DNA from: Pseudarthrobacter sp. W1I19
GTDB taxonomy: Bacteria > Actinomycetota > Actinomycetes > Actinomycetales > Micrococcaceae
DNA length: 64,000 nt
Assembly: GCF_030817835.1 (NCBI RefSeq)
Contig: NZ_JAUSZR010000001.1
Coordinates: 2,480,001-2,544,000, forward strand
Direction of reading: 5' to 3'
This document shows, one piece after another, positions 1 through 64,000 of the stretch. Position 1 is the first letter of the stretch; every line of letters starts with the position of its first letter. The notes beneath the pieces are model-generated. The model worked only from the letters and a program-made list of their open reading frames with translations. It searched no databases and had not been told where the DNA came from. The translations under genes were made by a program, and so were the position numbers.

Positions 1-519
1 CACCGTATCGCGCATAGTCGTGGAGATCTGCTTCTCCGGGTACTGGTCACTGCGCAGGAGCAACGACAAGGCAATTCCGCTATTCGCCGCCATGACGATC
101 TTTGCCGCATCTTCAGGGGCGACCGTCAAGCGACCTTGGGCGGCGAGCCTTTCCAGATTGTCCTGCAGCAGACGCATCGCCTCCTGCCCGGCCTCTGCCG
201 GCACCGACAATGAGGTACCGAAAAGGAGCCGGTAGGCATGAGGGTGGTCAAGGGCGAACGCCACATGGCTGTCCCAACCGCGGTAGAGATCATCCAAAGG
301 GTCCCCGGACCTGTCTGCCGTACGCTTCATGCTCAGGTACTGATCCCAGACATGATCCACAACCGCGGACAACAACCCCTCCTTGTCACCAAAAAGCCTG
401 TAAAGCACCGGCTGGCTGGTACCGGCAGCATCGCACACTGCCCGGGTGGAAATGTCCCCACTCGTGGATCCGGAAAGCAACTCTGAGGCCTTGTCCAATA
501 TCGTTGCTCTCATATCCAT
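1..519 (-). CDS. TetR-family transcriptional regulator (partial, runs off the left edge)
   Basis: The reverse strand is open from an ATG at 519 to the window edge, giving 173 codons without a stop. The first 60 residues form a TetR-type helix-turn-helix: TRAVCDAAGTSQPVLYRLF followed by GDKEGLL, the usual YxxFxxKexL pattern ending the DNA-binding domain. The rest is helical and would be the ligand/dimer domain. A second ATG lies at 513. TetR proteins normally repress themselves or a neighbour, and inverted GTATCAAT copies sit just upstream. The C-terminus and the regulated target are outside the window, so the ligand is unknown. Confidence 0.85.
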   Translation of the reverse strand, partial: MDMRATILDKASELLSGSTSGDISTRAVCDAAGTSQPVLYRLFGDKEGLLSAVVDHVWDQYLSMKRTADRSGDPLDDLYRGWDSHVAFALDHPHAYRLLFGTSLSVPAEAGQEAMRLLQDNLERLAAQGRLTVAPEDAAKIVMAANSGIALSLLLRSDQYPEKQISTTMRDTV

Positions 520-576
520 GTATCAATACTAACAGACCTCCGGATCATTGCGTTACTTATTTGATATCATTGATAC
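520..576. promoter_or_regulatory. Possible TetR operator region
   Basis: The octamer GTATCAAT at 520-527 is repeated in inverted orientation at 569-576 (ATTGATAC). Each copy lies in a near-palindromic context (GTATCAATAC; TGATATCATTGATAC). The first copy touches the TetR start codon, a usual place for an autoregulatory operator. Evidence is sequence symmetry only. Confidence 0.35.
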
Positions 577-891
577 CAAGGCGCCGTGACTATTTGGATC
601 TGGGCACGCTCTGATGCGGTAGCCAAAGAGGCAGAAAGGCACCAAAGGCCGGGGCGGCGGATCCCCTTTAGACGGAAGGAGCCCGCCAATGGCAGTTGAG
701 AACCATCCTTGCTACCGCCTACATCGACGCCTGCGAGTTCAGAGCCGGGGCCCGAGGACTATCCTCAGGGGCTCGCTTCGCCACCGAAAGGTAGGCCGAG
801 ACCGCGGCCGACGACCGAAGCCTTGGGTAGGACCAAAGGAGCCTGTATTGCGCAAACGGTACGCTCTTTGAGCTCTTCGAAGGATTAAGGG
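577..891. other. Intergenic, no supported gene
   Basis: About 300 bases between the TetR gene and the convergent end of the GlxA gene. A 60-codon open frame at 689-871 is arginine-rich, of low complexity and resembles nothing known to me. I see no RNA gene or terminator here. Confidence 0.5.
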
Positions 892-1866
892 TCAACTGCT
901 GACAATACGAGGATCAGTTGTCGAAAACCTTGCTCTATAGTTGCTGGGTGTAACCTGCAGGCGCGCTACGAAGCTTCGGCGCATGGACTCTGCACTGCCG
1001 AACCCCGCCGCACGGGCCGCTGCGGTGACGCTTTGACCTGTCTCGAGGAACGTCTTGGCATGTTCCAAGCGCATTTGTTCAATGAATCTACCCGGTGAGG
1101 TGCCCAACTCATTGGCAAAGAGTCGTGAAACCTGCCGTGGGCTCAAGCCCACCATAGCCCCCATGTAGTCGACACTCAGGTCCTGTGCCGGGTGGGCCGA
1201 AACGTGGTCGATGATCTCCCGCAACGGCCTGCTGCCAACGGGGTTCATTTTCAGGGGTGCGGAGAATTGTGACTGGTTGCCGGGACGTTGCATGAACAGC
1301 ACCAGGTTCCTCGCCACGTTTCGAGCCAACCCGGCACCATGGTCCTGCTCCACCAAGGCCAGGGCAAGATCTATGCCCGCGGACACACCCGCTGAGGTGA
1401 ATACACCTCGATCCTCCACAAAAAGTGCGTCTGGTTCGACAGCCACGTCCGGGTACGAGCGGGATAAAACCTGCGCGTGCCGCCAATGCGTCGTAGCCCG
1501 GCGCCCGGACAAAACGCCGGCAGAGGCCAGCACGAACGCGCCGGTGCAGATCGATACCGTCCTTCGCACCTGGGGATGCAGGAGCCTCGCCGCTGCCACG
1601 AGCCCGTCGGGTATCGGTTTTCCCACTAAGTTATCGCCGCCCGGCACCACGAGGGTGTCGATCTGTGTCTCCAGATCTACGGCTCCCTCAACGTCCAGCC
1701 GCGTTCCAATCGATGTCAGGACGGGGGCTCCGGCAGCCGACACATAAGCCAGCCTGTAGTCCGCCCCGAACATGTTCGCCTCGGCGAACACTTCGGCAGG
1801 TCCGGACACGTCCAGGAGTTTCACACCGTCAAAGACGACAAAGACGACATTCAATGAATTGGCCAT
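892..1866 (-). CDS. GlxA-family transcriptional regulator (DJ-1/PfpI + AraC HTH), copy 1
   Basis: The protein has 324 residues. The N-terminal half is a DJ-1/PfpI-type domain, from VVFDGVKLLDVSGPAEVF through VVPGGDNL to the nucleophile-elbow region SICTGAFVLASAGVL with its conserved Cys. The C-terminal ~110 residues carry two AraC-type helix-turn-helix motifs (DYMGAMVGLSPRQVSRLF and AARAAGFGSAESMRRSF). The ATG at 1866 is chosen because GGAGGTGG lies immediately upstream and the protein then begins right at the DJ-1 domain; an upstream in-frame start adds 30 arginine-rich residues. GlxA-type regulators act in the cytoplasm and usually control adjacent catabolic or detoxification genes. The HD-domain gene 160 bp upstream on the same strand is the likely partner, since the same pairing recurs at 3.2-5.0 kb. 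Confidence 0.9.
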   Translation of the reverse strand: MANSLNVVFVVFDGVKLLDVSGPAEVFAEANMFGADYRLAYVSAAGAPVLTSIGTRLDVEGAVDLETQIDTLVVPGGDNLVGKPIPDGLVAAARLLHPQVRRTVSICTGAFVLASAGVLSGRRATTHWRHAQVLSRSYPDVAVEPDALFVEDRGVFTSAGVSAGIDLALALVEQDHGAGLARNVARNLVLFMQRPGNQSQFSAPLKMNPVGSRPLREIIDHVSAHPAQDLSVDYMGAMVGLSPRQVSRLFANELGTSPGRFIEQMRLEHAKTFLETGQSVTAAARAAGFGSAESMRRSFVARLQVTPSNYRARFSTTDPRIVSS

Positions 1867-2029
1867 GCCCACCTCCGCTTGTAAATACCAGGCGTCCCGT
1901 TGGCAATCACGGTCCGCGCCCCCACGTCCTCGAACGTTCCGGGGCACAGGCGGCAACTCTAATGCTGCTGCCCGTGGCCCGGTTTGTCACCGCCCAACGT
2001 CACAGGAGGCGTCGACGTAGGGCATAACA

Positions 2030-2668
2030 CTATTCAGACCAGTCATTGCCCAAAATGATCCGGACAAAATCTTCGCGCTGGAAGGACGGATCGAAGTGAC
2101 TGATCACGTCATCGTTCATGGTTCCGAAGGTTGTTTCCGGGCGGTCCTTCATGCCTTCGTAAAAGGCTTCCAGAATGCGCTGTTTGAACTGCGGACGCGG
2201 GTGGGCGCGGACGACTTCCTGGCGGCCCTCGTCGCTGATCTTGTCCAGGCGCAGTCCCAGAACGTCAGTCTCAACACCGAGGGTCACCACCGCCACCTCA
2301 GGGGCAAGTGACATAGGTATTTCGGGGGTGGTGTGAAGGGCAATGCCCAGCCAGACATTCCGGGCGTCCTGTTCGGAACGACCATGCTCACGCAAGAAGT
2401 CATAGGCGGCTTCTGCGCCATCGACTTCAAAGCGTCGGTCCGCAGTCCTGTATTTCGGCGTCAACCCCAAGTCGTGGAACATTCCACCTACGTAGGCGAG
2501 TTCCGGGTCAGGCTGCAGACCCATGGCCTTCGCCTGGAGCATTCCCCACAGAAAAACCCTGCGGGAGTGGTTGAAAATGGTCGGGTCTGCTGCCTGCCGC
2601 ACTAGGGCCGTAGCTTCGCGTGTCAGCTTCGTGTCGGGGACTACGATCCCGCCGATTGTTTCAGTCAT
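2030..2668 (-). CDS. HD-domain metal-dependent hydrolase-like protein, copy 1
   Basis: The protein has 212 residues and a metal-binding HD signature: His34 in FNHSRRVF, then His65-Asp66 in GGMFHDLGLTP, with a later ALHTTPEIP helix. This arrangement resembles HD proteins of the cyanamide-hydratase type rather than phosphodiesterase or dGTPase HD proteins; that subfamily placement is from memory. It starts at ATG 2668, or GTG 2671, behind AAGGAA. It lies directly upstream of GlxA copy 1 on the same strand. A clear paralogue lies at 4341-4979 (shared IFNHSRRVF/LFHHSRRVF, MFHDLGL/LFHDTGL, ALHTTPxIP, DRPETTFGTMN/HRPDTTYGTIN). The substrate is unknown; a small nitrogenous or reactive compound is only a guess from the family. 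Confidence 0.8.
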   Translation of the reverse strand: MTETIGGIVVPDTKLTREATALVRQAADPTIFNHSRRVFLWGMLQAKAMGLQPDPELAYVGGMFHDLGLTPKYRTADRRFEVDGAEAAYDFLREHGRSEQDARNVWLGIALHTTPEIPMSLAPEVAVVTLGVETDVLGLRLDKISDEGRQEVVRAHPRPQFKQRILEAFYEGMKDRPETTFGTMNDDVISHFDPSFQREDFVRIILGNDWSE

Positions 2669-3212
2669 CACTGTTCCTTACCGTATGAATTAGCCAGAAC
2701 CCACTGGCGCCCCTCCAGAATCCCGTGTCAGGGCCGCGCGCAACACTGTCAGGAAAGACGTCTTTCCCACAGATCCGGACATATCGCTCCAAGGACCCAT
2801 AGTTTTCTGTTAGATCAACGGCGCCTTAGGAAGCGAGCCCCCATATTTCGGCGACGGGACCGAGCTCGGGTTCTCGCTGTGTGTTTTCATTCAGTGAGAG
2901 ACATTGCCTCGGGGGCTCCGGACTGTGATCTGACTAGCCCAACCGATCGAGTAGGTTGTTCAGGCTGACGGATCCTGTTTCCGATGGCGGCGGCGCCCAC
3001 AGGGCGCACCGGGCCAACGATGTCCGCTTCACCGTATTGCCGTGATTATGGGCAAGCATGGAGACCGTGTCCAGTTGAAGGTCATCTGTGAAGAGCTCCG
3101 TTTTCAGCAGTCGATGCTCGGCATGCAACCGGCCTTAGCTTCAAAAGGAATCCGCGGCAGTTCTTGCTGAACTCTTCGCTGATGGAATAGACGCGGGAGC
3201 CCTGCACCAGGA
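2669..3212. other. Intergenic, no supported gene
   Basis: About 540 bases between the HD gene (reading leftward) and the end of GlxA copy 2. A 64-codon reverse-strand frame at 2934-3128 has no recognisable motif and no clear ribosome site. The left part should hold the promoter of the HD gene. Confidence 0.5.
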
Positions 3213-4244
3213 CTATTTGATTAGAACTTGTGCGGTTTCAGCTCGTCGGGCGGTGCGGAAACGGCGCTGATAGGTAGCCGGAGTCATTCCCAATTCGCGG
3301 GCAAAGACCCTTCGCAGGCTTTCGTAGCTGGGAAAGCCTGCACGTTCAGCCGCTTGCGTCGCCGTATACCCTTGGTCCAAAAGGGCCTTCGCGATGTCGC
3401 AACGTATGGACTCGACGTACCTGGCTGGCGTCGTCGACAACTCATCCTGGAACAGGCGACTGAGATGCCGGGGGCTGAGATTCAAATGCCCAGCCAGATC
3501 TGCAAGTGAATGGCTTGCCGATGGATCAGCTGTTACGAGGTCTACGACTCGTCGCAGCGCCGGAGTACGGGGAGGCGAACCCTGCAAAGGGGCCGAAAAC
3601 TGGGACTGGCCGCCGGCCCTTTGCAGATAAACCACCAGAGCGCGCGCAACTTCCCGAGTGAGGTCTGCCCCATGGTCCTCTTCGACAAGCGCTAATGCCA
3701 GGTCAATACCCGCTGTTACTCCCGCTGACGTGTATATCGATCCGTCACGGACGTATATCGAGTCTGGCTCCACATGTACTTTCGGGTGGCGGGCGGCCAG
3801 CTTATGTGCAACCTTCCAGTGCGTTGTTGCGCGCCTGCCGTCCAATAGGCCTGTAGCAGCGAGGATAAAAGCACCGGTACAAATTGAGGCAACGCGCTGG
3901 GCCCGCGGGGAAAGGGCGGCGACAGTGCTGACCAAGCCGGGCGACAGGGCGGTGCTCGGATATATGTCGCCCCCTGGGATGAGGAGGGTGCGGGGCCCAG
4001 GCATAAAGCTCACGCCGCCCTCGACGGCAAGTCCGATACCAGTCGAGGTTGTAACGGCCGAACCGGTTGGAGACAGCAATGCTATCCGGTAGTCAGCTCC
4101 GAGCCGGTTCGCTTCTGCGAATACGTCTGCAGGGCCGGCAACGTCGAGGAGCTTCACGCCGTCGTACACCAAAATCGCGACCAGATGACTGCCGGGGGTC
4201 TTTCTTCTATCCGGCTTGGACATGTCCTTATATGGGTGGTTCAT
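3213..4244 (-). CDS. GlxA-family transcriptional regulator (DJ-1/PfpI + AraC HTH), copy 2
   Basis: The protein has about 343 residues and is a paralogue of the 892-1866 protein. It shows the same LVYDGVKLLDVAGPADVFAEANRLGADYR opening (split here as LVYDGVKLLDVAGPADVFA then EANRLGADYR), the ASICTGAFILAATGLLDGRR nucleophile region, EEDHGADLTREVAR and a C-terminal double HTH (LAGHLNLSPRHLSRLF; AAERAGFPSYESLRRVF). ATG 4244 is used; ATG 4223 (MSKPD) is an alternative that matches copy 1 in length. A longer frame to 4442 would run into the divergent gene and is unlikely. It is divergent from the HD/MFS operon starting at 4341, and the ~96-bp gap should hold both promoters and its binding site. Confidence 0.88.
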   Translation of the reverse strand: MNHPYKDMSKPDRRKTPGSHLVAILVYDGVKLLDVAGPADVFAEANRLGADYRIALLSPTGSAVTTSTGIGLAVEGGVSFMPGPRTLLIPGGDIYPSTALSPGLVSTVAALSPRAQRVASICTGAFILAATGLLDGRRATTHWKVAHKLAARHPKVHVEPDSIYVRDGSIYTSAGVTAGIDLALALVEEDHGADLTREVARALVVYLQRAGGQSQFSAPLQGSPPRTPALRRVVDLVTADPSASHSLADLAGHLNLSPRHLSRLFQDELSTTPARYVESIRCDIAKALLDQGYTATQAAERAGFPSYESLRRVFARELGMTPATYQRRFRTARRAETAQVLIK

Positions 4245-4340
4245 GGCTTGACAGAGGCGGTACTGGGAAGCGGTCCACTGGCAATGTGGTAATCGGACCT
4301 TTGGTTCGGTCCTACCCTTACAAGCGAAAGTGAGCACGTC

Positions 4341-4979
4341 ATGTCTGAAATTATCGCAGGGGTCCTGATCCCCGAGAGTTCGGCGGTCACAGAGGCCACT
4401 CGCTTCATTGAAGAAACCACCAACCCGCTTCTGTTCCACCACTCACGCCGCGTCTTTTTGTTTGGCTCAATCCAGGCTCGAGCCAAAGGCCTGGCGCCTG
4501 ACCCTGAGCTTCTTTACGTGGCATCGCTCTTTCATGACACGGGCCTGCTGACGCCATTCTCGGGAACTGAGCAGCGCTTTGAAATCGATGGTGCCGACCA
4601 TGCGCGGGCATTCCTTCTCGGTCATGGCTTCTCCTCACGGGATGCCGAAGTAGTCTGGAACGCGATCGCCCTGCACACCACGCCAGGCATCCCTGGGCGC
4701 ATGGGACCTGAAGTAGCTGCCACGAATCTTGGAGTTTTGACTGACGCTATTGGACTCGGCCTGCAGGATCTTGACCCAGGCGTCGTGGAGGAGATAACGG
4801 CAGTACACCCCCGAGGCGATTTCAAGAACGAGTTTCTGCAAGCATTCCATGAAGGACTCAAGCACCGCCCAGACACTACGTATGGCACCATCAACGCAGA
4901 CATTCTTGAACACTTCGAACCCGGCTTCCGCCGTACCAGCATGGTCGAACGCATTATCGGCTCACACTGGCCTTCGTAA
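4341..4979 (+). CDS. HD-domain metal-dependent hydrolase-like protein, copy 2
   Basis: The protein has 212 residues, the same length as its paralogue at 2030-2668. Metal ligands are His34 of FHHSRRVFLFG and His65-Asp66 of ASLFHDTGL. It is read divergently from GlxA copy 2 and followed after 13 bp by an MFS transporter, so the two are probably one transcript under GlxA control. The repeated GlxA-HD pairing suggests the regulator senses the compound, or a relative of it, that the HD protein acts on, with the MFS protein moving substrate or product. The enzymatic reaction cannot be read from the sequence. Confidence 0.8.
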   Translation: MSEIIAGVLIPESSAVTEATRFIEETTNPLLFHHSRRVFLFGSIQARAKGLAPDPELLYVASLFHDTGLLTPFSGTEQRFEIDGADHARAFLLGHGFSSRDAEVVWNAIALHTTPGIPGRMGPEVAATNLGVLTDAIGLGLQDLDPGVVEEITAVHPRGDFKNEFLQAFHEGLKHRPDTTYGTINADILEHFEPGFRRTSMVERIIGSHWPS

Positions 4980-4992
4980 AAAGCCCCTGAGC

Positions 4993-6222
4993 ATGCACAT
5001 GCGAGACAAGGAAAAGCCTGGTGACAGGCAAGTGAGCCCTAAGACAGCTTTCGCCATCCTCGCGGTCGCCACCGTGGCCCTCATGGCGACCGCCAGTGCC
5101 CCGTCACCGATTTACCCCATCTACCAAGAACGATGGCATTTTTCCACGACGCTGTTGACCGTTATCTTCACCGTGTATGTCGCCGGGCTACTTGGTGCAC
5201 TGCTCACCGTAGGGTCTCTTAGCGACCACATTGGTCGACGACCTGTACTGGTCGCCGCCTTCTTGGTGGCAGCCACCAGTACAGCGCTTTTTTGGACAGC
5301 CAACGGTCCGGCAGCTCTCATTACCGCCAGGCTCGCCCAAGGCGTCGCCTCCGGGACAGCGATGAGCGCCTTGGCGGCCGGCCTGCTGGACTTCGCACCG
5401 CGAGCACGCCCCCATTTGGGTGCGACCTTGACGGCCGTAGGGACGAGCCTGGGCATGGCAACCGGAGCTGGCGCTGTTGGGCTCCTCAGCCAGTGGACTC
5501 CCCGCCCGGACTTCTACGTTTTTCCAGTGCTCACGCTGATGTTCCTCGGACTGGCTGCTGTTTCCTGTCTACTCCCCCAAGCCAGAGTACGCCGCGTGCC
5601 GGCGTGGGCGGCTGTCAGACCCAGACTTCGGCTCGAGACCCATGCCCGGCCACAGTTCTGGGCCAGTGTTCCCAGCACAATAGCAGGATGGGCGGCCACC
5701 GGTTTGTTCCTGGCACTCGTTCCCTCCCTGGTCCGCGAGGAGCTTCATCTGAAGTTCGCATCGGCAGGGGGACTGACGATCGCAGTGCTCTACATTGCCG
5801 TAACGGTCGGAGGCATCTGGTCGACCCACCGAAGCGCTCGTGGCGCTGTAATCCTGGGGGCGGCACTCATGACCGGCGGCGCGGCCACACTGGCCCTCTC
5901 GCTGGAGATGGACTCAATCCAAGAATTTGCTGCCGGATCCTTCGCAGTCGGTTTAGGCATCGGTCTGACATTCAACGGCAACCTTAGATCTATCGGTAAC
6001 GTCACCGCTCCGGCCAGGCGGTCACAGACATTTACTATCATTTACATCCTCAGCTATGCATCCTTGAGCATCCCCACGCTGGCAGCGGGCATCGTCGCTC
6101 CCTCATGGGGTCTGGAGGTAACAAGCCATGCATTCATCGGCTTCGTCGGAACCCTCTCGGCCGGCGCCCTCGCCTGCGCAGTTCTCTTTCCCCTTACACG
6201 GAAGAGCAACTCTCCGACTTGA
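4993..6222 (+). CDS. MFS transporter (DHA1-type, probable exporter)
   Basis: About 409 residues from ATG 4993 (or ATG 4999), with roughly twelve hydrophobic segments. The MFS motif A is present in loop 2-3 (VGSLSDHIGRRPVLVAAF). The N-terminal segment ends ASAPSPIYPIYQERWHF, a pattern seen in drug/metabolite exporters of the DHA1 group. An open frame extends upstream to 4849 but overlaps the HD gene by 130 bp and is rejected. It is co-directional with the HD gene 13 bp away, so co-transcription is likely. The substrate is unknown. Confidence 0.85.
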   Translation: MHMRDKEKPGDRQVSPKTAFAILAVATVALMATASAPSPIYPIYQERWHFSTTLLTVIFTVYVAGLLGALLTVGSLSDHIGRRPVLVAAFLVAATSTALFWTANGPAALITARLAQGVASGTAMSALAAGLLDFAPRARPHLGATLTAVGTSLGMATGAGAVGLLSQWTPRPDFYVFPVLTLMFLGLAAVSCLLPQARVRRVPAWAAVRPRLRLETHARPQFWASVPSTIAGWAATGLFLALVPSLVREELHLKFASAGGLTIAVLYIAVTVGGIWSTHRSARGAVILGAALMTGGAATLALSLEMDSIQEFAAGSFAVGLGIGLTFNGNLRSIGNVTAPARRSQTFTIIYILSYASLSIPTLAAGIVAPSWGLEVTSHAFIGFVGTLSAGALACAVLFPLTRKSNSPT

Positions 6223-6512
6223 TGACACGGAAGACCAATGGAACGAATCGACTCTTCCCTGTCAGGGTCAGTCTCAGTTGCTTTACCCAACCCCTCCCCA
6301 GAACAACGGAGAACGCCAGTGTCAACACCATTCATAGCCGTATCAACCGACAATGAATCGTCGTCATCGCTGAAGGCCGTTTCCCAGGCACGACATCCTT
6401 GGTCCGCTTTTGTCGGCCCCGACATCAGCCGTCCTAAGTCTGCCAAACGATCACTTCAGGGCCTCCTGGCAATGGACCGGCGCCGACTTTCGGGTTGCTA
6501 GGGGGCTTGATT

Positions 6513-7457
6513 GTGGAACCAAGCCAGAAAAATGGTGGGCTCTGGGATGTTGAGGTCGAACGTCGTCGTCTGCTCGGGTTGGCCTACCGCATGCTTGGTA
6601 CGATCAGTGACGCCGAGGACGCCGTTCAGGAAGCATTCCTTCGCTGGTACCGGCTTGACGAGGCCGAGCGAGCAACCGTGACTAACCCGGCTGGTTGGTT
6701 TACCCGGGTAGCCAGCAGGATTTGCCTTGACGTGCTTGGCAGTGCACGGGCCCGTCGTGAAAAGTATGTGGGTGAGTGGCTGCCCGAACCCTTGCCATCC
6801 GGTTACCTTCCGGCCGCACGAAAGACGCCGGACTTTGGATCAGACCGGGAGGGGGATCCGCTAGGTCGGGTTACGCTGGACGAGTCGGTGAGCACGGCGC
6901 TGCTCGTTGTCCTCGAGACCATGACGCCTGCCGAACGGGTTGCATTCGTTCTGCACGACATCTTTGCTTTCTCCTTCGAAGAGATCGGAAACATCGTAGG
7001 CAGATCACCCGCGGCGGCAAGGAAGCTCGCAAGTTCCGCAAGGCGCCGCATCGGATCCGAACGGCACAAACCAGTTGATAGGCAGGAGCATGCGCGAGTA
7101 CTGAACGCATTTGGTAATGCTTGCCGACGCGGTGATTTACAAGCCCTGACCGGGTTACTCGATCCGGCCGTGGTCCTTCGTTCCGACGGTGGCGGAGTTG
7201 TTCGTGCCGCTATAAACCCCATTACAGGTCCCTCCAAGGTCGGGCGCTTCATTCTCGGCGTGCTGAAAAAACAGGCCGGCGTGCATGTTCAAACGATTAC
7301 AACTGTCGAGGGGCCAGCGTTGGCTCTAATGCACCACACCGCGGTTACGGGGATTGTCAACGTGTCGGTTGACGGTGGATGTGTACTCAGGATTTGGATT
7401 CAGTGGAACCCGGAAAAATTGTCCAGCTGGCCGAGACAGACTACGGGGACCTCATAA
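6513..7457 (+). CDS. sigJ: ECF41-group RNA polymerase sigma factor with SnoaL-like C-terminal domain
   Basis: About 314 residues from GTG 6513, which has AGGGGG seven bases upstream; TTG 6495 or 6507 are alternatives. Region 2 is LLGLAYRMLGTISDAEDAVQ plus EAFLRW, and region 4 is TPAERVAFVLHDIFAFSFEE plus the HTH GNIVGRSPAAARKLASSARR. Two hallmarks of ECF41 are visible: WLPEPL in the linker and, in the SnoaL-like tail, DGGGVVRAA and a terminal WNPEKL (consensus NPDKL). In this group the tail both inhibits and supports the sigma factor, and there is no classical anti-sigma gene. ECF41 targets are often oxidoreductase or carboxymuconolactone-decarboxylase genes next door; the neighbour here is a decayed DUF4193 gene. 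The symbol is by family only. Confidence 0.88.
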   Translation: MEPSQKNGGLWDVEVERRRLLGLAYRMLGTISDAEDAVQEAFLRWYRLDEAERATVTNPAGWFTRVASRICLDVLGSARARREKYVGEWLPEPLPSGYLPAARKTPDFGSDREGDPLGRVTLDESVSTALLVVLETMTPAERVAFVLHDIFAFSFEEIGNIVGRSPAAARKLASSARRRIGSERHKPVDRQEHARVLNAFGNACRRGDLQALTGLLDPAVVLRSDGGGVVRAAINPITGPSKVGRFILGVLKKQAGVHVQTITTVEGPALALMHHTAVTGIVNVSVDGGCVLRIWIQWNPEKLSSWPRQTTGTS

Positions 7458-7719
7458 ATAGCACCAGCATCGTGGCCGCCTGCCCCCGCCCCCCCTTCGC
7501 TATTCGCAACGGTCCGCCCGTACATTTCAAGGGCGATTTCAGGGCAGCGGACGACTAGGGATTTTGCTGTCAGCACGCCAACTTGATGTCCGGCAGCAAG
7601 GAAATGAGCTTCAGAATAGGGCCGGGACGGCTGTTCCTGCACATCAACAGCGGTCAGTCTCAGAATCGTACCTGACAGCCGAGCCACTAATAGCTTGTCC
7701 CGCCGCGACTGGGGACCGC

Positions 7720-7968
7720 CTAGCCCTCGCACTCGACACAGTTTGAGTGGCCGTTGCTCTCCCGCGCCAGCTGGGACCGGTGCCGGACGAGGAAACAGGA
7801 GTAGCAGGTGAACTCGGAACTCGTCGGCGGCTTGGGGAATTACCTGCACGATGAGCTCGTCTGAGATGATTTCGCCGCCTGGTGTCAGCCCTTCATTCAG
7901 GGCATCAGCTTCGTCCAATTCGGTAACGACGCTGCGGAAGACCTGTGAGGAACCCTGCTGCAGAACTG
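7720..7968 (-). pseudogene. Decayed DUF4193-type zinc-ribbon protein gene, copy 1
   Basis: The reverse strand encodes ELDEADALNEG, GGEIISDELIVQVIPQ and DEF, then after a frame change CFLVRHRSQLARE, ending CVECEG and a stop at 7720. This is the layout of the small actinobacterial DUF4193 proteins (acidic N-terminus, then a CxxC...CxxC zinc ribbon). The frame breaks where GAGTTCC is followed at once by GAGTTCA. Removing one 7-base copy restores DEFTCYSCFLVRHRSQL. So a 7-bp duplication inactivated it. The N-terminus is also not recognisable. A second, more eroded copy lies at 17551-17748. Confidence 0.75.
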
Positions 7969-7973
7969 GATAG

Positions 7974-8118
7974 CTAAAGGTCGCTGCTGATGTTGGCAAG
8001 TACTGGTCCTACGCTGTCAAAGGGCACCCGCAGTTTGACTGCGATGTGGAGAACGCCGATGAAGACGAAGCCGAACATCGAAGCACGCTCCGGCATGTTC
8101 TGGGCGTCGGGCGTCATG
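7974..8118 (-). CDS. Small hypothetical protein with one membrane segment
   Basis: A 47-codon frame starting ATG 8118, with GGAG about ten bases upstream. It contains one hydrophobic stretch (MFGFVFIGVLHIAV) and then a polar tail. It may be a genuine small protein or the surviving N-terminus of a membrane protein, since it lies among decayed genes and ends just before the DUF4193 relic. I do not recognise the family. Confidence 0.3.
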
Positions 8119-8279
8119 GTAGGTTCTCCATCCTTCCTGCGGTGTCCAGAGCCGGTCACCCATCTGATTCTGCCCTTGGCAGACCCGAGCATGTTCTGAT
8201 TAGGTCTGCCAATTCGTCCACATTTACACCAATACTCTCGTGGTAGGGCTGCGCGGTTAATTAACAGGCAAAGGCAGGT

Positions 8280-8369
8280 CAGTTCGCCCGCCAACATCAC
8301 TGCCAGCATGCGGCCGATGCCGCGGCCACCTCCCGTCACAACTCCATGCCGACCGTTCAAATCCATCAA
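8280..8369 (-). pseudogene. N-terminal remnant of a short-chain dehydrogenase (SDR)
   Basis: From ATG 8369 or 8366 the reverse strand reads MDLNGRHGVVTGGGRGIGRM, the beta1-alpha1 Rossmann start of an SDR with its TGGGRGIG nucleotide-binding motif. Homology stops after about 30 residues (LAGEL), and the frame continues into unrelated Cys/Arg-rich sequence. No catalytic YxxxK part is found nearby. It is a truncated relic in the 7.5-8.4 kb graveyard. Confidence 0.65.
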
Positions 8370-8425
8370 AAGTCTCGTTAGGATCTGCCAGTACTAACCA
8401 GTTGCCAGCAGAAACGGCGAGTCCG

Positions 8426-8818
8426 CTAGCATTTTCGTCGTCCCGCTGACGAAGTTCCCGCCGCTTTGTGAAGAAATTGCTGAGCCTGCGTCACGTAGTG
8501 GATAGCACGGAGTTGGTGCGGTGCAAGCCGTATCTCGAACCCCGAGGCCTTATCAATAAGTACCCTTTCCCTCGGGCCATCCTGGGCGATCCATGCGATC
8601 TTGCCGTCTGCCGTAGCAGCATCGACGTAACCGCGCCGAAACAAGGTGCCACAGAGAAGCACTTCGACTTCCACACCGGGCAATTTCGTCCAGTCATAGA
8701 ACGGGTAAGACGCCAGGGGCCCTACATGGGGAATGTCCGTCATTTCCCTAGGATTCGGCTTCACACCTAGAGAACGGGCGGGGGCGACTATCGGCATGAC
8801 TGGGTTCAATCCCCCCAT
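8426..8818 (-). CDS. Small hypothetical protein (GxVDA-DG-W type)
   Basis: Up to 130 residues; the start is uncertain among ATG 8818, 8797 and 8743. The core YVDAATADGKIAWIA ... RVLIDKASGFEIRL looks like a small beta-rich domain. A similar pattern occurs in the small protein at 14431-14775 (GQVDAVMPDGSAFWL ... RRLIHRTDGCTVW), suggesting both belong to one family of unknown function. It is divergent from the IclR gene at 8890. No signal peptide or membrane segment is visible. Confidence 0.55.
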   Translation of the reverse strand: MGGLNPVMPIVAPARSLGVKPNPREMTDIPHVGPLASYPFYDWTKLPGVEVEVLLCGTLFRRGYVDAATADGKIAWIAQDGPRERVLIDKASGFEIRLAPHQLRAIHYVTQAQQFLHKAAGTSSAGRRKC

Positions 8819-8889
8819 ACCGCGCCTCCCGTAGTCCAGAGCGTCTGGTGCTGAACCTAGTTCTTATGGCATCACCATAGAATCGACTC

Positions 8890-9705
8890 ATGGCAGCCGA
8901 CAATTTGCAGGGACCGCCACCGCTTCTGGTTCTGGCGAAGATAAGTGACATTTTGGATTCCTTTTCGTTGGTCCGTCCTGAGCTGACGCTGGCTCAGATT
9001 CGGGAGTCAACTGGTCTTCCAACCTCTACGGTCCAAAGGCTGGTGGGTAACCTTGTGGCTCACGGCTTCATTGACAGGGTTGATGACAGGTACAGGGTCG
9101 GTGTAAAGATGTCCTACTGGGCTGCCCCGGCGTCCCATGGAGTCGAGCTCATAGAAATTATCAAGCCGGTCCTTCAGGAGCTCCGGGACAAGTTGGGCGA
9201 AACTGTCTGCTTTTTCCAGACGTCCATGGAGTACCGTGTGTGCGTCGCCATGGCCGAGACACGTCACATGCTTCGCCGCGACATGGCTGTGGGAAGGATC
9301 CTGCCCCTGCATGCCGGATCGGCTGGCAGGGTTCTGCTGGCATGGGACCCTGAGGTTGCCGGCAGGGTACTGTCAGCCCGCTTGGATCAGCTCACGGAAA
9401 GCACCATCACCGACACGGAGTCGCTTAAGGCTGCGATCAAGCAGACGCGTGCTGACGGGTACGCGCTGACTACGGGGGAACGGGAGTCGGGTGCCAGCGG
9501 GTTGTCCGCCCCGGTGTTTAACCCGCAGGCGGACCTTGTTGGGGCGCTGACGATCATGGGTCCCACGCTCCGGATGCCGTTGGAGGTGTGCGAGCAGTGG
9601 GTGGATGATCTGCTGGAGGGCGCAGAACGGATCACCCGTATGATCGGCGGGCGCTTGCCCTCGGCAAGCGCCCTTCCGCAGGCTTTGAAGGTCAGCTCGG
9701 CATAA
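8890..9705 (+). CDS. IclR-family transcriptional regulator
   Basis: The protein has 271 residues. Its N-terminal winged helix (LAQIRESTGLPTSTVQRLVG ... LVAHGFIDRVDDRYRVG) is followed by the IclR effector domain, with signatures MRRDMAVGRILPLHAGSAGR and TRADGYALTTGERESGASGL. It ends 14 bp inside the convergent lyase gene. IclR proteins typically bind small organic acids and control neighbouring catabolic operons. The facing operon of lyase, CoA-transferase and permease is the obvious target, and a 15-bp palindrome at 13442 in front of that operon is a candidate site. Confidence 0.92.
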   Translation: MAADNLQGPPPLLVLAKISDILDSFSLVRPELTLAQIRESTGLPTSTVQRLVGNLVAHGFIDRVDDRYRVGVKMSYWAAPASHGVELIEIIKPVLQELRDKLGETVCFFQTSMEYRVCVAMAETRHMLRRDMAVGRILPLHAGSAGRVLLAWDPEVAGRVLSARLDQLTESTITDTESLKAAIKQTRADGYALTTGERESGASGLSAPVFNPQADLVGALTIMGPTLRMPLEVCEQWVDDLLEGAERITRMIGGRLPSASALPQALKVSSA

Positions 9706-10618
9706 CCCACTGGAATGCCGCTGCTTTGGAGCGGGCTCCCAGTGCTGACTTGGACCTGTTGTCCTCCTGCAGTTCGCTGGTGATTGATTCGCCCAACCGG
9801 ACGAGGTCAGCGAAGTTTTCCGGGTACAGCCAGTCCGGGCGGAGGCCGAAGAGCAGGTCCTCGGTGGACGTGTTTCCGGAGGCGCCGGGGGCGAAGGGGC
9901 ATCCGCCTAGCCCGCCGAGTGCACCGTCGATGGTGGTGGCGCCGGCGTCCAGGGCCGCTATGGCGTTGGCGACCCCCATCCCCCAAGTGTCGTGTCCGTG
10001 GAAAACGATGCCCAGGTCAGGCGCCGCGGCCTTCACTTTGCCTATCAAGGCGTTGACTTGCTCCGGCACGGCATGCCCCAAAGTGTCGCAGATGACGACA
10101 TCACTGACACCGTTGCCCCTTGGGTCTTCCACAAGCTTCAGTACCCGGCCAGGGTCGATGCCACCTTCAAAGGGACAGGTAAATGAAGTGGCCAGGCACA
10201 ACTGGAGAGTGGCGCCTGCTTCGCGGGCGTGCTCCAGTGCCTGGGGCAGGGCTGCCATGCTCGCCTCTGTCGACCGGCCTATGTTGGCTTGGTTATGGGC
10301 GTCTGAAACGCTGAGGCAGTACTGCATGTTCACGGCTCCGGCCGCCGCGGCCTTTTCAACGTGGCGGGGCGTCGCTACCCAGATCCAGCACTTTTCCAGT
10401 TCCTCGGAAGTCAGGGCGCTGATGAGCTCCAGGGTGTTGGCCATCGGCGGTACCAGGTCCGGGCGGGCCATCGAACCGATTTCTATGGCCGGTACCCCTG
10501 CCGCCAGTAACGACCGGACAATGCCCGCTTTGCGTTCCGTGGAGAGCATGCCACCGGTGAGTTGAAGCCCGTCGCGCAGCGTCACGTCCCTGAGCTGAAA
10601 GTCATTCTTGGTGTTCAT
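9692..10618 (-). CDS. HMG-CoA-lyase-like enzyme (probable hydroxyacyl-CoA lyase), copy 1
   Basis: The protein has 308 residues and is a DRE-TIM metallolyase barrel. It opens with RDVTLRDGLQ (catalytic Arg and metal Asp), has VFHGHDTWGMG (metal His-x-His) and the family cysteine loop GGLGGCPFAPGASGN. Members cleave 3-hydroxy-3-methylglutaryl-CoA or related tertiary hydroxyacyl-CoAs such as (R)-citramalyl-CoA. The start overlaps the CoA-transferase stop as ATGA, so the pair is translationally coupled. Paired with a class III CoA-transferase, a free hydroxydicarboxylate could be activated and cleaved to acetyl-CoA plus a keto acid. The exact substrate is inference. A second copy of the pair is at 53.5-55.6 kb. 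Confidence 0.88.
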   Translation of the reverse strand: MNTKNDFQLRDVTLRDGLQLTGGMLSTERKAGIVRSLLAAGVPAIEIGSMARPDLVPPMANTLELISALTSEELEKCWIWVATPRHVEKAAAAGAVNMQYCLSVSDAHNQANIGRSTEASMAALPQALEHAREAGATLQLCLATSFTCPFEGGIDPGRVLKLVEDPRGNGVSDVVICDTLGHAVPEQVNALIGKVKAAAPDLGIVFHGHDTWGMGVANAIAALDAGATTIDGALGGLGGCPFAPGASGNTSTEDLLFGLRPDWLYPENFADLVRLGESITSELQEDNRSKSALGARSKAAAFQWVMPS

Positions 10619-11859
10619 ACTGTTTCCAATTCCATTTTGGCTATCAGCGCTTCCGCCTGCTCCACGGTTTTTCCAAGTACCCGTTGAAGAACGTCCTTTG
10701 TATCCGCGCCCAGGTCCGGGCCGAGGTTCCTGATCGGCAAGGACTGTCCACCGATGACGGGGATGATTCCAGGGAACGCAACGTTGGACAGTGTCTCATC
10801 CCCTGTGGAGACGTCGAATCTTTGAATCATGTTCCGTGCGGCGTACTGGTCATCGGCGACGATGTCGGCTGCGGTGTAGATCGGGCCCGCGGGCACACCG
10901 GCGGAGTCGAGGACGGCGAGGGCTTGCTTAGTGGTGAGGTTCTTCGCCCACTGACCGATGGCATGGTCCAGTTCATCCCGCCGTTCCCATCGGTCTGCGT
11001 TGGTCTGAAGCCCCGGGTCCTCGCCCAGGTCAGGGCGGCCGATGACGTCCATGTAGCGCCTGAAGATGGCGTCACCGTTGCCGGCGACGACGATGCTTCC
11101 GTCGATGCACAGATAAGCGTTCGAGGGGGCGATTCCCTCCATCCGCCCGCCGGTCCGCTGGCGCTGGATTCCAAAGGCCGTGTGGTCCGGAATCAGTGAC
11201 TCCGTGACCGAAAGCATGGCTTCGTTCAGGGCGATGTCCATCATGCGGTGGTTCAAGGGTACGGGGGTTTTTCCGCGCTTGACCTCGCGTTCGAAGAGTG
11301 CCATGACGGACCCAAAGGCCGCGTACAGCCCGGCGATGGTGTCGCCGATGGAAACGCCGACCCGGACAGGTGGACGGTCCGGGTCGCCGACAAGTTCACG
11401 GAAGCCTCCGAAAGCCTCGGCAACAGCGGCGAACCCTGGACGTGAAGCCATAGGCCCGGTCTGACCGAACGCGGAAATCCGCGTCAGGATCAGATCAGGG
11501 TTCGCCTCGTTCAGCACCTCCGGCCCCGGACCCCACTTCTCCAGAGTGCCAGGGCGGAAGTTCTCCAGAACGATGTCCGAGGCTGCGGCCAGTTCCAGGA
11601 CCAACTGGCGTCCTTCCTCGGTTCGCAGGTCGATCACGACTGACTTCTTGTTCCGGTTGATGGTCCGGTAAAGCATCGAAGTGTCCCCAGCATAGAGCCG
11701 CCAGTTTCGAAGTTCGTCCCCGGTACGCGGGCGTTCAACCTTGATGACTTCCGCCCCGAAGTCGGCCAGCATGCGCCCTGCTGTGGGCGCGGCGATGTAG
11801 TTGCCCAGCTCCAGAACGCGCACACCCTGAAGCGGGGCCACGGCGGTGTTGATAGTCAT
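10615..11859 (-). CDS. Class III (CaiB/BaiF) CoA-transferase, copy 1
   Basis: The protein has 414 residues, a normal length. The opening GVRVLELGNYIAAPTAGRML and DFGAEVIKVE, then NRNKKSVVIDLRTEEG and ENFRPGTLEKWG, are typical of the family. The catalytic Asp is expected in MDIALNEAML. This cytoplasmic enzyme moves CoA from a donor such as succinyl-CoA to a carboxylic acid. It is followed directly by the lyase gene (ATGA overlap) and preceded by a GntP permease ending 15 bp upstream, so import, activation and cleavage sit in one operon. It resembles the transferase at 53461-54696 over its whole length. Confidence 0.92.
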   Translation of the reverse strand: MTINTAVAPLQGVRVLELGNYIAAPTAGRMLADFGAEVIKVERPRTGDELRNWRLYAGDTSMLYRTINRNKKSVVIDLRTEEGRQLVLELAAASDIVLENFRPGTLEKWGPGPEVLNEANPDLILTRISAFGQTGPMASRPGFAAVAEAFGGFRELVGDPDRPPVRVGVSIGDTIAGLYAAFGSVMALFEREVKRGKTPVPLNHRMMDIALNEAMLSVTESLIPDHTAFGIQRQRTGGRMEGIAPSNAYLCIDGSIVVAGNGDAIFRRYMDVIGRPDLGEDPGLQTNADRWERRDELDHAIGQWAKNLTTKQALAVLDSAGVPAGPIYTAADIVADDQYAARNMIQRFDVSTGDETLSNVAFPGIIPVIGGQSLPIRNLGPDLGADTKDVLQRVLGKTVEQAEALIAKMELETV

Positions 11860-11874
11860 TACTTGTGTTCCTTT

Positions 11875-13374
11875 TTAGATAAAGATGCTGAGTACGAGGG
11901 TGAAACCGAGGGCGACTACGGATGCCACGGAGACGCCCAAAGTGCAGCTCTTTAGTGTGCCGCGGGTCGTTTGGCCGAGCATGGATTGCAGCAACCAGAA
12001 CGTGTTGGACGTGACGTGAACAATGAAGAGTGAGCCTGCGCCGGCGGCCAGTGCCAGCAGGACGGGGTTGATTCCAAGCGCCGGAGCGATCGGGGCAAGC
12101 AGCCCAGCAGCCGTGATAGCCGAAATCGATACTGAGCCGACAGCGATGTGGAGCACCGCAGCAATGGCCCAGACCACCAGGAGCGGGGCAACAGAGGATG
12201 CCGTGAAGTACTTCCCCAAAATCTCGCCCATTCCGCTGGTTGCGACCATCGCGGCGAGAGCGCCGCCGGCCCCGGTCAGGATCAGAATCTGCCCGGATTC
12301 CTTGAAGCCATTGGCGACGGCTGCCTCGACGCGCTTGGTGCCGATGGTCAGGCGAGCCACCAGACTTGTTCCCAGGAGGCCGATCAGCAGGGCCACTACC
12401 GGTGTTGAGAGGAAACCGGTGATTTCCATGGTGATGCCGGCCATTTTGAGAAATGCGCCGGAGGCGATCAACACCAGGGAAAGGAGCATGGGACCGAACA
12501 TGATAAGCAGGCCCGGTTCGCGCCCCGTCTTTGTTTCAGGAGTACGCACGTCGTGGGGCAGCAGGCCAACCCTGCTCGACGTCAGCCCGGCCCCGGTACC
12601 CGTACTCTGAACGGAGGAGTGCGAAGACTTAGGCCCGGCTGATTCACCGTGCTCATGGCCATGCGCATGGACGTGCGTGTGGACAACCATCCCGTCGGTG
12701 TCTTCCAGTGCCGGTGATTCCGCAACGGCCTGTTCCTCGTCGGTATCTGTCTTCCACAGGCCCCGGTGGATGAAGAAGTTCATGATGATGATCGATACGA
12801 CGATCGTGGGGATGATGACCAGAAGGCCGAAGATGAGCATTTCGCCCAGTGGTACCTGAAGGAGACCGGCCAAAGCAACGGTGGCAACGCCCGGGACCAT
12901 GAGAACGATGCCGCACTCCAGGCTGATCGCCATGGCGGTCGCAATCTTCGCTGTGCCGTACTTGCCCAGCTTCGGCGCGATCCTGCGTGCCAGCGGTGCG
13001 CTCATCACCAGGAGGACATCAAGAAAAATCGACTGCAGCAGTGTGCCAATAGTCAGCCCAAGAGCGTAGGGAACTCCCTTCGGGCCAAAGACGTGGAGGA
13101 GTTTGTCCACAAGCTTGGAGATTGCGCCCATTTCATTGAGGATGGCCCCCATCAGGACGCCCCACGCAATGAGCAACCCGACCTTCGTCATGATGTCGCC
13201 GAAGCCAGTCATCAAGGTCTTCGTAGTGTCGGCCGCTCCCAAACCCGTCAGAAGGCCCAAGACGGCCGCTCCGATGACCAGTGACATTGCCGGGTTGAGG
13301 CGGAGTCGAAGGATCATCACAACGATCCCGACGATCACCGCCCCGGTGATGCTAAGTATTTGCCAATCTTCCAT
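11875..13374 (-). CDS. GntP-family permease with histidine-rich loop
   Basis: The protein has 499 residues with about twelve or more membrane segments and GntP-type features: KVGLLIAWGVLMGAILNEMG, LGLTIGTLLQSIFLDV, and a late MLGQTTRGTLKSCTLGVSVA end. GntP members are proton symporters for gluconate and other organic acids. The middle loop, about residues 215-285, is unusual: long, soluble and containing HTHVHAHGHEHG. It starts at ATG 13374 behind GGAGGA. It is the first gene of the operon with the CoA-transferase and lyase. The substrate is probably the acid those enzymes use, which is inference. Confidence 0.88.
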   Translation of the reverse strand: MEDWQILSITGAVIVGIVVMILRLRLNPAMSLVIGAAVLGLLTGLGAADTTKTLMTGFGDIMTKVGLLIAWGVLMGAILNEMGAISKLVDKLLHVFGPKGVPYALGLTIGTLLQSIFLDVLLVMSAPLARRIAPKLGKYGTAKIATAMAISLECGIVLMVPGVATVALAGLLQVPLGEMLIFGLLVIIPTIVVSIIIMNFFIHRGLWKTDTDEEQAVAESPALEDTDGMVVHTHVHAHGHEHGESAGPKSSHSSVQSTGTGAGLTSSRVGLLPHDVRTPETKTGREPGLLIMFGPMLLSLVLIASGAFLKMAGITMEITGFLSTPVVALLIGLLGTSLVARLTIGTKRVEAAVANGFKESGQILILTGAGGALAAMVATSGMGEILGKYFTASSVAPLLVVWAIAAVLHIAVGSVSISAITAAGLLAPIAPALGINPVLLALAAGAGSLFIVHVTSNTFWLLQSMLGQTTRGTLKSCTLGVSVASVVALGFTLVLSIFI

Positions 13375-13961
13375 GAGAAATCCTCCATTGGATCCATGTA
13401 GGGTCCGTAAGCCAAGTCACAGTACTACAATATGAGCATGAACTCACAATGTGAGTCAAGGTAGCGAACCCGCAGCAGATTTCCATCGACAAAAGGGGGG
13501 GCGGGGGCACAAGGAGCAGGCGCGTATCCACAACGGCGTTAGGGCTGACAAATTGGCCCCTCGTGCAAGTGGCCCTGGCCGAAAGTCCATGCGGGGACGG
13601 TGCATGGATTAGCCGTTTTACGGGGTGTCGTTGACGCGAAATCCAGCAGGGGAATGCCTGCCTCCAGGGAGGAGCTATCTTCAGGGCGCCCAGGACGCCG
13701 AACAGGGATACATGGGCCGCTGGGGAGGGGAAGGGGCGGCAAGGAGCTTCGCCTCCGGCACTAATTCGTAACAGGTCATCGGACCGAGTTGCCTGCCCGT
13801 TTAGATAACATCCAGAATCGGCTTGGCCACCCGCGCGCTTCCAGCAAACTTCAGGAGCCAATGCTTGAGGTAACCGCCACGAGTGGTAGGTTAGCGGCGT
13901 TTATGAACGCGGGATTGGCCTTGAACGGGAACGTGCAGGGAAGGATAGGGAGCTTCGTTGG
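13375..13961. other. Intergenic; promoter region of the GntP operon
   Basis: About 590 bases with the GntP ribosome site at the left and a palindrome at 13442-13456. The remainder has a low-complexity G run and no convincing gene; a 169-codon reverse frame at 13352-13861 overlaps the GntP start and has no family features. Confidence 0.5.
13442..13456. promoter_or_regulatory. Candidate IclR operator
   Basis: ACTCAC-AAT-GTGAGT is a perfect 15-bp inverted repeat located 68 bp upstream of the GntP start codon. The likely binder is the IclR regulator encoded at 8890. The promoter of the parallel module at 53.4 kb has a related but imperfect element (CTCCCACACAGTGAG). Confidence 0.5.
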
Positions 13962-14174
13962 CTAGGGGGCGAGTTCCTGGGTGATTCCGAAAGGAACTTT
14001 CTCGGAAAGCTCCGCCGTGTAGGTATTGGGCCCAAGGCGCGTTACCAAGATCCCGCAAGATCCTGTGGTTGTCGCGACAGCCTGCAGTTCCTTTACTGCC
14101 GCCTCGAGTCGTTCTTCAAGAATTTCCCTTGTGACCGCATGGATATGGATGGCATTAACGCTGTCGGCCTGCAT
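13962..14174 (-). CDS. Small hypothetical protein, 70 residues
   Basis: It starts ATG 14174 with GAAAGG five bases before the start. The sequence is an amphipathic helix rich in Glu/Arg/Ala (TREILEERLEAAVKELQAVA) followed by a strand-rich tail (GILVTRLGPNTYTAELSEKV). No signal peptide or membrane segment is present. It is the last of three small reverse-strand genes between 13.9 and 15.1 kb. Function unknown. Confidence 0.6.
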   Translation of the reverse strand: MQADSVNAIHIHAVTREILEERLEAAVKELQAVATTTGSCGILVTRLGPNTYTAELSEKVPFGITQELAP

Positions 14175-14430
14175 AGCGCCCTTTCTAGGATGGTGGGAGG
14201 AGAGAAGCGGAATTCGGGGTAGGGGTGGCGTCGCTGAACGGTGGTCGGCAGCCGAGTAGGAGTAGGGTGTTCAATTCGCCACCTGGGTTTCAAGCCCTCT
14301 GCCTGTCATGCTTCATCTGAAGTGCTCAACCGAGAGGGCTGGCGTGCACGCGGGGTGATATTCGCAGGTCTGGCGTTGCGCTTGCCTTGGGATGCGGCAG
14401 CTTCCGTCGAGGCAGCACGCTGGGGTGGTT

Positions 14431-14775
14431 TCAAACCCTGGATTGGTCACCACCGCGCTTGTCGAGCACCGGCAGAAGAGGTTCGCCGAGGTTTTGACGA
14501 CCCTCCACGGCCCAAACCGTGCAACCGTCAGTCCGGTGAATAAGCCGACGGTTCCATTGAGCTTTGAGCCAGAAGGCCGATCCGTCGGGCATCACGGCGT
14601 CCACCTGCCCAAGGACGGGCGGGTCTATTCCGTTGCTGACCGCGACGTGTGTATGCAGCTGCAGCTCCTCCCATTCCAGAACGGGGTTACCCAGCAAGAG
14701 CACGGATTCAGCTGGGCGGTCCACCCAGAAGAATCGCGGTTCGCCCTCCCAGTGGCTTTGCATTACTACCGCCAT
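14431..14775 (-). CDS. Small hypothetical protein (GxVDA-DG-W type)
   Basis: It has 114 residues from ATG 14775, with ATG 14763 as an alternative. A tryptophan-rich N-terminal part (SHWEGEPRFFWVDRPAE) precedes the core GQVDAVMPDGSAFWL ... RRLIHRTDGCTVWAV. That core resembles the 8426-8818 product, so the two look like distant members of one family. The gene lies 15 bp after the 14791-15066 frame and may be co-transcribed with it. Function unknown. Confidence 0.55.
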   Translation of the reverse strand: MAVVMQSHWEGEPRFFWVDRPAESVLLLGNPVLEWEELQLHTHVAVSNGIDPPVLGQVDAVMPDGSAFWLKAQWNRRLIHRTDGCTVWAVEGRQNLGEPLLPVLDKRGGDQSRV

Positions 14776-14790
14776 TCTCGATCGACTCGG

Positions 14791-15066
14791 CTATAGGTCT
14801 GCGTGGCTGATGCGATGAATGTCACCATTCCAGCCCGAGGCAACGAGGTCCATAAAGTCCTTCAGCGAGAGCACTGGAGTAGTAGTCGGCGTAACGTAAA
14901 GCACCCTTTGGCGTTTCAGTGACACGCAAAATGGACATCTCCACTGCAGGCCCCTCCTGAGCTTGGCACCCAACTCGCCCAAGGTTCGTGGCTGACATCC
15001 GTTTTCCGAATGAGTTTCTTCGGCGTGTTCATTTCGGTCATCTCCATCGATTTCCACTGCTCGCAT
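14791..15066 (-). CDS. Small hypothetical protein, 91 residues
   Basis: It starts ATG 15066, directly downstream of a good sigma-70-like promoter (15077-15105). The middle carries RRGLQWRCPFCVSLKRQRVL with one CxxC, and the tail VLSLKDFMDLVASGWNGDIH looks folded. Only one Cys pair is visible, so a complete zinc finger would need a dimer or His ligands. I do not recognise it. Confidence 0.5.
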   Translation of the reverse strand: MRAVEIDGDDRNEHAEETHSENGCQPRTLGELGAKLRRGLQWRCPFCVSLKRQRVLYVTPTTTPVLSLKDFMDLVASGWNGDIHRISHADL

Positions 15067-15076
15067 CGTGATGAAA

Positions 15077-15105
15077 ACACTACGCCGGGCTTACGTTACA
15101 GTCAA
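15077..15105 (-). promoter_or_regulatory. Sigma-70-like promoter for the small-gene cluster
   Basis: On the reverse strand a -35 box TTGACT (15105-15100) and a -10 box TAGTGT (15082-15077) are separated by exactly 17 bases. They lie 10 bases before the ATG at 15066, so a leaderless or very short leader transcript is expected. Confidence 0.5.
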
Positions 15106-15471
15106 TGGATGTAACTTTAGTGCTACGGCGAGTCTTCCCTAACCGATGTCGCCGAGGGTTGTGTTGACAGTTGCTACTTTCTCAATGCTTGGTCCCATGT
15201 GCGCCCGTCGAGGGGCAAGAAATACGGCCGCCCCCCCTAAAACCCCTCAGGGTCCAGATGAAGGTTCACGAACGGGCGAGAAATCCTTCCCCGGCGCTGC
15301 ACCAGCCGTGACCGTATACTGCAGATCGAGGGTCCTGAGCCGAAACCGCGCGACAACTTTTACCGAAAACCACCACTCCAGGTAGCCCGAAGTTGCGCCG
15401 AACAGCCCAGAGGCTGCATGGAGGCCGATCACTTCGCGAGCTTGCGAACCCTGAGTCGTATGCTGACTTAC

Positions 15472-15879
15472 ATGAGAATCGGGGAGCTTTCCGAGCGTAC
15501 AGGGGTATCGAAGCGTTTACTGCGCTACTACGAGGAGAAGGGTCTGGTGGTACCTGCACGGTCCTATAACGGTTATCGCGAATACCAGGAATCACATGTC
15601 GACATCGTGTTGCAGATTAAGGGACTGCTTGAGGCAGGACTGCCGACCCGAATCATCGAACAACTCATGCCGTGCTTGATCCAGCCCCAAACTATTTATG
15701 TTCCCAGTGTCACGCCCGAGATGGTCGATACGCTGAAACTCGAGCAGGCGCGCTTATCCGAACGGATTGATTGCCTGGTCCGCCACAGGGATGCCGTCGG
15801 CAACTACCTCGATAAGGTCCTGGCGTTGAAGCCCGCGGACAGTGGAAGCGTTCACGCTTCACATGCAGTCATGACTTAG
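15472..15879 (+). CDS. MerR-family transcriptional regulator
   Basis: The protein has 135 residues from ATG 15472. The MerR winged helix is clear (MRIGELSERTGVSKRLLRYY, EEKGLVVPARSYNGYREY). A dimerising coiled coil follows (VDTLKLEQARLSERIDCLVRHRDAV), with a short C-terminal tail lacking metal-binding cysteines, so it is more likely a drug- or redox-type than a metal-sensing MerR. It is convergent with the frameshifted MFS gene; the two 3' ends are separated by the hairpin repeat array. Its target is not obvious. Confidence 0.9.
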   Translation: MRIGELSERTGVSKRLLRYYEEKGLVVPARSYNGYREYQESHVDIVLQIKGLLEAGLPTRIIEQLMPCLIQPQTIYVPSVTPEMVDTLKLEQARLSERIDCLVRHRDAVGNYLDKVLALKPADSGSVHASHAVMT

Positions 15880-16061
15880 AGCGGCAAGGCTCAACAGGAG
15901 GGCAGATCGGCGTCCACGCTCCTGCAGGCGAGAACAAACATCAGGAGGGCAAGTCTCTCCCCCACCACGGTCATGGTTATTCAACTTTATGCGGGCACGG
16001 GGTCAGGCTATTTGCAGCGAATGCCGTATGCAACGCTTAGTGGCGAGAATTAGCCCTGAGG

Positions 16062-16146
16062 GGCACCCCGCAATAGCGGGGTGCCGCAGGTTCCCCGCAA
16101 TAGCGGGGTGCCGCAGGTTCCCCGCAATAGCGGGGTGCCGCAGGTT
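16062..16146. repeat. Three perfect 27-bp tandem repeats, each a hairpin
   Basis: A 27-bp unit occurs exactly three times head to tail (16066-16092, 16093-16119, 16120-16146). Each starts with the hairpin CCCCGC-AATA-GCGGGG and ends TGCCGCAGGTT. In the first unit the preceding bases extend the stem to 10 bp (GGCACCCCGC / GCGGGGTGCC). The array sits between the convergent MerR and MFS genes, so it could act as a repeated bidirectional terminator. There is no variable spacer, so it is not a CRISPR array. Confidence 0.9.
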
Positions 16147-16183
16147 CAGTGACCGGGCGAGGCCAGATTCCATCGGCTGGTCT

Positions 16184-17369
16184 TTACGCGCCAACCAGCT
16201 TGCGTCTTGAGGGGAAGCCGCTGCCGCGGGCCACCATGACTGTCGCGCTGGCTGGAATAAGAAGGACGAGTACAGACCAGGGGAAGGACCCAGCGCCTGG
16301 CCCCAGAAGGAGAAGGCCTCCGACGGCACCACCCAGCGCGAGGGCCGTGTTCCATAGCGTGACCAGCAGAGCTTGTGCGGTGTCTGCCGCGCCACCTGCC
16401 GCATCGCCCAAGGCGGTCTGCAATAGGGTGGCCATGCCGCCAAAACCGATCCCCCACATCACCGCTGCGAGGTAGACGATTGCATGACTCCCCCCCAAGT
16501 GTGGCCATGAAAATGGCGGCTAGGGCAAACAAAACGGTGCCCACGATAGTCAAAGTGCGTAGTCGATGGTGAATGTACGTGCCGACGAAAAAGATGCTCA
16601 CCACCGAGGACGTACCGAACACAAATAACACAACGGCTACAGAGTCGCTCATCCCGAATTGGGCGAGAAACGGCGAGATGTACGTGTAGAGGATGGTATG
16701 CGCCAAAACGACCGTAAGAACGACGAAGAGGACAGGCGTCACACCGGGTACCCGCATGGTCTGCGCGACTGACACCCGATGCTGCCGAGGTTGTCCCGGA
16801 AAATCAGGCACCGTGAAGCTGAGCCACGCCAACACCACTAGCGCAAAGGCCGTCATGGCGAGGAATGAGATCCGCCAGCCGAGCGCTTGGCCGAACGCGG
16901 TCCCTGCCGGCACGCCCAGAGCGAGAGCGAGCGGCGTCCCGGCCATCGCCACTGCGATCGCTTTGCCGTGTTGCGCACTTGGAACCATCCGCCTCGCGTA
17001 ATTCGCCATCATCGCCCAGACAAGTCCGCCGGACACGCCTGCGATGAACCTGCTAGCCATCGTCAACGCATATTCATCCGAAAGGGCCGTGATTGTGTTC
17101 GCGACAATAAACCCCGCCATCGCGGCCAGCAGCAAGCGCTTTCGCCTCCAAGCTGAGGTGGCTGCGGACAGCGGGACGGCAGCAACCGCGGAACCTATTG
17201 CATAAATCGTCACAGACTGTCCCATTACGGATTCAGTCACCTGAAGATCCCCACTCATTTCGGGGAGTATGCCACCTGGCAGCGCCTCAGTTAGAACGGT
17301 GATGAAGGATGCTGCGGCCATTGCCGACAGTCCACTTAGAGGGAGCCCTGGGCTCAAGTTCTTTCTCAT
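16184..17369 (-). pseudogene. MFS transporter, frameshifted in a G7 tract
   Basis: The reverse strand from ATG 17369 encodes about 290 residues of an MFS protein (AraJ/chloramphenicol-efflux-like): an SFITVLTEALPGGILPEM opening, RFIAGVSGGLVWAMMANYAR, and VPAGTAFGQALGWRISF. After FMATLGG the frame leaves the family, and the true continuation (SHAIVYLAAVMWGIGFGGMA ... LGDAAGGAADTAQALL) is in the next frame and runs to 16184. The switch is at seven consecutive C/G bases at 16490-16496; six would restore one ~395-residue protein. This is either a real frameshift, a phase-variable tract, or a sequencing error. Confidence 0.85.
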
Positions 17370-17550
17370 GCGGCCAGTATCAAACCTTCACATTAGTGGC
17401 AAGGTCAAAAAGCTCCGGTAATCGCGTATCCGTATGTGGTGAAAGTTGAGTTGCAGATCAGTAGTCAGCGCTGCTAGCGTCAGGATCAGAGGGGGCGGAA
17501 GAGGACCCGCAATCTGCGTATTCTTGACCATCAACCGGGAGAAATTTTAC

Positions 17551-17748
17551 GTAGCCTGCGCACGCCACGCAGTAAGAGCGGCCATTGCTTGCCGCGCCAG
17601 CTGGCACCGGTACCGGACGAGAACAGGAAAAGTGCAGGCGACTCGTCCTAGGTTTGGGGGTGGCATATGCCCAATAACCTCATCAGAGGCGTTTCGCGGC
17701 TGGGTCTAAGCCCTCATCGAGGTGCCGGCTTCGTCCAACTCAATGACA
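17551..17748 (-). pseudogene. Decayed DUF4193-type gene, copy 2
   Basis: The reverse strand repeats the pattern of the 7720-7968 relic in broken frames: VIELDEAG, then a stop, later LVRYRCQLARQ, and CVACAG where copy 1 has CVECEG; the stop codon has become TAC. DNA similarity to copy 1 is visible directly (for example the block around CGCGCCAGCTGG at 17596 and 7768). It is more eroded than copy 1. The stretch 17400-17550 before it holds nothing recognisable. Confidence 0.65.
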
Positions 17749-17782
17749 GGCTACGGCCGTCAGCTGCGCTTGCAGACTGCAG

Positions 17783-17853
17783 TGTCGGTAACGGTGGAAA
17801 AGTGAGCCATTGTGACGGCGGCGAAATGGCTCACTTTTCTACCGTCACCGACA
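17783..17853. repeat. 71-bp near-perfect palindrome, probable IS-end pair or MITE
   Basis: Two 29-base arms (17783-17811 and 17825-17853) match at 27 positions around a 13-base centre. The outer ends are TGTCGG...CCGACA, and the inner part of each arm reads AAAAGTGAGCCATT. The TGT...ACA ends and GTGAGCCA repeats recall the terminal repeats of IS21-family elements (from memory, unchecked). There is no transposase between them and no clear target duplication, so it could be an internally deleted element. Confidence 0.7.
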
Positions 17854-18360
17854 GTGACGATCTACAGCTGCGGGTCCTCACCTGCGTCAGGTCAGTCACA
17901 CCCAAGGCTGACACTCGGCTCTTTGTGAGAGGAACAACCGGGATTGATCTATTTTCTAACTAGCAGTCAGTGTGCGCCCGCGGCCCGCCGACAATTTCTC
18001 AAAGGTGAGCGACCAGGCAACCAGTACGAAACGGGTCGCGGGCACGACTACTGCAGTGGCCCTGGGACCAACCGGCAAAATTCAACTCCGTGGCGGCGGT
18101 GCTACGGGGAGATCTCCAGCGGTGCTGAGGGCTTCACGCAGCTGTGCTGCGCGCGGGTCAGCAAGACTCACCGGTTCCGAGGTCAGTTGGAGGTTCTTCT
18201 GTCTCATTTCTGGGTTGCTTCGCTTCTAATTGTTGGTTCGCTTGGAGACATATTCAGGCCTAAAAGTGCGTACGGCAAAGAGGTTGCACTTGTCGCTGCT
18301 CCTTACCGGCGTGCGGCTGTATCAGCCAATCGGGAATCGTTCGATTTTACTGCTGGTGCT
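17854..18360. other. Intergenic, no firm gene
   Basis: About 500 bases between the palindrome and the kinase gene. A reverse-strand frame at 18082-18207 (41 codons, MRQKNLQLTSEPVSLADPRA...) has plausible composition but no ribosome site and no family. It may be another relic. Confidence 0.4.
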
Positions 18361-19329
18361 CTATCGGGAGACCGGTTCCTTGGCTTGGAGGAGGCTGAAT
18401 TCCCCGCGGCGGGGCATGCCTTCCCAGTCGCCGGGAACGAGGCAGGCGAAAGCACCTGTCCTGACGGCGGTGAGTAGCCGGTCGGCCACCTCCAGGCCGG
18501 AGAGGAGCTCAGCGATGTATCCGGCTACGAACGCGTCACCGGCGCCGACCGTGTCCACAGCGCTGATGGGAACGGCGGGTTGCCTGTATTCGGTGCCGTC
18601 GATCAGGGCATAGCTCCCGGCCGCGCCGAGCTTGATGATGACCTGGGCAGGACCGAGGTCGCTGATCCGCTGGGCCAGCTGCGCAGGTGTTCCGTCCCCG
18701 ACAGCAAGTGCTGCTTCCTCCTCCCCCGCGAACACGACGTCGCAGTCTGTGAGGATGCGGCGGTAGTACTTCCCCGCGGCGTCCGGGGGCCACAAGGCGG
18801 ACCGGTAGTTCAGGTCGAAGGAGACCAGGGAGTCTGAACTGCGGGCAGTGGCGATGGCGTACTCAACAGCTTCTGCGGCTGAGACAGAGAGGGCGGGCGT
18901 TATCCCTGTGAGGTGCAGCAGGCGGGCCGTCGCGATGGCTGTGGCCGGAACGTCCTGCGGGCTGAGCCTGGAACCGGCGCTGTTGTGCCGGTAGTACCAG
19001 ACTTTTTGCGTCTCGTTTGTCCGTCGTTCCTTGATCATCAGCCCGGTGGGGGCATCCGGGTCGCGGACGGCTGCGAGATGGAGTCCTTCGCCGCGCAGTT
19101 CCCGCAGGACGACGTCTCCGAGGCTGTCTGCGCCGACGCGGCCGGCCCACGTCACCGGTACCCCCAGGCGTTGGAGGGCGATGGCGAAGTTGCTTTCAGC
19201 CCCGCCGATGCCCAGGCTGAGTGCGGCGTTGTGTGAAAGCGGCCCGAGGGCTTCGGCTTTCATCAGGGCCATTGTTTCGCCTATGGTGACGACCTCGGAA
19301 GCTTCCTGCTGGCCGTTGCCGGTATTCAT
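18361..19329 (-). CDS. kdgK: 2-keto-3-deoxygluconate kinase (PfkB family)
   Basis: The protein has 322 residues from ATG 19329, which overlaps the aldolase stop as ATGA. PfkB features: an N-terminal GIGGAESNFAIALQRLG substrate-binding region and the C-terminal DTVGAGDAFVAGYIAELL with the catalytic Asp and anion hole. KDG kinases phosphorylate 2-keto-3-deoxy sugar acids for KDPG aldolase, and the aldolase gene is immediately upstream in the operon. An upstream in-frame extension to 19632 lies within the aldolase gene and is rejected. As the last gene of a seven-gene operon it completes the route from sugar acid to pyruvate and triose phosphate. Confidence 0.88.
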   Translation of the reverse strand: MNTGNGQQEASEVVTIGETMALMKAEALGPLSHNAALSLGIGGAESNFAIALQRLGVPVTWAGRVGADSLGDVVLRELRGEGLHLAAVRDPDAPTGLMIKERRTNETQKVWYYRHNSAGSRLSPQDVPATAIATARLLHLTGITPALSVSAAEAVEYAIATARSSDSLVSFDLNYRSALWPPDAAGKYYRRILTDCDVVFAGEEEAALAVGDGTPAQLAQRISDLGPAQVIIKLGAAGSYALIDGTEYRQPAVPISAVDTVGAGDAFVAGYIAELLSGLEVADRLLTAVRTGAFACLVPGDWEGMPRRGEFSLLQAKEPVSR

Positions 19330-20012
19330 GGCCGGTCCTCGTTTCCCTTGGGCTGTCGGGCGGATGTCGCGGCGCGAATTGTGTCTGTCAGGTCTCGGGC
19401 CCGTTTCGTCAGTTGTTGTGGGTCGCCTCCAAGGAAGGCGTCCTGGAGCAGGGGCCCTCCCATGCTCACTGCCAGTGCACCGGCGCTGATCCATGCCGGT
19501 GCGTCTTCCAGCGTTACTCCCCCGCTGGGTACGATTTGCAGGTCCGGGAACGGCCCCCGCAGCTGGGCGATGTAGCCGGGGCCCACGACCGATGCGGGAA
19601 ATATCTTCACCGCGGTCGCCCCCGCGTTCCATCCCGTCAGCAGTTCGGTGGGGGTGAGCCCTCCGGGGTAGACCGGGATGTTGGCTGCCGTGCTGGTGAT
19701 GATGATGGCGGGGTCCGTTGTGGGTGTGACCAGGAAGGCGGCCCCGGAATCGAGGGCGAGCCTGGCTTGGGCTTTCGTGGTGATGGTCCCGATGCCGAGT
19801 TCGGCCTCCGCGCCGTACGCCTGGAGCAGGTCTGGCATGGCATCGAAAACGCCGGCACTGCTCAACGTCAGTTCAATAGACCGAATCCCACCCTTCACGA
19901 GGGCCTCAATCACCGGGGCGTATTCTTTGGCGTGCTTGGCCCGCAGGACCGCAACGATCGGGGTGCTCGTCAGGACTGCTGATGGTGCTGGGCGCTGCAG
20001 GGTTGCGCTCAT
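19326..20012 (-). CDS. eda: KDPG/KHG-type aldolase
   Basis: The protein has 228 residues from ATG 20012, coupled to the preceding SDR stop (ATGA). The Schiff-base lysine is in TAVKIFPASVVGPGYI, the conserved Glu in SIELTLSS, and the phosphate site in VPSGGVTLEDAPAW. It cleaves 2-keto-3-deoxy-6-phosphogluconate or a stereoisomer to pyruvate and glyceraldehyde 3-phosphate. It sits between a KDG kinase and an SDR in the sugar-acid operon. The stereochemistry (gluco versus galacto) cannot be told from the sequence. Confidence 0.9.
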   Translation of the reverse strand: MSATLQRPAPSAVLTSTPIVAVLRAKHAKEYAPVIEALVKGGIRSIELTLSSAGVFDAMPDLLQAYGAEAELGIGTITTKAQARLALDSGAAFLVTPTTDPAIIITSTAANIPVYPGGLTPTELLTGWNAGATAVKIFPASVVGPGYIAQLRGPFPDLQIVPSGGVTLEDAPAWISAGALAVSMGGPLLQDAFLGGDPQQLTKRARDLTDTIRAATSARQPKGNEDRP

Positions 20013-20770
20013 CGGGCCATCCATCCGCCGTCAACGGGAAGCACAGTGCCGTGGATGTAGTCAGCAGCGCTGGAAGCCAGGAAGACAACGGCCCCGGAAA
20101 TGTCCTCGGCGGCACCCCACCTGCCTGCGGGAATGCGCGCTGAGATTTGGTCCCGACGCTCATCATCTTCCAGCAAGGCGGCATTCATATCGGTGGCAAA
20201 GTAGCCAGGTGCGATGGCATTGACGTTGATGCCGCGCCCGGCCCATTCGTTGCACAGGGCCTTGGTCAGCTGGGCCACCGCGCCCTTGGAGGCTGCGTAG
20301 GCGGGCACCCGGTAGCCTCCCTGGAACGAGAGCAGTGAAGCGAGGTTGATCATTTTTCCGTACCCCCGGCGCAGCATGTCGGGGGCAAAACCCTGGCAGA
20401 GCTGGAACACGGCGCGGGTGTTCACGTTCATGACGGCGTCGAAATCCGTGAGCGGAAAATCGGTGGAGTCGTGGCGGATTTGGGTGCCGGCATTGTTGAC
20501 CAGGATGTCCACCGACCCGGCTTCGAGGGTGTTGTTGATGGCGGCGGCAATGGAAGCCTCACTGTCCAGGTCGAGCATGACGTGGGTGATGGTCCTGCCC
20601 TGTTCCTGGGCCAGTGTTGCCAGCGCGGAGGGAATGCTGCCGCGTTGGAGTGCGATGACGTCGGCTCCGGCCTGCAGCAGCCCGGCAGCAATTTGTGCGC
20701 CTATTCCTCTGGATGCACCGGTGACGGCTGCTGTCCGGCCGGTCAGATCAAACGGGTTGGTCTCTGTCAT
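20009..20770 (-). CDS. SDR-family oxidoreductase (KduD/gluconate-5-dehydrogenase-like)
   Basis: The protein has 253 residues with a complete SDR core: TGASRGIG cofactor motif, NNAG, ASLLSFQGGYRVPAYAASKG containing catalytic Ser/Tyr/Lys, and PGYFATDMN. The sequence style (FDLTGRTAAVTGASRGIGAQ; DGGWMAR end) is that of 2-deoxy-D-gluconate 3-dehydrogenase or gluconate 5-dehydrogenase enzymes. It overlaps the ADH gene upstream and the aldolase downstream by four bases each. In this operon it likely interconverts keto and hydroxy groups of a sugar acid; the exact substrate is unknown. Confidence 0.87.
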   Translation of the reverse strand: MTETNPFDLTGRTAAVTGASRGIGAQIAAGLLQAGADVIALQRGSIPSALATLAQEQGRTITHVMLDLDSEASIAAAINNTLEAGSVDILVNNAGTQIRHDSTDFPLTDFDAVMNVNTRAVFQLCQGFAPDMLRRGYGKMINLASLLSFQGGYRVPAYAASKGAVAQLTKALCNEWAGRGINVNAIAPGYFATDMNAALLEDDERRDQISARIPAGRWGAAEDISGAVVFLASSAADYIHGTVLPVDGGWMAR

Positions 20771-21816
20771 AGTGAGTCCTCCTGGGCGGGCCGGGGGAAT
20801 GGTTCAGATGATGGTGGGCCGACCATTGTTTTCACTGCTGCGCCTGCTGCCATGGCGTTCTCGAATGCGAGTTCGGCCTGTTCGAGGGGGAAGATGTCGA
20901 CGGGGAGCCGGCCCAGGCCCAGTGCGTTGCTTTCGATGAGTTCAACGGCCCGTTCGATGTCGGCCCGGGTGTAGACCCGCACGCCGAGGACAGTGTTCTC
21001 AGCGAAGGTCAGGGCCTGCAGATCGACCTTGGCGGGGGATTTGTAGACCCCGACCAGGACAATGGTGCCCATGACCCGGACGGTGCCGGCGATTTCGGCG
21101 GCGACGCTGGGGTGGGCGGCGGAATCAAAGACAATGTCCGCGCCATTCCCCCCGGTCATGAGGCGGATGGTTTGGGCGGGGCTGGCCCCGTCCGGGACGG
21201 TATCGAATCCGAGCTGGGCTGCCAGCCGCAGGCGATCGGCGCTGGGCTCGGCAATCAGGACTTTAGCCGCGCCCTCCTGCCGGGCTACCAAGGCGGTCAG
21301 GATGCCGATGGGCCCTGCTCCGTAAATGAGCACGCTTTCCCCGCCGGACAGGCCGGAGCGTTTAACGGCATGGACGGCAACGGCGAGGGGTTCGGCCAGC
21401 GCCACTTGGGAGACGGGCACCGTTTTCTTGACCGGGATCAGGGCGTTCGCGGGAAGCGCGACGAACTCGGCCAGGGAACCTGGTACGTCGATGCCGTAGA
21501 GCTGCAGGTTCTTGCACACGTGCGTGTTGCCCTGGGTGCACGACAGGCACGTGCCGCAGGAGATCAGGGGCTCGACTGTTACCCTGCTGCCGGCACGTGG
21601 TCCGGTAGAGGCGGGGACTTCTACGATGCCGGTGATTTCGTGCCCCATGATCAGCGGTGTCCGGGCCCGGGGATGGGTTCCGCGGAGGATCGAAAAATCA
21701 GTCCCACAGAGCCCCGTCAGTTCCACCCTGACCAGAGCGTAACCCTCGGGTAGCGCGGGGAGGGGAACGTCGCGGTGGGCAATGGTGTCCGGGCCGGTGA
21801 GAACAGCGGCCTTCAT
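20767..21816 (-). CDS. Zinc-dependent medium-chain alcohol dehydrogenase
   Basis: The protein has 349 residues from ATG 21816, which has AAGGAAG eight bases upstream and gives the common MKAAV start. An in-frame ATG at 21873 would overlap the upstream gene as ATGA, like the rest of the operon, and add 19 residues. Catalytic zinc ligands are in LTGLCGTDFS and GHEITG. Four cysteines of the structural zinc are in CGTCLSCTQGNTHVC. The Rossmann motif is YGAGPIGIL. Relatives oxidise polyols or aldonic acids (sorbitol, threonine or L-galactonate dehydrogenase type). In this operon it should feed the dehydratase/aldolase route. Confidence 0.88.
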   Translation of the reverse strand: MKAAVLTGPDTIAHRDVPLPALPEGYALVRVELTGLCGTDFSILRGTHPRARTPLIMGHEITGIVEVPASTGPRAGSRVTVEPLISCGTCLSCTQGNTHVCKNLQLYGIDVPGSLAEFVALPANALIPVKKTVPVSQVALAEPLAVAVHAVKRSGLSGGESVLIYGAGPIGILTALVARQEGAAKVLIAEPSADRLRLAAQLGFDTVPDGASPAQTIRLMTGGNGADIVFDSAAHPSVAAEIAGTVRVMGTIVLVGVYKSPAKVDLQALTFAENTVLGVRVYTRADIERAVELIESNALGLGRLPVDIFPLEQAELAFENAMAAGAAVKTMVGPPSSEPFPRPAQEDSL

Positions 21817-21869
21817 GGCGGCCGCTTCCTTCACATCTCCTGCCCCCTGTGTGGGGGCTGGTTGCAGGT

Positions 21870-22847
21870 TCATACCAGTACTTTCGGGTTGAGGATGTTT
21901 CGGGGTGTGCGGCCGGCGCAGACTTCGATGACGTTTTCGAGCGTGCGGCGTTTGAGCTCGCCGTAGGATTCCTCGCTGTACCATGCCGCGTGGGGGGTCA
22001 GTACCGTGTTTTCCAGGGCCAGCAGCGGGCTGGTGGAGGGCAGGGGTTCTTCTTCGAAAACGTCCAGGCCGGCACCGTAGAGATGCCCGGAGGCCAGCGC
22101 CGCGGCAAGGGCTCCGGTGTCGACGACGGCGCCGCGGCAAGTGTTGATCAGCACGGCCCCGGTTTTCATGCGGGAGAGGCTGTCGGCGTTGATCAGGTGG
22201 TGGGTGCCCGGGTTCAGCGGCACGTGCAGGGAGACCACGTCGGCGCGGGACAGGAGTTCGTCAAACGTCACGACTTTGACTCCGTCCCGGGTTACCGTGC
22301 CGGGGGCCAGCGCAGGGTCGGATCCTATGATGGTGTATCCGAGACCTTTTGCTTTTTGTGCCGTCGCTGATCCGATCAGGCCCAGGCCAACCACGCCGAA
22401 AATGCGGGTGTTGACCCGGTGCAGGGGACGGACGGGAGCCATGTCATGGATACCGCGCCGGACGTCCCGGTCCATCCTGGCCGTGCCCCGGGCCAAGGTC
22501 AGTGCCAGGGCAACGGCATGGTCGCTGACGTCCTCGGTGCCGTAGTCCGGGACGTTGCAGACCGCGACCCCCCGCAGGGTGGCAGCGTGGACGTCGACGG
22601 TGTCGACGCCGACCCCGTACCGGCTGATTGCCTTCAGCCCGGGCAGGGCGTCCAGGACTCGTGCTGTGATGGGTGCGTACTGCACTACCAGCGCCGCGGC
22701 ACCGGCTGCGGCGGCGATGACATCGTCTTCCGAGTGGCATTGGGCGAGGACGAGTTCGATGCCGTGTTCGCGTGCCAGGTCCTGCTCCGTGGAGATGGAG
22801 TCGTGGTCGCAGTCAGTGATGAGGATTTTGGGGGCGGGCATTGTCAT
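21870..22847 (-). CDS. D-isomer-specific 2-hydroxyacid dehydrogenase
   Basis: The protein has 325 residues. The NAD-binding motif is VVGLGLIGSA, the substrate Arg in NTCRGAVVDT, the catalytic Glu in FEEEPLP and the His in TPHAAWYSEES. The AAWYSEES ending is typical of the CtBP/phosphoglycerate-dehydrogenase-like branch. It probably interconverts a 2-keto and a 2-hydroxy acid in the cytoplasm. It overlaps the MFS gene upstream by ATGA. Specificity is not visible, but the context indicates a sugar-derived keto acid. Confidence 0.88.
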   Translation of the reverse strand: MTMPAPKILITDCDHDSISTEQDLAREHGIELVLAQCHSEDDVIAAAAGAAALVVQYAPITARVLDALPGLKAISRYGVGVDTVDVHAATLRGVAVCNVPDYGTEDVSDHAVALALTLARGTARMDRDVRRGIHDMAPVRPLHRVNTRIFGVVGLGLIGSATAQKAKGLGYTIIGSDPALAPGTVTRDGVKVVTFDELLSRADVVSLHVPLNPGTHHLINADSLSRMKTGAVLINTCRGAVVDTGALAAALASGHLYGAGLDVFEEEPLPSTSPLLALENTVLTPHAAWYSEESYGELKRRTLENVIEVCAGRTPRNILNPKVLV

Positions 22848-24193
22848 ACCTCGTACTCAACGGCTTGGTTGTGGGCCTGCTCAGGGTCTTTTGCGCCGGC
22901 GATGGGCGGTTTGACGAGGATCAGCGCGACTGCGCCGAGGATGGCCAGTGTCGCGGCCAGTCCGAACGCTGCGGTCCAGGATCCCAGGTTTTGGATGAGG
23001 AAACCGGTTACGATGGGGGCGATGATGCCGGCAAGATTGGCGCAGAAGTGCACGAAGCCGGTCACGCCCCCGAGGCGGGCCGGGTGGACGAAGTCACGGA
23101 CGATCGCAAAGAACTGCACGTTGGCCAAGTACAGCAGCAGCAGCACGACGGAGAAGAGCCCGACGGCAAGGCCGAGGGAATTCACCGCCGCCAGCGGCAG
23201 GCACAGGGCACCGCTGAGTGCCAGGAAGATACCGGTGGTCCATTTCCGTACCCGGAAAGGTGCTCCGGAGCGGCGGGCGAGCCGGTCCGAAAGAATCCCG
23301 CCGAGCGCGGTTCCGATCGAGCCCGCAACCCATGGCAAGGACCCTGCCCAGGCCAGGCTTGAGAGGTTGATGTGCTGGGTCTGGACCAGGTAGAGGGGGT
23401 ACCAGGAGAGGAACATGAACAGCAACCAGCTGAAGCCAAAGAAGGCCAAGGCATTGGCGATGACGGCGGGCTGGCGGAGGTAGAAACGCAGCGGCGGGAC
23501 GTTTTCGGTGGTCAGTTCCCGGGTCTGGTCGTCCACAGTCGTGATCAGTGCCAGCTCCTCGGCGCTGATCCGGGGGTGATCAGAGGGCTTGTCCCGAAGA
23601 ATCCAGTACCAGCCGGCTGCGATAACCAGGCCGATCGCGCCCAGGACGATAAAGGGGATGCGCCAGTTGTTATTGGACAGCACCAGCAGCCCGGTGACGA
23701 CCGGGATGCCCAGGGCGGCGCCCAAGGGGTTGGCGGCGAACGTCAATCCCATCGCGGTGGCATATTCGCGCTTAGGGAACCAGTTGGCCATGGTGCGGGC
23801 GGTGACGGCGCCCTGCGGTCCTTCGCCGGCACCGAACAGTAGCCGCTGGATGAAGAACGTGGCGAAGTTGAAGCACAAAGCCGTCAGTGCTGTGCACAAG
23901 GACCACCAGGCCGCGGCAAGGGCCATCGTCTTCCTCGGTCCGTACTTGTCCGCCAGCGCGCCGCCGGCGAAACACGCGGGGGCATACGTGAAAGCAAACG
24001 CGCCAAGGATGATGCCCATGGTTCCGGTGCTGAGTCCGAATTCACTGATGATCAGCGGGGCGGCAACACCGAGGGCGGCCCGGTCCCCGTAGTTCAGCAT
24101 CAGGACCGCGGCGTTGGCCCCAAGGACCCGCCACCGGATCCCCCGCTGGGGTTTACGTGCCGGCTTGGCCGGCACTTTGGTTACAGCGCTCAT
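22844..24193 (-). CDS. MFS transporter, anion:cation symporter type (sugar-acid uptake)
   Basis: The protein has 449 residues with twelve predicted membrane segments. MFS motif A is FAGGALADKYGPRKTMALAA. The RRLLFGAGEGPQGAVTARTM pattern (here QRLLFGAGEGPQGAVT) and NWFPKREYATAMGLTF are hallmarks of the ACS group that imports hexuronates, galactonate or glucarate with protons. The basic N-terminus (KPARKPQRGIRWR) is cytoplasmic. It overlaps the dehydratase gene by four bases, and the two encode the first steps of the pathway. The regulator is the divergent LacI protein. Confidence 0.9.
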   Translation of the reverse strand: MSAVTKVPAKPARKPQRGIRWRVLGANAAVLMLNYGDRAALGVAAPLIISEFGLSTGTMGIILGAFAFTYAPACFAGGALADKYGPRKTMALAAAWWSLCTALTALCFNFATFFIQRLLFGAGEGPQGAVTARTMANWFPKREYATAMGLTFAANPLGAALGIPVVTGLLVLSNNNWRIPFIVLGAIGLVIAAGWYWILRDKPSDHPRISAEELALITTVDDQTRELTTENVPPLRFYLRQPAVIANALAFFGFSWLLFMFLSWYPLYLVQTQHINLSSLAWAGSLPWVAGSIGTALGGILSDRLARRSGAPFRVRKWTTGIFLALSGALCLPLAAVNSLGLAVGLFSVVLLLLYLANVQFFAIVRDFVHPARLGGVTGFVHFCANLAGIIAPIVTGFLIQNLGSWTAAFGLAATLAILGAVALILVKPPIAGAKDPEQAHNQAVEYEV

Positions 24194-25278
24194 GAACGGA
24201 CCCCTTCCAGGGCGGTGAAGTCAAGGTCGACGCCGTGGCCGGCGCGTTCGGGAGCTATCGCGAACCCGTCTTCTATCCGCATCGGGTTCATCAGATAGTT
24301 ATCCAGCCCGAATCCGTGGGCTTCCATGTAGCTGCGGTTCGGTGCCGCAGCGAGGGCTTGGACGGTCAGGTCATGTACCCCGTGCGAAGTGACCGGCAGG
24401 TTGTGTGCTTCTGCCAGCGAGCAGATTTTCCGGAACGTCGTGTAGCCGCCGCAGTTACTCACGTCCGGTTCGGGGAAGGACAGGGCGCCGGCACTTATGG
24501 CCTGCTGGAATTCGTAGAGGGTGTGCAGGTTCTCCCCGCCGGCGATCGGCTGGCCTCCGTCACGAAGGATCCGCACATAACCGGCCAGATCATCCGGGAT
24601 CGTTGGTTCTTCTATCCAAACCAGGTTGTATTGCGCCAGTGCCCGGGCCGCGCGGATCGCCTCGTCAGCGCTCCACTTCATATTCGCGTCCACCATCAGC
24701 GGGAACGTGTCCCCCAGGTGGGCCCGCATGGCCGCTACGCGTTCGAGGTCCTCGACCAGGTTCGGCCGGCCGACCTTCATCTTGATGGCACGGAAGCCCT
24801 CCGCCTGGAACCGGTCGGCCTGCTTCAGCAGATCCGCCGTGCTGAGTTCCAGATCGATGCCCCCGGCGTAGACCGGAACCTTCGGGTCGTATCCGCCAAA
24901 GAGCCGCCACAACGGCTCGCCCAGGCGGCGCCCCTTCAAATCCCACAACGCGATATCGATGGCGGAAATGGCTGAGGTCGCGTGGCCACCGCGCCCGGCA
25001 TAGTGCAGCGTCCACCACAGGTCCTGCCAAAGCTTCTCCGTCTGGTCCGCGTCCTGGCCCTGAAGCTTGGGGGCAAGGTAGCGCTCGATCATCACGGCGA
25101 CGGCAGCCCCGCCGTCGTTGACCGTGTAGGTGTAACCGAGCCCGACGGCACCATCACTGTCAGTGACCCTCACGGTGATGAGTTCGAAGTCCAGCATCAC
25201 GCCATGAGTGCTGTCCGTCAGTGCCTGAGCCAGAGGGATTCTGTACAAGTCAGTTTGGATACGTTCAATCTTCGCCAA
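24190..25278 (-). CDS. Enolase-superfamily sugar-acid dehydratase (mandelate racemase/talarate-galactarate dehydratase-like)
   Basis: The protein has 362 residues. The KxK catalytic lysines are in AIKMKVG, metal ligands in MVDANMKW, WIEEPTIPDD and GENLHTLYEF, and the barrel ends with a HGVHDLT histidine. The KxK plus His arrangement fits the mandelate-racemase subgroup, close to L-talarate/galactarate or related acid-sugar dehydratases. It would convert an imported aldonate or aldarate to a 2-keto-3-deoxy acid. It is the first gene of the operon, with its promoter in the 25279-25489 gap. Exact acid unknown. Confidence 0.87.
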   Translation of the reverse strand: MAKIERIQTDLYRIPLAQALTDSTHGVMLDFELITVRVTDSDGAVGLGYTYTVNDGGAAVAVMIERYLAPKLQGQDADQTEKLWQDLWWTLHYAGRGGHATSAISAIDIALWDLKGRRLGEPLWRLFGGYDPKVPVYAGGIDLELSTADLLKQADRFQAEGFRAIKMKVGRPNLVEDLERVAAMRAHLGDTFPLMVDANMKWSADEAIRAARALAQYNLVWIEEPTIPDDLAGYVRILRDGGQPIAGGENLHTLYEFQQAISAGALSFPEPDVSNCGGYTTFRKICSLAEAHNLPVTSHGVHDLTVQALAAAPNRSYMEAHGFGLDNYLMNPMRIEDGFAIAPERAGHGVDLDFTALEGVRS

Positions 25279-25349
25279 GGTTCCTCCTTGAACTTTGAAA
25301 AGGGGCGGGAGAACCGGCGGGTGGGAACAAGGTCCCGAAAAAACCCTTT

Positions 25350-25365
25350 AGAAAACCGGTTTTCT
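25350..25365. promoter_or_regulatory. LacI-type operator of the sugar-acid operon
   Basis: AGAAAACCGGTTTTCT is a perfect 16-bp palindrome with the central CG typical of LacI/GalR operators. It lies in the divergent promoter region, 72 bp before the dehydratase start and 125 bp before lacI, and so can control both. Confidence 0.8.
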
Positions 25366-25489
25366 TGATGGGTTTCACGGTAATATGAAGGAATGGCAGC
25401 TGTCAAGGGTCCGGTGGGATCCATCACCGCTGAGGAGGATCTGCGGTGACTGTTGCGTGGAAGTGAGCGAATTGGGGGAGGATCTAGGG

Positions 25490-26509
25490 ATGAAGTCGGC
25501 ACAAGGCACACGGAGAAGACTGGTGGATGTTGCCGAGCTGGCCGGAGTGACGAAGTCCGTCGCGTCCAGGGTCCTCAACAACGACGCGACCTTGTCGGTG
25601 CGGGAAGAAACCCGCCTCAGGGTCCTGGAATCGGCCAAACAGCTGGGCTATCAACCGCACGCCGGCGCCCAGGCCCTGGCCGGGTCACGGACCAAGGCCC
25701 TGGCGTTACTGCTTCCGGACCTGACAAATCCTGTCTACTCACGCATAACCCGCGGGGCCTACCTGCAGGCCAAGGCAAGAGGCTATGCGATGCTGTTGGC
25801 CGAGGACACCATCGATGAAGGTGTCGATGAACAATTCGCCGATCTGGTGGCCTCCGGACGAGTCGACGGATTGCTCATTGCCTCCGCCCGCCCAGGCCAT
25901 CCCCTGCTGGAGAAATTGCCAAAGACCCAGATCCCGTACCTGTTCGTCAACCGTCCGGTAGCCGGCTCCGGCCGGAACGTCACCATGGATCTTGAAGCCG
26001 CCAGCGCGTGCGCGGTCCAACACTTACAAGATCTGGGACATCGATGCATCGGCCACGTCTCAGGTCCGGAGTCGTTGGGCTTTGGACAGGGCCGGTTCAC
26101 CGGCTTCCTTCAGGCAGCTAAGAAGGCAGGGATACAGGATCCCGCGATCGCGGCCGGGGAATTCAGCGAAAAGGGCGGCTATGACGCTACCCTCCGCCTG
26201 ATGAAAGAACATCCCGACCTCACCGCCATCTATACCAGCACCTTGAATCAGGCGATCGGGACGCTCCACGCGCTCCACGAGAAAGAGGTGCCTGTACCCG
26301 GGCAAGTGTCTGTCATTTCTTATGACGATCTTCCCTTGGCGGAATATCTGCAACCACCCCTGACAACGATCGCCATGCCCTTGGTCGAGCTTGGTAAAGC
26401 CGCCGTGGACGTGCTGTGTGACCAGCTGGCTGGCGGTGAGCCCTGCGACCTGACAATCCCCTCCATTCCGGAGGTGGTGGTGCGCAAATCGACAGCCCGC
26501 ATGCGTTAG
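25490..26509 (+). CDS. LacI-family transcriptional regulator of the sugar-acid operon
   Basis: The protein has 339 residues from ATG 25490, with GGGGGAGG about eight bases upstream. The HTH is LVDVAELAGVTKSVASRVLN followed by a hinge helix (GAQALAGSRT), then a periplasmic-binding-like effector domain (ALLLPDLTNPVYSRITRGAY ... VISYDDLPLAEYLQPPLTTI). A longer frame from 25385 adds 35 residues without a ribosome site. It is divergent from the dehydratase operon, with a perfect palindrome between them. It probably represses until a sugar acid or keto-deoxy intermediate binds. Confidence 0.92.
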   Translation: MKSAQGTRRRLVDVAELAGVTKSVASRVLNNDATLSVREETRLRVLESAKQLGYQPHAGAQALAGSRTKALALLLPDLTNPVYSRITRGAYLQAKARGYAMLLAEDTIDEGVDEQFADLVASGRVDGLLIASARPGHPLLEKLPKTQIPYLFVNRPVAGSGRNVTMDLEAASACAVQHLQDLGHRCIGHVSGPESLGFGQGRFTGFLQAAKKAGIQDPAIAAGEFSEKGGYDATLRLMKEHPDLTAIYTSTLNQAIGTLHALHEKEVPVPGQVSVISYDDLPLAEYLQPPLTTIAMPLVELGKAAVDVLCDQLAGGEPCDLTIPSIPEVVVRKSTARMR

Positions 26510-26862
26510 CCCACCCAGTGAAGCTGGCGTTGCACCAAAATGGACGGAACAGAGCCATCCAGCGCAACGTGTCCGTGTCCGGGCATGGCCAGGTGGACGG
26601 AATCACCATAATCTGCCAGAACACGTGGCGGGTAGACGAAGCGGGGGCGCGCTACAGGGCTACCTGAGGCGTTATCGGCGCAGACGCCGCGTCCTTATAA
26701 ATGCGGCAGGTGACTCAGCACCGCCCAGTCGACCCCCGGGAGTTTGCGTCTGGGTGTATCGCGATGAAGTCTCGAATTTTTCAACCTTCCCTATAGGAGT
26801 TACTTGGTGCCCCTGGCTGGTATCGTTACCAATAGCCTGCCTGCCCACTGAACAGGAATCCT
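26510..26862. other. Intergenic; promoter region of the GH92 gene
   Basis: About 350 bases after lacI. The right end holds the operator at 26818 and an AGGAATCCT ribosome site before ATG 26863. I see no gene in the rest. Confidence 0.6.
26818..26831. promoter_or_regulatory. LacI-type operator, copy 1 of the mannoside regulon
   Basis: TGGTATCGTTACCA: arms TGGTA/TACCA around a central CG, 32 bp upstream of the GH92 start codon. Near-identical sites occur at 30232, 30265 and 36671, so one regulator (encoded at 35619-36641) probably binds all four. Confidence 0.8.
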
Positions 26863-29800
26863 ATGCCTCTCACGCTCCACGCTGCACAAGGCCCTTCGAT
26901 AGCGTCTGCCTCCCAGCCGCTTCACGGCTTGGAACCCGGCCCTGTTCTGAGGTACCACGTAGAGGGTGAGGCAGATTTGACGATGCTTCGCGTACCCCTC
27001 CCGATCAGTGTCGGCGAGGGTGCGACGATCGCCGCGTCCAGCGAGTTGCGCTACGACGTATTTCCCCTGCTCGACTCTGAGCGGGAGGACATCCGTGACG
27101 CCTATCTGGCGACCGCGGTCGCTATCGACCTGGTCTTCAGTGACGGCACGACACTTTCCAGCCTGGATGCAGTGGATCAGCACTCTGTCGCGGTAGCGCC
27201 GGTCGACCAGTACGAGTCGAAGACGCTTCAGGCAGCGCAGTGGAACCGCAAACGTGTGTCCCTCGATGCAGCGGTGGGCAAACAACTGGAACGAGCAGAG
27301 ATCGTGGTCGCAACCCGCCCATCATCAGACGGAATCTCCGATTTCGAAGGCTTCGTTGGCAAAGTAGCGATCGAGCCCACACCCGCCATGCCGACGGAAC
27401 CGATCGATTGGGTTCGAACAACCCGGGGATCCCATTCCTCTTTCACCTATTCACGCGGTAATACCGTACCTCTCGTCGCAGTGCCGCATGGTGGCGTTTT
27501 TGGCACTCCTATGACGGACGCACGTACAACTGGGTGGACTTACACCTACGCTGCCCACAACGGCAGCGATGGTCGTCCCGCCCTGCAGGCACTGTCCACG
27601 TCCCACATTCCAAGCCCATGGATTCAGGACCGCGGCGTTTTCCAGATCATGCCTTCCCGTGGTGATGAGCCCGTCTTCGACGCTGGCAAGAGAGCGCTGG
27701 GATTCGACCATCGTTCGGAGATCGACCGCCCTCACCGCTATGCCGTGGAACTGGACGGGGGACTCCAGGCGGAAATCACAGCCGGCAAGTGGTCTGTCTT
27801 CGTGCGATTAACGTTCCCCGGCAGCACAGGTTGGTTTGTTGTTGACCAGGTCGACGAGAACGGGCATCTGGAACTCCCTACTCCCTCCGGCTCCCCCGTT
27901 ATGACCGGATTTGTGGACGGTTCCGACGAAAGCCCACGGATGTTTGTCAGGGCAACCATTGACCGGCCAGTGCTCGAAGTCCGCCGGGACGGCAACTCCA
28001 AGGTGCGGGGCGCCGTACGAGTCAGTCTCGACGAAACCCGGAGTGTGACCATCGCGATCGGCACCTCTTTTCTGAGTACTGCTCAAGCTGGCCGCAACCT
28101 GGCCTTCGATCTGGACAACGCGGGGGTGGACGACTCGAGGCGTGAGGGTACCTTTGATGCCATCGCCGCGTTTGCAGCCTGTCAATGGAACGAAAGGCTT
28201 GCGATCGTCGAGGTGGATGGAGCAACTGCAGACCAGCGCACCACCGTAGCATCCTCGCTCTACCGGCTGTTTCTCTACCCCAACACGGCATCAGAGAATG
28301 TCGGAAGCCATGTGCTGTCGCATTACCGTTATGCCAGCCCTTTCCACGCGCCGGAATCTCCGCACACACCGTTCGAAACAGGGCTCCGTGTCGTGGACGG
28401 ACCCCTCACCGTCAACAACGGATTCTGGGACACCTACCGGACGGTCTGGCCGGCATTGGACCTTCTTCGCCCCGACGATGCGGGAGAACTGCTGGAGGGA
28501 TTTGTGCAGCACTACAGGGATGGCGGCTGGACAAGCAGGTGGACCGCTCCTGGACCGATCGACAACATGACTGGAACCACAAGCGATGTCATCTTCGCAG
28601 ACGCGATTACAGCCGGTGTCCCAGGGCTCCATGCTCTCGATGCTTACGATTCCGCACTCCATAATGCAACGGTCGTATCCCCCGACCCCCGGGTAGGGAG
28701 GAAGGGAGTGCGGTCCCAGACCTTCCGCGGCTACACCGACACCCGTGTCCCGGAAGGAATGTCGTGGACGATAGACTCCGCGATCAATGATTTCGGAATC
28801 TCCCAGCTCGCCGTCCACCTCCTTAAGGCACTTCCGCCAGGTCATCCACGACTTGAGGGCTTGGCAGCCGACGCCGAATACTACTCGGCCCGCGCCGCCC
28901 GCTACGCAATAGTCTTCGACCAGCGGATTGGTTTCTTCCAAGGCCGGAACGATGACGGTACATGGCGAGTCCCTGCTACCCGGGACTACGACCCCGCTCA
29001 GTGGGGTCATGACTACACGGAGACCAACGGGTGGGGAACCGCATTCACGGCCCCGCATGACGGTGCGGGCCTTGCCACGCTTCATGGCGGGCCAGCCGCC
29101 CTCGAGAAACAGCTGGACCTTTTCTTTGCCACCCCGGAAACCGGGCGCGAGAACGTCAGAGGCAGCTATGACATCACCATCCACGAGATGGCCGAGGCCC
29201 GAGATGTCCGTATGGGGATGCTGGGACTATCGAACCAACCAGCACACCATATCCCCTTCATGTACGCATTCACGGGCGCCCACCACAAGACGCAGGCAAT
29301 AGTCAGCGAGGCACTTCGCCGCCTCTTCCTCGGCTCAGAAATCGGCCAAGGGTACCCAGGGGACGAAGACAACGGCGAAATGAGCGCCTGGTACCTCTTC
29401 GCCGCACTCGGGTTGTACCCGCTGGTTCCCGTTTCGGGCCGGTTTGTGCTTACCACTCCGCTGTTCCCCGAAGCACGCGTGCAACTACCACTCGGAGACA
29501 TCCTCACCATACGTCGCGAAGGGAACCCAAACGATGACTACATCGCGGAGGTGACTATCGACGGAGAACGATGGCAGCAAATTGAGATCCCACGTGAGCG
29601 ACTGCTGGAAGGCCCAACGATCGTCGTCACCACCTCATCCGAACCCACCGCATGGGCATCGCACACCACGCCAACGGCACACACCGCACCAGGCGCATGT
29701 CCCCGCATGAGGCTCGATACGACGTCGCCAGTGTTAGCGGCCGGAGGAGCTGCAACGACGACGGCGACCTCCGGCGTCGCAGCCAACGTCTTCGACGATA

Positions 29801-30120
29801 CAGGCGACAGCACTCTAATACTTGAAGCGGGAGACTCGATTTGCTACACGTTCATCCAGAGCACTCCGGTCAACCTTTACACCGTGACCTCTGCCGTGGG
29901 CACCGAAGCGTCGTGGCGCCTCGAAGGTTCCGAGGCAGCATCAGGCGACAACTGGCAGCGCCTTGACGAGCAGATAAATGCAGAGTTTATGTGGCCAGGC
30001 CAAACACGCCCATTCCTCGCCACGCCCGCCAAGACGGCCGTTGCCGGTGTCAGGCGTATACGGCTCGTCGCCACGACTCCTCTCCATTTGATCCAAATCG
30101 AGACCCTTGCAGATAAATAG
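26863..30120 (+). CDS. Glycoside hydrolase family 92 (exo-alpha-mannosidase)
   Basis: The protein has 1085 residues. GH92 signatures: NNGFWDTYRTVWPALDLL near residue 520, GCxxDNMTGTTSDVIFADA-like text at about 565 (IDNMTGTTSDVIFADA), MSWTIDSAINDFGISQLA at 630, NGWGTAFTAPHDGAG at 725 and GDEDNGEMSAWYLFAALG near 833, which holds the conserved catalytic-region Glu. The family removes alpha-linked mannose with calcium. No signal peptide is visible, so it probably acts in the cytoplasm on imported oligosaccharides. A C-terminal extension of about 190 residues (GACPRMRLDTTSPVLAAGG onward) looks like a beta-sandwich or carbohydrate-binding module. A LacI-type operator lies at 26818. Confidence 0.93.
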   Translation: MPLTLHAAQGPSIASASQPLHGLEPGPVLRYHVEGEADLTMLRVPLPISVGEGATIAASSELRYDVFPLLDSEREDIRDAYLATAVAIDLVFSDGTTLSSLDAVDQHSVAVAPVDQYESKTLQAAQWNRKRVSLDAAVGKQLERAEIVVATRPSSDGISDFEGFVGKVAIEPTPAMPTEPIDWVRTTRGSHSSFTYSRGNTVPLVAVPHGGVFGTPMTDARTTGWTYTYAAHNGSDGRPALQALSTSHIPSPWIQDRGVFQIMPSRGDEPVFDAGKRALGFDHRSEIDRPHRYAVELDGGLQAEITAGKWSVFVRLTFPGSTGWFVVDQVDENGHLELPTPSGSPVMTGFVDGSDESPRMFVRATIDRPVLEVRRDGNSKVRGAVRVSLDETRSVTIAIGTSFLSTAQAGRNLAFDLDNAGVDDSRREGTFDAIAAFAACQWNERLAIVEVDGATADQRTTVASSLYRLFLYPNTASENVGSHVLSHYRYASPFHAPESPHTPFETGLRVVDGPLTVNNGFWDTYRTVWPALDLLRPDDAGELLEGFVQHYRDGGWTSRWTAPGPIDNMTGTTSDVIFADAITAGVPGLHALDAYDSALHNATVVSPDPRVGRKGVRSQTFRGYTDTRVPEGMSWTIDSAINDFGISQLAVHLLKALPPGHPRLEGLAADAEYYSARAARYAIVFDQRIGFFQGRNDDGTWRVPATRDYDPAQWGHDYTETNGWGTAFTAPHDGAGLATLHGGPAALEKQLDLFFATPETGRENVRGSYDITIHEMAEARDVRMGMLGLSNQPAHHIPFMYAFTGAHHKTQAIVSEALRRLFLGSEIGQGYPGDEDNGEMSAWYLFAALGLYPLVPVSGRFVLTTPLFPEARVQLPLGDILTIRREGNPNDDYIAEVTIDGERWQQIEIPRERLLEGPTIVVTTSSEPTAWASHTTPTAHTAPGACPRMRLDTTSPVLAAGGAATTTATSGVAANVFDDTGDSTLILEAGDSICYTFIQSTPVNLYTVTSAVGTEASWRLEGSEAASGDNWQRLDEQINAEFMWPGQTRPFLATPAKTAVAGVRRIRLVATTPLHLIQIETLADK

Positions 30121-30388
30121 CGAAACTGTTCGTCTTGCAATGTCGTATGTGACGTCTACCGACAGCAGCCGGTCGTGCAGTTCACGCTGACTTCAGTCTC
30201 ACTTTCCAACTGTGCGAAACGTACTCACAGCTGGTAACGATACCAATTATTTATCCTTCACGTCTGGTAACGCTACCAAAGCTGTGCCAAAGTGAACATC
30301 AATGCAGTGGAGCGGCGTTTAGCCGGCTCTCCGCACATGAGAGGACAGAAGCCGATGAAGCCTCAAAAAATTCGCGCAAGGAGTCGCA
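30121..30388. other. Intergenic; promoter region of the GH42/ABC operon
   Basis: This 268-base gap holds the two operators at 30232-30278 and an AAGGAG ribosome site directly before the TTG start at 30389. No gene is seen. Confidence 0.6.
30232..30278. promoter_or_regulatory. Tandem LacI-type operators, copies 2 and 3
   Basis: TGGTAACGATACCA (30232-30245) and TGGTAACGCTACCA (30265-30278) are spaced 33 bp start to start, about three helical turns, so two dimers would bind the same face. They precede the GH42/ABC importer operon. Confidence 0.85.
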
Positions 30389-32485
30389 TTGCCTGTACAT
30401 AAGCAGCTTGGAACCCAGATCTGGCTGGAACGTGATTCGTCCAAGGAGGAAACACGAACATTGGTGGCGCGCGCCGCCGAGGTTGGCTTCGGACAGCTGC
30501 GGATCTTCCTCATCTGGCCGTGGATCCAGGGCGAATCTCCGGACCGTTGGAACTTTGATCTCTTCGACGACGTCTTCGATGCCGCCGCCGGACACGGGAT
30601 AACGATCAAGGCCACGCTTACTGCGAATTCAGGTCCCTGGTGGCTTGGCACGGGCTCAGTGCTGCATTCCCAGACCATGACCCTGGATTCGGCGTTTCGG
30701 GGGCACATGGAGGCGTATATCGCCGCATGCGTCAAGCGCTACGCCGAACATCCGGCGCTTGGCCAGTGGATTCTGTGGAATGAACCAATGAACCCTCCGG
30801 AGAACCCGTGGGGTGACACATTGGTCACTGATGAAGCCCGGGTTTTGTGGCCGGAAGTCCTTCGGGAGCAGTACGGGGATGACATCGGCCTTTTGAACAA
30901 GAGGTGGCGAACCGGTTATGCAGCATTTGATGAGGTGCCGCTGCCCGATGACGTCATGCATCCGGCCCACAGGAAGAACACGTGGCGGTCCTACGGGCCG
31001 ATTCTTAGTGACTACGTCCTTCGTTCCAGAACCATTGAGAATGAACTTGCCTGGGTGGCTAAACAGGTCCGTGCACACGACAGCAAAACTCCGTTGTGTG
31101 CCAACCCTTGTCAGTCGTTGTATAACCATGCCGAGGCCGGATACAACCTACAGAACATCGCTAAGACGGTGGATGTCCTTGGCGCAACCTTCCACGCGCC
31201 TTGGAGCTTCGGCTTTGCACAACGGGACACTCATACTCCTCTGGTCATTGCAGGCACGACCCTTCTGCAAAACGTGCCAGGAAAGCACGGGGTCGAGGTT
31301 ACCGAAGCTCAGACGGGAAACACTCACTACGCCGGCCATACCCCTCTCGGTGTATCGCACTCCCAGATCGCCGCCACGTATCTGGCCCCGTTGCTCGCCG
31401 GCGCCCAGTCGGTCACCGGATGGTGCTTCAATACCAGGGCGCAGGACTTTGAAGCCGGCGAATGGGGCCTGCTGGACGACGATGACCAGATCGGGGACCG
31501 GGCGCGGGCGGTTACCCGGGTCGCGAAATGCCTTGAACGGTTGGAAACAGCGGCCGGTGACTGGACAGCAGCAGCACCACGAGCCGTAGTGTTGACTTCC
31601 GAGCAGTCCCAGGCGGTGGAATTCGCATTCTCTCAGATGGGTGTTGGCTCCTTTAACCGCGGCGCTGATGCAGCACCACAAGCCGCCGCCCTCCTCACCG
31701 CTGAATTGCTTCGATCCGGCATCCAGGCCGGAATGATGCCGATTTCGGGCCTGGACGACGAAACAGGCGCAGACGTCATCATCGCCTCTCACCTCGCCGC
31801 GTGGAGCACAGACTTCGGCAAGCAGCTACTCGGCCTCGCCCACGACGGCGCCACAGTAGTGGTTGACGGGCTTAGCGGCCAGTTTGATCTGGATGCAAAG
31901 TTGCACCGTCCCTGGCCGGGCGGCATGGCCGGTACTGTAGGCGCCCGGAGCCGCGGACTGGAAACAGCACATGACGGAACCACTAAATACCCTGCCCAGC
32001 TGTTCGGCCAGGCCGTAGGGTACTTCGCTGGCGTGCGCGATGAGCTCGAATTTACCGACGATCTCTGGACTCCGCTGGAAGAGCCCCTCTTCGCCAAGGA
32101 CGGGAAGCCTGTTGCGTGGGAACGCCCCTGGGGCGCCGGAAGACTGATTCTCGTTGCCGCGTCCCTGGCCAACACCATCCTGGACGCGGATGCCGGAAGG
32201 TCCGGCGTCAACGCAATCCTTCGCCACGCGACGAGCTCGATATCCCGGCCGTGCCGTCCCCTCAGTGCCCACACCACCCTTCTGACAATCAATGGGGAGA
32301 ACGGTCCTGCCTGGGGCGTCTTCGCCCCGGCAACAAGCGACCGCCAGGGCAGGCAGGTTCAGCTTCAGCTGCCGCCCGGAAGGTATCTGGACATTTGGGC
32401 GGAAGCCGAACACACGGTGGGACCAGACGGTCTGCTTAAACTCCAGGCTCCCGACGGGATCGCCCTCATAACCGAACTTCAATGA
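30389..32485 (+). CDS. GH42-like beta-galactosidase-type glycosidase
   Basis: The protein has 698 residues. It starts at TTG 30389, supported by AAGGAG five bases upstream. The N-terminal TIM barrel has the acid/base Glu132 in WILWNEPMNPP and probable nucleophile Glu306 in GVEVTEAQTGNTHY, positions as expected for clan GH-A family 42. The middle (about 395-600) resembles the trimerisation/glutamine-amidotransferase-like domain of beta-galactosidases, followed by a small beta domain. No signal peptide, so it is intracellular. It is the first gene of an operon with a CUT1 importer and presumably removes beta-linked residues from the imported glycan. True substrate (beta-galactoside or beta-mannoside) uncertain. 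Confidence 0.85.
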   Translation: MPVHKQLGTQIWLERDSSKEETRTLVARAAEVGFGQLRIFLIWPWIQGESPDRWNFDLFDDVFDAAAGHGITIKATLTANSGPWWLGTGSVLHSQTMTLDSAFRGHMEAYIAACVKRYAEHPALGQWILWNEPMNPPENPWGDTLVTDEARVLWPEVLREQYGDDIGLLNKRWRTGYAAFDEVPLPDDVMHPAHRKNTWRSYGPILSDYVLRSRTIENELAWVAKQVRAHDSKTPLCANPCQSLYNHAEAGYNLQNIAKTVDVLGATFHAPWSFGFAQRDTHTPLVIAGTTLLQNVPGKHGVEVTEAQTGNTHYAGHTPLGVSHSQIAATYLAPLLAGAQSVTGWCFNTRAQDFEAGEWGLLDDDDQIGDRARAVTRVAKCLERLETAAGDWTAAAPRAVVLTSEQSQAVEFAFSQMGVGSFNRGADAAPQAAALLTAELLRSGIQAGMMPISGLDDETGADVIIASHLAAWSTDFGKQLLGLAHDGATVVVDGLSGQFDLDAKLHRPWPGGMAGTVGARSRGLETAHDGTTKYPAQLFGQAVGYFAGVRDELEFTDDLWTPLEEPLFAKDGKPVAWERPWGAGRLILVAASLANTILDADAGRSGVNAILRHATSSISRPCRPLSAHTTLLTINGENGPAWGVFAPATSDRQGRQVQLQLPPGRYLDIWAEAEHTVGPDGLLKLQAPDGIALITELQ

Positions 32486-32556
32486 GCCCGACCCAGGGCG
32501 ACCCCTCCAGCTGTCACAAGTAGTACCCACGCACAAGGACAAGTAGGAAGAAAACC

Positions 32557-33813
32557 ATGAAATTCTCACGCAGACTGGCTGGTGCAGCAGCGACGCTGCT
32601 GCTGGCAACGGCAGGAATGACAGGCTGTTCAACGGGCGGTTCATCCACGGGATCGGCCGAGGGAGAGACCATCAATGTCCTCGGCTATCAGCCGATTCCG
32701 CAGACGATCTTGGACGACTTCAAGAACAAAACAGGCATCACTGTAAAACTCGACCAACAGGGCGGCGGCGACTTTGCCCAGATCCTCCAGTCCCGGGTCT
32801 CGGCAAAGGCCGACATCGACGTCCTGAACGTCCGGGCCGGCGCTGAATTTAATAAGTACGCCAAGGCAAACACCTTTGAGGACCTGACGGGCCAGGCCTT
32901 TCTGAACAATGTTGATGACATTGGTCTGAAGCCAGGCGAAGTGGATGGCAAAACGTTCGGCTACTCGCAGAGCTCGTACGTCACCGGCGTCTTTTACAAC
33001 AAGGACATGTTCGAAAAGCTCGGGATCGACGTTCCCAAGAGCTGGGATGAACTCACGACGGCGGCGGCCAAGATCAAGGCGGCCGGAACCGCGCCGTTCG
33101 TTTTCACGGCCGCGGATGCCTGGACTAACCAGTACTTCTACCACAACGCGGTTGCCATCTATGCCCAGGAACACCCCAGCTTCATGGAGGATCTGGCCAC
33201 AGGGAAAGCAAAGTGGCAGGACAACAATCTCTTCACCAGGCAGGTGCAGCGATTCCAGGACCTGGTCAAGAAGGACTACTTCGTTCCCGGTGCCAACAGC
33301 CTGCCCGGTCAGGAAGGCCAGAACGTGTTTGCCTCCGGTAAAGCTGCGATGTACCTGATGGGAACGTGGACGCTGTCCAGCCTGACCCCCCAGGGGTTCG
33401 AGATGGGCATGTTCCCGCTGCCCATCAACGAGCCGGGGCAGCCGCCGGCCGTTGCCTCTTCCCTCTCCGATAACATGTACAGCGTCACCTCGTGGTCGAA
33501 GAAGAAGGACGCCGCCGAGAAATTCCTTGACTTCTTGACGCAGAAGGAATCGGCCATTGCGTACTCCGAAGCGAACAAGAATGCCAGCACCATCAAGGGC
33601 GCGGTTGGCAATTTCTCGCCATACCAAGCTGACAGCGACGCGCTCACCAAGGCCGCGGCACCGTACCCGACGAACATTGGGCCGTCCGTGAACGGCACCG
33701 GGCCAAGCATCCTCGGTGAGATTATCGCCGGTACCGCCAGTGCGGACGACGCCGTCAAGAAGTTCCAGGCACTGCAGGACGACGACAACCAGACCGACTA
33801 CAACACCCCCTAA
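32557..33813 (+). CDS. CUT1 ABC importer, sugar-binding lipoprotein
   Basis: The protein has 418 residues. An N-terminal lipoprotein signal (MKFSRRLAGAAATLLL then AGMTGC with lipobox Cys24) anchors it to the outer face of the membrane. The mature part is an extracellular solute-binding family 1 protein (EKLGIDVPKSWDELTTAAAK; GKAAMYLMGTWTLS; EKFLDFLTQKES). It binds an oligosaccharide and delivers it to the two permeases that follow; the stop overlaps the next start by one base (TAATG). The glycosidases around it point to a mannose- and galactose-containing glycan, which is inference. Confidence 0.93.
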   Translation: MKFSRRLAGAAATLLLATAGMTGCSTGGSSTGSAEGETINVLGYQPIPQTILDDFKNKTGITVKLDQQGGGDFAQILQSRVSAKADIDVLNVRAGAEFNKYAKANTFEDLTGQAFLNNVDDIGLKPGEVDGKTFGYSQSSYVTGVFYNKDMFEKLGIDVPKSWDELTTAAAKIKAAGTAPFVFTAADAWTNQYFYHNAVAIYAQEHPSFMEDLATGKAKWQDNNLFTRQVQRFQDLVKKDYFVPGANSLPGQEGQNVFASGKAAMYLMGTWTLSSLTPQGFEMGMFPLPINEPGQPPAVASSLSDNMYSVTSWSKKKDAAEKFLDFLTQKESAIAYSEANKNASTIKGAVGNFSPYQADSDALTKAAAPYPTNIGPSVNGTGPSILGEIIAGTASADDAVKKFQALQDDDNQTDYNTP

Positions 33814-34757
33814 TGACACGCTCAACAATGGACGCCGGTCCAGCCGCGAGCCGCAAGGGCCCTGCGCCCCTGCGGCTCCGGGAGCGGACCAGGTTCGAAT
33901 GGTCCTTCGCGCTTCTCGCCCTGCCCGCGTTGGTAATCTACCTCGGCTTCTTGATCGGACCCGTCGTCGCCGGGTTTTACTTCTCCTTCACGCGTTGGGA
34001 CGGGATCAATCCGCCAAAGTGGATCGGTCTTGATAACTTCGTGAAGATGGCCGGAGACCGGAAGTATGCGGCGGCGCTCGTGCATACACTGATCTTCACC
34101 GTCGTCATCGTGGCGGGTCAGGTCGGCGTGGGGCTCGGGTTGGCTCTGCTACTGAACCGGGCAAGACGTGGGGTCGCCTTCATGCGGGGCGTCTTCTTCG
34201 CGCCGGCGCTGATGAGCACCGCTGTGATTGCTTTGATCTGGGGTTTTATGTACAGCCCCGCTGTGGGGCTTGTGGGTAAGTTCGCCGAAGCCGCTGGCCT
34301 TGGCGACACCTTTCTCAGGGACGTGCTGGGCAACCAACAAAGCGCGCTCCTGGGTGTGAGCATCGTGGTCATCTGGCAGTTCGCTGGATACATGATGATC
34401 ATCTTCCTCGCCGGGCTCAAGAACATACCGCAGGAGGTCTATGAAGCTGCCGCTATTGACGGCGCGGCTGGTGCACGTCAGTTCAGGTCCATTACCTGGC
34501 CGCTGCTTGCCCCTTCTGTATCCATCGCTGTTCTGATCTCGCTGGCGGGAAACCTGAAGCTCTTCGATCAGGTGTATCTGATGACTGGAGGCGGGCCGGC
34601 CGGAGCCACTGAAACGGTTGGCACACTGATTTACCAAACCGCCTTCCTGAACTCCAACTACGGCTATTCCGTGGCCCAATCGGTGGTCCTTACCGTGATC
34701 ATTGTGCTGGTCGTATTGGCCCAGCGCTGGCTAACTTCGAGGAGAATGCAGGAATGA
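33813..34757 (+). CDS. CUT1 ABC importer permease (MalF-like)
   Basis: The protein has 314 residues with six hydrophobic segments. The EAA loop that contacts the ATPase is EVYEAAAIDGAAGARQFRSI. It starts inside the stop codon of the binding-protein gene and overlaps the next permease by ATGA. No ATPase gene is in the operon, which is common in actinobacteria where one MsiK-type ATPase serves many importers. Confidence 0.93.
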   Translation: MTRSTMDAGPAASRKGPAPLRLRERTRFEWSFALLALPALVIYLGFLIGPVVAGFYFSFTRWDGINPPKWIGLDNFVKMAGDRKYAAALVHTLIFTVVIVAGQVGVGLGLALLLNRARRGVAFMRGVFFAPALMSTAVIALIWGFMYSPAVGLVGKFAEAAGLGDTFLRDVLGNQQSALLGVSIVVIWQFAGYMMIIFLAGLKNIPQEVYEAAAIDGAAGARQFRSITWPLLAPSVSIAVLISLAGNLKLFDQVYLMTGGGPAGATETVGTLIYQTAFLNSNYGYSVAQSVVLTVIIVLVVLAQRWLTSRRMQE

Positions 34758-35608
34758 CGGTATTAACCGCACCAAGGGTCAAGGCCCGTCGGCCTCTCCG
34801 CTCTGTCCTCGTTTTCCTGGTGCTGATGCTGGCGCTCTGTGCTGTCATCTTCCCGACCGCGCTGATGCTCTTGACATCCCTGAAATCCCAAGCCGAGGTG
34901 TATGCAAACCCTGTCGCGTTGCCGGGAGAGCTGCAATGGGGAAACTTCGCACGAGCGTGGACGGTCGGTGACGTCCCGCTGAGGGCCCGTAACAGCCTGG
35001 TTGTGACGATCGCCAGCGTTTTGCTTAGCTCTATCGTCGGGGCAGGGGCAGGCTACGTATGTGCGCGCATTAAACCCCGGCGACTGGGCATCCTTCTGAC
35101 TGGATTGTTCGCCTTCGGGCTTTTCATCCCGGTGCAGAGCGGCCTGGTCCCGCTCTTCGTTGAAATGCAGGCACTCGGACTGCTCGGGACTGTCCTGCCG
35201 ATGATCATCGTGAATGCCGCCCTGCAGCTTCCCCTGTCGGTGGTCATCTTTGCGGCATTCTTTGCTGCCCTGCCGATGGAGGTGGAGGAATCTGCCTCCA
35301 TCGACGGAGCCGGCAGGCTCCGCACCTTGTTTGCCATTGTCATGCCCCTGGCACGGCCGGCCGTGGCCACCAACATCATTTTGGGAACCGTAACGGTCTG
35401 GAACGACTACTTTGTGTCATTGCTGTTCAGCACCGACCCGTCAATCCAAACACTCCCCGTTGGACTGGCGTCTTTCAAGGTTGCCTACACCACCGACTGG
35501 CCCGCAACACTTGCCTACACTTCCATGGTCGCGCTGCCCGTATTCATCCTGTACATCTTCCTGCAGCGCTACATCACCGAGGGTGTGACAGCAGGCTCAG
35601 TGAAATAG
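34754..35608 (+). CDS. CUT1 ABC importer permease (MalG-like)
   Basis: The protein has 284 residues and six hydrophobic segments. The EAA loop is EVEESASIDGAGRLRTLFAI, and TVWNDYFVSLLF is a typical MalG-type late segment. It forms a heterodimer with the preceding permease. It is the last gene of the operon, ending 10 bp from the convergent lacI gene. I see no clear hairpin terminator in that short gap. Confidence 0.93.
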   Translation: MTVLTAPRVKARRPLRSVLVFLVLMLALCAVIFPTALMLLTSLKSQAEVYANPVALPGELQWGNFARAWTVGDVPLRARNSLVVTIASVLLSSIVGAGAGYVCARIKPRRLGILLTGLFAFGLFIPVQSGLVPLFVEMQALGLLGTVLPMIIVNAALQLPLSVVIFAAFFAALPMEVEESASIDGAGRLRTLFAIVMPLARPAVATNIILGTVTVWNDYFVSLLFSTDPSIQTLPVGLASFKVAYTTDWPATLAYTSMVALPVFILYIFLQRYITEGVTAGSVK

Positions 35609-35618
35609 ATGAACTTCG

Positions 35619-36641
35619 TCAGTAGCGATGGATAGTTACAGCGACCCGGACATCACGCGGCTCGGCTGGGACAGATCCGGCAAGCCGGTCAAAGAGCAGC
35701 CGAGCGGCCTGCTCTCCCAGTTCCTTCGGATCATGCGACATGACAACCAGCGGGACCTGCAGCAAGTCGGCGAGTTCGACGTCATCGAAACAGGCCAACG
35801 CCGGAACAGGAAAGCCTGGGTGAGCGTTCCGGTACTCGCAAATGGCCCGGAGCGCACCCACCGTAATCCGGTTGTTGCTCGAGAAGAAGGCTGTAGGAGG
35901 GTCGGCAGCGTTCAGGAGCCGTGCGACTTCACTTTGTGCGGTGGGAGCATCCCTGCAGGGAACCTGCAGCACTTCTTCCTGAGCGATTCCCGCGATCGAC
36001 AGCGCTGTGGAAAAGCCGTGCAACCGGCGGCGAGTGGTGGAAATGCCCGCGGCGTCCCCCAAGAAGGCTATTCGCGTGTGTCCGTCATCAAGTAAGCACT
36101 GGGTGCCGGACCGTGCGCCTTCGATGTCATCGACGAGAACTGTGTCGGCAGCCAGGCCGTCGATGGTGCGCGAGGCCAGTACCAGAGGCACATGGGCCAG
36201 GCGATTGGAGCCCGGAAGTTCAAGACCATTCCCTGCCGGAACCAGAATTACGCCTTCAATCTGGCGGGCAGCGAAATCCGTGAGCAGCTCGCGCTCCCGG
36301 CCCGGGTCCTCCCCGGTATTGCCCACCACTATCTGCCGGCCATATTCCTCTGCAATGCCCTCAATACCCAACGCAAATTCGCCGTAATACGGATTCCCGA
36401 TGTTTGTAACCACGATGCCCACCAAGCCCGAAGGGCGTCCAAGGCGGATGTTACGGGCACTATGATTTCGCCAGTAACCGAGCTCCTGCACCGCCTTAAA
36501 CACGCGCTCCTGGACCTCGGGACGGACGTTCAACCCACCGGACATTGTTCGAGACACCGTCATCGGGCTCACACCGGCTCTGACGGCAACATCCCGCACG
36601 GTCGGCGCTGACGATGATGGCACGCTGCTTGCCTCTCGCAA
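35619..36641 (-). CDS. LacI-family regulator of the mannoside regulon
   Basis: About 340 residues from TTG 36641, chosen because TAAGGAG lies six bases upstream. A longer frame from 36716 would place an operator inside the gene and add residues unlike the family. The HTH is TVRDVAVRAGVSPMTVSRTM, and the effector domain (GLVGIVVTNIGNPYYGEFAL; CFDDVELADLLQVPL) is normal. It is divergent from a ROK kinase and convergent with the ABC operon. The motif TGGTAACGCTACCA and variants occur before GH92, before GH42 and 30 bp before its own start, so it probably represses all and itself. Confidence 0.92.
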   Translation of the reverse strand: MREASSVPSSSAPTVRDVAVRAGVSPMTVSRTMSGGLNVRPEVQERVFKAVQELGYWRNHSARNIRLGRPSGLVGIVVTNIGNPYYGEFALGIEGIAEEYGRQIVVGNTGEDPGRERELLTDFAARQIEGVILVPAGNGLELPGSNRLAHVPLVLASRTIDGLAADTVLVDDIEGARSGTQCLLDDGHTRIAFLGDAAGISTTRRRLHGFSTALSIAGIAQEEVLQVPCRDAPTAQSEVARLLNAADPPTAFFSSNNRITVGALRAICEYRNAHPGFPVPALACFDDVELADLLQVPLVVMSHDPKELGEQAARLLFDRLAGSVPAEPRDVRVAVTIHRY

Positions 36642-36670
36642 TTGCCGCTCCTTACGTGATGGCTGCGTCC

Positions 36671-36684
36671 GGGTAACGCTACTA
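36671..36684. promoter_or_regulatory. LacI-type operator, copy 4 (autoregulatory)
   Basis: GGGTAACGCTACTA matches the TGGTAACGCTACCA site at 30265 in 12 of 14 positions. It lies between the divergent lacI start (36641) and the ROK kinase start (36732), so it can act on both. Confidence 0.7.
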
Positions 36685-36731
36685 TCCGCACTTTTTGTAA
36701 CAAGAATATCAATCAAAGAGGACTTTCACCC

Positions 36732-37700
36732 ATGACACTTCACTTAGACCCCGGAGCTGAGCCCGGCTCTGCCTTTCCCGCTCTGGAGATCGGCGGGACC
36801 CATGTCACGGCTGCCCTCGTTAAGGCCGAGCCTCGCTGGGAAGTTCTGTCAGGCACAGTTAAGCGCCTCCATCTCGATGCCCATGGCGCGGTCGATGACA
36901 TCGTGGCTACGCTAAGTGAGGCAGCCATCAACCTGGGGGATGCTCATAACAACAATTGGGGCGTCGCCCTGCCTGGCCCCTTTGATTACGAGAGCGGGAT
37001 TGCACGCTACCACGACGTGAGAAAATTCGACCAGCTCCGGGACCATGACCTCCGTAACTCATTGGCACAGCGCTTGCACCCACAAACTCTCGCCTTCCTT
37101 AACGACGCTGACGCCTTTGGAATCGGCGAATACGCCATCGGAACAGCGGGAAGCCACAAGCGCGCCGTGTGCCTAACGCTCGGCACTGGAATCGGTTCGA
37201 GCTTTCTAGACAATGGCGCACCTGTCAAGACGGGCTCCTCCGTTCCCCCGGACGGGTCGGCCTACCTTCTGGAACATAACGGAGTGCCGCTGGAAGATCA
37301 TGTCTCCAGGCGCGCCATCCGGACGGCCTACGCCACTGCAACGGGCATTAACCCTGCCGAGGATCCGAGCCGAATTCCTGACGTCAGGGAGATCGCTCAG
37401 GCAGCCCGCACCGGCCACGCCACTGCCTCCCGCGTTCTCCACGAAGCATTTTCAGCCCTCGGCGTGGCGCTGGCCCGTTACCTTGAATCGTTCGAGGCAG
37501 AAACGCTCATCGTGGGAGGTTCCATGGCCCAGTCATGGGATCTCGTGGAGCCCGCCATTCGCAGCGGCATTGCTAAGGCCAGGCCGCCGCTCAGCGAGCT
37601 CCCGCTCACCCAAGCCAAACGCGCCGAAGAGGCCAGCCTCATCGGCGCCGCGAACTGGACCGCGCGCACCATCCTGCAAGGGGGACCTGCAGGGAATTAG
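36732..37700 (+). CDS. ROK-family sugar kinase lacking the zinc-binding cysteine motif
   Basis: The protein has 322 residues. The phosphate-1 loop is LEIGGTHVTAALV, the catalytic Asp is in FLNDADAFGIGEYAIG, phosphate-2 is LTLGTGIGSSF, and the adenosine region is LIVGGSMAQS. The CxCGxxGC zinc motif that most ROK kinases carry after the GTG loop is absent; that segment reads AYLLEHNGVPLEDHVSRRA. It probably phosphorylates mannose, glucose or a related hexose released by the GH92/GH42 enzymes. An operator copy sits 48 bp upstream, tying it to the same regulon. Confidence 0.85.
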   Translation: MTLHLDPGAEPGSAFPALEIGGTHVTAALVKAEPRWEVLSGTVKRLHLDAHGAVDDIVATLSEAAINLGDAHNNNWGVALPGPFDYESGIARYHDVRKFDQLRDHDLRNSLAQRLHPQTLAFLNDADAFGIGEYAIGTAGSHKRAVCLTLGTGIGSSFLDNGAPVKTGSSVPPDGSAYLLEHNGVPLEDHVSRRAIRTAYATATGINPAEDPSRIPDVREIAQAARTGHATASRVLHEAFSALGVALARYLESFEAETLIVGGSMAQSWDLVEPAIRSGIAKARPPLSELPLTQAKRAEEASLIGAANWTARTILQGGPAGN

Positions 37701-38122
37701 AGCAGAAAGAGCCACGCCGGCCAGTTCTCCAGGCCTCCTTATCCGGGCGGAAGAGCAAACATCGGCGAAGGCCAGTTGCCCCTCTGACCTCTCCACCACA
37801 ACACAATTCACCTCCGGCAGAACCGGGAACCGTTGTGCCAGCCAGAATTAGGCAGGAGAAAGTGCACCATAGGTTGGGAAGGGCGTGCGGTCCGTGCTCG
37901 CGGCCGAAGTCCTGCTTGCAACGCGATTGCGGATGTCGCCCCAGACGTCCTTGCCCAGCTTCCGGGGTGGAGGGAACCAGGCTGTGTAGGCAGCACTGGG
38001 CAGCTGAGCGCTGGCGTAACCCTGCCCGAGCCTTTCTGACCTCTCCCTAACGCTCGGTGTCGTGGCAGTACCAGCCCCAACCCCGGGGCTGCCGTGATCT
38101 TGCCGAACGTAACGGCAGAAGT
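37701..38122. other. Intergenic, no supported gene
   Basis: About 420 bases between the kinase and the IclR gene. Reverse-strand frames across it are arginine/proline-rich and without family features. I see no terminator with a T tract. Confidence 0.5.
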
Positions 38123-38139
38123 GTTGTAAAAAATGCAAC
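38123..38139. promoter_or_regulatory. Candidate IclR operator
   Basis: GTTGTAAAAAATGCAAC: arms GTTGYA/TRCAAC around five A/T bases, a symmetry often seen in IclR-type sites. It overlaps the first possible start of the IclR gene (ATG 38133), suggesting autoregulation and a start further downstream. Confidence 0.45.
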
Positions 38140-39011
38140 GGTCCATTGCGCTCTTTGCACCATTGATTGACAGTTGTTTTGTGAATGAGAGTCAAGACAC
38201 AGGACCTGCGAAGATGTTGGCAATCTTTGAGGCCTTGTCCCACACGAGCCAAGAGGGCAACCTCGGGCTGACGGTTTCGGGTCTTGCTCGAGCCCTGGCG
38301 CGTGACAAGTCGAGTGTCTCACGGCAATTGAAGCCGCTGGTGGACTTGGGCTTGGTGGAGCGCGACGCGACGGGGCTGCACCGTCTCGGGTGGAAGCTTT
38401 TCGCTGTTGCTGCCCAGGCCGGGGATCAGCGCTTGCTTCTCCTGGCTCCGCCCGTGATGCGACAACTTGCGACCCTGCTCGGCGAGCGGGTCCACCTGAG
38501 CATTCGGCGAAACGAGGACGTTTTTACCATCGTTTCTGAGGGACCCCAACAGGTCATAGAGGCAAACGTATGGGTGGGTCGGGCCGTACCTATCTGGTGC
38601 ACTTCTTCGGGGCGGGCACTGCTGTTTGATCACACTTCCGACGAGATCCACGCTCTGATTGAGAAGACCTTCAGCAAGGGGCCCGGTTCACAAGCACCCA
38701 CAAGCGTCGACGAAGTCGTGGCCCGGGTGGAGAACGCCCGCCTGCAGGGCTATGCCTTGGTTGTTGACGAGTTCGAAGATGGCCTTTCCGGGGCAGCAGC
38801 GCCTGTCCGCGATGTTCACGGCCGAATCATCGCGGCTATCAACATTTCCGCCCCCTCATTCCGTATCGCCGACAACCTAACCCACGTGGGCCGCCAGATT
38901 GCCCAGGCAGCGACGTATCTCAGTCGCTCCCTATCTTCCCCTCCCGCTCGATCCAAGGACAATCACCATGCCCAGAATGGACCCAACACCGACCTCAGAA
39001 GGACTTCATGA
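38133..39011 (+). CDS. IclR-family transcriptional regulator of the OpuB-type operon
   Basis: Up to 292 residues from ATG 38133. GTG 38193-area (VNESQDTGPAK) or ATG 38214 (MLAIFEALSHTS, with AGGA upstream) are likelier starts because a palindrome covers 38123-38139. The winged helix is LTVSGLARALARDKSSVSRQ, and the effector domain shows VWVGRAVPIWCTSSGRALLF and ENARLQGYALVVDEFEDGLS. Its stop overlaps the permease start by ATGA, so the regulator is co-transcribed with the importer it probably controls. The inducer is likely the imported compound. Confidence 0.88.
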   Translation: MQRSIALFAPLIDSCFVNESQDTGPAKMLAIFEALSHTSQEGNLGLTVSGLARALARDKSSVSRQLKPLVDLGLVERDATGLHRLGWKLFAVAAQAGDQRLLLLAPPVMRQLATLLGERVHLSIRRNEDVFTIVSEGPQQVIEANVWVGRAVPIWCTSSGRALLFDHTSDEIHALIEKTFSKGPGSQAPTSVDEVVARVENARLQGYALVVDEFEDGLSGAAAPVRDVHGRIIAAINISAPSFRIADNLTHVGRQIAQAATYLSRSLSSPPARSKDNHHAQNGPNTDLRRTS

Positions 39012-39661
39012 ACTTCTTTGACTACGTCGACGAAAACCAGGCGCGAATCAGTTTCCTGCTCATCCAACACATTGAAGTGGTCATGATTTCAGTGATGCTC
39101 GCGACGGTGCTCAGCCTCATCATCGCCGTAGCCACGGAGACTCTGCCTCAGGTGCGCAAGGTCGCGCTCTCTGTGGCTGGAACCATCTTGACCATTCCTT
39201 CCTTTGCCCTTTTCGGTCTCATGATTCCGTTGTTCGGGCTCGGAGTCGTGCCCACTGTGCTGGCGCTGACCGTCTACGCGGTGTTCCCGATTCTTCGCAA
39301 CGCAGTAACGGGTTTCGAAACCGTAGACGAGGGAGTGATTGATGCGGCCCGCGGCATGGGCATGGGCTCCTGGCAGCGCCTCTGGCGCATTCGCGTCCCG
39401 CTGGCCTGGCCTGTCATTTTGAACGGCATCCGGGTAGCGACGATCATGGTGGTCGCCATCGCTGCCATCGGCGCGGCCGTACGCGGCCCTGGTCTTGGCG
39501 AACTCATTTTTAGGGGCCTGTCGCGCATCGGCGGAGCAAACGCCCTGAATGAGGCCCTCGCGGGTGTCGTAGCGATCGTGGCCGTCGCAGCGATCCTTGA
39601 CCTTCTCTTCATCTTTCTTGGCCGCATCTCAACACCGAGAGGTCTAAAACTACATGTCTAA
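39008..39661 (+). CDS. OpuB-type ABC importer permease 1 (compatible-solute/choline family)
   Basis: The protein has 217 residues with five or six hydrophobic segments, and the OpuB/ProW-type motif GVIDAARGMGMGSWQRLWRI serving as ATPase-contact loop. Typical family text is FALFGLMIPLFGLGVVPTVL and AVFPILRNAVTGF. It forms the channel with the permease at 40649. The family imports glycine betaine, choline, carnitine or other quaternary amines. Confidence 0.9.
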   Translation: MNFFDYVDENQARISFLLIQHIEVVMISVMLATVLSLIIAVATETLPQVRKVALSVAGTILTIPSFALFGLMIPLFGLGVVPTVLALTVYAVFPILRNAVTGFETVDEGVIDAARGMGMGSWQRLWRIRVPLAWPVILNGIRVATIMVVAIAAIGAAVRGPGLGELIFRGLSRIGGANALNEALAGVVAIVAVAAILDLLFIFLGRISTPRGLKLHV

Positions 39662-40652
39662 CGCCCAGCTCGCCGCCACCGGTTACACGGATGCCATGAT
39701 TCGGCTGATCAGTGTCTCCAAGCACTACGAAGGTGCGCCCGCCCCGTCGGTTGCACCACTCTCCATGGAAATCAAGCGCGGCGAGTTCATCTGCCTGGTC
39801 GGCCCCTCCGGCTGCGGAAAGACGACCACACTGCGAATGATGAATCGGCTCGTTGAGCCATCGGGGGGAGAAATCTGGATCGATGGCCAGAACGTCACGC
39901 ACGCCAACCCTGATGAGTTGCGCCGACACATCGGTTACGTAATCCAGCAGGTTGGTCTCCTGCCCCACATGACTATCGAACAGAACATCGGGCTGGTTCC
40001 ATCCATGCTCGGCTGGGACAAAAAGAAGATTGCTGCCCGTGTGGAAGAACTGCTGGAGCTGGTGGGGTTGGACCCCCACAGCTACCGGTCCCGCTACCCG
40101 AAGCAACTCTCGGGAGGCCAGCAGCAACGCGTCGGTGTGGCACGTGCCTTGGCTGCCGACCCGCCGGTGATGCTCATGGATGAACCCTTCGGCGCTATCG
40201 ACCCGATTACACGTGACCGCCTGCAGGGGGAATTCCTGCAACTTCAGCAGCGCATCCGCAAAACTATCGTCTTCGTCACGCACGACATCGACGAAGCACT
40301 GCGGCTCGGGGACCGGATCGCCATTTTCGCTGAAGGCTCCCGGCTGGCGCAGTTCGCGACTCCCCTGGAAATCCTGACCAACCCTGCTGATGACTTCGTC
40401 CGCTCCTTCATCGGTGAAGGAGCTGCGTTGCGCCGGCTGTCGCTGCTCCGCATCGGTGACCTGCAGGTCCCGCCCAGTTCGGACCTGCGGCCGGCTGAAC
40501 TGACGGTGCAGCGCACTGATACGGTCGCCGCTGTGCTGGAGAAGATGCTCGAGCATGGGGCAGAGCGGGTGCAGGTGAACGGAGGAGAGACTCTGACGGT
40601 GCAGGACATGCTCCTGGCAACGGCGCAGGCGAAGCAAGGGGCAGTCCAGTGA
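39654..40652 (+). CDS. OpuB-type ABC importer ATPase
   Basis: The protein has 332 residues. Walker A is GPSGCGKTT, signature [15 protein letters not shown], Walker [16 protein letters not shown], and switch His [17 protein letters not shown]-terminal segment after residue 250 ([20 protein letters not shown]) is the regulatory region where OpuA/ProV-type enzymes carry CBS domains, but it is short here. The start overlaps permease 1 by eight bases and the stop overlaps permease 2 by four. ATG 39696 ([13 protein letters not shown]) is an alternative start. Confidence 0.92.
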
Positions 40653-41416
40653 CAGCCTCGGCGACCCGGCTAACGGCAACAGTACGACGCCCCAGACCAA
40701 GGAGCTATTCCGGATGGATCATGCCGGCAATCGCGGTGCTCCTCGTAGTGGGGACACTGGTTTACATCGCGACCGCTGATCTTGACACCATTGAAGCCCG
40801 TGCACTGGCCCCCGATGTCATTTTGGAGAAGGCGTACCAGCATGTCCTGTTGGTCGTCATATCCACGGTCACGGTTGTTGCAATAGGTGTGCCTGTCGGT
40901 ATCCTGCTGAGCCGGCCTTGGGCCAAGTACTTCCGGGCCCCCGTGCTTGCCATCGCGAATGCAGGCCAGGCCATCCCATCCATCGGGATCCTGGTTCTCC
41001 TGGCCCTGCTCTTCGGCGTCGGGTTCAACATGGCCGTCATAGCGCTCGTAATCTATGCTCTGCTGCCCATCCTGCGGAACACGATCATAGGACTGCAACA
41101 GGTCTCACCCTTCATCATCGACGCGGCCAAAGGCATGGGCATGAACGCGCGGAGGATTCTCTTCACCGTCGAGGTGCCGCTCGCAGTTCCGGTCATGCTG
41201 GCCGGTATCCGGGTGTCGTTGATCCTGAACGTGGGTGTAGCCACGCTCGCCACCTACACCAACGCGGGTGGTCTGGGGGACCTGATTGAGCGCGGGATCG
41301 TGTTCTACCGCATGCCCATTCTGCTCACCGGCTGCCTTCTCACTATCGCACTGGCTCTGCTGGTCGACTCACTGGCTGGATTCATTGAAAATCGCCTTCG
41401 CCCAAAGGGCGTCTAA
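40649..41416 (+). CDS. OpuB-type ABC importer permease 2
   Basis: The protein has 255 residues and about six hydrophobic segments. The coupling loop is FIIDAAKGMGMNARRILFTV, with LGVGFNMAVIALVIYALLPI-like text (GVGFNMAVIALVIYALLPIL) and NVGVATLATYTNAGGLGDLI conserved in the family. It is paired with the 39008 permease and the preceding ATPase. Confidence 0.91.
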   Translation: MTASATRLTATVRRPRPRSYSGWIMPAIAVLLVVGTLVYIATADLDTIEARALAPDVILEKAYQHVLLVVISTVTVVAIGVPVGILLSRPWAKYFRAPVLAIANAGQAIPSIGILVLLALLFGVGFNMAVIALVIYALLPILRNTIIGLQQVSPFIIDAAKGMGMNARRILFTVEVPLAVPVMLAGIRVSLILNVGVATLATYTNAGGLGDLIERGIVFYRMPILLTGCLLTIALALLVDSLAGFIENRLRPKGV

Positions 41417-41448
41417 GCTCTCCCCCCTCTAGATAAGGATTCCCCCCA

Positions 41449-42414
41449 ATGCGCAACAAGACTATTTTCGCCGTCGCCATTGCTGCCGGCATATTGCTCT
41501 CCGGCTGCAGCCTCGGAGAAGCTCCGCCGAGCGGAGTCACGGGCGGCTCCCTCGCGAAGGACAGCAACCTAGAGGGCGTTAAGCTCGCTGTCGGCGGCAA
41601 GGAATTCACTGAGCAGCTGGTGCTGTGTGAGGTCGCCGCCCAGGCACTGGAATCGACAGGTGCCGAAGTCCGCCGCAGCTGCGGGCTTTCCGGTACCAGC
41701 AGCGTCCGTTCCGCTCTTACCAGCGGTGACATCGACCTTTACTGGGAGTACACCGGTACAGGCTGGATCACCCACCTGGGACAAACCGAGCCCATGGCAG
41801 ACCCGCAAAAGCTCTACGAAGCAGTAGCCAAACAGGATGAAGCGAAAAACTCGGTCACCTGGTTGAAGCCGTCGCAGGCCAACAACACCTACGCCGTCGC
41901 AATCAGCCACGAAAAAGCGGCAGAGCTCCATGTGAAAACGATGTCCGACTACGCTGCCCTCGCCACCAATGATCCCGCCGCAGCAGGCTTCTGCGGCGCG
42001 GCCGAATTCTTTGGCCGCAACGATGGGTGGCCTGGTGTCGAAAATGCCTACGGATTCAAGCTGCCCCGCAACAACGTTTCCGAGCTCGCCGCCGGTGCCG
42101 TATACAACTCCATTGACAAGGCAGCCCCGTGCAATTTCGGTGAGGTGTTCGCCACCGATGGCCGCATTGAAGCGCTCGGCCTCACCGTCCTTGAGGATGA
42201 CAAAAACTACTTCACCCCGTACAACCCCGCAGTAAGCATTCGCACCGAGGTCATCAAGGCAAATCCCGCAGTAGGCGACGTCCTGGGCAAAGTAGCCGAG
42301 GCCCTTACTGACGAAACACTGCGCCAGCTCAACGCCAAGGTCGACGTGGACGGAAAGACCCCGGAGGAAACCGCGAAGACCTGGCTCAGCGAGAAGGGCT
42401 TCATCGGTGCCTGA
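41449..42414 (+). CDS. OpuBC/OpuAC-type substrate-binding lipoprotein
   Basis: The protein has 321 residues with a lipoprotein signal (AAGILLSGC, lipobox Cys20). The mature part has the family opening KLAVGGKEFTEQLVLCEVAA and SALTSGDIDLYWEYTGTGWI. In this family aromatic residues form a cage for a quaternary ammonium group; WEYTGTGW is a candidate part of it. Two cysteines (in LVLCEVAA and RRSCGLSG) may form a disulfide. The ligand is unknown, and the attached hydrolases argue for a nutrient rather than a pure osmolyte. Confidence 0.91.
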   Translation: MRNKTIFAVAIAAGILLSGCSLGEAPPSGVTGGSLAKDSNLEGVKLAVGGKEFTEQLVLCEVAAQALESTGAEVRRSCGLSGTSSVRSALTSGDIDLYWEYTGTGWITHLGQTEPMADPQKLYEAVAKQDEAKNSVTWLKPSQANNTYAVAISHEKAAELHVKTMSDYAALATNDPAAAGFCGAAEFFGRNDGWPGVENAYGFKLPRNNVSELAAGAVYNSIDKAAPCNFGEVFATDGRIEALGLTVLEDDKNYFTPYNPAVSIRTEVIKANPAVGDVLGKVAEALTDETLRQLNAKVDVDGKTPEETAKTWLSEKGFIGA

Positions 42415-43252
42415 CACCCCGACCCCGGACGCCTCACCCCTCAAAGTGCGGCTGCTGCAAACTGACCCATCATTAGGGGACGTTTCCGGCAACCTGGAAC
42501 ACCTGAACCACCTGGTGCGGGCCGCTTCGGACTTTGACCTGGTGACCACTGCAGAGCTGGCCACCCACGGTTACCATCTAGGACAAGTCCCAGACGCCCA
42601 GCCCATCAACGCCAACGACGAACGCCTGCTCCGGCTCGGAAGCTACGGCCCGGCAGCGCTGGTCGGCTTTGCCGAAGCGGACCGCCACCACACCTTCAAC
42701 AGCGCGGCCCTGATCACCAACAACCAAGTCCAGGTACAACGCAAAATGTACCTGCCGACCTACCGGGCATGGGAGGAACGCAAACACTTCCGCCCCGGCG
42801 GCAGACTGCACTGCTACGACCTGCCCAAGGCCCGGATCTCAACCCTGATCTGCAACGACGCATGGCAGCCGCCCATGCCCTGGCTGGCGGGCCACGCAGG
42901 GGCCGAAGTCCTGGTCATCCCGGTGAACAGTGTCACCAGCAACGTGGGGCTGCCGACCGACCAGGCTTGGGACCTCATCCTCCGCCACGCGGCCGTCACC
43001 ACACAGGCCTTTGTCCTCTTCATCAACCGGGTTGGGCGGGAAAACGGTAACGATTTCTGGGGCGGCTCCCGCGTCATCCACCCCTCGGGCGAGGTCATGG
43101 CACAGCTGGGCCAGGAACCCGGCGAACTGGACTGCGAACTGGACCTGGGAGAACTTCGCGCTCTGCGCAGACAGTGGCCACTTCTGCAAGAAAGCAGGGC
43201 TGACCTTATCGCCCGTGAAGCAGCACGACTGGCTCAGGAGGAGGAACTCTAG
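42407..43252 (+). CDS. Nitrilase-superfamily carbon-nitrogen hydrolase
   Basis: The protein has 281 residues from GTG 42407, overlapping the binding-protein gene by eight bases. The catalytic triad is readable: Glu in TTAELATHGYH, Lys in VQRKMYLPTY and Cys in STLICNDAWQP. This CNDAW elbow is typical of amidase or carbamoylase branches rather than true nitrilases. It would hydrolyse an amide or carbamoyl bond of the imported compound in the cytoplasm. The stop overlaps the next start by one base (TAGTG). Exact substrate unknown. Confidence 0.88.
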   Translation: MPDTPTPDASPLKVRLLQTDPSLGDVSGNLEHLNHLVRAASDFDLVTTAELATHGYHLGQVPDAQPINANDERLLRLGSYGPAALVGFAEADRHHTFNSAALITNNQVQVQRKMYLPTYRAWEERKHFRPGGRLHCYDLPKARISTLICNDAWQPPMPWLAGHAGAEVLVIPVNSVTSNVGLPTDQAWDLILRHAAVTTQAFVLFINRVGRENGNDFWGGSRVIHPSGEVMAQLGQEPGELDCELDLGELRALRRQWPLLQESRADLIAREAARLAQEEEL

Positions 43253-44079
43253 TGTTCGACAGCCACGTGCACGCCGGACCCGACGTCCTGGACCGCATCG
43301 GCGATGACCACGACATCAGCCACATGTACGCTGCCGCGGACTTCTCCGGCTTCGTGCTGAAAGCCCACTACGAATCGACAGTGGGGCGCGCCCACGCAGC
43401 AGCCCGCGCTACCGGCAAAGCCGTCTACGGCGGGTTGGCCCTCAATCAGCACTGCGAGGGCGTCAATCCATCGGCAGTCGCAGCGGCTCTCGGCGCGGGA
43501 GGCCGGGTCATCTGGATGCCCACAGCCGATGCCCACACCCAGCACACCGCCGACCTTCCCCGGCTGTGCCAGCACGAACCCCGAATAGGAACCCGGACGT
43601 ACGCCATTCCCCCCGTCAACACCAAAGCCACAGAGGCCACCGAAACCGTGCTGGCCCTCATCGCAGACCATGACGCGGTGCTCGCTACCGGGCACCTCAG
43701 CGGAGACGAATGCCGATGGCTCAGCGAAAGAGCCCGACACTACGGAATCAACCGGCTGATGTTCACCCACCCTTCCTACACCGTCCCGGGCCTCCAACCG
43801 GATGCAATCCGCACACTCGTGGAGGGCGGAGGCTACGCAGAAATCACCACCTACCAGCTGCTGCACCAGCCAGGCTGCACCCCAGCCATGCTGGCCCGCG
43901 CCGCCCAAGCCGCCGGGGACCGGCTGATCCTTTCCTCAGACGCCGGCCAACCCACTTCCCCTCCCCCGCCCGAAGCACTCATGCTCCTCGTTGACACGCT
44001 CAGCGCCGAAGGCCTCGACCGTCGATGGCTGGAAGCCGCAGCCTCCATAACTCCCGAATCGCTGTTCTCGCCCAACTAG
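43252..44079 (+). CDS. DUF6282-type metal-dependent hydrolase-like protein
   Basis: The protein has 275 residues. It begins with a metal-binding DSHVHAGPD (HxH of an amidohydrolase-like barrel) and contains LKAHYEST, TGHLSGDE, FTHPSYT and an acidic LILSSDAGQP near the C-terminus, together matching the metal sites of a TIM-barrel hydrolase. I associate this pattern with DUF6282 proteins, whose reactions are largely unknown. It is translated in overlap with the nitrilase-like gene, so the two probably act in sequence. Confidence 0.75.
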   Translation: MFDSHVHAGPDVLDRIGDDHDISHMYAAADFSGFVLKAHYESTVGRAHAAARATGKAVYGGLALNQHCEGVNPSAVAAALGAGGRVIWMPTADAHTQHTADLPRLCQHEPRIGTRTYAIPPVNTKATEATETVLALIADHDAVLATGHLSGDECRWLSERARHYGINRLMFTHPSYTVPGLQPDAIRTLVEGGGYAEITTYQLLHQPGCTPAMLARAAQAAGDRLILSSDAGQPTSPPPPEALMLLVDTLSAEGLDRRWLEAAASITPESLFSPN

Positions 44080-44332
44080 CGAGCTCCGGAAGGAGACCAG
44101 GCCACGCTGCTAGAGGCTCCTTACAACCTGGACTTCCCCGGCAACCCGCCACCACAATCTCACAGCTGAACCAGCCCTGCCCCTGCCGGATCCGGCTGCC
44201 TGTGTACCCGCCCAACAGTCGAAAGGCCCTCGGCACAGAAGAATCAGTCCAAACCATCACCTGAGTAACAAACACCAGACAACAGCGCATACAAGCCATA
44301 CCGCTGAACCACCCAGAAAACCGAGGAAAATC
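44080..44332. other. Intergenic, no gene
   Basis: A 253-base gap between the hydrolase-like genes. It ends with a GAGGAAAATC ribosome site before ATG 44333. A long reverse-strand frame through here and the next gene is an antisense shadow. Confidence 0.5.
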
Positions 44333-45253
44333 ATGATTGAGAAAAAGACAACATTCTTCAGCGAAAGCAGCCGTCTTCAGGCCAGCATCTACTACCCGGA
44401 CGACCTCTCCCAGACCGGTCCCAGCCCTGCGATCATCGTGAACTCCGGATACCAGGGCTTCAACAACTTCTACCCGAAGTTGTTCGCCGAGAATCTGACC
44501 GCGCGCGGATACATCTGCCTTGGCTTTGACTACCGCGGCATGGCCGACAGCGAGGGCCCCAAAGGCACCGTGCTGATCGAACAGCAGGTCGAAGACGTCA
44601 GGAACGCCATCACCTTCATGCAGGCCCAGGAAGAGGTCGACAATTCCCAAATCGGGCTCATCGGCTGGGGTATGGGTGCGGCGAACGTCGTTTTGGCCGG
44701 GGAAAAGGCAAAGAACGTCGCCGGAGTTGCAGCGCTGAACGGCTTCTACGACGGGGAGCGTTGGCTGAAGTCCATCCACACCTACGATGAATGGACCAAG
44801 ATCCTCGACGAGGTCCGGGAAGACCGCACCCGCCGGGTCCTCGAAGGCGAGTCCAAGCTCGCCGACACGTTCCATCACTACCCGCTGGACCCGGCGACCA
44901 AGGACTACGTCGGCAAGGAACTTGAACAGGTCTACGGTTTCGGGCACCCCACCCGACTGCAGTTCACCGAATCCATCATCGACACCAAGGTGGAGCGGGC
45001 GGTCCAGTACCTGTCGCCGACGCCGCTGTTCATCGCCCACGGCGAAAACAACACGCTGCACCCTTTCGAGGAAGCTGCCTCGCTGTATGAAGCGGCAGAA
45101 TCCCCGAAGACGCTCTACACCGTGAAGGGTCGGCACAACGACTTCATGTACGGCGACCACCCCGAATTCATCGAGATGTGCGACCGGCTCCAGGAATTCT
45201 TCGACCAGGCCTTCGCAACCAGCGCGGCACCTGCACGGATCACCTCCGCCTGA
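44333..45253 (+). CDS. Alpha/beta hydrolase with glycine at the nucleophile position
   Basis: The protein has 306 residues. The fold is clear: oxyanion region IVNSGYQGFNNFYPK, FDYRGMADSEG, a nucleophile elbow IGLIGWGMGAANVV, a late FIAHGENNTLHPFEE (acid region) and KGRHNDFMYGDH (catalytic His region). At the elbow, where GxSxG is expected, the sequence reads G-W-G-M-G, so the serine is replaced by glycine while the rest is intact. It could use another residue, act as a lyase or binding protein, or be inactive. It follows the OpuB/amidase/DUF6282 genes in the same direction. Confidence 0.82.
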   Translation: MIEKKTTFFSESSRLQASIYYPDDLSQTGPSPAIIVNSGYQGFNNFYPKLFAENLTARGYICLGFDYRGMADSEGPKGTVLIEQQVEDVRNAITFMQAQEEVDNSQIGLIGWGMGAANVVLAGEKAKNVAGVAALNGFYDGERWLKSIHTYDEWTKILDEVREDRTRRVLEGESKLADTFHHYPLDPATKDYVGKELEQVYGFGHPTRLQFTESIIDTKVERAVQYLSPTPLFIAHGENNTLHPFEEAASLYEAAESPKTLYTVKGRHNDFMYGDHPEFIEMCDRLQEFFDQAFATSAAPARITSA

Positions 45254-45271
45254 CGTGACATTGGGATCTGT

Positions 45272-45287
45272 CGGCCCTGCGGGGCCG
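45272..45287. terminator. Possible hairpin terminator
   Basis: CGGCCC-TGCG-GGGCCG forms a 6-bp GC stem 19 bases after the alpha/beta hydrolase stop. There is no T tract, so the call is weak. Confidence 0.4.
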
Positions 45288-45409
45288 GCAGGTACCATCA
45301 CCCTCCCCCAATTCACTCCAGCAGCCCTTAAGCCAGCTCACGGGCTGTCCGCCTACAACGGGGCCAACAGGCTCCGAGGCTGGCACAGAAGCACACTAAG
45401 ACGGGAACC

Positions 45410-48268
45410 ATGATCGACATCCGAGACGACCTCACCACTCGCGCCGCCTACGTCTCCGACGCGTCCATCTACCGCAGGCTCCCGGCAGCAGTCGTCGAAC
45501 CGCGCAACGCCGAGGAAGTCCGGGAAGCGCTGGCCTTAGCGCAGAGTCGCGGCTGGTCGGTCATCTCCCGTGGCGGAGGAACATCCGTCGCGGGCAACGC
45601 CATCGGCGAGGGCCTCATCATCGACACTTCCAGGCACTTCAACCGGATCAAATCCATTGACCCGGAAACCATGACCGCCGTCATCGAACCGGGCGTAGTG
45701 TGCGACCAACTGCGGGACGCTGCCTCGGAATTCGGCCTCACCTACGGGCCAGACCCGTCCACCCACTCCCGATGCACAATAGGCGGAATGGTCGCGAACA
45801 ACGCCTGCGGATCCCACTCCGTGGCCTGGGGCACCAGCGCAGACAACCTCGTAGCCGTCAAGGTCATGCTGGGGGACGGAAGCGAAATCGAACTCGGCAA
45901 GGGCTTCACCTCCGAACCGAAAATCACCCTTGCACTCACCGCGCTGCGCGACCGACACCTTGCAATGCTTCGCACGGAACTTGGCCAGTTCCCCCGCCAA
46001 GTCTCTGGATACGGCCTGCACTACCTGCTCAGCGAACACGGCTTCGACACCGCCAAAGCCTTCGCCGGAACGGAGGGCACCTGCGGAGTCATCACAGAGC
46101 TCACCGTTAAACTTGTCCGCAAGCCCGCACACACCGCCTTGGCAGTCCTCGGGTTCGAAGACGTCTTCGCCGCCGCGGCCGCGGCCCCCAAGCTTCGAAT
46201 CGCACACGTGTACACCATTGAAGGCATGGGAGCAGACCTCATCCAGGCCCTCCAAACCAGGCCAGGCAGGGAAACAGCCGGATCAGAACTGCCCGCAGGC
46301 GGAGGCTGGCTCTACTGCGAAGTCGGAGCCGACACCCTCCAGGAGGCCGAAACACGTGCCCTTGAACTGCCCGGTCTGATATCCGAGAAGGTCGTCGACT
46401 CCATCGTCGTGCCTGAAGGTCCCCTCGCAAAAGCCCTCTGGAACATCCGCGAAGCAGGCGCCGGCATCGTCACCCGCCTGCCTGAGGGCGGAGAAGCCTG
46501 GCCCGGCTGGGAAGACTCAGCCGTCCCTCCCCACCGTTTTGGCGAGTACCTGCGTGACCTCTACGACCTGATGGACGAAAGCGACCTGTCCGGCATCCCC
46601 TTCGGCCACTTCGGCGAAGGATGCGTCCACATCCGAATCTCCTTCGACTTCAGCAGCGACGCCGGCGTCGCCGCCTACCGGGAATTCATCGAAAAAGCCG
46701 CAGAACTCGTCCGCCGCTACGGAGGCTCCGTTTCCGGCGAACACGGTGACGGCCGGGCCCGCTCCGAACTATTGGCAACCATCTACACACCCGAAGCCCT
46801 GACATCATTTAGCGAGTTCAAGAACATCTTCGATCTGGAAGGCTTCTTCAACCCTGGTGTCCTGGTAAACCCGGAACCTGTTGACCAAGGGATCCGCCCC
46901 GGCCCGGGAGCGCGCACCTTCGAACTGACACCCGTCCACGCCTTTACCCGGGACGAAGGTTCCTTCGCCAACGCTGTGAACCGTTGTGTCGGTGTTGGTG
47001 CCTGCCGCTCTGATGTGGGTGCCATGTGCCCGTCTTTCCAGGCAACCAAAGACGAAGTCCATTCAACCCGGGGCCGCGCCCGGTCACTCGCGGAGATGCT
47101 CAGGGGCGAAAGCATCACTGACGGATGGAAATCGAAGGAAACCCTCGAAGCCCTTGACCTGTGCCTTTCTTGCAAGGCCTGCGCCACGGAATGCCCCGTC
47201 AACGTCGACATGGCCACCTACAAAGCGGAATTCCTCCATCACCACTATCGCCACGGACTGTTTTCGTTCATCGGAAAAAACCGGCGGCCCATGGCCCAAT
47301 TCACCATGGGCTGGATGCCTTACCTCATGCGCATCACCGAACGCATCCCTTTCGCCTTCCGCCTCATCAACCTCCTAGAGTCCTTCCGACCAATCGAAGA
47401 ACTGACCAAACGACTGGGTGGCATCGAGACGAAGCGGCGAATGATCACCTTTGCCCCGCAACCGCTGACGGCATGGTTCCGCCGCCGGCGCTCATCATCA
47501 GCAGAAGTCGACGATACCCGTGAATCCGTAGTCCTCTGGCCGGACACCTTCACTAACTTCTCAGCCGACGCGCCCGGGAAAGCAGCAGTCGACGTCCTGG
47601 AAGCAATGGGATACCGCGTTCTCATGCCAATGGGCAATGTCTGCTGCGGTCTTACGTGGCACTCCACAGGGCAGTTGGACATGACCAAAAAGGTCCTGCG
47701 AGACACCCTCGATGTAATGGAACCGCTGTTACGTGCGGGATATCCGGTGATCGGCTTAGAGCCATCGTGCACCGTCATGCTGCAAGAGGAAATTACTGAA
47801 CTGCTGCCGGATGACGACCGCGCTGCACTCGTTTCGCAACTCACTCAGACCCTTGGGTCGTTCGCCGCCCAGCACCTCCAAGACGGCAAGCCCTGGCCAT
47901 TCGGGAAACTATCCAGCGATGCGGGCCGTCCTGCTGAAGCGCTGTGTCAGGTGCATTGCCATCAAAAGTCAGCCCTTGGATATGAACCGGAACTTAATGT
48001 CATGGAAAAACTCGGCGTAAACACCACTGTCATCGGGGGAGGCTGCTGTGGGTTGGCTGGCAACTGGGGCTTCGAACCAGGCCACTACGACATCTCCCAG
48101 ACTCTCGGTGAGCGGGAACTGTTCCCCGCCATCCGAAACGCTGCGGACGGCACCATCGTTCTCGCAGACGGATTCTCTTGCCGCACTCAAATCGCGCAGG
48201 GAACCTCCGCCGACGGAGTGCACCTCGCCCAGATCATGCTCCAAGCCCTAAACCGGACAGACGAGTGA
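45410..48268 (+). CDS. FAD/Fe-S 2-hydroxyacid dehydrogenase (GlcD-GlcF fusion, D-lactate dehydrogenase type)
   Basis: The protein has 952 residues. The N-terminal 460 residues are an FAD-linked PCMH/GlcD domain (VISRGGGTSVAGNAIGEGL; GTEGTCGVITELTVKL; SGEHGDGRARSELLATIYTP). An Fe-S section follows, with CVGVGACRSDVGAMCPSF and CLSCKACATECPVNV, then a CCG domain repeat (GNVCCGLTWHSTGQ; LEPSCTVML; VHCHQKSALG; GGGCCGLAGNWGFE). It oxidises a 2-hydroxy acid at the membrane and passes electrons to the respiratory chain. Fusion of GlcD and GlcF parts is common in Dld/YdiJ-like enzymes. As the last gene of the cluster it may oxidise the hydroxy acid released by the hydrolases. Confidence 0.9.
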   Translation: MIDIRDDLTTRAAYVSDASIYRRLPAAVVEPRNAEEVREALALAQSRGWSVISRGGGTSVAGNAIGEGLIIDTSRHFNRIKSIDPETMTAVIEPGVVCDQLRDAASEFGLTYGPDPSTHSRCTIGGMVANNACGSHSVAWGTSADNLVAVKVMLGDGSEIELGKGFTSEPKITLALTALRDRHLAMLRTELGQFPRQVSGYGLHYLLSEHGFDTAKAFAGTEGTCGVITELTVKLVRKPAHTALAVLGFEDVFAAAAAAPKLRIAHVYTIEGMGADLIQALQTRPGRETAGSELPAGGGWLYCEVGADTLQEAETRALELPGLISEKVVDSIVVPEGPLAKALWNIREAGAGIVTRLPEGGEAWPGWEDSAVPPHRFGEYLRDLYDLMDESDLSGIPFGHFGEGCVHIRISFDFSSDAGVAAYREFIEKAAELVRRYGGSVSGEHGDGRARSELLATIYTPEALTSFSEFKNIFDLEGFFNPGVLVNPEPVDQGIRPGPGARTFELTPVHAFTRDEGSFANAVNRCVGVGACRSDVGAMCPSFQATKDEVHSTRGRARSLAEMLRGESITDGWKSKETLEALDLCLSCKACATECPVNVDMATYKAEFLHHHYRHGLFSFIGKNRRPMAQFTMGWMPYLMRITERIPFAFRLINLLESFRPIEELTKRLGGIETKRRMITFAPQPLTAWFRRRRSSSAEVDDTRESVVLWPDTFTNFSADAPGKAAVDVLEAMGYRVLMPMGNVCCGLTWHSTGQLDMTKKVLRDTLDVMEPLLRAGYPVIGLEPSCTVMLQEEITELLPDDDRAALVSQLTQTLGSFAAQHLQDGKPWPFGKLSSDAGRPAEALCQVHCHQKSALGYEPELNVMEKLGVNTTVIGGGCCGLAGNWGFEPGHYDISQTLGERELFPAIRNAADGTIVLADGFSCRTQIAQGTSADGVHLAQIMLQALNRTDE

Positions 48269-48341
48269 CTCTTTGCCGCCTTATCCACCACACGATCGGC
48301 AAGCCCTCCGGGCACCGCAAGTGGGCTGAACCCGGTACTCA

Positions 48342-48541
48342 CTCTACAGCCGCGACTTCGACAAACTCCTCCGCGTCGCGGAGTAGATCGAGCTCGGCCT
48401 GATGGGCTTCAACGCCTGCCTCATCTCCAACGCAGCCGCCCCTTCGGCGGCGTCAAATAATCCGGTCTCGGCCGCGAAGGCGGCGCCGAAGGCATCGGTG
48501 AATACACCACCACCCAATACATCGGCATCAACGACCCCTAA
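48342..48541 (+). pseudogene. C-terminal relic of a succinate-semialdehyde dehydrogenase-like aldehyde dehydrogenase
   Basis: The forward strand reads LYSRDFDKLLRVAE, stop, IELGLMGFN and LISNAAAP. A one-base loss follows, then FGGVK, stop, SGLGREGGAEGIGEYTTTQY and IGINDP with the natural stop at 48541. This is the last ~65 residues of an NAD(P) aldehyde dehydrogenase of the GabD type. Two premature stops (each one change from CAG/CAA) and a frameshift show it is dead. No other part of the gene was found. Confidence 0.85.
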
Positions 48542-49197
48542 GCTACATAACGTTTCCAGCGCAAGCCTTGGCCTAATGCAGTACACACACTGACCGGTAC
48601 GACTCCGACGCCACCACCGTGCCCGGGCACTGACTCTGGGCGTATCTCAAAAGACCTTTCCATGACGACAGATGCCCCATTATCAGTGACGAACGCTCCA
48701 TTGACCGAAGCGGGCGGCGCGCTCCTACACCGGATCTGTGCGAAGACGATCGCTTCTTTTGCACAGCACTCGAGACCGATTGACCGCAGTTTCTCACCTG
48801 TGACCAATGCTTGTTCTTTAGCACGCCCACGGGCCAGTTGCCTTTCAATAAAGGCTTTTGTGCAGAACTGGCACTCACCGATCCGCTCACCCGCCTACTG
48901 CAGAACCGGGCATCCTCGGGATCGACACATCAAGTTGAAACACCCCAATCTGACGTCAGGCAGGAGCCCGCAGCCGTTCAGGAGGGGGTGGTTTTCCTTT
49001 TCCTGACGGTGGTTGAGAGAGTTCTTGGACCCCAACCTGAGGCTTCCCGATGCTTGGGCCAGATGGGAATGTCGCTGGTACCCAAAGCCCCGGGCATCAG
49101 TTTCCACTCGAAAGGCAGAGGCAGGATGGCTGAACGTCTTCCCGTGCACGATCAGAAGGAGCCGCCGATCAGGGCCCAGCAGGGATGACGGCTGTCA
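48542..49197. other. Degraded or non-coding stretch
   Basis: About 650 bases after the aldehyde dehydrogenase relic. Frames of 80-125 codons exist on both strands (for example 48811-49188 forward), but none shows a family, a ribosome site or consistent codon use. It probably holds further relics. Confidence 0.5.
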
Positions 49198-49314
49198 GGC
49201 CCGCAACGGAACCTGCTCACGCCCTAAATTTCCAAAGTGTCAAGCTTTGTACACACTAAACGGCCAAGAAGCTTCTGACCTGCGGAAACACTGTGCCGGA
49301 GGTGGGACTCGAAC
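49198..49314. repeat. Left direct repeat with tRNA-Leu 3' end (att-like)
   Basis: Bases 49231-49314 match 59990-60073 without gaps at 79 of 84 positions, and weaker similarity extends left to 49198. The right 21 bases correspond to the T-arm and acceptor end of the tRNA-Leu gene at 60053-60134 (GGTGGGACTCGAAC), after which identity stops. This is how a tRNA-targeting integrase leaves an attachment-site copy at the far end of an inserted element. Confidence 0.85.
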
Positions 49315-49716
49315 TACCTTCCAGGCCTTGCAGACACTGGGAACGCGCGGAAACATGCGGAATCCACGACGGTTCGAGGGCTGTACGTCCCGGTCCGAAG
49401 CCGAGTCTGTGGACAGTGTCCACACATCATTTCCGTCACTTTAGAGTTTCCGGACCAACGACGGCACCCCCAGCGGCAGGATGCGGTCCCCGGTCCTGAT
49501 AGGTTTTGCCCAGCTCGAAGAACGGCCGCGGCTTCAACAATCCGGCAACCACGAAACGCCATGAAAGCACCAGACCTACGTTCGCCTGCTGGCCAGCTTC
49601 CAGGAGCTTCTTGGTCGCTGCCACCTCCTTTGAGCCATCCGTTGAACCGGCCTGCACCGCTTTCAAGGACGACGCGTCAGGAAACCGCCGAGCCGGCAAG
49701 CTCCCGAACCCGTTAG
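49315..49716. other. Inside left end of putative island, no recognised gene
   Basis: About 400 bases between the repeat and the toxin gene. An 87-codon reverse frame (49436-49699) lacks recombinase residues. An integrase would be expected here, but I find none. Confidence 0.5.
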
Positions 49717-50085
49717 CTAGCGCCTGATGAGATGCTTGCCAATCAGCCCGCCGCTGGCTTCAAGTGAGACATCACCGGCGGCGACCCCGACGACGAGATC
49801 AAATGCCGCATCGGTGCTGAAGTCATGCCGGTAACCGTTGATCCAGAGCATCAAAACCATCAGTGTCCACGCTGTGCGTTTGTTGCCGTCGATCAGCGGG
49901 TGGAAGCGCGCCACCGACTCCATCAAGGCCGCCGCCTTCATCGCCAACTGCGGATAAGCTTCCACACCCATGACTGTCGTTGCCGGACGCGCCAGAGCCG
50001 CGGCCAGCAGACCGATATCCCGGATACGGAACCCGAACCGGTCAACGACCTGCAACGCGTCTTCAATCTCGAGGTACTCGGTCAC
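49717..50085 (-). CDS. doc: Doc-type toxin (Fic/Doc family)
   Basis: The protein has 122 residues with the Doc catalytic motif ARFHPLIDGNKRTAW, in which His, Asp, Asn, Lys and Arg line the nucleotide site. Doc toxins phosphorylate EF-Tu and stop translation. The upstream gene encodes a ribbon-helix-helix antitoxin and overlaps it by ATGA. The pair lies at the inner left edge of the repeat-bounded interval, where addiction modules of islands often sit. Confidence 0.92.
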   Translation of the reverse strand: MTEYLEIEDALQVVDRFGFRIRDIGLLAAALARPATTVMGVEAYPQLAMKAAALMESVARFHPLIDGNKRTAWTLMVLMLWINGYRHDFSTDAAFDLVVGVAAGDVSLEASGGLIGKHLIRR

Positions 50086-50288
50086 GCATCCTCAAGGCGC
50101 GTCAAAAGCTCGGCGTCATGGCTCATCACGAAATCCAGACCCTCACCGATCTCGCGAGTGCGCCGGTGACGCTGGAGCACCAACTCCGCACCCTGCAGCA
50201 GCAAAGCCGACTTCGAGGTGTGCGCCTCGGCGGCAAGTTGGTCCAGACGACGATCGAGATCGTCCGGGACACGCAGATTCATAGCCAT
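50082..50288 (-). CDS. Ribbon-helix-helix antitoxin of the Doc pair
   Basis: The protein has 68 residues. The start MAMNLRVPDDLDRRLDQLAA with a following TSKSALLLQGAELVLQ helix pair is a CopG/MetJ-type ribbon-helix-helix. The C-terminal GEGLDFVMSHDAELLTRLED would wrap the toxin. It binds its own promoter as repressor in such systems. Four-base overlap with doc supports coupled synthesis. A classical Phd antitoxin is of another fold, so this is the RHH-Doc variant common in actinobacteria. Confidence 0.88.
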   Translation of the reverse strand: MAMNLRVPDDLDRRLDQLAAEAHTSKSALLLQGAELVLQRHRRTREIGEGLDFVMSHDAELLTRLEDA

Positions 50289-51024
50289 GCACTAATGGTA
50301 CCAAACCAGTACCAGGCGGCGTTTAGGGTAACTCGCTACATCTCTTCGCGGCGTGCCCGAACCGGTATCCCTAGGCCGGTCAACTGGCTGGTGCCCCAAC
50401 ATCCTCCAGCACTGACCTGTCGAAAAAACGGATCTCCCCCGTTGCCGCGAAGAACACAGGAACTACCGATGTGCTCAGGTCTTTAGACGTTTCGTAGATC
50501 TCAGCCGCACCCCCGTGCTTCCTCGCAACCGTTCCAACCAGCTCGGTACCGCGAACCCGAACAGTTCGATATTTGTAGCTCACCGTGACCCCTTCGTCGG
50601 CTAGGGCACACCCTACCCCCTGCCGCTTCGAGGAGGGTTGGCTCGCCATCGCAACATGTTCAATTTTCCGGACGCCGCCGTGCCGCGGCCGGTTGGTTTC
50701 AGCCAGGCGCGTGGAGTCGATGCCGCCAATTGCCGCCGCGGTGTTAGGTGCATCGACACCGTCATCGATGATTCCGGGTCCGACGCAGCCTCCCCCGGCG
50801 CTGACTACTCGACGACTGCTCATTACAGACGCACCTTAGGTGTGAACTCACGCAGCACCCGGGTCTCGATGAGTTCCTGCGGCGTTCTCACAGCAGCGTA
50901 GTCGGGCTTCACAGGCTGCCACGGCTGTCACGTGCTTGAAGTACCGGACGTGTCCGCGGCCATTGCGCTGCTGATGAAGGTCCCCTGCGGAGCCGCCGGA
51001 CTGCCGCGGCTCCGCCCGGGGACT
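50289..51024. other. Mostly uncharacterised stretch, one doubtful small gene
   Basis: About 735 bases. A reverse-strand frame 50380-50649 (ATG 50649, 89 codons) ends TSVVPVFFAATGEIRFFDRS and has plausible composition but no family. Nothing else is seen. The right end joins the stop of the hydroxyacid dehydrogenase. Confidence 0.35.
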
Positions 51025-52014
51025 CTAAACGGTCGTGACGCTGACCGCGCGCTTCGTCGCCGTTACGACTCCGCTTGGAATATCGCCACGGAGGACCGCG
51101 TCGAAGTTCTGCCACACGGTCGCGATGCGGCGCTGAACGTTTTCCCAGCCGACGCCTGCCATGTGGGGCGTGCAGACCACCTGTTCCATGTTCAGCAGCT
51201 CACTGGCGGTGTTCAGTGGCTCCTTCTCGTAGACATCAAGTCCGGCTCCTGCAATGCGTCCCTCGCGCAGGAACTCGATGAGAGCGTCCTGGTCCACGAC
51301 TTCGCCGCGGCCGACATTGACGAGAACGCCGCTGCGCTTCATCAGGGCAAGTTCGTCCCGCCCGACCAGCTTGTTCGATTGCGCGTTCAAGGGAAGACTT
51401 AGGCAGACGACGTCGGATACCGCCATGAGCTCTTCCAACGGCACGGTGCGGGCCGGGATCAGTTCCGACACGGTCAACGGGATCTCCGCGTTGTCGTAGA
51501 AGACCACATTGGCGCCGAAGCCGTGGTGGACGATCTTGCCGATCCAGCGTCCGATATTTCCCAGTCCGACTATGCCGACTGTTTTGTTGTACAGCTCCGA
51601 GTAGGACGTCTCATCCAGGTCTTCGCGCCATTTTCCGTCGCGCAGCAGCTGTGTAGAGGCTGGAATCCGCCGCATTACCGTCAGCATCAACGTCAGTGCG
51701 TGTTCCGCAACAGAGATGGAGTGGGTCTTCATTTGCGCAACCGGAACGCCGAGTTCGTCCAGGACGGCAACCGGAAGCTGCCCATAGCCGGAGCTCATGT
51801 ATTGAATAAACTGCACGTTCCTGGCGGCGCGGAATACCTCTTCGGGAACATCGACGCCGGAAATGAGGAAATCGGCGTCTTCGGCTTCGCGGCAAATTTC
51901 CGCGAGATCAGCCGATAGCGGCATCACTTTCATGGTAAAACCCTCTGGCGTCGATTCCAGAATACGGTCGATGTAGTCGTTCAGTGGGTTTACGAACAAA
52001 ACCTTGTATGTCAT
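51025..52014 (-). CDS. D-isomer-specific 2-hydroxyacid dehydrogenase
   Basis: The protein has 329 residues. The NAD site is IVGLGNIGRWIG, substrate Arg in NVGRGEVVDQ, Glu in YEKEPLN and His in TPHMAGVGWENVQRR. It differs clearly from the 21870 enzyme. It lies 70 bp after an isopropylmalate-dehydrogenase-like gene on the same strand and divergent from the CoA-transferase operon. It likely reduces or oxidises a keto/hydroxy acid in the same pathway. Confidence 0.88.
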   Translation of the reverse strand: MTYKVLFVNPLNDYIDRILESTPEGFTMKVMPLSADLAEICREAEDADFLISGVDVPEEVFRAARNVQFIQYMSSGYGQLPVAVLDELGVPVAQMKTHSISVAEHALTLMLTVMRRIPASTQLLRDGKWREDLDETSYSELYNKTVGIVGLGNIGRWIGKIVHHGFGANVVFYDNAEIPLTVSELIPARTVPLEELMAVSDVVCLSLPLNAQSNKLVGRDELALMKRSGVLVNVGRGEVVDQDALIEFLREGRIAGAGLDVYEKEPLNTASELLNMEQVVCTPHMAGVGWENVQRRIATVWQNFDAVLRGDIPSGVVTATKRAVSVTTV

Positions 52015-52084
52015 TGGTGCATCTTTCTTAGTCGGTGTCAGACGTCATGGCCGCGGCGGGTATGCCGGGCCGCCTGCCCGTCAG

Positions 52085-53155
52085 CTATGCCGGCAAAGCG
52101 TTGAGGATGGTCTCCAGAACTTCCTGGGTGTCGGCTGTCCCGCCCAGATCACGCGCCAGGGGTCCCGTCAGGAGTGCCGACTCGACCGCGGTTTGGATGT
52201 TCTGTGCTGCCTGAGTGCAGAGGTCATCTCCATGGCGTTCGCCCAGCCACTCCAGCATCATCGAGGCCGAGAGGATCATCGCGGTCGGGTTCGCGATGCC
52301 CTTGCCAGCGATGTCGGGCGCACTTCCGTGTGAGGGCTGAAACACGCCGCGTGTGAGGCTGACGTCGGCAGAAGGCGCGACGCCGAGACCGCCGACGAGG
52401 CCAGCGGCGATCTCGGAAAGGATGTCGCCGAAGATATTTTCTGAGACGACTACGTCGTACCGTTCCGGGTCGGTCACCATGTACATCGACCCGGCATCGA
52501 TGTAGTACTTTGCACTTCCGATATCGGAGTTTTTAGCCGCGACCTCGTCGAAAACCTTCTCCATCAAAACGTTGCTGCGCAGAGCATTTGATTTGTGCAG
52601 CAGCGTTACGTGTCCGGGAGTGCCCCGCTTGCGACGCGCCCGCGCCTGTGAAAACGCGACGTCGAAGAGCTTCTCGCACGTGGCCCGGGTGATGGTCATA
52701 CGATCACTCGCAGTCTCGTCGCTGGGCTCATGATGATCGGCCAGGCCAGCGAACATCCCTTCGGACGTTTCGCGGATGACGAGCATGTCGACGTTCTTCG
52801 CCTTGACAGGGCTCTCGACTCCCGGGAAAAGCCGAACCGGCCGTAGGCTTGAGAAGAGCCCGTAGTGGGCCCGCATTTCAACCTGGGCGCCCAGTTCAAG
52901 GCCCTCGGGTCCGCGCACGTCCGGCAGCCCCATCGCACCGAACAGAACAGCGTCTTTCTTGCCGATCTCATCCATATCGACCGCAGTGATCTTTCGTCCG
53001 GTACGCCGGTACAGGTCTGCGCTGAAGTCGTAGGACGTGTAGTTCAGCTTCAGCCCGTAGCGTCCTTCGCATTCCTTTAGTACCGACAGAGCCGCGTCGA
53101 CCACTTCAGTTCCGATTCCGTCTCCGGGAATGACAGCGATGTCATAGTGAGTCAT
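52085..53155 (-). CDS. Isopropylmalate/D-malate/tartrate dehydrogenase-family enzyme
   Basis: The protein has 356 residues. It opens [19 protein letters not shown], contains [11 protein letters not shown], the catalytic Lys in [21 protein letters not shown] and the cofactor motif [15 protein letters not shown]. Family members oxidatively decarboxylate 2-hydroxy acids. Leucine biosynthesis genes are absent here and the substrate loop is unlike LeuB, so a D-malate/tartrate or alkylmalate dehydrogenase role fits the 2-hydroxycarboxylate theme of the island. Specificity is inference. Confidence 0.87.
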
Positions 53156-53460
53156 TGGTCTTCCTGCCTTGCTAAGTGCGCGCGCTCCCGCGCCGAGTAT
53201 CCGCCCCAGGACAGGAAGCCGCGCCTACGCGGATGCCTTGTCCCCATGAGCTTTCCCATGTGGTGAGAGGCTTTATTTGCTAAGTGGGAAGACGTTAGCA
53301 GAAGATGACTTGGCTCACAAGGCAAATTCGGCCGATCGAGCTGCACTTTCTTGTTGCGCGGATCACAATCCGCTGCTACTGTCTATCCGCTCGATGACAA
53401 GCTTCTCCCACACAGTGAGAATCACGTCGAATTGCATTCCATGACGCAGGCAGGACAGAC
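53156..53460. promoter_or_regulatory. Divergent promoter region of the island catabolic genes
   Basis: A 305-base gap between two divergent operons, without a gene. It contains CTCCCACACAGTGAG (about 53404-53420), an imperfect inverted element resembling the palindrome before the GntP operon, and a TTCCCA/TGGGAA pair around 53256-53290. These are candidates for the IclR regulator encoded at 59169. Confidence 0.4.
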
Positions 53461-54696
53461 ATGACGCAGCAACTTCACCTTGAGGGGAACTCCCTCCCGC
53501 TCCAAGGCATCCGCGTGCTGGAGCTCGGCAGCTTTATCGCCGGACCGTTCGCAACTCGCATTTTTGGTGATTTCGGAGCTGAAGTTATCAAAATCGAGAA
53601 GCCCCACGGCGGCGATGAGTTGCGCGACTGGCGCAAGACCCGGGGAACGACCTCCATGCTGTTCCGTACCATCGGCCGGAACAAGAAATCCGTTGCCTTG
53701 GACCTGCGTTCCGAGGGCGGGCTTAAGGCAGTCAAGAAGATCGCCGCCCACTGCGACGTGGTGATCGAAAACTTCCGTCCCGGAACCCTTGAAAAGTGGG
53801 GTCTGGGCCCGGATGTCCTTCAAGAACTTAACCCCGACATCGTCATGGTCCGGATCTCCGGCTACGGCCAAACCGGCCCCTACAAGAACCGCGCCGGGTT
53901 CGGCAGCTCCGCAGAGTCCTTCGCAGGTTTGCGCTACGTCACCGGCGAGCCGGACCGGCCTGCAGGGCGTGCGGCGGCCAGCCTGGGCGATACCGTCGCC
54001 GGACTGTACGGGGTGATCGGCGCCCTGATGCTCATGCTCCAGAAAGCCCGCGGGCAGAAGACCGACACCTCCCAGGTAGTCGACGTCGCACTTTACGAAG
54101 GGGTCTTCAGCCTCCTCGAATCACTCGTCCCTGACTACGACGCCTACGGCATGGTCAGGAAGCGCACCGGCGGCGCCCTGCCCGGTGTCGTCCCCACCGG
54201 CTCCTACCTTTGCGGCGACGACCTCGAGGTCGTCATCGGGGGCAACTCAAACTCCGTGTTCGTCCGGCTCATGCGGGCGATCGGCCGGGACGACCTGGCC
54301 GAGGACGAAACACTCCTTACTACCCAAGGCCGCGGTGCCCGCGAGGAAGAGCTGAACGGCGCCATCTCCGCCTGGACCGGCAGCATGCCCCTGGCTGAGG
54401 TCCTGGACAAGCTGGACGACGCCGGCGTCCCCGCCGGCCCCGTCTACGACGCGCCGAGCATCGTTGTGGACAAGCACTACCTGGCCCGCGACATGATCCA
54501 GACCCACGAGGTGGTCATCGAAAACGAACCCGAGCTGATCCGCTTCCCCGGCGTTGTTCCCAAGATCCCCGGCCATCAGGGCCAGGTCAACTGGGTTGGC
54601 CCGGAACTGGGCGAACACACCCAGGAGGTCCTCCAGGAACTCGCAGAGATGAACGCTGACGAGATCAATGACCTCGGACTGCAGGAGGTGCGCTGA
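53461..54696 (+). CDS. Class III (CaiB/BaiF) CoA-transferase, copy 2
   Basis: The protein has 411 residues and is colinear with the 10615-11859 enzyme (GIRVLELGSFIAGPFATRIF; DFGAEVIKIEKPHGGDELRD; IGRNKKSVALDLRSEGG; ENFRPGTLEKWG). The catalytic Asp is expected in VVDVALYEGVFSLLES. The stop directly abuts the ATG of the lyase gene. It should activate a free hydroxy acid as its CoA ester. Full-length similarity to copy 1 and identical partnership suggest the same chemistry on related substrates. Confidence 0.92.
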   Translation: MTQQLHLEGNSLPLQGIRVLELGSFIAGPFATRIFGDFGAEVIKIEKPHGGDELRDWRKTRGTTSMLFRTIGRNKKSVALDLRSEGGLKAVKKIAAHCDVVIENFRPGTLEKWGLGPDVLQELNPDIVMVRISGYGQTGPYKNRAGFGSSAESFAGLRYVTGEPDRPAGRAAASLGDTVAGLYGVIGALMLMLQKARGQKTDTSQVVDVALYEGVFSLLESLVPDYDAYGMVRKRTGGALPGVVPTGSYLCGDDLEVVIGGNSNSVFVRLMRAIGRDDLAEDETLLTTQGRGAREEELNGAISAWTGSMPLAEVLDKLDDAGVPAGPVYDAPSIVVDKHYLARDMIQTHEVVIENEPELIRFPGVVPKIPGHQGQVNWVGPELGEHTQEVLQELAEMNADEINDLGLQEVR

Positions 54697-55569
54697 ATGA
54701 AGGTGGACATCACCGACGTTTTCCTGCGCGATGGCCTGCAGGACGAACCGGTCATCGTCTCCACTGCCCACAAGCTGGAAATAGCCCAGGCCCTCATTGC
54801 CGCTGGAATCAAACGCATCGAAGCCGCGTCGTTCGTAAACCCGAAACGAGTTCCACAGATGGCCGACGCCGCCGACGTCATCTCCTCACTGCCTGTGGTG
54901 AACGGCGTCACCTACACCAGCCTTGCCCTTAATGGGAAGGGCATCGAACGGGCCGTCGAGGCCGGCGCCACAGACATCCAGGTGGTCACATCCGCTAGCC
55001 AGGCGCACAGCACTGCTAATGCCGGGCAAGCCATCGAGGACGCTCTCGCCGGCATCGCCGCTTCCGTTGCCCGGTACCCGGAAACCCGTTTCTTCGCGGG
55101 CATTTCCACTGCCTTTACCTGCCCCTTCGAGGGCAGCATCGACCCCGAGTACCTGCTCCGCGTGGTCCGGGCCTTCTCGGACATGGGGATCAGGGACGTC
55201 GGCCTGGCCGACACCCTGGGCACCACGCCCACCGAACAGGTGCTTGCCAGCCTGAACCACGTCCGCGACGCCGAACCGGATCTGAAGTACTGCCTCCACC
55301 TGCACAACGCCCACCACCAGGCATTGGCAACAGCGGGCGCTGCCGTAAGTGCCGGCGTCGTCCGCTTTGACGCCGCGCTGGGCGGATACGGCGGATGCCC
55401 CTTCGCGCCCGGCGCCCACGGCAACATCGCAACGGAAGAGCTGGTCCGCTACCTGCACGATGCCGGCCACGAGACAGGCATCGACGAGGACCGCCTGGCC
55501 GACGCCGTACGCCTTGCCCGCGACGTGGTAGCGCAGTCCCCCGCCGCGCTGCTGGACCCGGCGCGCTAA
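54697..55569 (+). CDS. HMG-CoA-lyase-like enzyme, copy 2
   Basis: The protein has 290 residues. ITDVFLRDGLQDEP gives the DRE-TIM Arg/Asp, CLHLHNAHHQALA the metal His-x-His, and GGYGGCPFAPGAHGN the cysteine loop. It is paired with the CoA-transferase before it, as at 9.7-11.9 kb. The reaction would be cleavage of a hydroxyacyl-CoA to acetyl-CoA (or a homologue) and a keto acid. (R)-citramalyl-CoA lyase of this family is a known precedent and would suit the 2-hydroxycarboxylate transporter downstream. Confidence 0.88.
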   Translation: MKVDITDVFLRDGLQDEPVIVSTAHKLEIAQALIAAGIKRIEAASFVNPKRVPQMADAADVISSLPVVNGVTYTSLALNGKGIERAVEAGATDIQVVTSASQAHSTANAGQAIEDALAGIAASVARYPETRFFAGISTAFTCPFEGSIDPEYLLRVVRAFSDMGIRDVGLADTLGTTPTEQVLASLNHVRDAEPDLKYCLHLHNAHHQALATAGAAVSAGVVRFDAALGGYGGCPFAPGAHGNIATEELVRYLHDAGHETGIDEDRLADAVRLARDVVAQSPAALLDPAR

Positions 55570-55656
55570 AAACTCCCGACCGGCTCCCCCTGCTCAACCA
55601 CACAACGCTTCACTGATTCCTACACAAACAGGTCCCACCCACCATTTCCGGAGACG

Positions 55657-57095
55657 ATGATGTCAACAAACCCAGGAACCACGGAAACCACCAACGAACC
55701 AACGGATGACGCCATGAGCGAGATAAGCCCCGGCCCCGCCGGCGGTATCGGACACCCCGTCACCGAAACTGTCGGCGCCCGGCCGGGCACCCACTACCCT
55801 GGCCGCTTAGGATTCAAAATCGCCAGCGTCCCTGCTCCCCTCTACCTCACCCTGGCGGGCCTCGTCCTCGCAGCCGCCATCACCGGCAACCTTCCCGACA
55901 CCATGGTGGTCGGATTTGCCGCAACCATCCTGCTCGGTGGGCTGTTCATCTGGATCGGTAATCTGTTCCCGGTAGTCCGGGACTTCGGGCTGCCGACCGT
56001 CCTGTGTACCTTCGCACCCGCCACGCTGGCTTTCTTCGGCTTGATGCCCGAGAACCTGGTCACCGTTGTACAGAACTTCACCGACGGCCATGGCTTCCTG
56101 GACTTCTTCGTCGTCGGCATTATCGCCGGCGCCATCCTTGGCATGCCACGGGCACTCCTGCTCAAGGCAGGACCGCGCTTCGCAGTACCCATCATCGGTT
56201 GCCTTATCGCTACCTTCGTCCTGGTCGGGCTCCTGGCGTCCGTGACCGGGTTTGGATTCATCGAAGGCATTCTCTTCATCGCAGCCCCCATCATGGCTGG
56301 CGGCCTTGGGGTGGGTGCCCTGCCGATGTCCGAAATGTACGCCGCGAAAACCGGCGGCGACTCCGCGGCCTTCATGGGTGACCTGATGTCAGCCGTCGTC
56401 ATGGCCAACGTCGTCTGCATCCTCATCGCCGGAATCTATAACGGACTGGGCAAGCGGAAAAAGCAGCTCTTCGTCGGCTTCAACGGCCACGGCCAGCTCC
56501 TGCGAATCAAGGGCCGGTCCGACGAACTCACCGTTCCCCCGAAGCGGGACACATCCTCCTTCATCGCCCTGGGCAAAGGCCTGCTTATTGCCGGCAGCCT
56601 CTTTGTCTTCGGCGAACTCATCGCAGCCCTCCTTCCGGCGGCCTGCACCCCTACGCCTGGGCCATCATCGCGGCCGCTGTCGTCAAAGTCTTCGGGTTGC
56701 TCCCCCAGGACGTAGAAGACTCCGCCGCCGACTGGGGCGACCTGATCGGCACCGTCCTCGTTCCCGCACTCCTGGTCGGCGTCAGCCTCACCTACATCGA
56801 CATCACCGAAGTACTCGCCTCGCTGAGCAACCCGCTGTTCATCCTCCTGACCATCTCCACCGTTGTCATCGCCACCCTGACCTCCGGCATCCTGGGATGG
56901 CTGGTCAAGTTCAACTTCGTCGAAGCATCCATCACCCCGGGCCTGGTCATGGCAGACACCGGCGGCAGCGGTGACGTTGCAGTTCTCAGCGCGGCAAACC
57001 GCCTGCACCTCATGCCGTTCGCAGCCCTGACCAACCGGCTCGGCGGAGCGCTGGTCCTGTTCGTGACGTCGCTGATCGTCCCGTTCCTCGCCTAA
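55657..57095 (+). pseudogene. 2-hydroxycarboxylate transporter (2HCT/CitS family), frameshifted
   Basis: The first frame from ATG 55657 gives 330 residues of a 2HCT protein, including the first re-entrant GGxG loop (IMAGGLGVGALPMSEMYA). At about 56640 the frame breaks: LIAALLP should continue GLHPYAWAIIAAAVVKVFGL, which is in the +2 frame and runs to a stop at 57095. That part includes the second loop, TGGSGDVAVLSAANRLHLMP. One missing base in CCGGCGGCC restores about 480 residues. 2HCT carriers move citrate, malate or citramalate with sodium or protons. Real mutation or sequencing error cannot be separated here. Confidence 0.88.
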
Positions 57096-57106
57096 CAGCA
57101 GGAATC

Positions 57107-57144
57107 GACGGCGGCGGCCCGGCACGAAGCCGGGCGCCGCCGTC
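57107..57144 (+). terminator. Strong GC hairpin after the 2HCT gene
   Basis: Arms 57107-57123 and 57129-57144 pair over 16 bp with one bulged G around the loop ACGAA. The inner stem is GCCCGGC/GCCGGGC and the outer GACGGCGGC/GCCGCCGTC. It starts 12 bases after the stop. There is no T tract, but high-GC actinobacteria often use such hairpins. Confidence 0.7.
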
Positions 57145-57169
57145 GCCGGCCGGCAACATGAAGGACCAC

Positions 57170-57300
57170 CCTGACAGACAACGTCCTGGCCATCACCGGC
57201 CGCACCCCCTCAATCGCCTCCGGTGCCTGGGTGGCTCAGACAGCGACCGTGCTTGCCCAGCAACCATTTGGTATGAACGCGACGACCGTATCGGGCCGTT
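57170..57300 (+). pseudogene. N-terminal relic of a gamma-carbonic-anhydrase-like (left-handed beta-helix) gene
   Basis: After AAGGACC the forward strand reads TDNVLAITGRTPSIASGAWV and AQTATVL, then in another frame IWYERDDRIG. These match the start of gamma-carbonic anhydrase/PaaY-like proteins (G-x-P-x-I...W-x-A-x-A-x-V-x-G, then SVWYxxxxRxDxxxIxIG). Bases are missing between the two parts, the start codon is CTG, and nothing recognisable follows. It is a short dead fragment between the transporter and the ThDP enzyme. Confidence 0.5.
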
Positions 57301-57454
57301 ACTTTGGTCGCTTCCCCCTTACCCGGAAGGGATTCAGCACTGCGGCCGAACGCTTCCACCTTCACCGAACTCACACGCAAGCACGGCGACGCAGCACCGG
57401 TTTCTGTTACCCCCTGAAGCTGTCCTGCCGACCCACCTAGGAATGAGAAAAGCC

Positions 57455-59146
57455 ATGACGAGTACCAGCACCCACGTTCTGCCCGGCGGGACAGCGGCCC
57501 TGCCGGATGAAGGTCACGTGGCCGCGATCGTCGCCGACGTGGTCGCGGAGCGCGCAGGGCACCTGTTCGGCATTATGGGCAACGGCAACGTCCACCTCAT
57601 CAGCCGACTAACGCGCCGAGGCTGCCCCTTCACCTCCGCACGCCACGAGTCAGCCACGGTCGCCATGGCTGACGCCTACTACCGGGCAACCGGAAATATT
57701 GCAGCAGCGACCACAACCTACGGCGCCGGCTTCACCAACGCCTATACCACCCTCGCCGAAGCCCGGATAGCCCGGATCCCGCTGGTCCTGGTAGTGGGCG
57801 ACGCGCCCTCCACCGGCGCCCGGCCCTTCGACATCGACCAAGCCAAAGCGGCGGAAGCTGCAGGCGTGCTCACCCTTGTCGCCGGCCCCGGCAACGCAGA
57901 AGCCATCACCCACCGCGCCTTCGACCTCGCCCTGCAGAGCGTCCAGCCCGTGGTGCTGGCCGTCCCTTACGACCTGGCTACGGCCCCGCCCTCTGCGCCC
58001 CAGACCCTCGAACCGATGCCCGCCAAACCAGCCTGGCCCGCCGATACCGGCGAACTCGACCGGGTGGCTGAGCTCCTCGTTGCCGGCAAGCGGCCGCTGA
58101 TCCTGGGCGGGCGGGGCATGCTCCTGACCGACGCCGTGGCTCCCCTTCTCCAGCTCGGGGATCGGCTCGGCGCGCTCTTCATGACCTCGCTTATGGCAGC
58201 CAACGCGTTCAACAGCTCCTGGGACCTGGGCATCGCAGGCGGTTTCACAAGACTTCACCGCCTGGACATCGCCCGCCAGGCAGACGTGGTCTTGGTCGTG
58301 GGTGCAAGCCAAAACCTGTTCCAAACCCGCTATGGCACCTTGTTCCCCAGGGACACGAAGATCATCCGGATCGATAACGAACCGGACCCGGGTAACCTGC
58401 CGTCCGCGGAGTACATTCGGGCGGACATCCTCCCATTCGTCGAAGGCCTGCTGGAACGCGTGACCGCGGCCACGACAACAACGTGGCGGGACAATGCTCC
58501 CGAAGTAGGAAGCCAGGAGTTCCGATCGTTCCTGCCAAGTGAAAACCCCGAGGAGTTTGGTCCCGACGGCCGGCTGAACCCTCGGGCTGTCGTCGCCGCT
58601 TTGGAGCATATTTTGCCGGCTGAGCGCTCCGTAGTGATGGACGGCGGGCATTTTATGGGCTGGGCACCCATGTATCTGTCCGTCCCGGACCCGCATGGCA
58701 TGATCCTCGTAGGCACCGCGTTCCAGTCGATCGGCCTCGGGTTCGGGTCCGCTGCGGGCGTTTCCGTGGCCCGCCCCGACCGCACCACCGTGCTGGTTAC
58801 TGGTGATGGCGGCGGATTGATGGGCCTCGCGGACTTCGAGACCTTTCTCCGTGCCACCCGCAAAGGAGTGGTAGTGGTGCTAAACGACTCCGCGTACGGT
58901 GCAGAGCTGCACCAGTATGCCGTGAAGGGGCTGCATGACCAGGCGATGCTCATCGACGAAGTGGACTTCGCCGCCGTCGGCCGCGCCCTCGGTGCCGATG
59001 GAATCAAGGCAAACACCCTGGCGGACCTGGACCAGCTTCAGGACTGGCTGACCACCAACGACGAAGGCGTCTTCGTCCTCGACGTAGCCATCTCCCAGAA
59101 AGTCGTGGCCGAATGGATGGTCGAGTCCGTGGCCACCAAGGGTTAG
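57455..59146 (+). CDS. Thiamine-diphosphate-dependent enzyme (acetolactate-synthase/benzoylformate-decarboxylase-like)
   Basis: The protein has 563 residues from ATG 57455 (AGGA 13 bases upstream); ATG 57443 is possible, and a longer frame to 57158 covers the relic and is rejected. The catalytic Glu is in ARHESATVAMADAYYRATG, the central domain has LILGGRGMLLTDAVAPLL, and the ThDP/Mg motif runs from VTGDGGGLMGLADFET to VVVLNDSAYGAE. It probably decarboxylates or condenses a 2-keto acid, such as one made by the neighbouring dehydrogenases or the lyase. The product cannot be read from the sequence. Confidence 0.87.
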   Translation: MTSTSTHVLPGGTAALPDEGHVAAIVADVVAERAGHLFGIMGNGNVHLISRLTRRGCPFTSARHESATVAMADAYYRATGNIAAATTTYGAGFTNAYTTLAEARIARIPLVLVVGDAPSTGARPFDIDQAKAAEAAGVLTLVAGPGNAEAITHRAFDLALQSVQPVVLAVPYDLATAPPSAPQTLEPMPAKPAWPADTGELDRVAELLVAGKRPLILGGRGMLLTDAVAPLLQLGDRLGALFMTSLMAANAFNSSWDLGIAGGFTRLHRLDIARQADVVLVVGASQNLFQTRYGTLFPRDTKIIRIDNEPDPGNLPSAEYIRADILPFVEGLLERVTAATTTTWRDNAPEVGSQEFRSFLPSENPEEFGPDGRLNPRAVVAALEHILPAERSVVMDGGHFMGWAPMYLSVPDPHGMILVGTAFQSIGLGFGSAAGVSVARPDRTTVLVTGDGGGLMGLADFETFLRATRKGVVVVLNDSAYGAELHQYAVKGLHDQAMLIDEVDFAAVGRALGADGIKANTLADLDQLQDWLTTNDEGVFVLDVAISQKVVAEWMVESVATKG

Positions 59147-59168
59147 CCGAGCGTCATAGGCTTCTCAT

Positions 59169-59822
59169 ATGCCGTCTCCTGAAACCAACGGAAGCAACCG
59201 CACCCTCGAGCGCGCCGCATCGATCCTTGATGCCGTGGGCCGGTCCGCCGTGTCAGCCAGTGAGCTGTCACGGCAGACCGGCCTTTCGGTGTCCACGGCG
59301 CACCGACTCGCGCTGCAACTGGCTGACTACGGGTTCCTCCGCCGCACCGATGCCGGCACCTTCCGATTGGGCGACCGGTTCGTCCGCTCAGCGCTGGAAA
59401 ACGCCGGGATGCCAGTTCTCCGCGAACTGCGGGACCGGACCGGCGAAACGGCGCAACTGTGGGTGCGACGGGGAGATGAGCGCGTGTGCCTGCTCAGCGC
59501 CGACAGCCAGCACGAACTCCGCGCGATTATGCCTCCAGGCTCAAGGCTGCCCCTCCCCCAAGGATCCAGCGGCAGACTGCTGGCAGCCGAGGATGACGCC
59601 CTTGTCGAGTTGGCTGCAGTTGGCTGGATTGAGTCAATCGGTATTCGAACACCAGGACTGGGATCGGTAAGCGCCCCGGTACAAACCGACGAGGGAATCG
59701 TCGCCGCGGTCTGCCTTGCCATGCCACTGGCCCGCGTCATCGCATCTCCCGGTAAGGACCATGGTGACAAAGTCATTGAAGCAGCGCAGAGGATTGCGCA
59801 GGCTCTGCAGCAAAGGATCTAG
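59169..59822 (+). CDS. IclR-family transcriptional regulator of the island genes
   Basis: The protein has 217 residues, shorter than the usual ~250. The winged helix is VSASELSRQTGLSVSTAHRL then DYGFLRRTDAGTFRLG. The effector domain is trimmed: MPPGSRLPLPQGSSGRLLAA is followed quickly by SAPVQTDEGIVAAVCLAMPL, with the KGYALTxGE segment largely missing. It is co-directional with the ThDP enzyme 22 bp upstream and probably controls the divergent promoter at 53.2-53.4 kb. Confidence 0.87.
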   Translation: MPSPETNGSNRTLERAASILDAVGRSAVSASELSRQTGLSVSTAHRLALQLADYGFLRRTDAGTFRLGDRFVRSALENAGMPVLRELRDRTGETAQLWVRRGDERVCLLSADSQHELRAIMPPGSRLPLPQGSSGRLLAAEDDALVELAAVGWIESIGIRTPGLGSVSAPVQTDEGIVAAVCLAMPLARVIASPGKDHGDKVIEAAQRIAQALQQRI

Positions 59823-59954
59823 TAGCGGCTGCCCCGGCGAGGACAAATTTCGGCAAGACCGCCCACGTGCCGCGGGAAGAAGGAAACCCGTTAAAGAGGG
59901 CTTGTCTTCAGTTGTTGAGCAGGCATTTCGGGGCAACACGGATAGCTGCACTGA

Positions 59955-60073
59955 GGCCCGCAACAAAAACCTGCCCGACAACCTACAGCTCCAAAGTGTC
60001 AAGCCTTGTACACACTAAACGGCGAAAAAGCCTCTGACCTGCGGAAACACTGTGCCCGAGGTGGGACTCGAAC
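59955..60073. repeat. Right direct repeat including tRNA-Leu 3' end (att-like)
   Basis: Bases 59990-60073 are the partner of 49231-49314 (79 of 84 identical, no gaps); similarity continues weakly to 59955. This copy joins the complete tRNA-Leu gene, so it would be the site reconstituted next to the tRNA. The two copies bound about 10.7 kb. Confidence 0.85.
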
Positions 60074-60134
60074 CCACACACCTTTCGATACCGCATTTTG
60101 AGTGCGGCGCGTCTGCCAATTCCGCCACTCGGGC
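60053..60134 (-). tRNA. tRNA-Leu (anticodon CAA)
   Basis: The reverse strand folds as a class II tRNA. The acceptor stem pairs GCCCGAG (60134-60128) with CTCGGGC (60060-60054), and the discriminator A is at 60053. The anticodon stem CCGCA/TGCGG encloses loop CTCAAAA, giving anticodon CAA. The T arm contains GGTTCGAGTCCC. A long variable arm is present, as for tRNA-Leu. CCA is not encoded. It is intact although a putative island abuts its 3' end. Confidence 0.93.
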
Positions 60135-60339
60135 GCGGATTACACGAAGCAAAAGGCTACGCCCACAGCTGATTGTGAGCAACGCGATCGCTTCACGTAC
60201 GCGGAATTACTCTACATGCAGATAGGCTGAATTCCAGAATCGCGCCGCCGACGCCGCAACCGACCATGAAGATCAAGTACTGGACCGGGCGCACACCTAA
60301 GATAGTGATGTCCCCGCCGTACCTTTCCAAGGAGATCCC

Positions 60340-60945
60340 GTGACTGAACAGACGGAGTCAAAACCATCGTCCCAGCCGGCGCGCCGCGTCGTTGTGGCCG
60401 AGGATGAAACCCTCATCCGCCTCGACATCATCGAAATCCTGCGCGGCGAAGGCTATGACGTCATCGGCGAAGCAGACAACGGCGAGAAGGCCGTCCAGCT
60501 GGCCGAGGAACTGAAGCCGGACCTGGTCCTGATGGACGTCAAGATGCCCGTCATGGATGGCATCTCCGCAGCCGAGAAAATCGTCAAGGCCCGCATCGCC
60601 CCCGTGGTCCTGCTGACCGCCTTCAGCCAGAAGGAACTCGTGGAGCGCGCCCGCGACGCCGGCGCCATGGCCTACGTGGTGAAGCCCTTCACCCCCGCAG
60701 ACCTCATTCCGGCCCTGGAAATCGCGCTCTCCCGCCATGAGGAGATCAAGGCACTCGAAAGCGAGGTCTCCGACCTTCAAGAGCAGTTCGCCACCCGCAA
60801 GCTCGTGGAGCGCGCCAAGAGCCTGCTGACCACCAAGATGGGCCTGACGGAACCGGAAGCCTTCCGCTGGATCCAGAAGACCTCCATGGACCGCCGCCTG
60901 AGCATGCGCGAAGTGGCCGAAACCATCATCAACCAAGTCAACTAG
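60340..60945 (+). CDS. pdtaR: ANTAR-domain response regulator (PdtaR-like)
   Basis: The protein has 201 residues from GTG 60340, with AAGGAG five bases upstream. The receiver domain has the acidic pair in VVVAEDETLIRLD, phospho-acceptor Asp in LVLMDVKMPVMDG, Thr in LLTAFSQ and Lys in YVVKPFTPADL. A linker coiled coil leads to the C-terminal ANTAR RNA-binding domain (RAKSLLTTKMGLTEPEAFRW; MDRRLSMREVAETII). Such regulators bind tandem hexaloop RNA hairpins and antiterminate. The cognate kinase is not in the window. Adjacency to pyk is typical of actinobacterial chromosomes. Confidence 0.93.
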   Translation: MTEQTESKPSSQPARRVVVAEDETLIRLDIIEILRGEGYDVIGEADNGEKAVQLAEELKPDLVLMDVKMPVMDGISAAEKIVKARIAPVVLLTAFSQKELVERARDAGAMAYVVKPFTPADLIPALEIALSRHEEIKALESEVSDLQEQFATRKLVERAKSLLTTKMGLTEPEAFRWIQKTSMDRRLSMREVAETIINQVN

Positions 60946-61010
60946 CCGCTGGATTGGGCCTGTCGAATTCCACGGGATTTCGGCAGGCCAATCACCAGAG
61001 ACCAAACCAA

Positions 61011-61025
61011 AAAAGGACCCCCGCC
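61011..61025 (+). terminator. Left arm of a terminator split by the IS element
   Basis: AAAAGGACCCCCGCC is the perfect 15-base reverse complement of 62469-62483 (GGCGGGGGTCCTTTT). Without the 1.4-kb insertion the two arms would form a GC-rich hairpin flanked by A and T tracts, a bidirectional terminator for the convergent ANTAR gene and pyk. Confidence 0.85.
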
Positions 61026-61067
61026 AAATGAACTGGTCCCCGATAGTTGGACTGGCCAAATAAGATC

Positions 61068-61922
61068 CTAAGCCGCGAGGGCCTGGGCACGGTATTGCAC
61101 CGGGCTCAGGCCCTCAAGCTTTGTCGAGATCCGTTCGGTGTTGTACCAGTGGATGTACTCGTGCAGAGCTGCTTCCAGTGCTTCAACGGTGAGGAACCGG
61201 ACGTGATGGAAGAGTTCTTCCTTGAGGTGTCCGAAGAAGTTCTCCATCACGGCGTTGTCGTAGCAGTTGCCCTTGCGGGACATCGACTGGACCGCGCCGG
61301 CGCCGGTCAGCAGCCCGCGCCAAGAGGTGTGCTGATACTGAAATCCCTGGTCTGAATGCACGAGCGGGTTTTGGCCGTCGTCGAGCAACGCCAGGGCAGC
61401 ACGGAGTGAACTGTTGGTCAGCTCCAGGTTTGGCGATAAGCCAACGGAGTAGGAGATGATTTGCCGGTCGAAGAGGTCCATGACCGGTGAGAGGTAGAGC
61501 TTCCGGTCACTGACGCTGAATTCCGTCAGGTCGGTGACCCACTTCTGGTTTGGGGCGGTGGCGTCGAACTCACGGTCCAGCAGGTTCGGGGCAATTCTGC
61601 CCTGTTCTCCCTTGTAGGAGTTGTAGCGCTTCTTCCGCCTGACTTTACAGAACAGCCGAAGGACGCCCATCAGCTTCAGCACGGTTTTCTTAGCAACCTT
61701 CCACCCCTTCTTGAGCAGTTCGCTGTGCACGCGGCGGTGCCCGTACCTACCATGACTCCACTTGAAGATGTCCAGGATGGAAGACTTGAGTTCTTCTTGC
61801 GGGTCAGGGGCCGCGAGCCGGGCCTGGTGATAGAAAAACGTGGATCGGGCAAGACCCGACACCTGAAGCAGAACCGAAAGAGGGAAATCAGCCTTGAGGG
61901 CGATGAGAGCCTGAACCTTCAC
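61068..61922 (-). CDS. IS3-family transposase OrfB (DDE integrase domain)
   Basis: The protein has 284 residues. An N-terminal HTH_21 segment (FKWSHGRYGHRRVHSELLKK) precedes the rve core: Asp in KWVTDLTEFSV, Asp in LVHSDQGFQYQ, Glu in CYDNAVMENFFGHLKEE. It ends HWYNTERISTKLEGLSPVQY, standard for IS150-like OrfB. It overlaps orfA by four bases in the -1 frame. Full length and without internal stops, so probably active when fused to OrfA or produced alone. Confidence 0.95.
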   Translation of the reverse strand: MKVQALIALKADFPLSVLLQVSGLARSTFFYHQARLAAPDPQEELKSSILDIFKWSHGRYGHRRVHSELLKKGWKVAKKTVLKLMGVLRLFCKVRRKKRYNSYKGEQGRIAPNLLDREFDATAPNQKWVTDLTEFSVSDRKLYLSPVMDLFDRQIISYSVGLSPNLELTNSSLRAALALLDDGQNPLVHSDQGFQYQHTSWRGLLTGAGAVQSMSRKGNCYDNAVMENFFGHLKEELFHHVRFLTVEALEAALHEYIHWYNTERISTKLEGLSPVQYRAQALAA

Positions 61923-62407
61923 CGTTGTTTTTGAGCCCTCAAGGCCCGTAATTTTCCCAGATAAGCCACTTCCGCCCGCAACCGCTCGTTCTCCCGCCGC
62001 AAGCGCTCCAGCTCGGATATCTCCACCGGAGGTGGGGCGTCGGGTTTCCGAGGTCTACCTTTAGGCTTCGGGCGCAAGGCTTCCGCGCCTTCGCGACGAT
62101 AGACCTGCGCCCACGTCCTCAGGAGCACCGGCGAGGACAAACCAGCCTCCACTGCCAGGTCCGTCGCGCTCTCACCCGCGAGGAACCGTTCCACCAACGC
62201 GAGCTTGAAATCGAACGAGTACGACCGTTTCGTCGGTTTGGTCACCAGCGCTCCTTCACCATGGATCTTCCACCGCCGATGAAGCCTCTTGACGGGCCAG
62301 CGGGACACGCCCAGCAAGGTGGCTGTCGCCGTATCCGCAAAGCCTCTCTCAAACCACGCTACAGCGGCCTGGCGCTGATCCTCGGTTAACGAACTGTTTG
62401 CACGCAA
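61919..62407 (-). CDS. IS3-family OrfA (HTH and leucine zipper)
   Basis: The protein has 162 residues. Two HTH segments (ATATLLGVSRWPVKRLHRRW; ATDLAVEAGLSSPVLLRTWA) are followed by a leucine-zipper-like helix (SELERLRRENERLRAEVAYL) for multimerisation. The double HTH is the IS150-type layout. The end of the gene has CAAAAAC, a possible -1 slippery site that would give the OrfAB transposase; the ATGA overlap allows coupled OrfB synthesis too. Confidence 0.93.
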   Translation of the reverse strand: MRANSSLTEDQRQAAVAWFERGFADTATATLLGVSRWPVKRLHRRWKIHGEGALVTKPTKRSYSFDFKLALVERFLAGESATDLAVEAGLSSPVLLRTWAQVYRREGAEALRPKPKGRPRKPDAPPPVEISELERLRRENERLRAEVAYLGKLRALRAQKQR

Positions 62408-62468
62408 AACTGCTCCCCAGCGTTGTAACTGAATTTCTCAGTCCAACTTCTGGGGAGCAGTTCAAACC

Positions 62469-62483
62469 GGCGGGGGTCCTTTT
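62469..62483 (-). terminator. Right arm of the terminator split by the IS element
   Basis: GGCGGGGGTCCTTTT, perfect complement of 61011-61025, located 15 bases after the pyk stop. In its present state neither gene has the complete hairpin. Confidence 0.85.
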
Positions 62484-62497
62484 CCGTGTCAGAAAGC

Positions 62498-63988
62498 CTA
62501 GGCCTTCTTCTTTCGTTCCGGCCAGGGGCCGAGCTTTTCCTTGTTGCTGGCGACTTCACCGGCGCGCGTGGAGTCGGCCAGGTCGCCTACCTTGTGCACC
62601 TTCAGCGAGTTCGTGGAACCGGCTTTTCCGGGAGGGGAACCGGCGGCGATGACCACCAGGTCACCGTCCTCAACCAGTCCCATCTCCATGAGGCTGCGGT
62701 CCACCTGTGCGGTCATGGCGTCAGTGTGGTCAACCATCTGCACCAGCACCGGCTGGATGCCCCAGGTCAGCGCCAGCTGGTTCCAGACCTGCTCCACCGG
62801 AGTAAAGGCGAAGACCGGCTTGATCGGCCGCAGGCGGGACAGGCGGCGGGCTGAGTCGCCGGACTGGGTGAACGCACAGATGTACTTGGCGTCCAGCTGG
62901 TCGGCGATTTCGACGGCGGCACGGGTGATGGCGCCACCGCGGGTCTTGGGCTTGGTACCCAGCGGGGGGACGCGCTCCAGGCCGTGAACCTCGGTGGATT
63001 CGATGATCCGGGCCATGACCTTGACGGTTTCGATCGGGTACTTGCCCACGCTGGTCTCGCCGGAGAGCATCACAGCGTCAGCACCATCAAGCACAGCGTT
63101 GGCACAGTCAGATGCCTCGGCGCGGGTGGGGCGCGGGTTGTCGATCATGGATTCCAGCACCTGGGTTGCCACGATGACCGGTTTGGCCCAGCGGCGGGCC
63201 AGTTCGATGGCGCGCTTCTGCACGATCGGCACTTCCTCCAGCGGAAGCTCCACACCAAGGTCGCCACGGGCCACCATGATGGCATCGAAGGCGTCGATGA
63301 TCTCGGGCAGCTGCTCCACGGCCTGCGGCTTTTCGATCTTGGCGATCACCGGCACGCGGCGGCCTTCTTCGTCCATGATCTCGTGGACGCGCCGGATGTC
63401 GGAGGCGTCGCGCACGAAGGACAGTGCCACCAGGTCAACACCGCGGCGCATGGCCCAGCGGAGGTCGTCCTCATCCTTTTCGCTCAGCGCGGGGACGTTG
63501 ACAGCCACACCCGGAAGGTTGATGCCCTTGTTGTTGGACACCATGCCGCCCACGGTCACTTCGGCGACCACCTTGACGTCGTCGACGGCCGTGGCGCGCA
63601 GGGCCACCTTGCCGTCGTCGATCAGCAGCGCGTCCCCCACGTTGACGTCCTCGGTGAGGCTCTTCAGCGTGGTGGAGCAGATGTCCTTGGTGCCGGGAAC
63701 GTCCTCGGTGGTGATGGTGAAGGTGTCACCCACGGCAAGGGCGTGCGGGCCGTCCACGAACCGGCCCAGGCGGATTTTGGGTCCCTGGAGGTCGGCCATG
63801 ATGGCCACAGCCTTGCCAAGATCGGCGGCTGCCTTCCGGACGTTTTCGTAGGTGTTGTCATGCACGGTGTAGTCGCCGTGGCTCATGTTCATACGAGCAA
63901 CGTCAACACCGGCTTCCAGCACCGCGAGGGTGTTTTCATAGCTGGCAATTGCCGGGCCGAACGTAGCCACAATTTTAGCGCGTCTCAT
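62498..63988 (-). CDS. pyk: Pyruvate kinase
   Basis: The protein has 496 residues, complete, with start ATG 63988. It begins MRRAKIVATFGPAIASYENT and NMSHGDY, lacking a short N-terminal arm. The active site shows VIAKIEKPQAVEQLPEII (catalytic Lys, metal Glu) and IMVARGDLGVELPLEEVP, then VIVATQVLESMIDNPRPTRA and DGADAVMLSGETSVGKYP. The C-terminal domain contains the effector region. It converts phosphoenolpyruvate and ADP to pyruvate and ATP. It is convergent with the ANTAR regulator, with the IS3 element between them. Upstream promoter is outside the window. Confidence 0.98.
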   Translation of the reverse strand: MRRAKIVATFGPAIASYENTLAVLEAGVDVARMNMSHGDYTVHDNTYENVRKAAADLGKAVAIMADLQGPKIRLGRFVDGPHALAVGDTFTITTEDVPGTKDICSTTLKSLTEDVNVGDALLIDDGKVALRATAVDDVKVVAEVTVGGMVSNNKGINLPGVAVNVPALSEKDEDDLRWAMRRGVDLVALSFVRDASDIRRVHEIMDEEGRRVPVIAKIEKPQAVEQLPEIIDAFDAIMVARGDLGVELPLEEVPIVQKRAIELARRWAKPVIVATQVLESMIDNPRPTRAEASDCANAVLDGADAVMLSGETSVGKYPIETVKVMARIIESTEVHGLERVPPLGTKPKTRGGAITRAAVEIADQLDAKYICAFTQSGDSARRLSRLRPIKPVFAFTPVEQVWNQLALTWGIQPVLVQMVDHTDAMTAQVDRSLMEMGLVEDGDLVVIAAGSPPGKAGSTNSLKVHKVGDLADSTRAGEVASNKEKLGPWPERKKKA

Positions 63989-64000
63989 ATACCTACCCTA

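Follow-up and report, generated by a model that had tools for sequence, protein, structure and literature searches.

In streptococci, CIMEs (cis-mobilizable elements) arise through accretion and decay of ICEs (ICEs and IMEs; PMC5704250, PMC7563491), and composites in Streptococcus salivarius hold two or three elements (PMC7563491). Among the ssrA islands of Dehalococcoides, 15 are without an integration module and were proposed as possible CIMEs, and 16 have one (PMC3146451). The locus analyzed here resembles the streptococcal CIMEs (PMC5704250, PMC7563491) in that att sites are kept, integration and transfer genes are gone, elements stand in tandem behind the target gene and the least decayed lies next to the target. 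It differs from them in scale: a single genome can hold as many as 15 matches, the farthest unit listed stands 532 kb from the tRNA, and the pattern runs through most species of a genus, with strong matches in six further genera. As in Dehalococcoides, numerous islands follow one another downstream of a single RNA gene, copies of that gene's 3' end mark their borders, and insertion falls in the T-loop; the Dehalococcoides islands use a serine recombinase and a tmRNA target and keep their repeats within 100 kb (PMC3146451). Here, in contrast, the target is tRNA-Leu and the recombinase belongs to PF00589, a tyrosine integrase abutting the tRNA; the junction spans 185 nt and has two arms, and Doc toxins recur.

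Tyrosine integrases from phages of Arthrobacter, Gordonia and Mycobacterium and from Paenarthrobacter plasmids belong to the same protein family as this integrase; identity to it is 60-63% for the five nearest plasmid forms and at most 39% for phage forms among the matches listed. Mobile integrons and superintegrons likewise line up modules in long arrays that extend to one side of a single integrase locus and share one orientation. The present array differs from these in its spacing (quartiles 9-44 kb), its tRNA-derived sites and the conjugation genes found in one integrase element. Literature searches on Arthrobacter tRNA-Leu islands, attachment sites, CIMEs or ICEs, on tandem sites in Micrococcaceae and on tRNA-promoter-driven integrases, judged partly at title level, returned no paper describing such an array. 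The kind is already known from CIME accretion and from the Dehalococcoides ssrA islands; the genus-wide scale and the fixed anatomy appear new. The locus is best read as a stack of old and new mobile islands that inserted repeatedly at one tRNA-Leu end; such a stack recurs in the majority of the Arthrobacter species examined and also in some genera related to them.

Junction sites and cargo of the 10.7-kb interval

An earlier note on the window, by which we mean the whole 64-kb stretch of DNA analyzed, had described a 10.7-kb interval bounded by two 84-nt direct repeats. We confirmed that the blocks at 49231-49314 and 59990-60073 are identical at 79 of 84 positions without gaps, that their similarity ends in the T arm of tRNA-Leu, at GACTCGAAC, and that the whole tRNA is present only at the right copy. 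Once gaps were allowed, the repeat lengthened to ~120 nt. A chance repeat was rejected because the runner-up to the block in the window reached only 38/84 on the forward strand and 40/84 on the reverse strand. The left copy turned out to be more than the 84-nt block that had been reported. With its two arms it makes up a complete site of ~185 nt, composed of an arm, 22 nt of the tRNA-Leu(CAA) 3' end and a second arm with a terminal palindrome, and the tRNA itself carries only the first half of this junction site. The features concerned are:

60052..60134, minus strand: tRNA-Leu(CAA), the insertion target, its 3' end facing the array (ARAGORN and Rfam RF00005)
59990..60073, plus strand: site C, tRNA-proximal half site of P arm and tRNA 3' end (79/84 to 49231-49314; nhmmer half-site match, model positions 2-75)
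49242..49425, plus strand: site B, complete junction unit of P arm, tRNA 3' core and P' arm (nhmmer E 1.6e-55; CM match G000:C1:2529242-2529425, E 5.3e-42; site B is itself among the 31 copies behind the nhmmer profile, and likewise in the CM)
49293..49314, plus strand: tRNA-derived core of site B, counterpart of 60052-60073 with one mismatch (sequence reading)
49408..49424, no strand assigned: palindrome TGTGGACA-G-TGTCCACA, end of the P' arm (sequence reading)
48940..49432, plus strand: stretch homologous to site A (G000:C1:2458720-2459221), 79%
50349..50644, plus strand: second stretch homologous to site A, 90%

The block occurs a third time in this genome (G000), as site A, 70 kb further left. 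Copies A and B resemble each other on either flank of the core, and a Doc/RHH pair sits between the two A-homologous stretches in site B only. The middle dinucleotides of the palindrome were complementary in 27 of the 31 parsed units (31 of 35 palindromes were parseable; shuffle p 0.0002). A search of phage and plasmid collections with a 216-nt stretch around site B gave no match. The genome holds three junction sites in a 213-kb variable block that ends at tRNA-Leu(CAA). The interval had been taken for an isolated island with a duplicated block; it is instead the tRNA-proximal module of this variable block, which has at least three junction sites. We looked for a strain in which a single block is joined to the sequence left of 49198, as the earlier note had anticipated, and found none in a comparison of tRNA loci and flanks that scored at most five candidates per genome. 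The closest by flank identity among three genomes having only the tRNA site (G117) is without the cargo and without full units, and carries other genes on its left side.

The genes of the interval are:

49717..50085, minus strand: Doc-family toxin, Fic/DOC (PF02661, E 3.5e-15; TIGR01550 just above cut-off)
50082..50288, minus strand: ribbon-helix-helix antitoxin (PF01402, E 4.2e-5)
51025..52014, minus strand: D-2-hydroxyacid dehydrogenase family (PF02826, PF00389)
52085..53155, minus strand: isocitrate/isopropylmalate/tartrate dehydrogenase family (PF00180)
53461..54696, plus strand: family III CoA-transferase (PF02515)
54697..55569, plus strand: hydroxymethylglutaryl-CoA-lyase-like (PF00682; NF004283 above cut-off)
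55657..57092, plus strand: 2-hydroxycarboxylate (citrate-type) symporter, broken (PF03390; matches of 339 and 151 residues in separate frames)
57158..59146, plus strand: thiamine-pyrophosphate enzyme (PF02776, PF00205, PF02775)
59169..59822, plus strand: IclR-type regulator with partial C-terminal domain (PF09339; PF01614 positions 12-76 of 174)

The toxin-antitoxin pair noted at one edge is thus the Doc/RHH pair at the left edge. The organic-acid genes, previously called a self-contained pathway, are a real set, but their citrate-type symporter is split over two frames. The scanned ORFs of the interval held metabolic, regulatory and toxin-antitoxin families only, and ORF 50380-50823 matched no family. 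The reported lack of an integrase was borne out, the window having no PF00589 match and the interval's scanned ORFs no recombinase family; among the same ORFs we found no relaxase or transfer genes, as is expected of a CIME, and no ICE genes are left in the module. The interval also appears to retain the attL and attR of an ICE/IME family, site B being complete and site C a half site with the tRNA. Probably it is the CIME closest to the tRNA in an array built by tandem accretion at tRNA-Leu(CAA). The suggestion of a decayed or mobilizable element survives: the interval looks decayed or mobilizable in cis or trans, but it is not one isolated island. The window's organic-acid operon also lies 3.2 kb from a unit in G088 and 0.6 kb from one in G009, where the module end and the transporter are unlike those of the window. 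Because the operon occurs as well on contigs with no detected unit (G088 C22, G036 C79, G063 C38 and G061 C4), the cargo is not tied to the sites.

Units and integrases behind tRNA-Leu(CAA)

A CM search yielded 257 matches; 41 of the 44 near-complete genomes from the genus had at least two, and the maximum per genome was 15. Beyond the genus, strong matches occurred in 12 of 149 other genomes of the family, from six genera. Among the best 150 of the 257 matches, for which positions were compiled, 149 lay on the same strand as the tRNA and 147 lay downstream of it at 8-532 kb (one of them counted by wrap-around of a contig taken as circular), the other three being off the array. A dispersed repeat unrelated to tRNA-Leu, which would have spoken against insertion at this gene, is not what these positions describe. 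Listed units were spaced with quartiles of 9-44 kb and a minimum of 0.26 kb.

A full-length tyrosine integrase abuts tRNA-Leu(CAA) in 32 of 121 genomes (at least 73% identity). All 32 full-length copies at this identity are at the tRNA, a broken one is there in 11 genomes, and fragments elsewhere occupy 11 contig-level places, none full-length and several beside array units, in a census that omits rows at or below 45% identity and any further fragment from a genome once it had been counted. The tRNA lies directly upstream of int at 45 of 51 named loci, some with broken frames, and the window's half site precedes int there. One of the analyses behind this count dropped six of 45 integrases as short readings. 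This neighborhood upholds the view of the repeats as the footprint of tyrosine-integrase insertion at tRNA-Leu. The tRNA-adjacent elements, like ICEs, have an integrase with a catalytic domain at the tRNA 3' end (in G098, PF00589 with E 9.6e-23). The integrase searches in relatives draw on overlapping genome sets and are therefore not independent. A pattern scan at one locus (L151) returned no promoter-like site and one terminator-like site, upstream of the tRNA, with 0.7 expected by chance.

Away from the tRNA, four of eight fragments examined (G100, G107, G043, G094) adjoin a unit's P arm, with a spacing close to the one found at the tRNA. The relic in G037 is inverted relative to its unit, those in G064 and G047 have only partial sites near them, at a distance of 2-4.4 kb, and in G000 an int relic with a neighbor gene is found at 2435.4-2436.9 kb, 103 kb away. 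Where int is intact (12 genomes), the listed unit nearest the tRNA lay at 108-285 kb; where it is not (26 genomes), at 8-166 kb (Mann-Whitney p 2.7e-6), a measure that may miss weaker, nearer units, as in G098, where a split unit stands at ~167 kb and the listed one at 203 kb. In G074, families of TrbL, TraG/TraD and TraI-helicase-like proteins follow 22-34 kb behind int, ahead of any listed unit. ICE nature is thereby indicated for G074 only, as six scanned G098 ORFs within 20 kb of int gave no conjugation family.

Integrase and flank distances were correlated overall (Mantel r 0.54). Loci L157 and L158 nevertheless combine an integrase distance of 0.000 with a flank distance of 0.129, and L152 and L172 a flank distance of 0.018 with an integrase distance of 0.287. 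Judged by these distances, the tRNA-adjacent integrase appears to be exchanged between species rather than resident.

Arm codes were compared in several ways. Matching of the P' arm of one unit to the P arm of the next was rejected over 11 array stretches, where a few neighboring pairs match (in G098) and most do not. The agreement in arm code expected at the two ends of an element appeared only inconsistently. The idea of a lock, with array arms avoiding the code of the resident integrase, was unsupported on 91 units, G013 and G016 being among the genomes that share a code with their array. On a quick, weakly supported catalytic-domain tree (5 of 56 rows without a paired code) we counted 13 code switches, and the supported branches alone force at least four for the GT class. 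A broader proposal is possible, though we hold it with well under even confidence. The tRNA-Leu(CAA) locus would be a standing accumulation platform, with expression confined to the integrase whose gene is fused to the tRNA transcript. Each arrival would then silence the previous integrase and lock that element's cargo into a chromosomal store that keeps growing, many of its modules being protected by Doc toxin-antitoxin pairs at their P' ends. The integrases may recognize paired TGTNNACA arm sites, whose middle dinucleotide would be read by a few N-terminal residues and would have switched repeatedly.

Accretion of ICEs and CIMEs weighed against other origins

Under the accretion array of ICEs and CIMEs, ICEs sharing one integrase family would each bring an attP, built as P arm, tRNA 3' end and P' arm, and recombine it with the 3' end of the resident tRNA, which would thereby be rebuilt. 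The int start then lies ~86 nt downstream of the tRNA in the same direction, where it may be expressed by read-through from the tRNA. A later ICE entering the same tRNA would push the earlier element away, and the site between the two would again read P-core-P', as in site B. In this probable order of events the displaced element would go on to lose its integrase and transfer genes by decay or deletion and keep its ends and useful cargo. Since we found no full-length integrase of the tRNA-Leu(CAA) family in the window's genome, the 10.7-kb module should stay put until a new ICE comes, and that ICE could excise both together. Observed directly are the sites, their orientation and side, where the integrase stands, its relics and the conjugation genes of one such element, whereas the sequence of insertions, read-through into int and present mobility are inferences.

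Simple ICE decay does not predict every feature of the units. We scored a non-random set of 67 units (67 unique among 73 matches, with loci fetched for strong or neighboring matches). An ORF of the main integrase cluster lay within 2 kb left of the P arm in only 6 of the 67, a conserved ~310-nt non-coding left end was present in 23, and 19 had a Doc-cluster ORF on the right. The first two counts tell against ICE decay, which does not predict the conserved left end. So do the operon copies on contigs with no detected unit, the differing module end and transporter in G009, the inverted relic of G037, the relics of G064 and G047, the three off-array units and the inconsistent arm codes. A 300-bp block behind the toxin-antitoxin pair was considered as a general element end and rejected, as it was found in this set only at sites A and B. 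All three counts, and spacing down to 0.26 kb, would suit an integron-like platform in which a resident integrase at the tRNA site captures att-bounded, integrase-less modules in trans, most of which never had an integrase. We consider this origin unlikely, given that integrase fragments adjoin four array units at about native spacing, that the integrase element of G074 bears conjugation genes and that integrases appear to have been swapped between species (L157/L158, L152/L172), though the Mantel correlation qualifies this last point.

A single, once-autonomous island that lost its integrase and is unrelated to other islands is very improbable. It would explain the two repeats, the intact tRNA on one side and the interval without an integrase, but it leaves aside the third site in the genome, the two-armed left site and the same-strand arrays of 41/44 genomes. 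It is refuted as a complete description, and the word islet can still be used for the interval. Least credible, and hardly to be entertained, is a dispersed repeat or homologous-recombination hotspot without site-specific recombination, for although the copies are diverged and numerous and A and B share sequence beyond the core, the listed units stand almost entirely (147 of 150) to the same side of a single tRNA and point the same way, the core consists of that tRNA's 3' end, and there is an integrase family with exactly that neighborhood.

Accretion of ICEs and CIMEs at one tRNA would have a practical meaning for the genus. Gene stores this large usually need strain-by-strain recognition; here one 185-nt pattern delimits modules genus-wide, and the layers stacked behind one tRNA could therefore serve as a record of how soil actinobacteria gained genes. 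The array is also a natural experiment in how integrase-less islets keep moving, how toxin-antitoxin genes stabilize them and how tyrosine integrases change their arm-site specificity.

The repeated block and the junction unit

We confirmed the 84-nt direct repeat described in the earlier note: the left block (49231-49314) and the right block (59990-60073) match without gaps at 79/84 positions, and the next-best match to the block anywhere in the window reached 38/84 positions on the forward strand and 40/84 on the reverse strand. The repeat includes the last 22 nt of a tRNA (60052-60073; counterpart 49293-49314, with one mismatch) together with sequence downstream of it. Base composition did not clearly deviate across the 10.7-kb interval between the blocks.

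60052-60134, minus strand: tRNA-Leu(CAA), into which the right block runs

The W1I19 genome (G000) is a single contig of 4.81 Mb, in which the left block matched twice more, at the tRNA site (2539955) and at 2458986-2459119, 70 kb left of the 10.7-kb interval. This third site (site A) and the left end of the interval (site B) are similar on both sides of the core, at 79% over ~500 nt and then at 90% over 300 nt, and the two similar stretches are separated by ~900 bp carrying a toxin-antitoxin pair that is present in B only. Alignment of 31 copies (29 from relatives and 2 from G000; a later alignment held 35) revealed a sharply bounded conserved unit, consisting of a P arm, the tRNA 3' core and a P' arm of ~110 nt ending in GTGTGGACATTGTCCACAC. 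The middle dinucleotides of the palindrome were exactly complementary in 27/31 parsed copies (p 0.0002 against shuffles). The tRNA site contains P and core only. Tandem integration would place P-core-P' between two elements and P-core-tRNA next to the tRNA, and this is the arrangement found in the array of units and at the tRNA, respectively.

Sites downstream of tRNA-Leu(CAA)

With at most five candidates scored per genome, the tRNA site and its flank found a match in 120 of 121 genus genomes, and the block around site B in 114. A profile model applied to 44 near-complete genomes returned 257 matches (tRNA half sites counted), with a median of 5.5 per genome and at least two in 41 genomes. 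Among the best 150 of these 257, 149 lay on the same strand as the tRNA and 147 lay downstream of it, at distances of 8-532 kb and thus within 1 Mb; one G094 unit was scored as downstream by treating its contig as circular. The exceptions were G022:C1:3838612 and G050:C1:2926197 and 2930583; a 64-residue integrase fragment was observed at G050 2930780, in the region of the latter two. Spacing between units in the same best 150 had quartiles of 9.2, 23.2 and 44.1 kb and a minimum of 0.26 kb. Two units 262 bp apart (G035:C1:437665 and 437927) recall the microCIMEs of 130-220 bp in Streptococcus salivarius, as described in PMC7563491. Outside the genus, strong matches occurred in 12 of 149 other genomes searched, from six genera.

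We compared G000 with G117, a relative that has the tRNA site, one P' half site and no full unit. To the right of the tRNA the two genomes are collinear at 89-94%. To the left, collinearity resumes only at 2326.7 kb in G000 and 2077.0 kb in G117, with a few scattered similar stretches between, which defines a variable block of 213 kb in G000 and 32 kb in G117. Inside these blocks, a glycogen-debranching-enzyme-like gene (PF14742, from a scan of the 2461238 copy) was seen near G000:C1 2349989, 2427154 and 2461238 and G117:C1 2106182, the copies being 71-76% identical and opposite in orientation between the genomes.

The integrase and the tRNA-adjacent element

A tyrosine integrase gene (int) begins directly behind tRNA-Leu(CAA) and reads away from it. 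Full-length integrases of at least 73% identity were found in 32 of the 121 genomes, and every one of these lay at the tRNA. A broken integrase stood there in 11 genomes, and integrase fragments lay elsewhere at 11 contig-level places. In a named collection that overlaps the 121 genomes, the tRNA stood directly upstream of int in 45/51 loci (frame broken in at least six of the 45), with int starting ~86 nt behind it. Two other genera showed the same neighbourhood (G174, G194, G213, G215, G231). Five full-length integrases of 61-65% identity lay on other contigs, at least two of which appear to be plasmid hits, judging from near-identical coordinates. Integrases that share 60-63% identity with the one at tRNA-Leu, possibly a plasmid branch of the family, occur on plasmids CP000476, NZ_CP053546, NZ_CP014572, NZ_CP094492 and NZ_CP136442; the window's site had no match in the plasmid collection.

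Eight of the fragments away from the tRNA were examined. In four genomes (G100, G107, G043, G094) the fragment adjoins a unit's P arm at roughly the spacing seen at the tRNA, the outer arm being gone in G100; that in G026 lies 3.8 kb off, and those in G064 and G047 lie 2-4.4 kb from partial sites. An N-terminal fragment in G037 (L239; C4:13764-14054) sits beside a unit in an arrangement inverted relative to the usual one. G000 itself has a relic at 2436391-2436897, adjoining a gene whose counterparts in G074 and G026 come after the integrase. Relics located at units indicate that at least some units of the array are former tRNA-adjacent junctions.

Behind int in G074 we identified a GmrSD-type nuclease domain and, 22-34 kb from int, TrbL/VirB6, TraG/TraD and TraI-helicase-like genes, a gene content that marks this element as a putative ICE. 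Six ORFs scanned up to 20 kb from int in G098 contained no conjugation family. Where the integrase at the tRNA is intact (12 genomes), the nearest unit among the matches listed lay 108-285 kb away, versus 8-166 kb in 26 genomes without one (p 2.7e-6), which fits a large element that is first in line and shrinks once its integrase is lost. Distances between integrases correlate with those between the chromosomal flanks (Mantel r 0.54, p 0.0005), yet single pairs clash, for example identical integrases with flanks 12.9% apart. Given these clashes, the tRNA-adjacent element seems to move between species.

Modules, arm motifs and a proposed mechanism

The 10.7-kb module reads, from left to right, site B, a Doc toxin, an RHH antitoxin, the cargo and site C (59990-60073, a half site).

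Right of the RHH antitoxin, minus strand: 2-hydroxyacid dehydrogenase and isocitrate-type dehydrogenase
Then, up to site C, plus strand: CoA-transferase, HMG-CoA-lyase-like enzyme, citrate-type symporter, TPP enzyme and IclR regulator

The symporter (55657-57092) is split into two frames of 339 and 151 residues, and in three relatives (G088, G036, G063) the frame is open over 487-492 codons, stop to stop; the split reflects either decay inside the module or sequencing error. The operon is found again in G009, at 0.6 kb from a unit (unit on its right, with another Doc gene next) and with a transporter from a different family, and on G088 C3, at 3.2 kb from a unit (unit on its left). No unit was found on the contigs carrying the operon in G088 (C22), G036 (C79), G063 (C38) and G061 (C4). 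Since the operon occurs on four contigs with no unit found and with another transporter in G009, the cargo is captured and not essential to the module.

In a selected set of 67 unique units taken together with their flanks, the region just behind P' carried a Doc-cluster ORF in 19 and the antitoxin in 10; matching the window's genes at the DNA level gave 15 and 10. A conserved non-coding stretch of ~310 nt, which opens with another copy of the palindrome, TGTGGACAnTGTCCACA, lies left of P in 23 of the 67 (e.g. L213, L216, L240), and the main integrase cluster touches six only. Units with this end may form a distinct, never-autonomous module class without an integrase, and they are the chief loose end for a model in which displaced ICEs shrink to att-bounded CIMEs.

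That model builds on observed features: the sites, their sidedness, the integrase position, the relics, and the conjugation genes in one element. An ICE would recombine within the common tRNA 3' end and restore the tRNA, and int might then be transcribed by read-through; a scan of one locus (L151) for promoter and terminator signals neither favoured nor ruled out read-through. The next ICE would displace the previous one, whose integrase would fall silent and decay, and modules would move only together with a new neighbour.

In at least 40 of the 45 loci, the ~86-nt leader between tRNA and int (L151-L201) contains a pair of TGTNNACA-type motifs that share their NN (TG, GC, GT or GG). In 39 sequences, the seven integrase columns best predicting NN all fell within the first ~30 residues (5, 6, 14, 19, 24, 27 and 28), residue 5 being R with TG or GG, S/A with GT and W with GC. 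In a set of 56 sequences, 51 of them labelled, the five best columns were again N-terminal, and the top ten included columns elsewhere, such as 365 and 191. Because such columns occur elsewhere and the N-terminal part is perhaps just more variable, part of the association may be relatedness. A quick tree built from the catalytic part, in which few branches are supported, shows 13 changes of the NN label, and supported independent TG/GT pairs went in the predicted direction in 3/3 cases, a number too small for significance. Motif and N-terminus could represent a natural arm-site specificity code, one possibly confounded with relatedness. Two predictions, matching codes at module ends and arrays avoiding the resident integrase's code, failed.

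Literature searches, with most subscription papers outside their coverage, listed no description of this array. Streptococci provide an established case of CIME accretion (PMC5704250, PMC7563491), and Dehalococcoides carries ssrA islands in tandem, part of which lack integration modules (PMC3146451). The Arthrobacter array follows the same principle, but differs in its enzyme and target, its conserved two-armed junction and its greater length.
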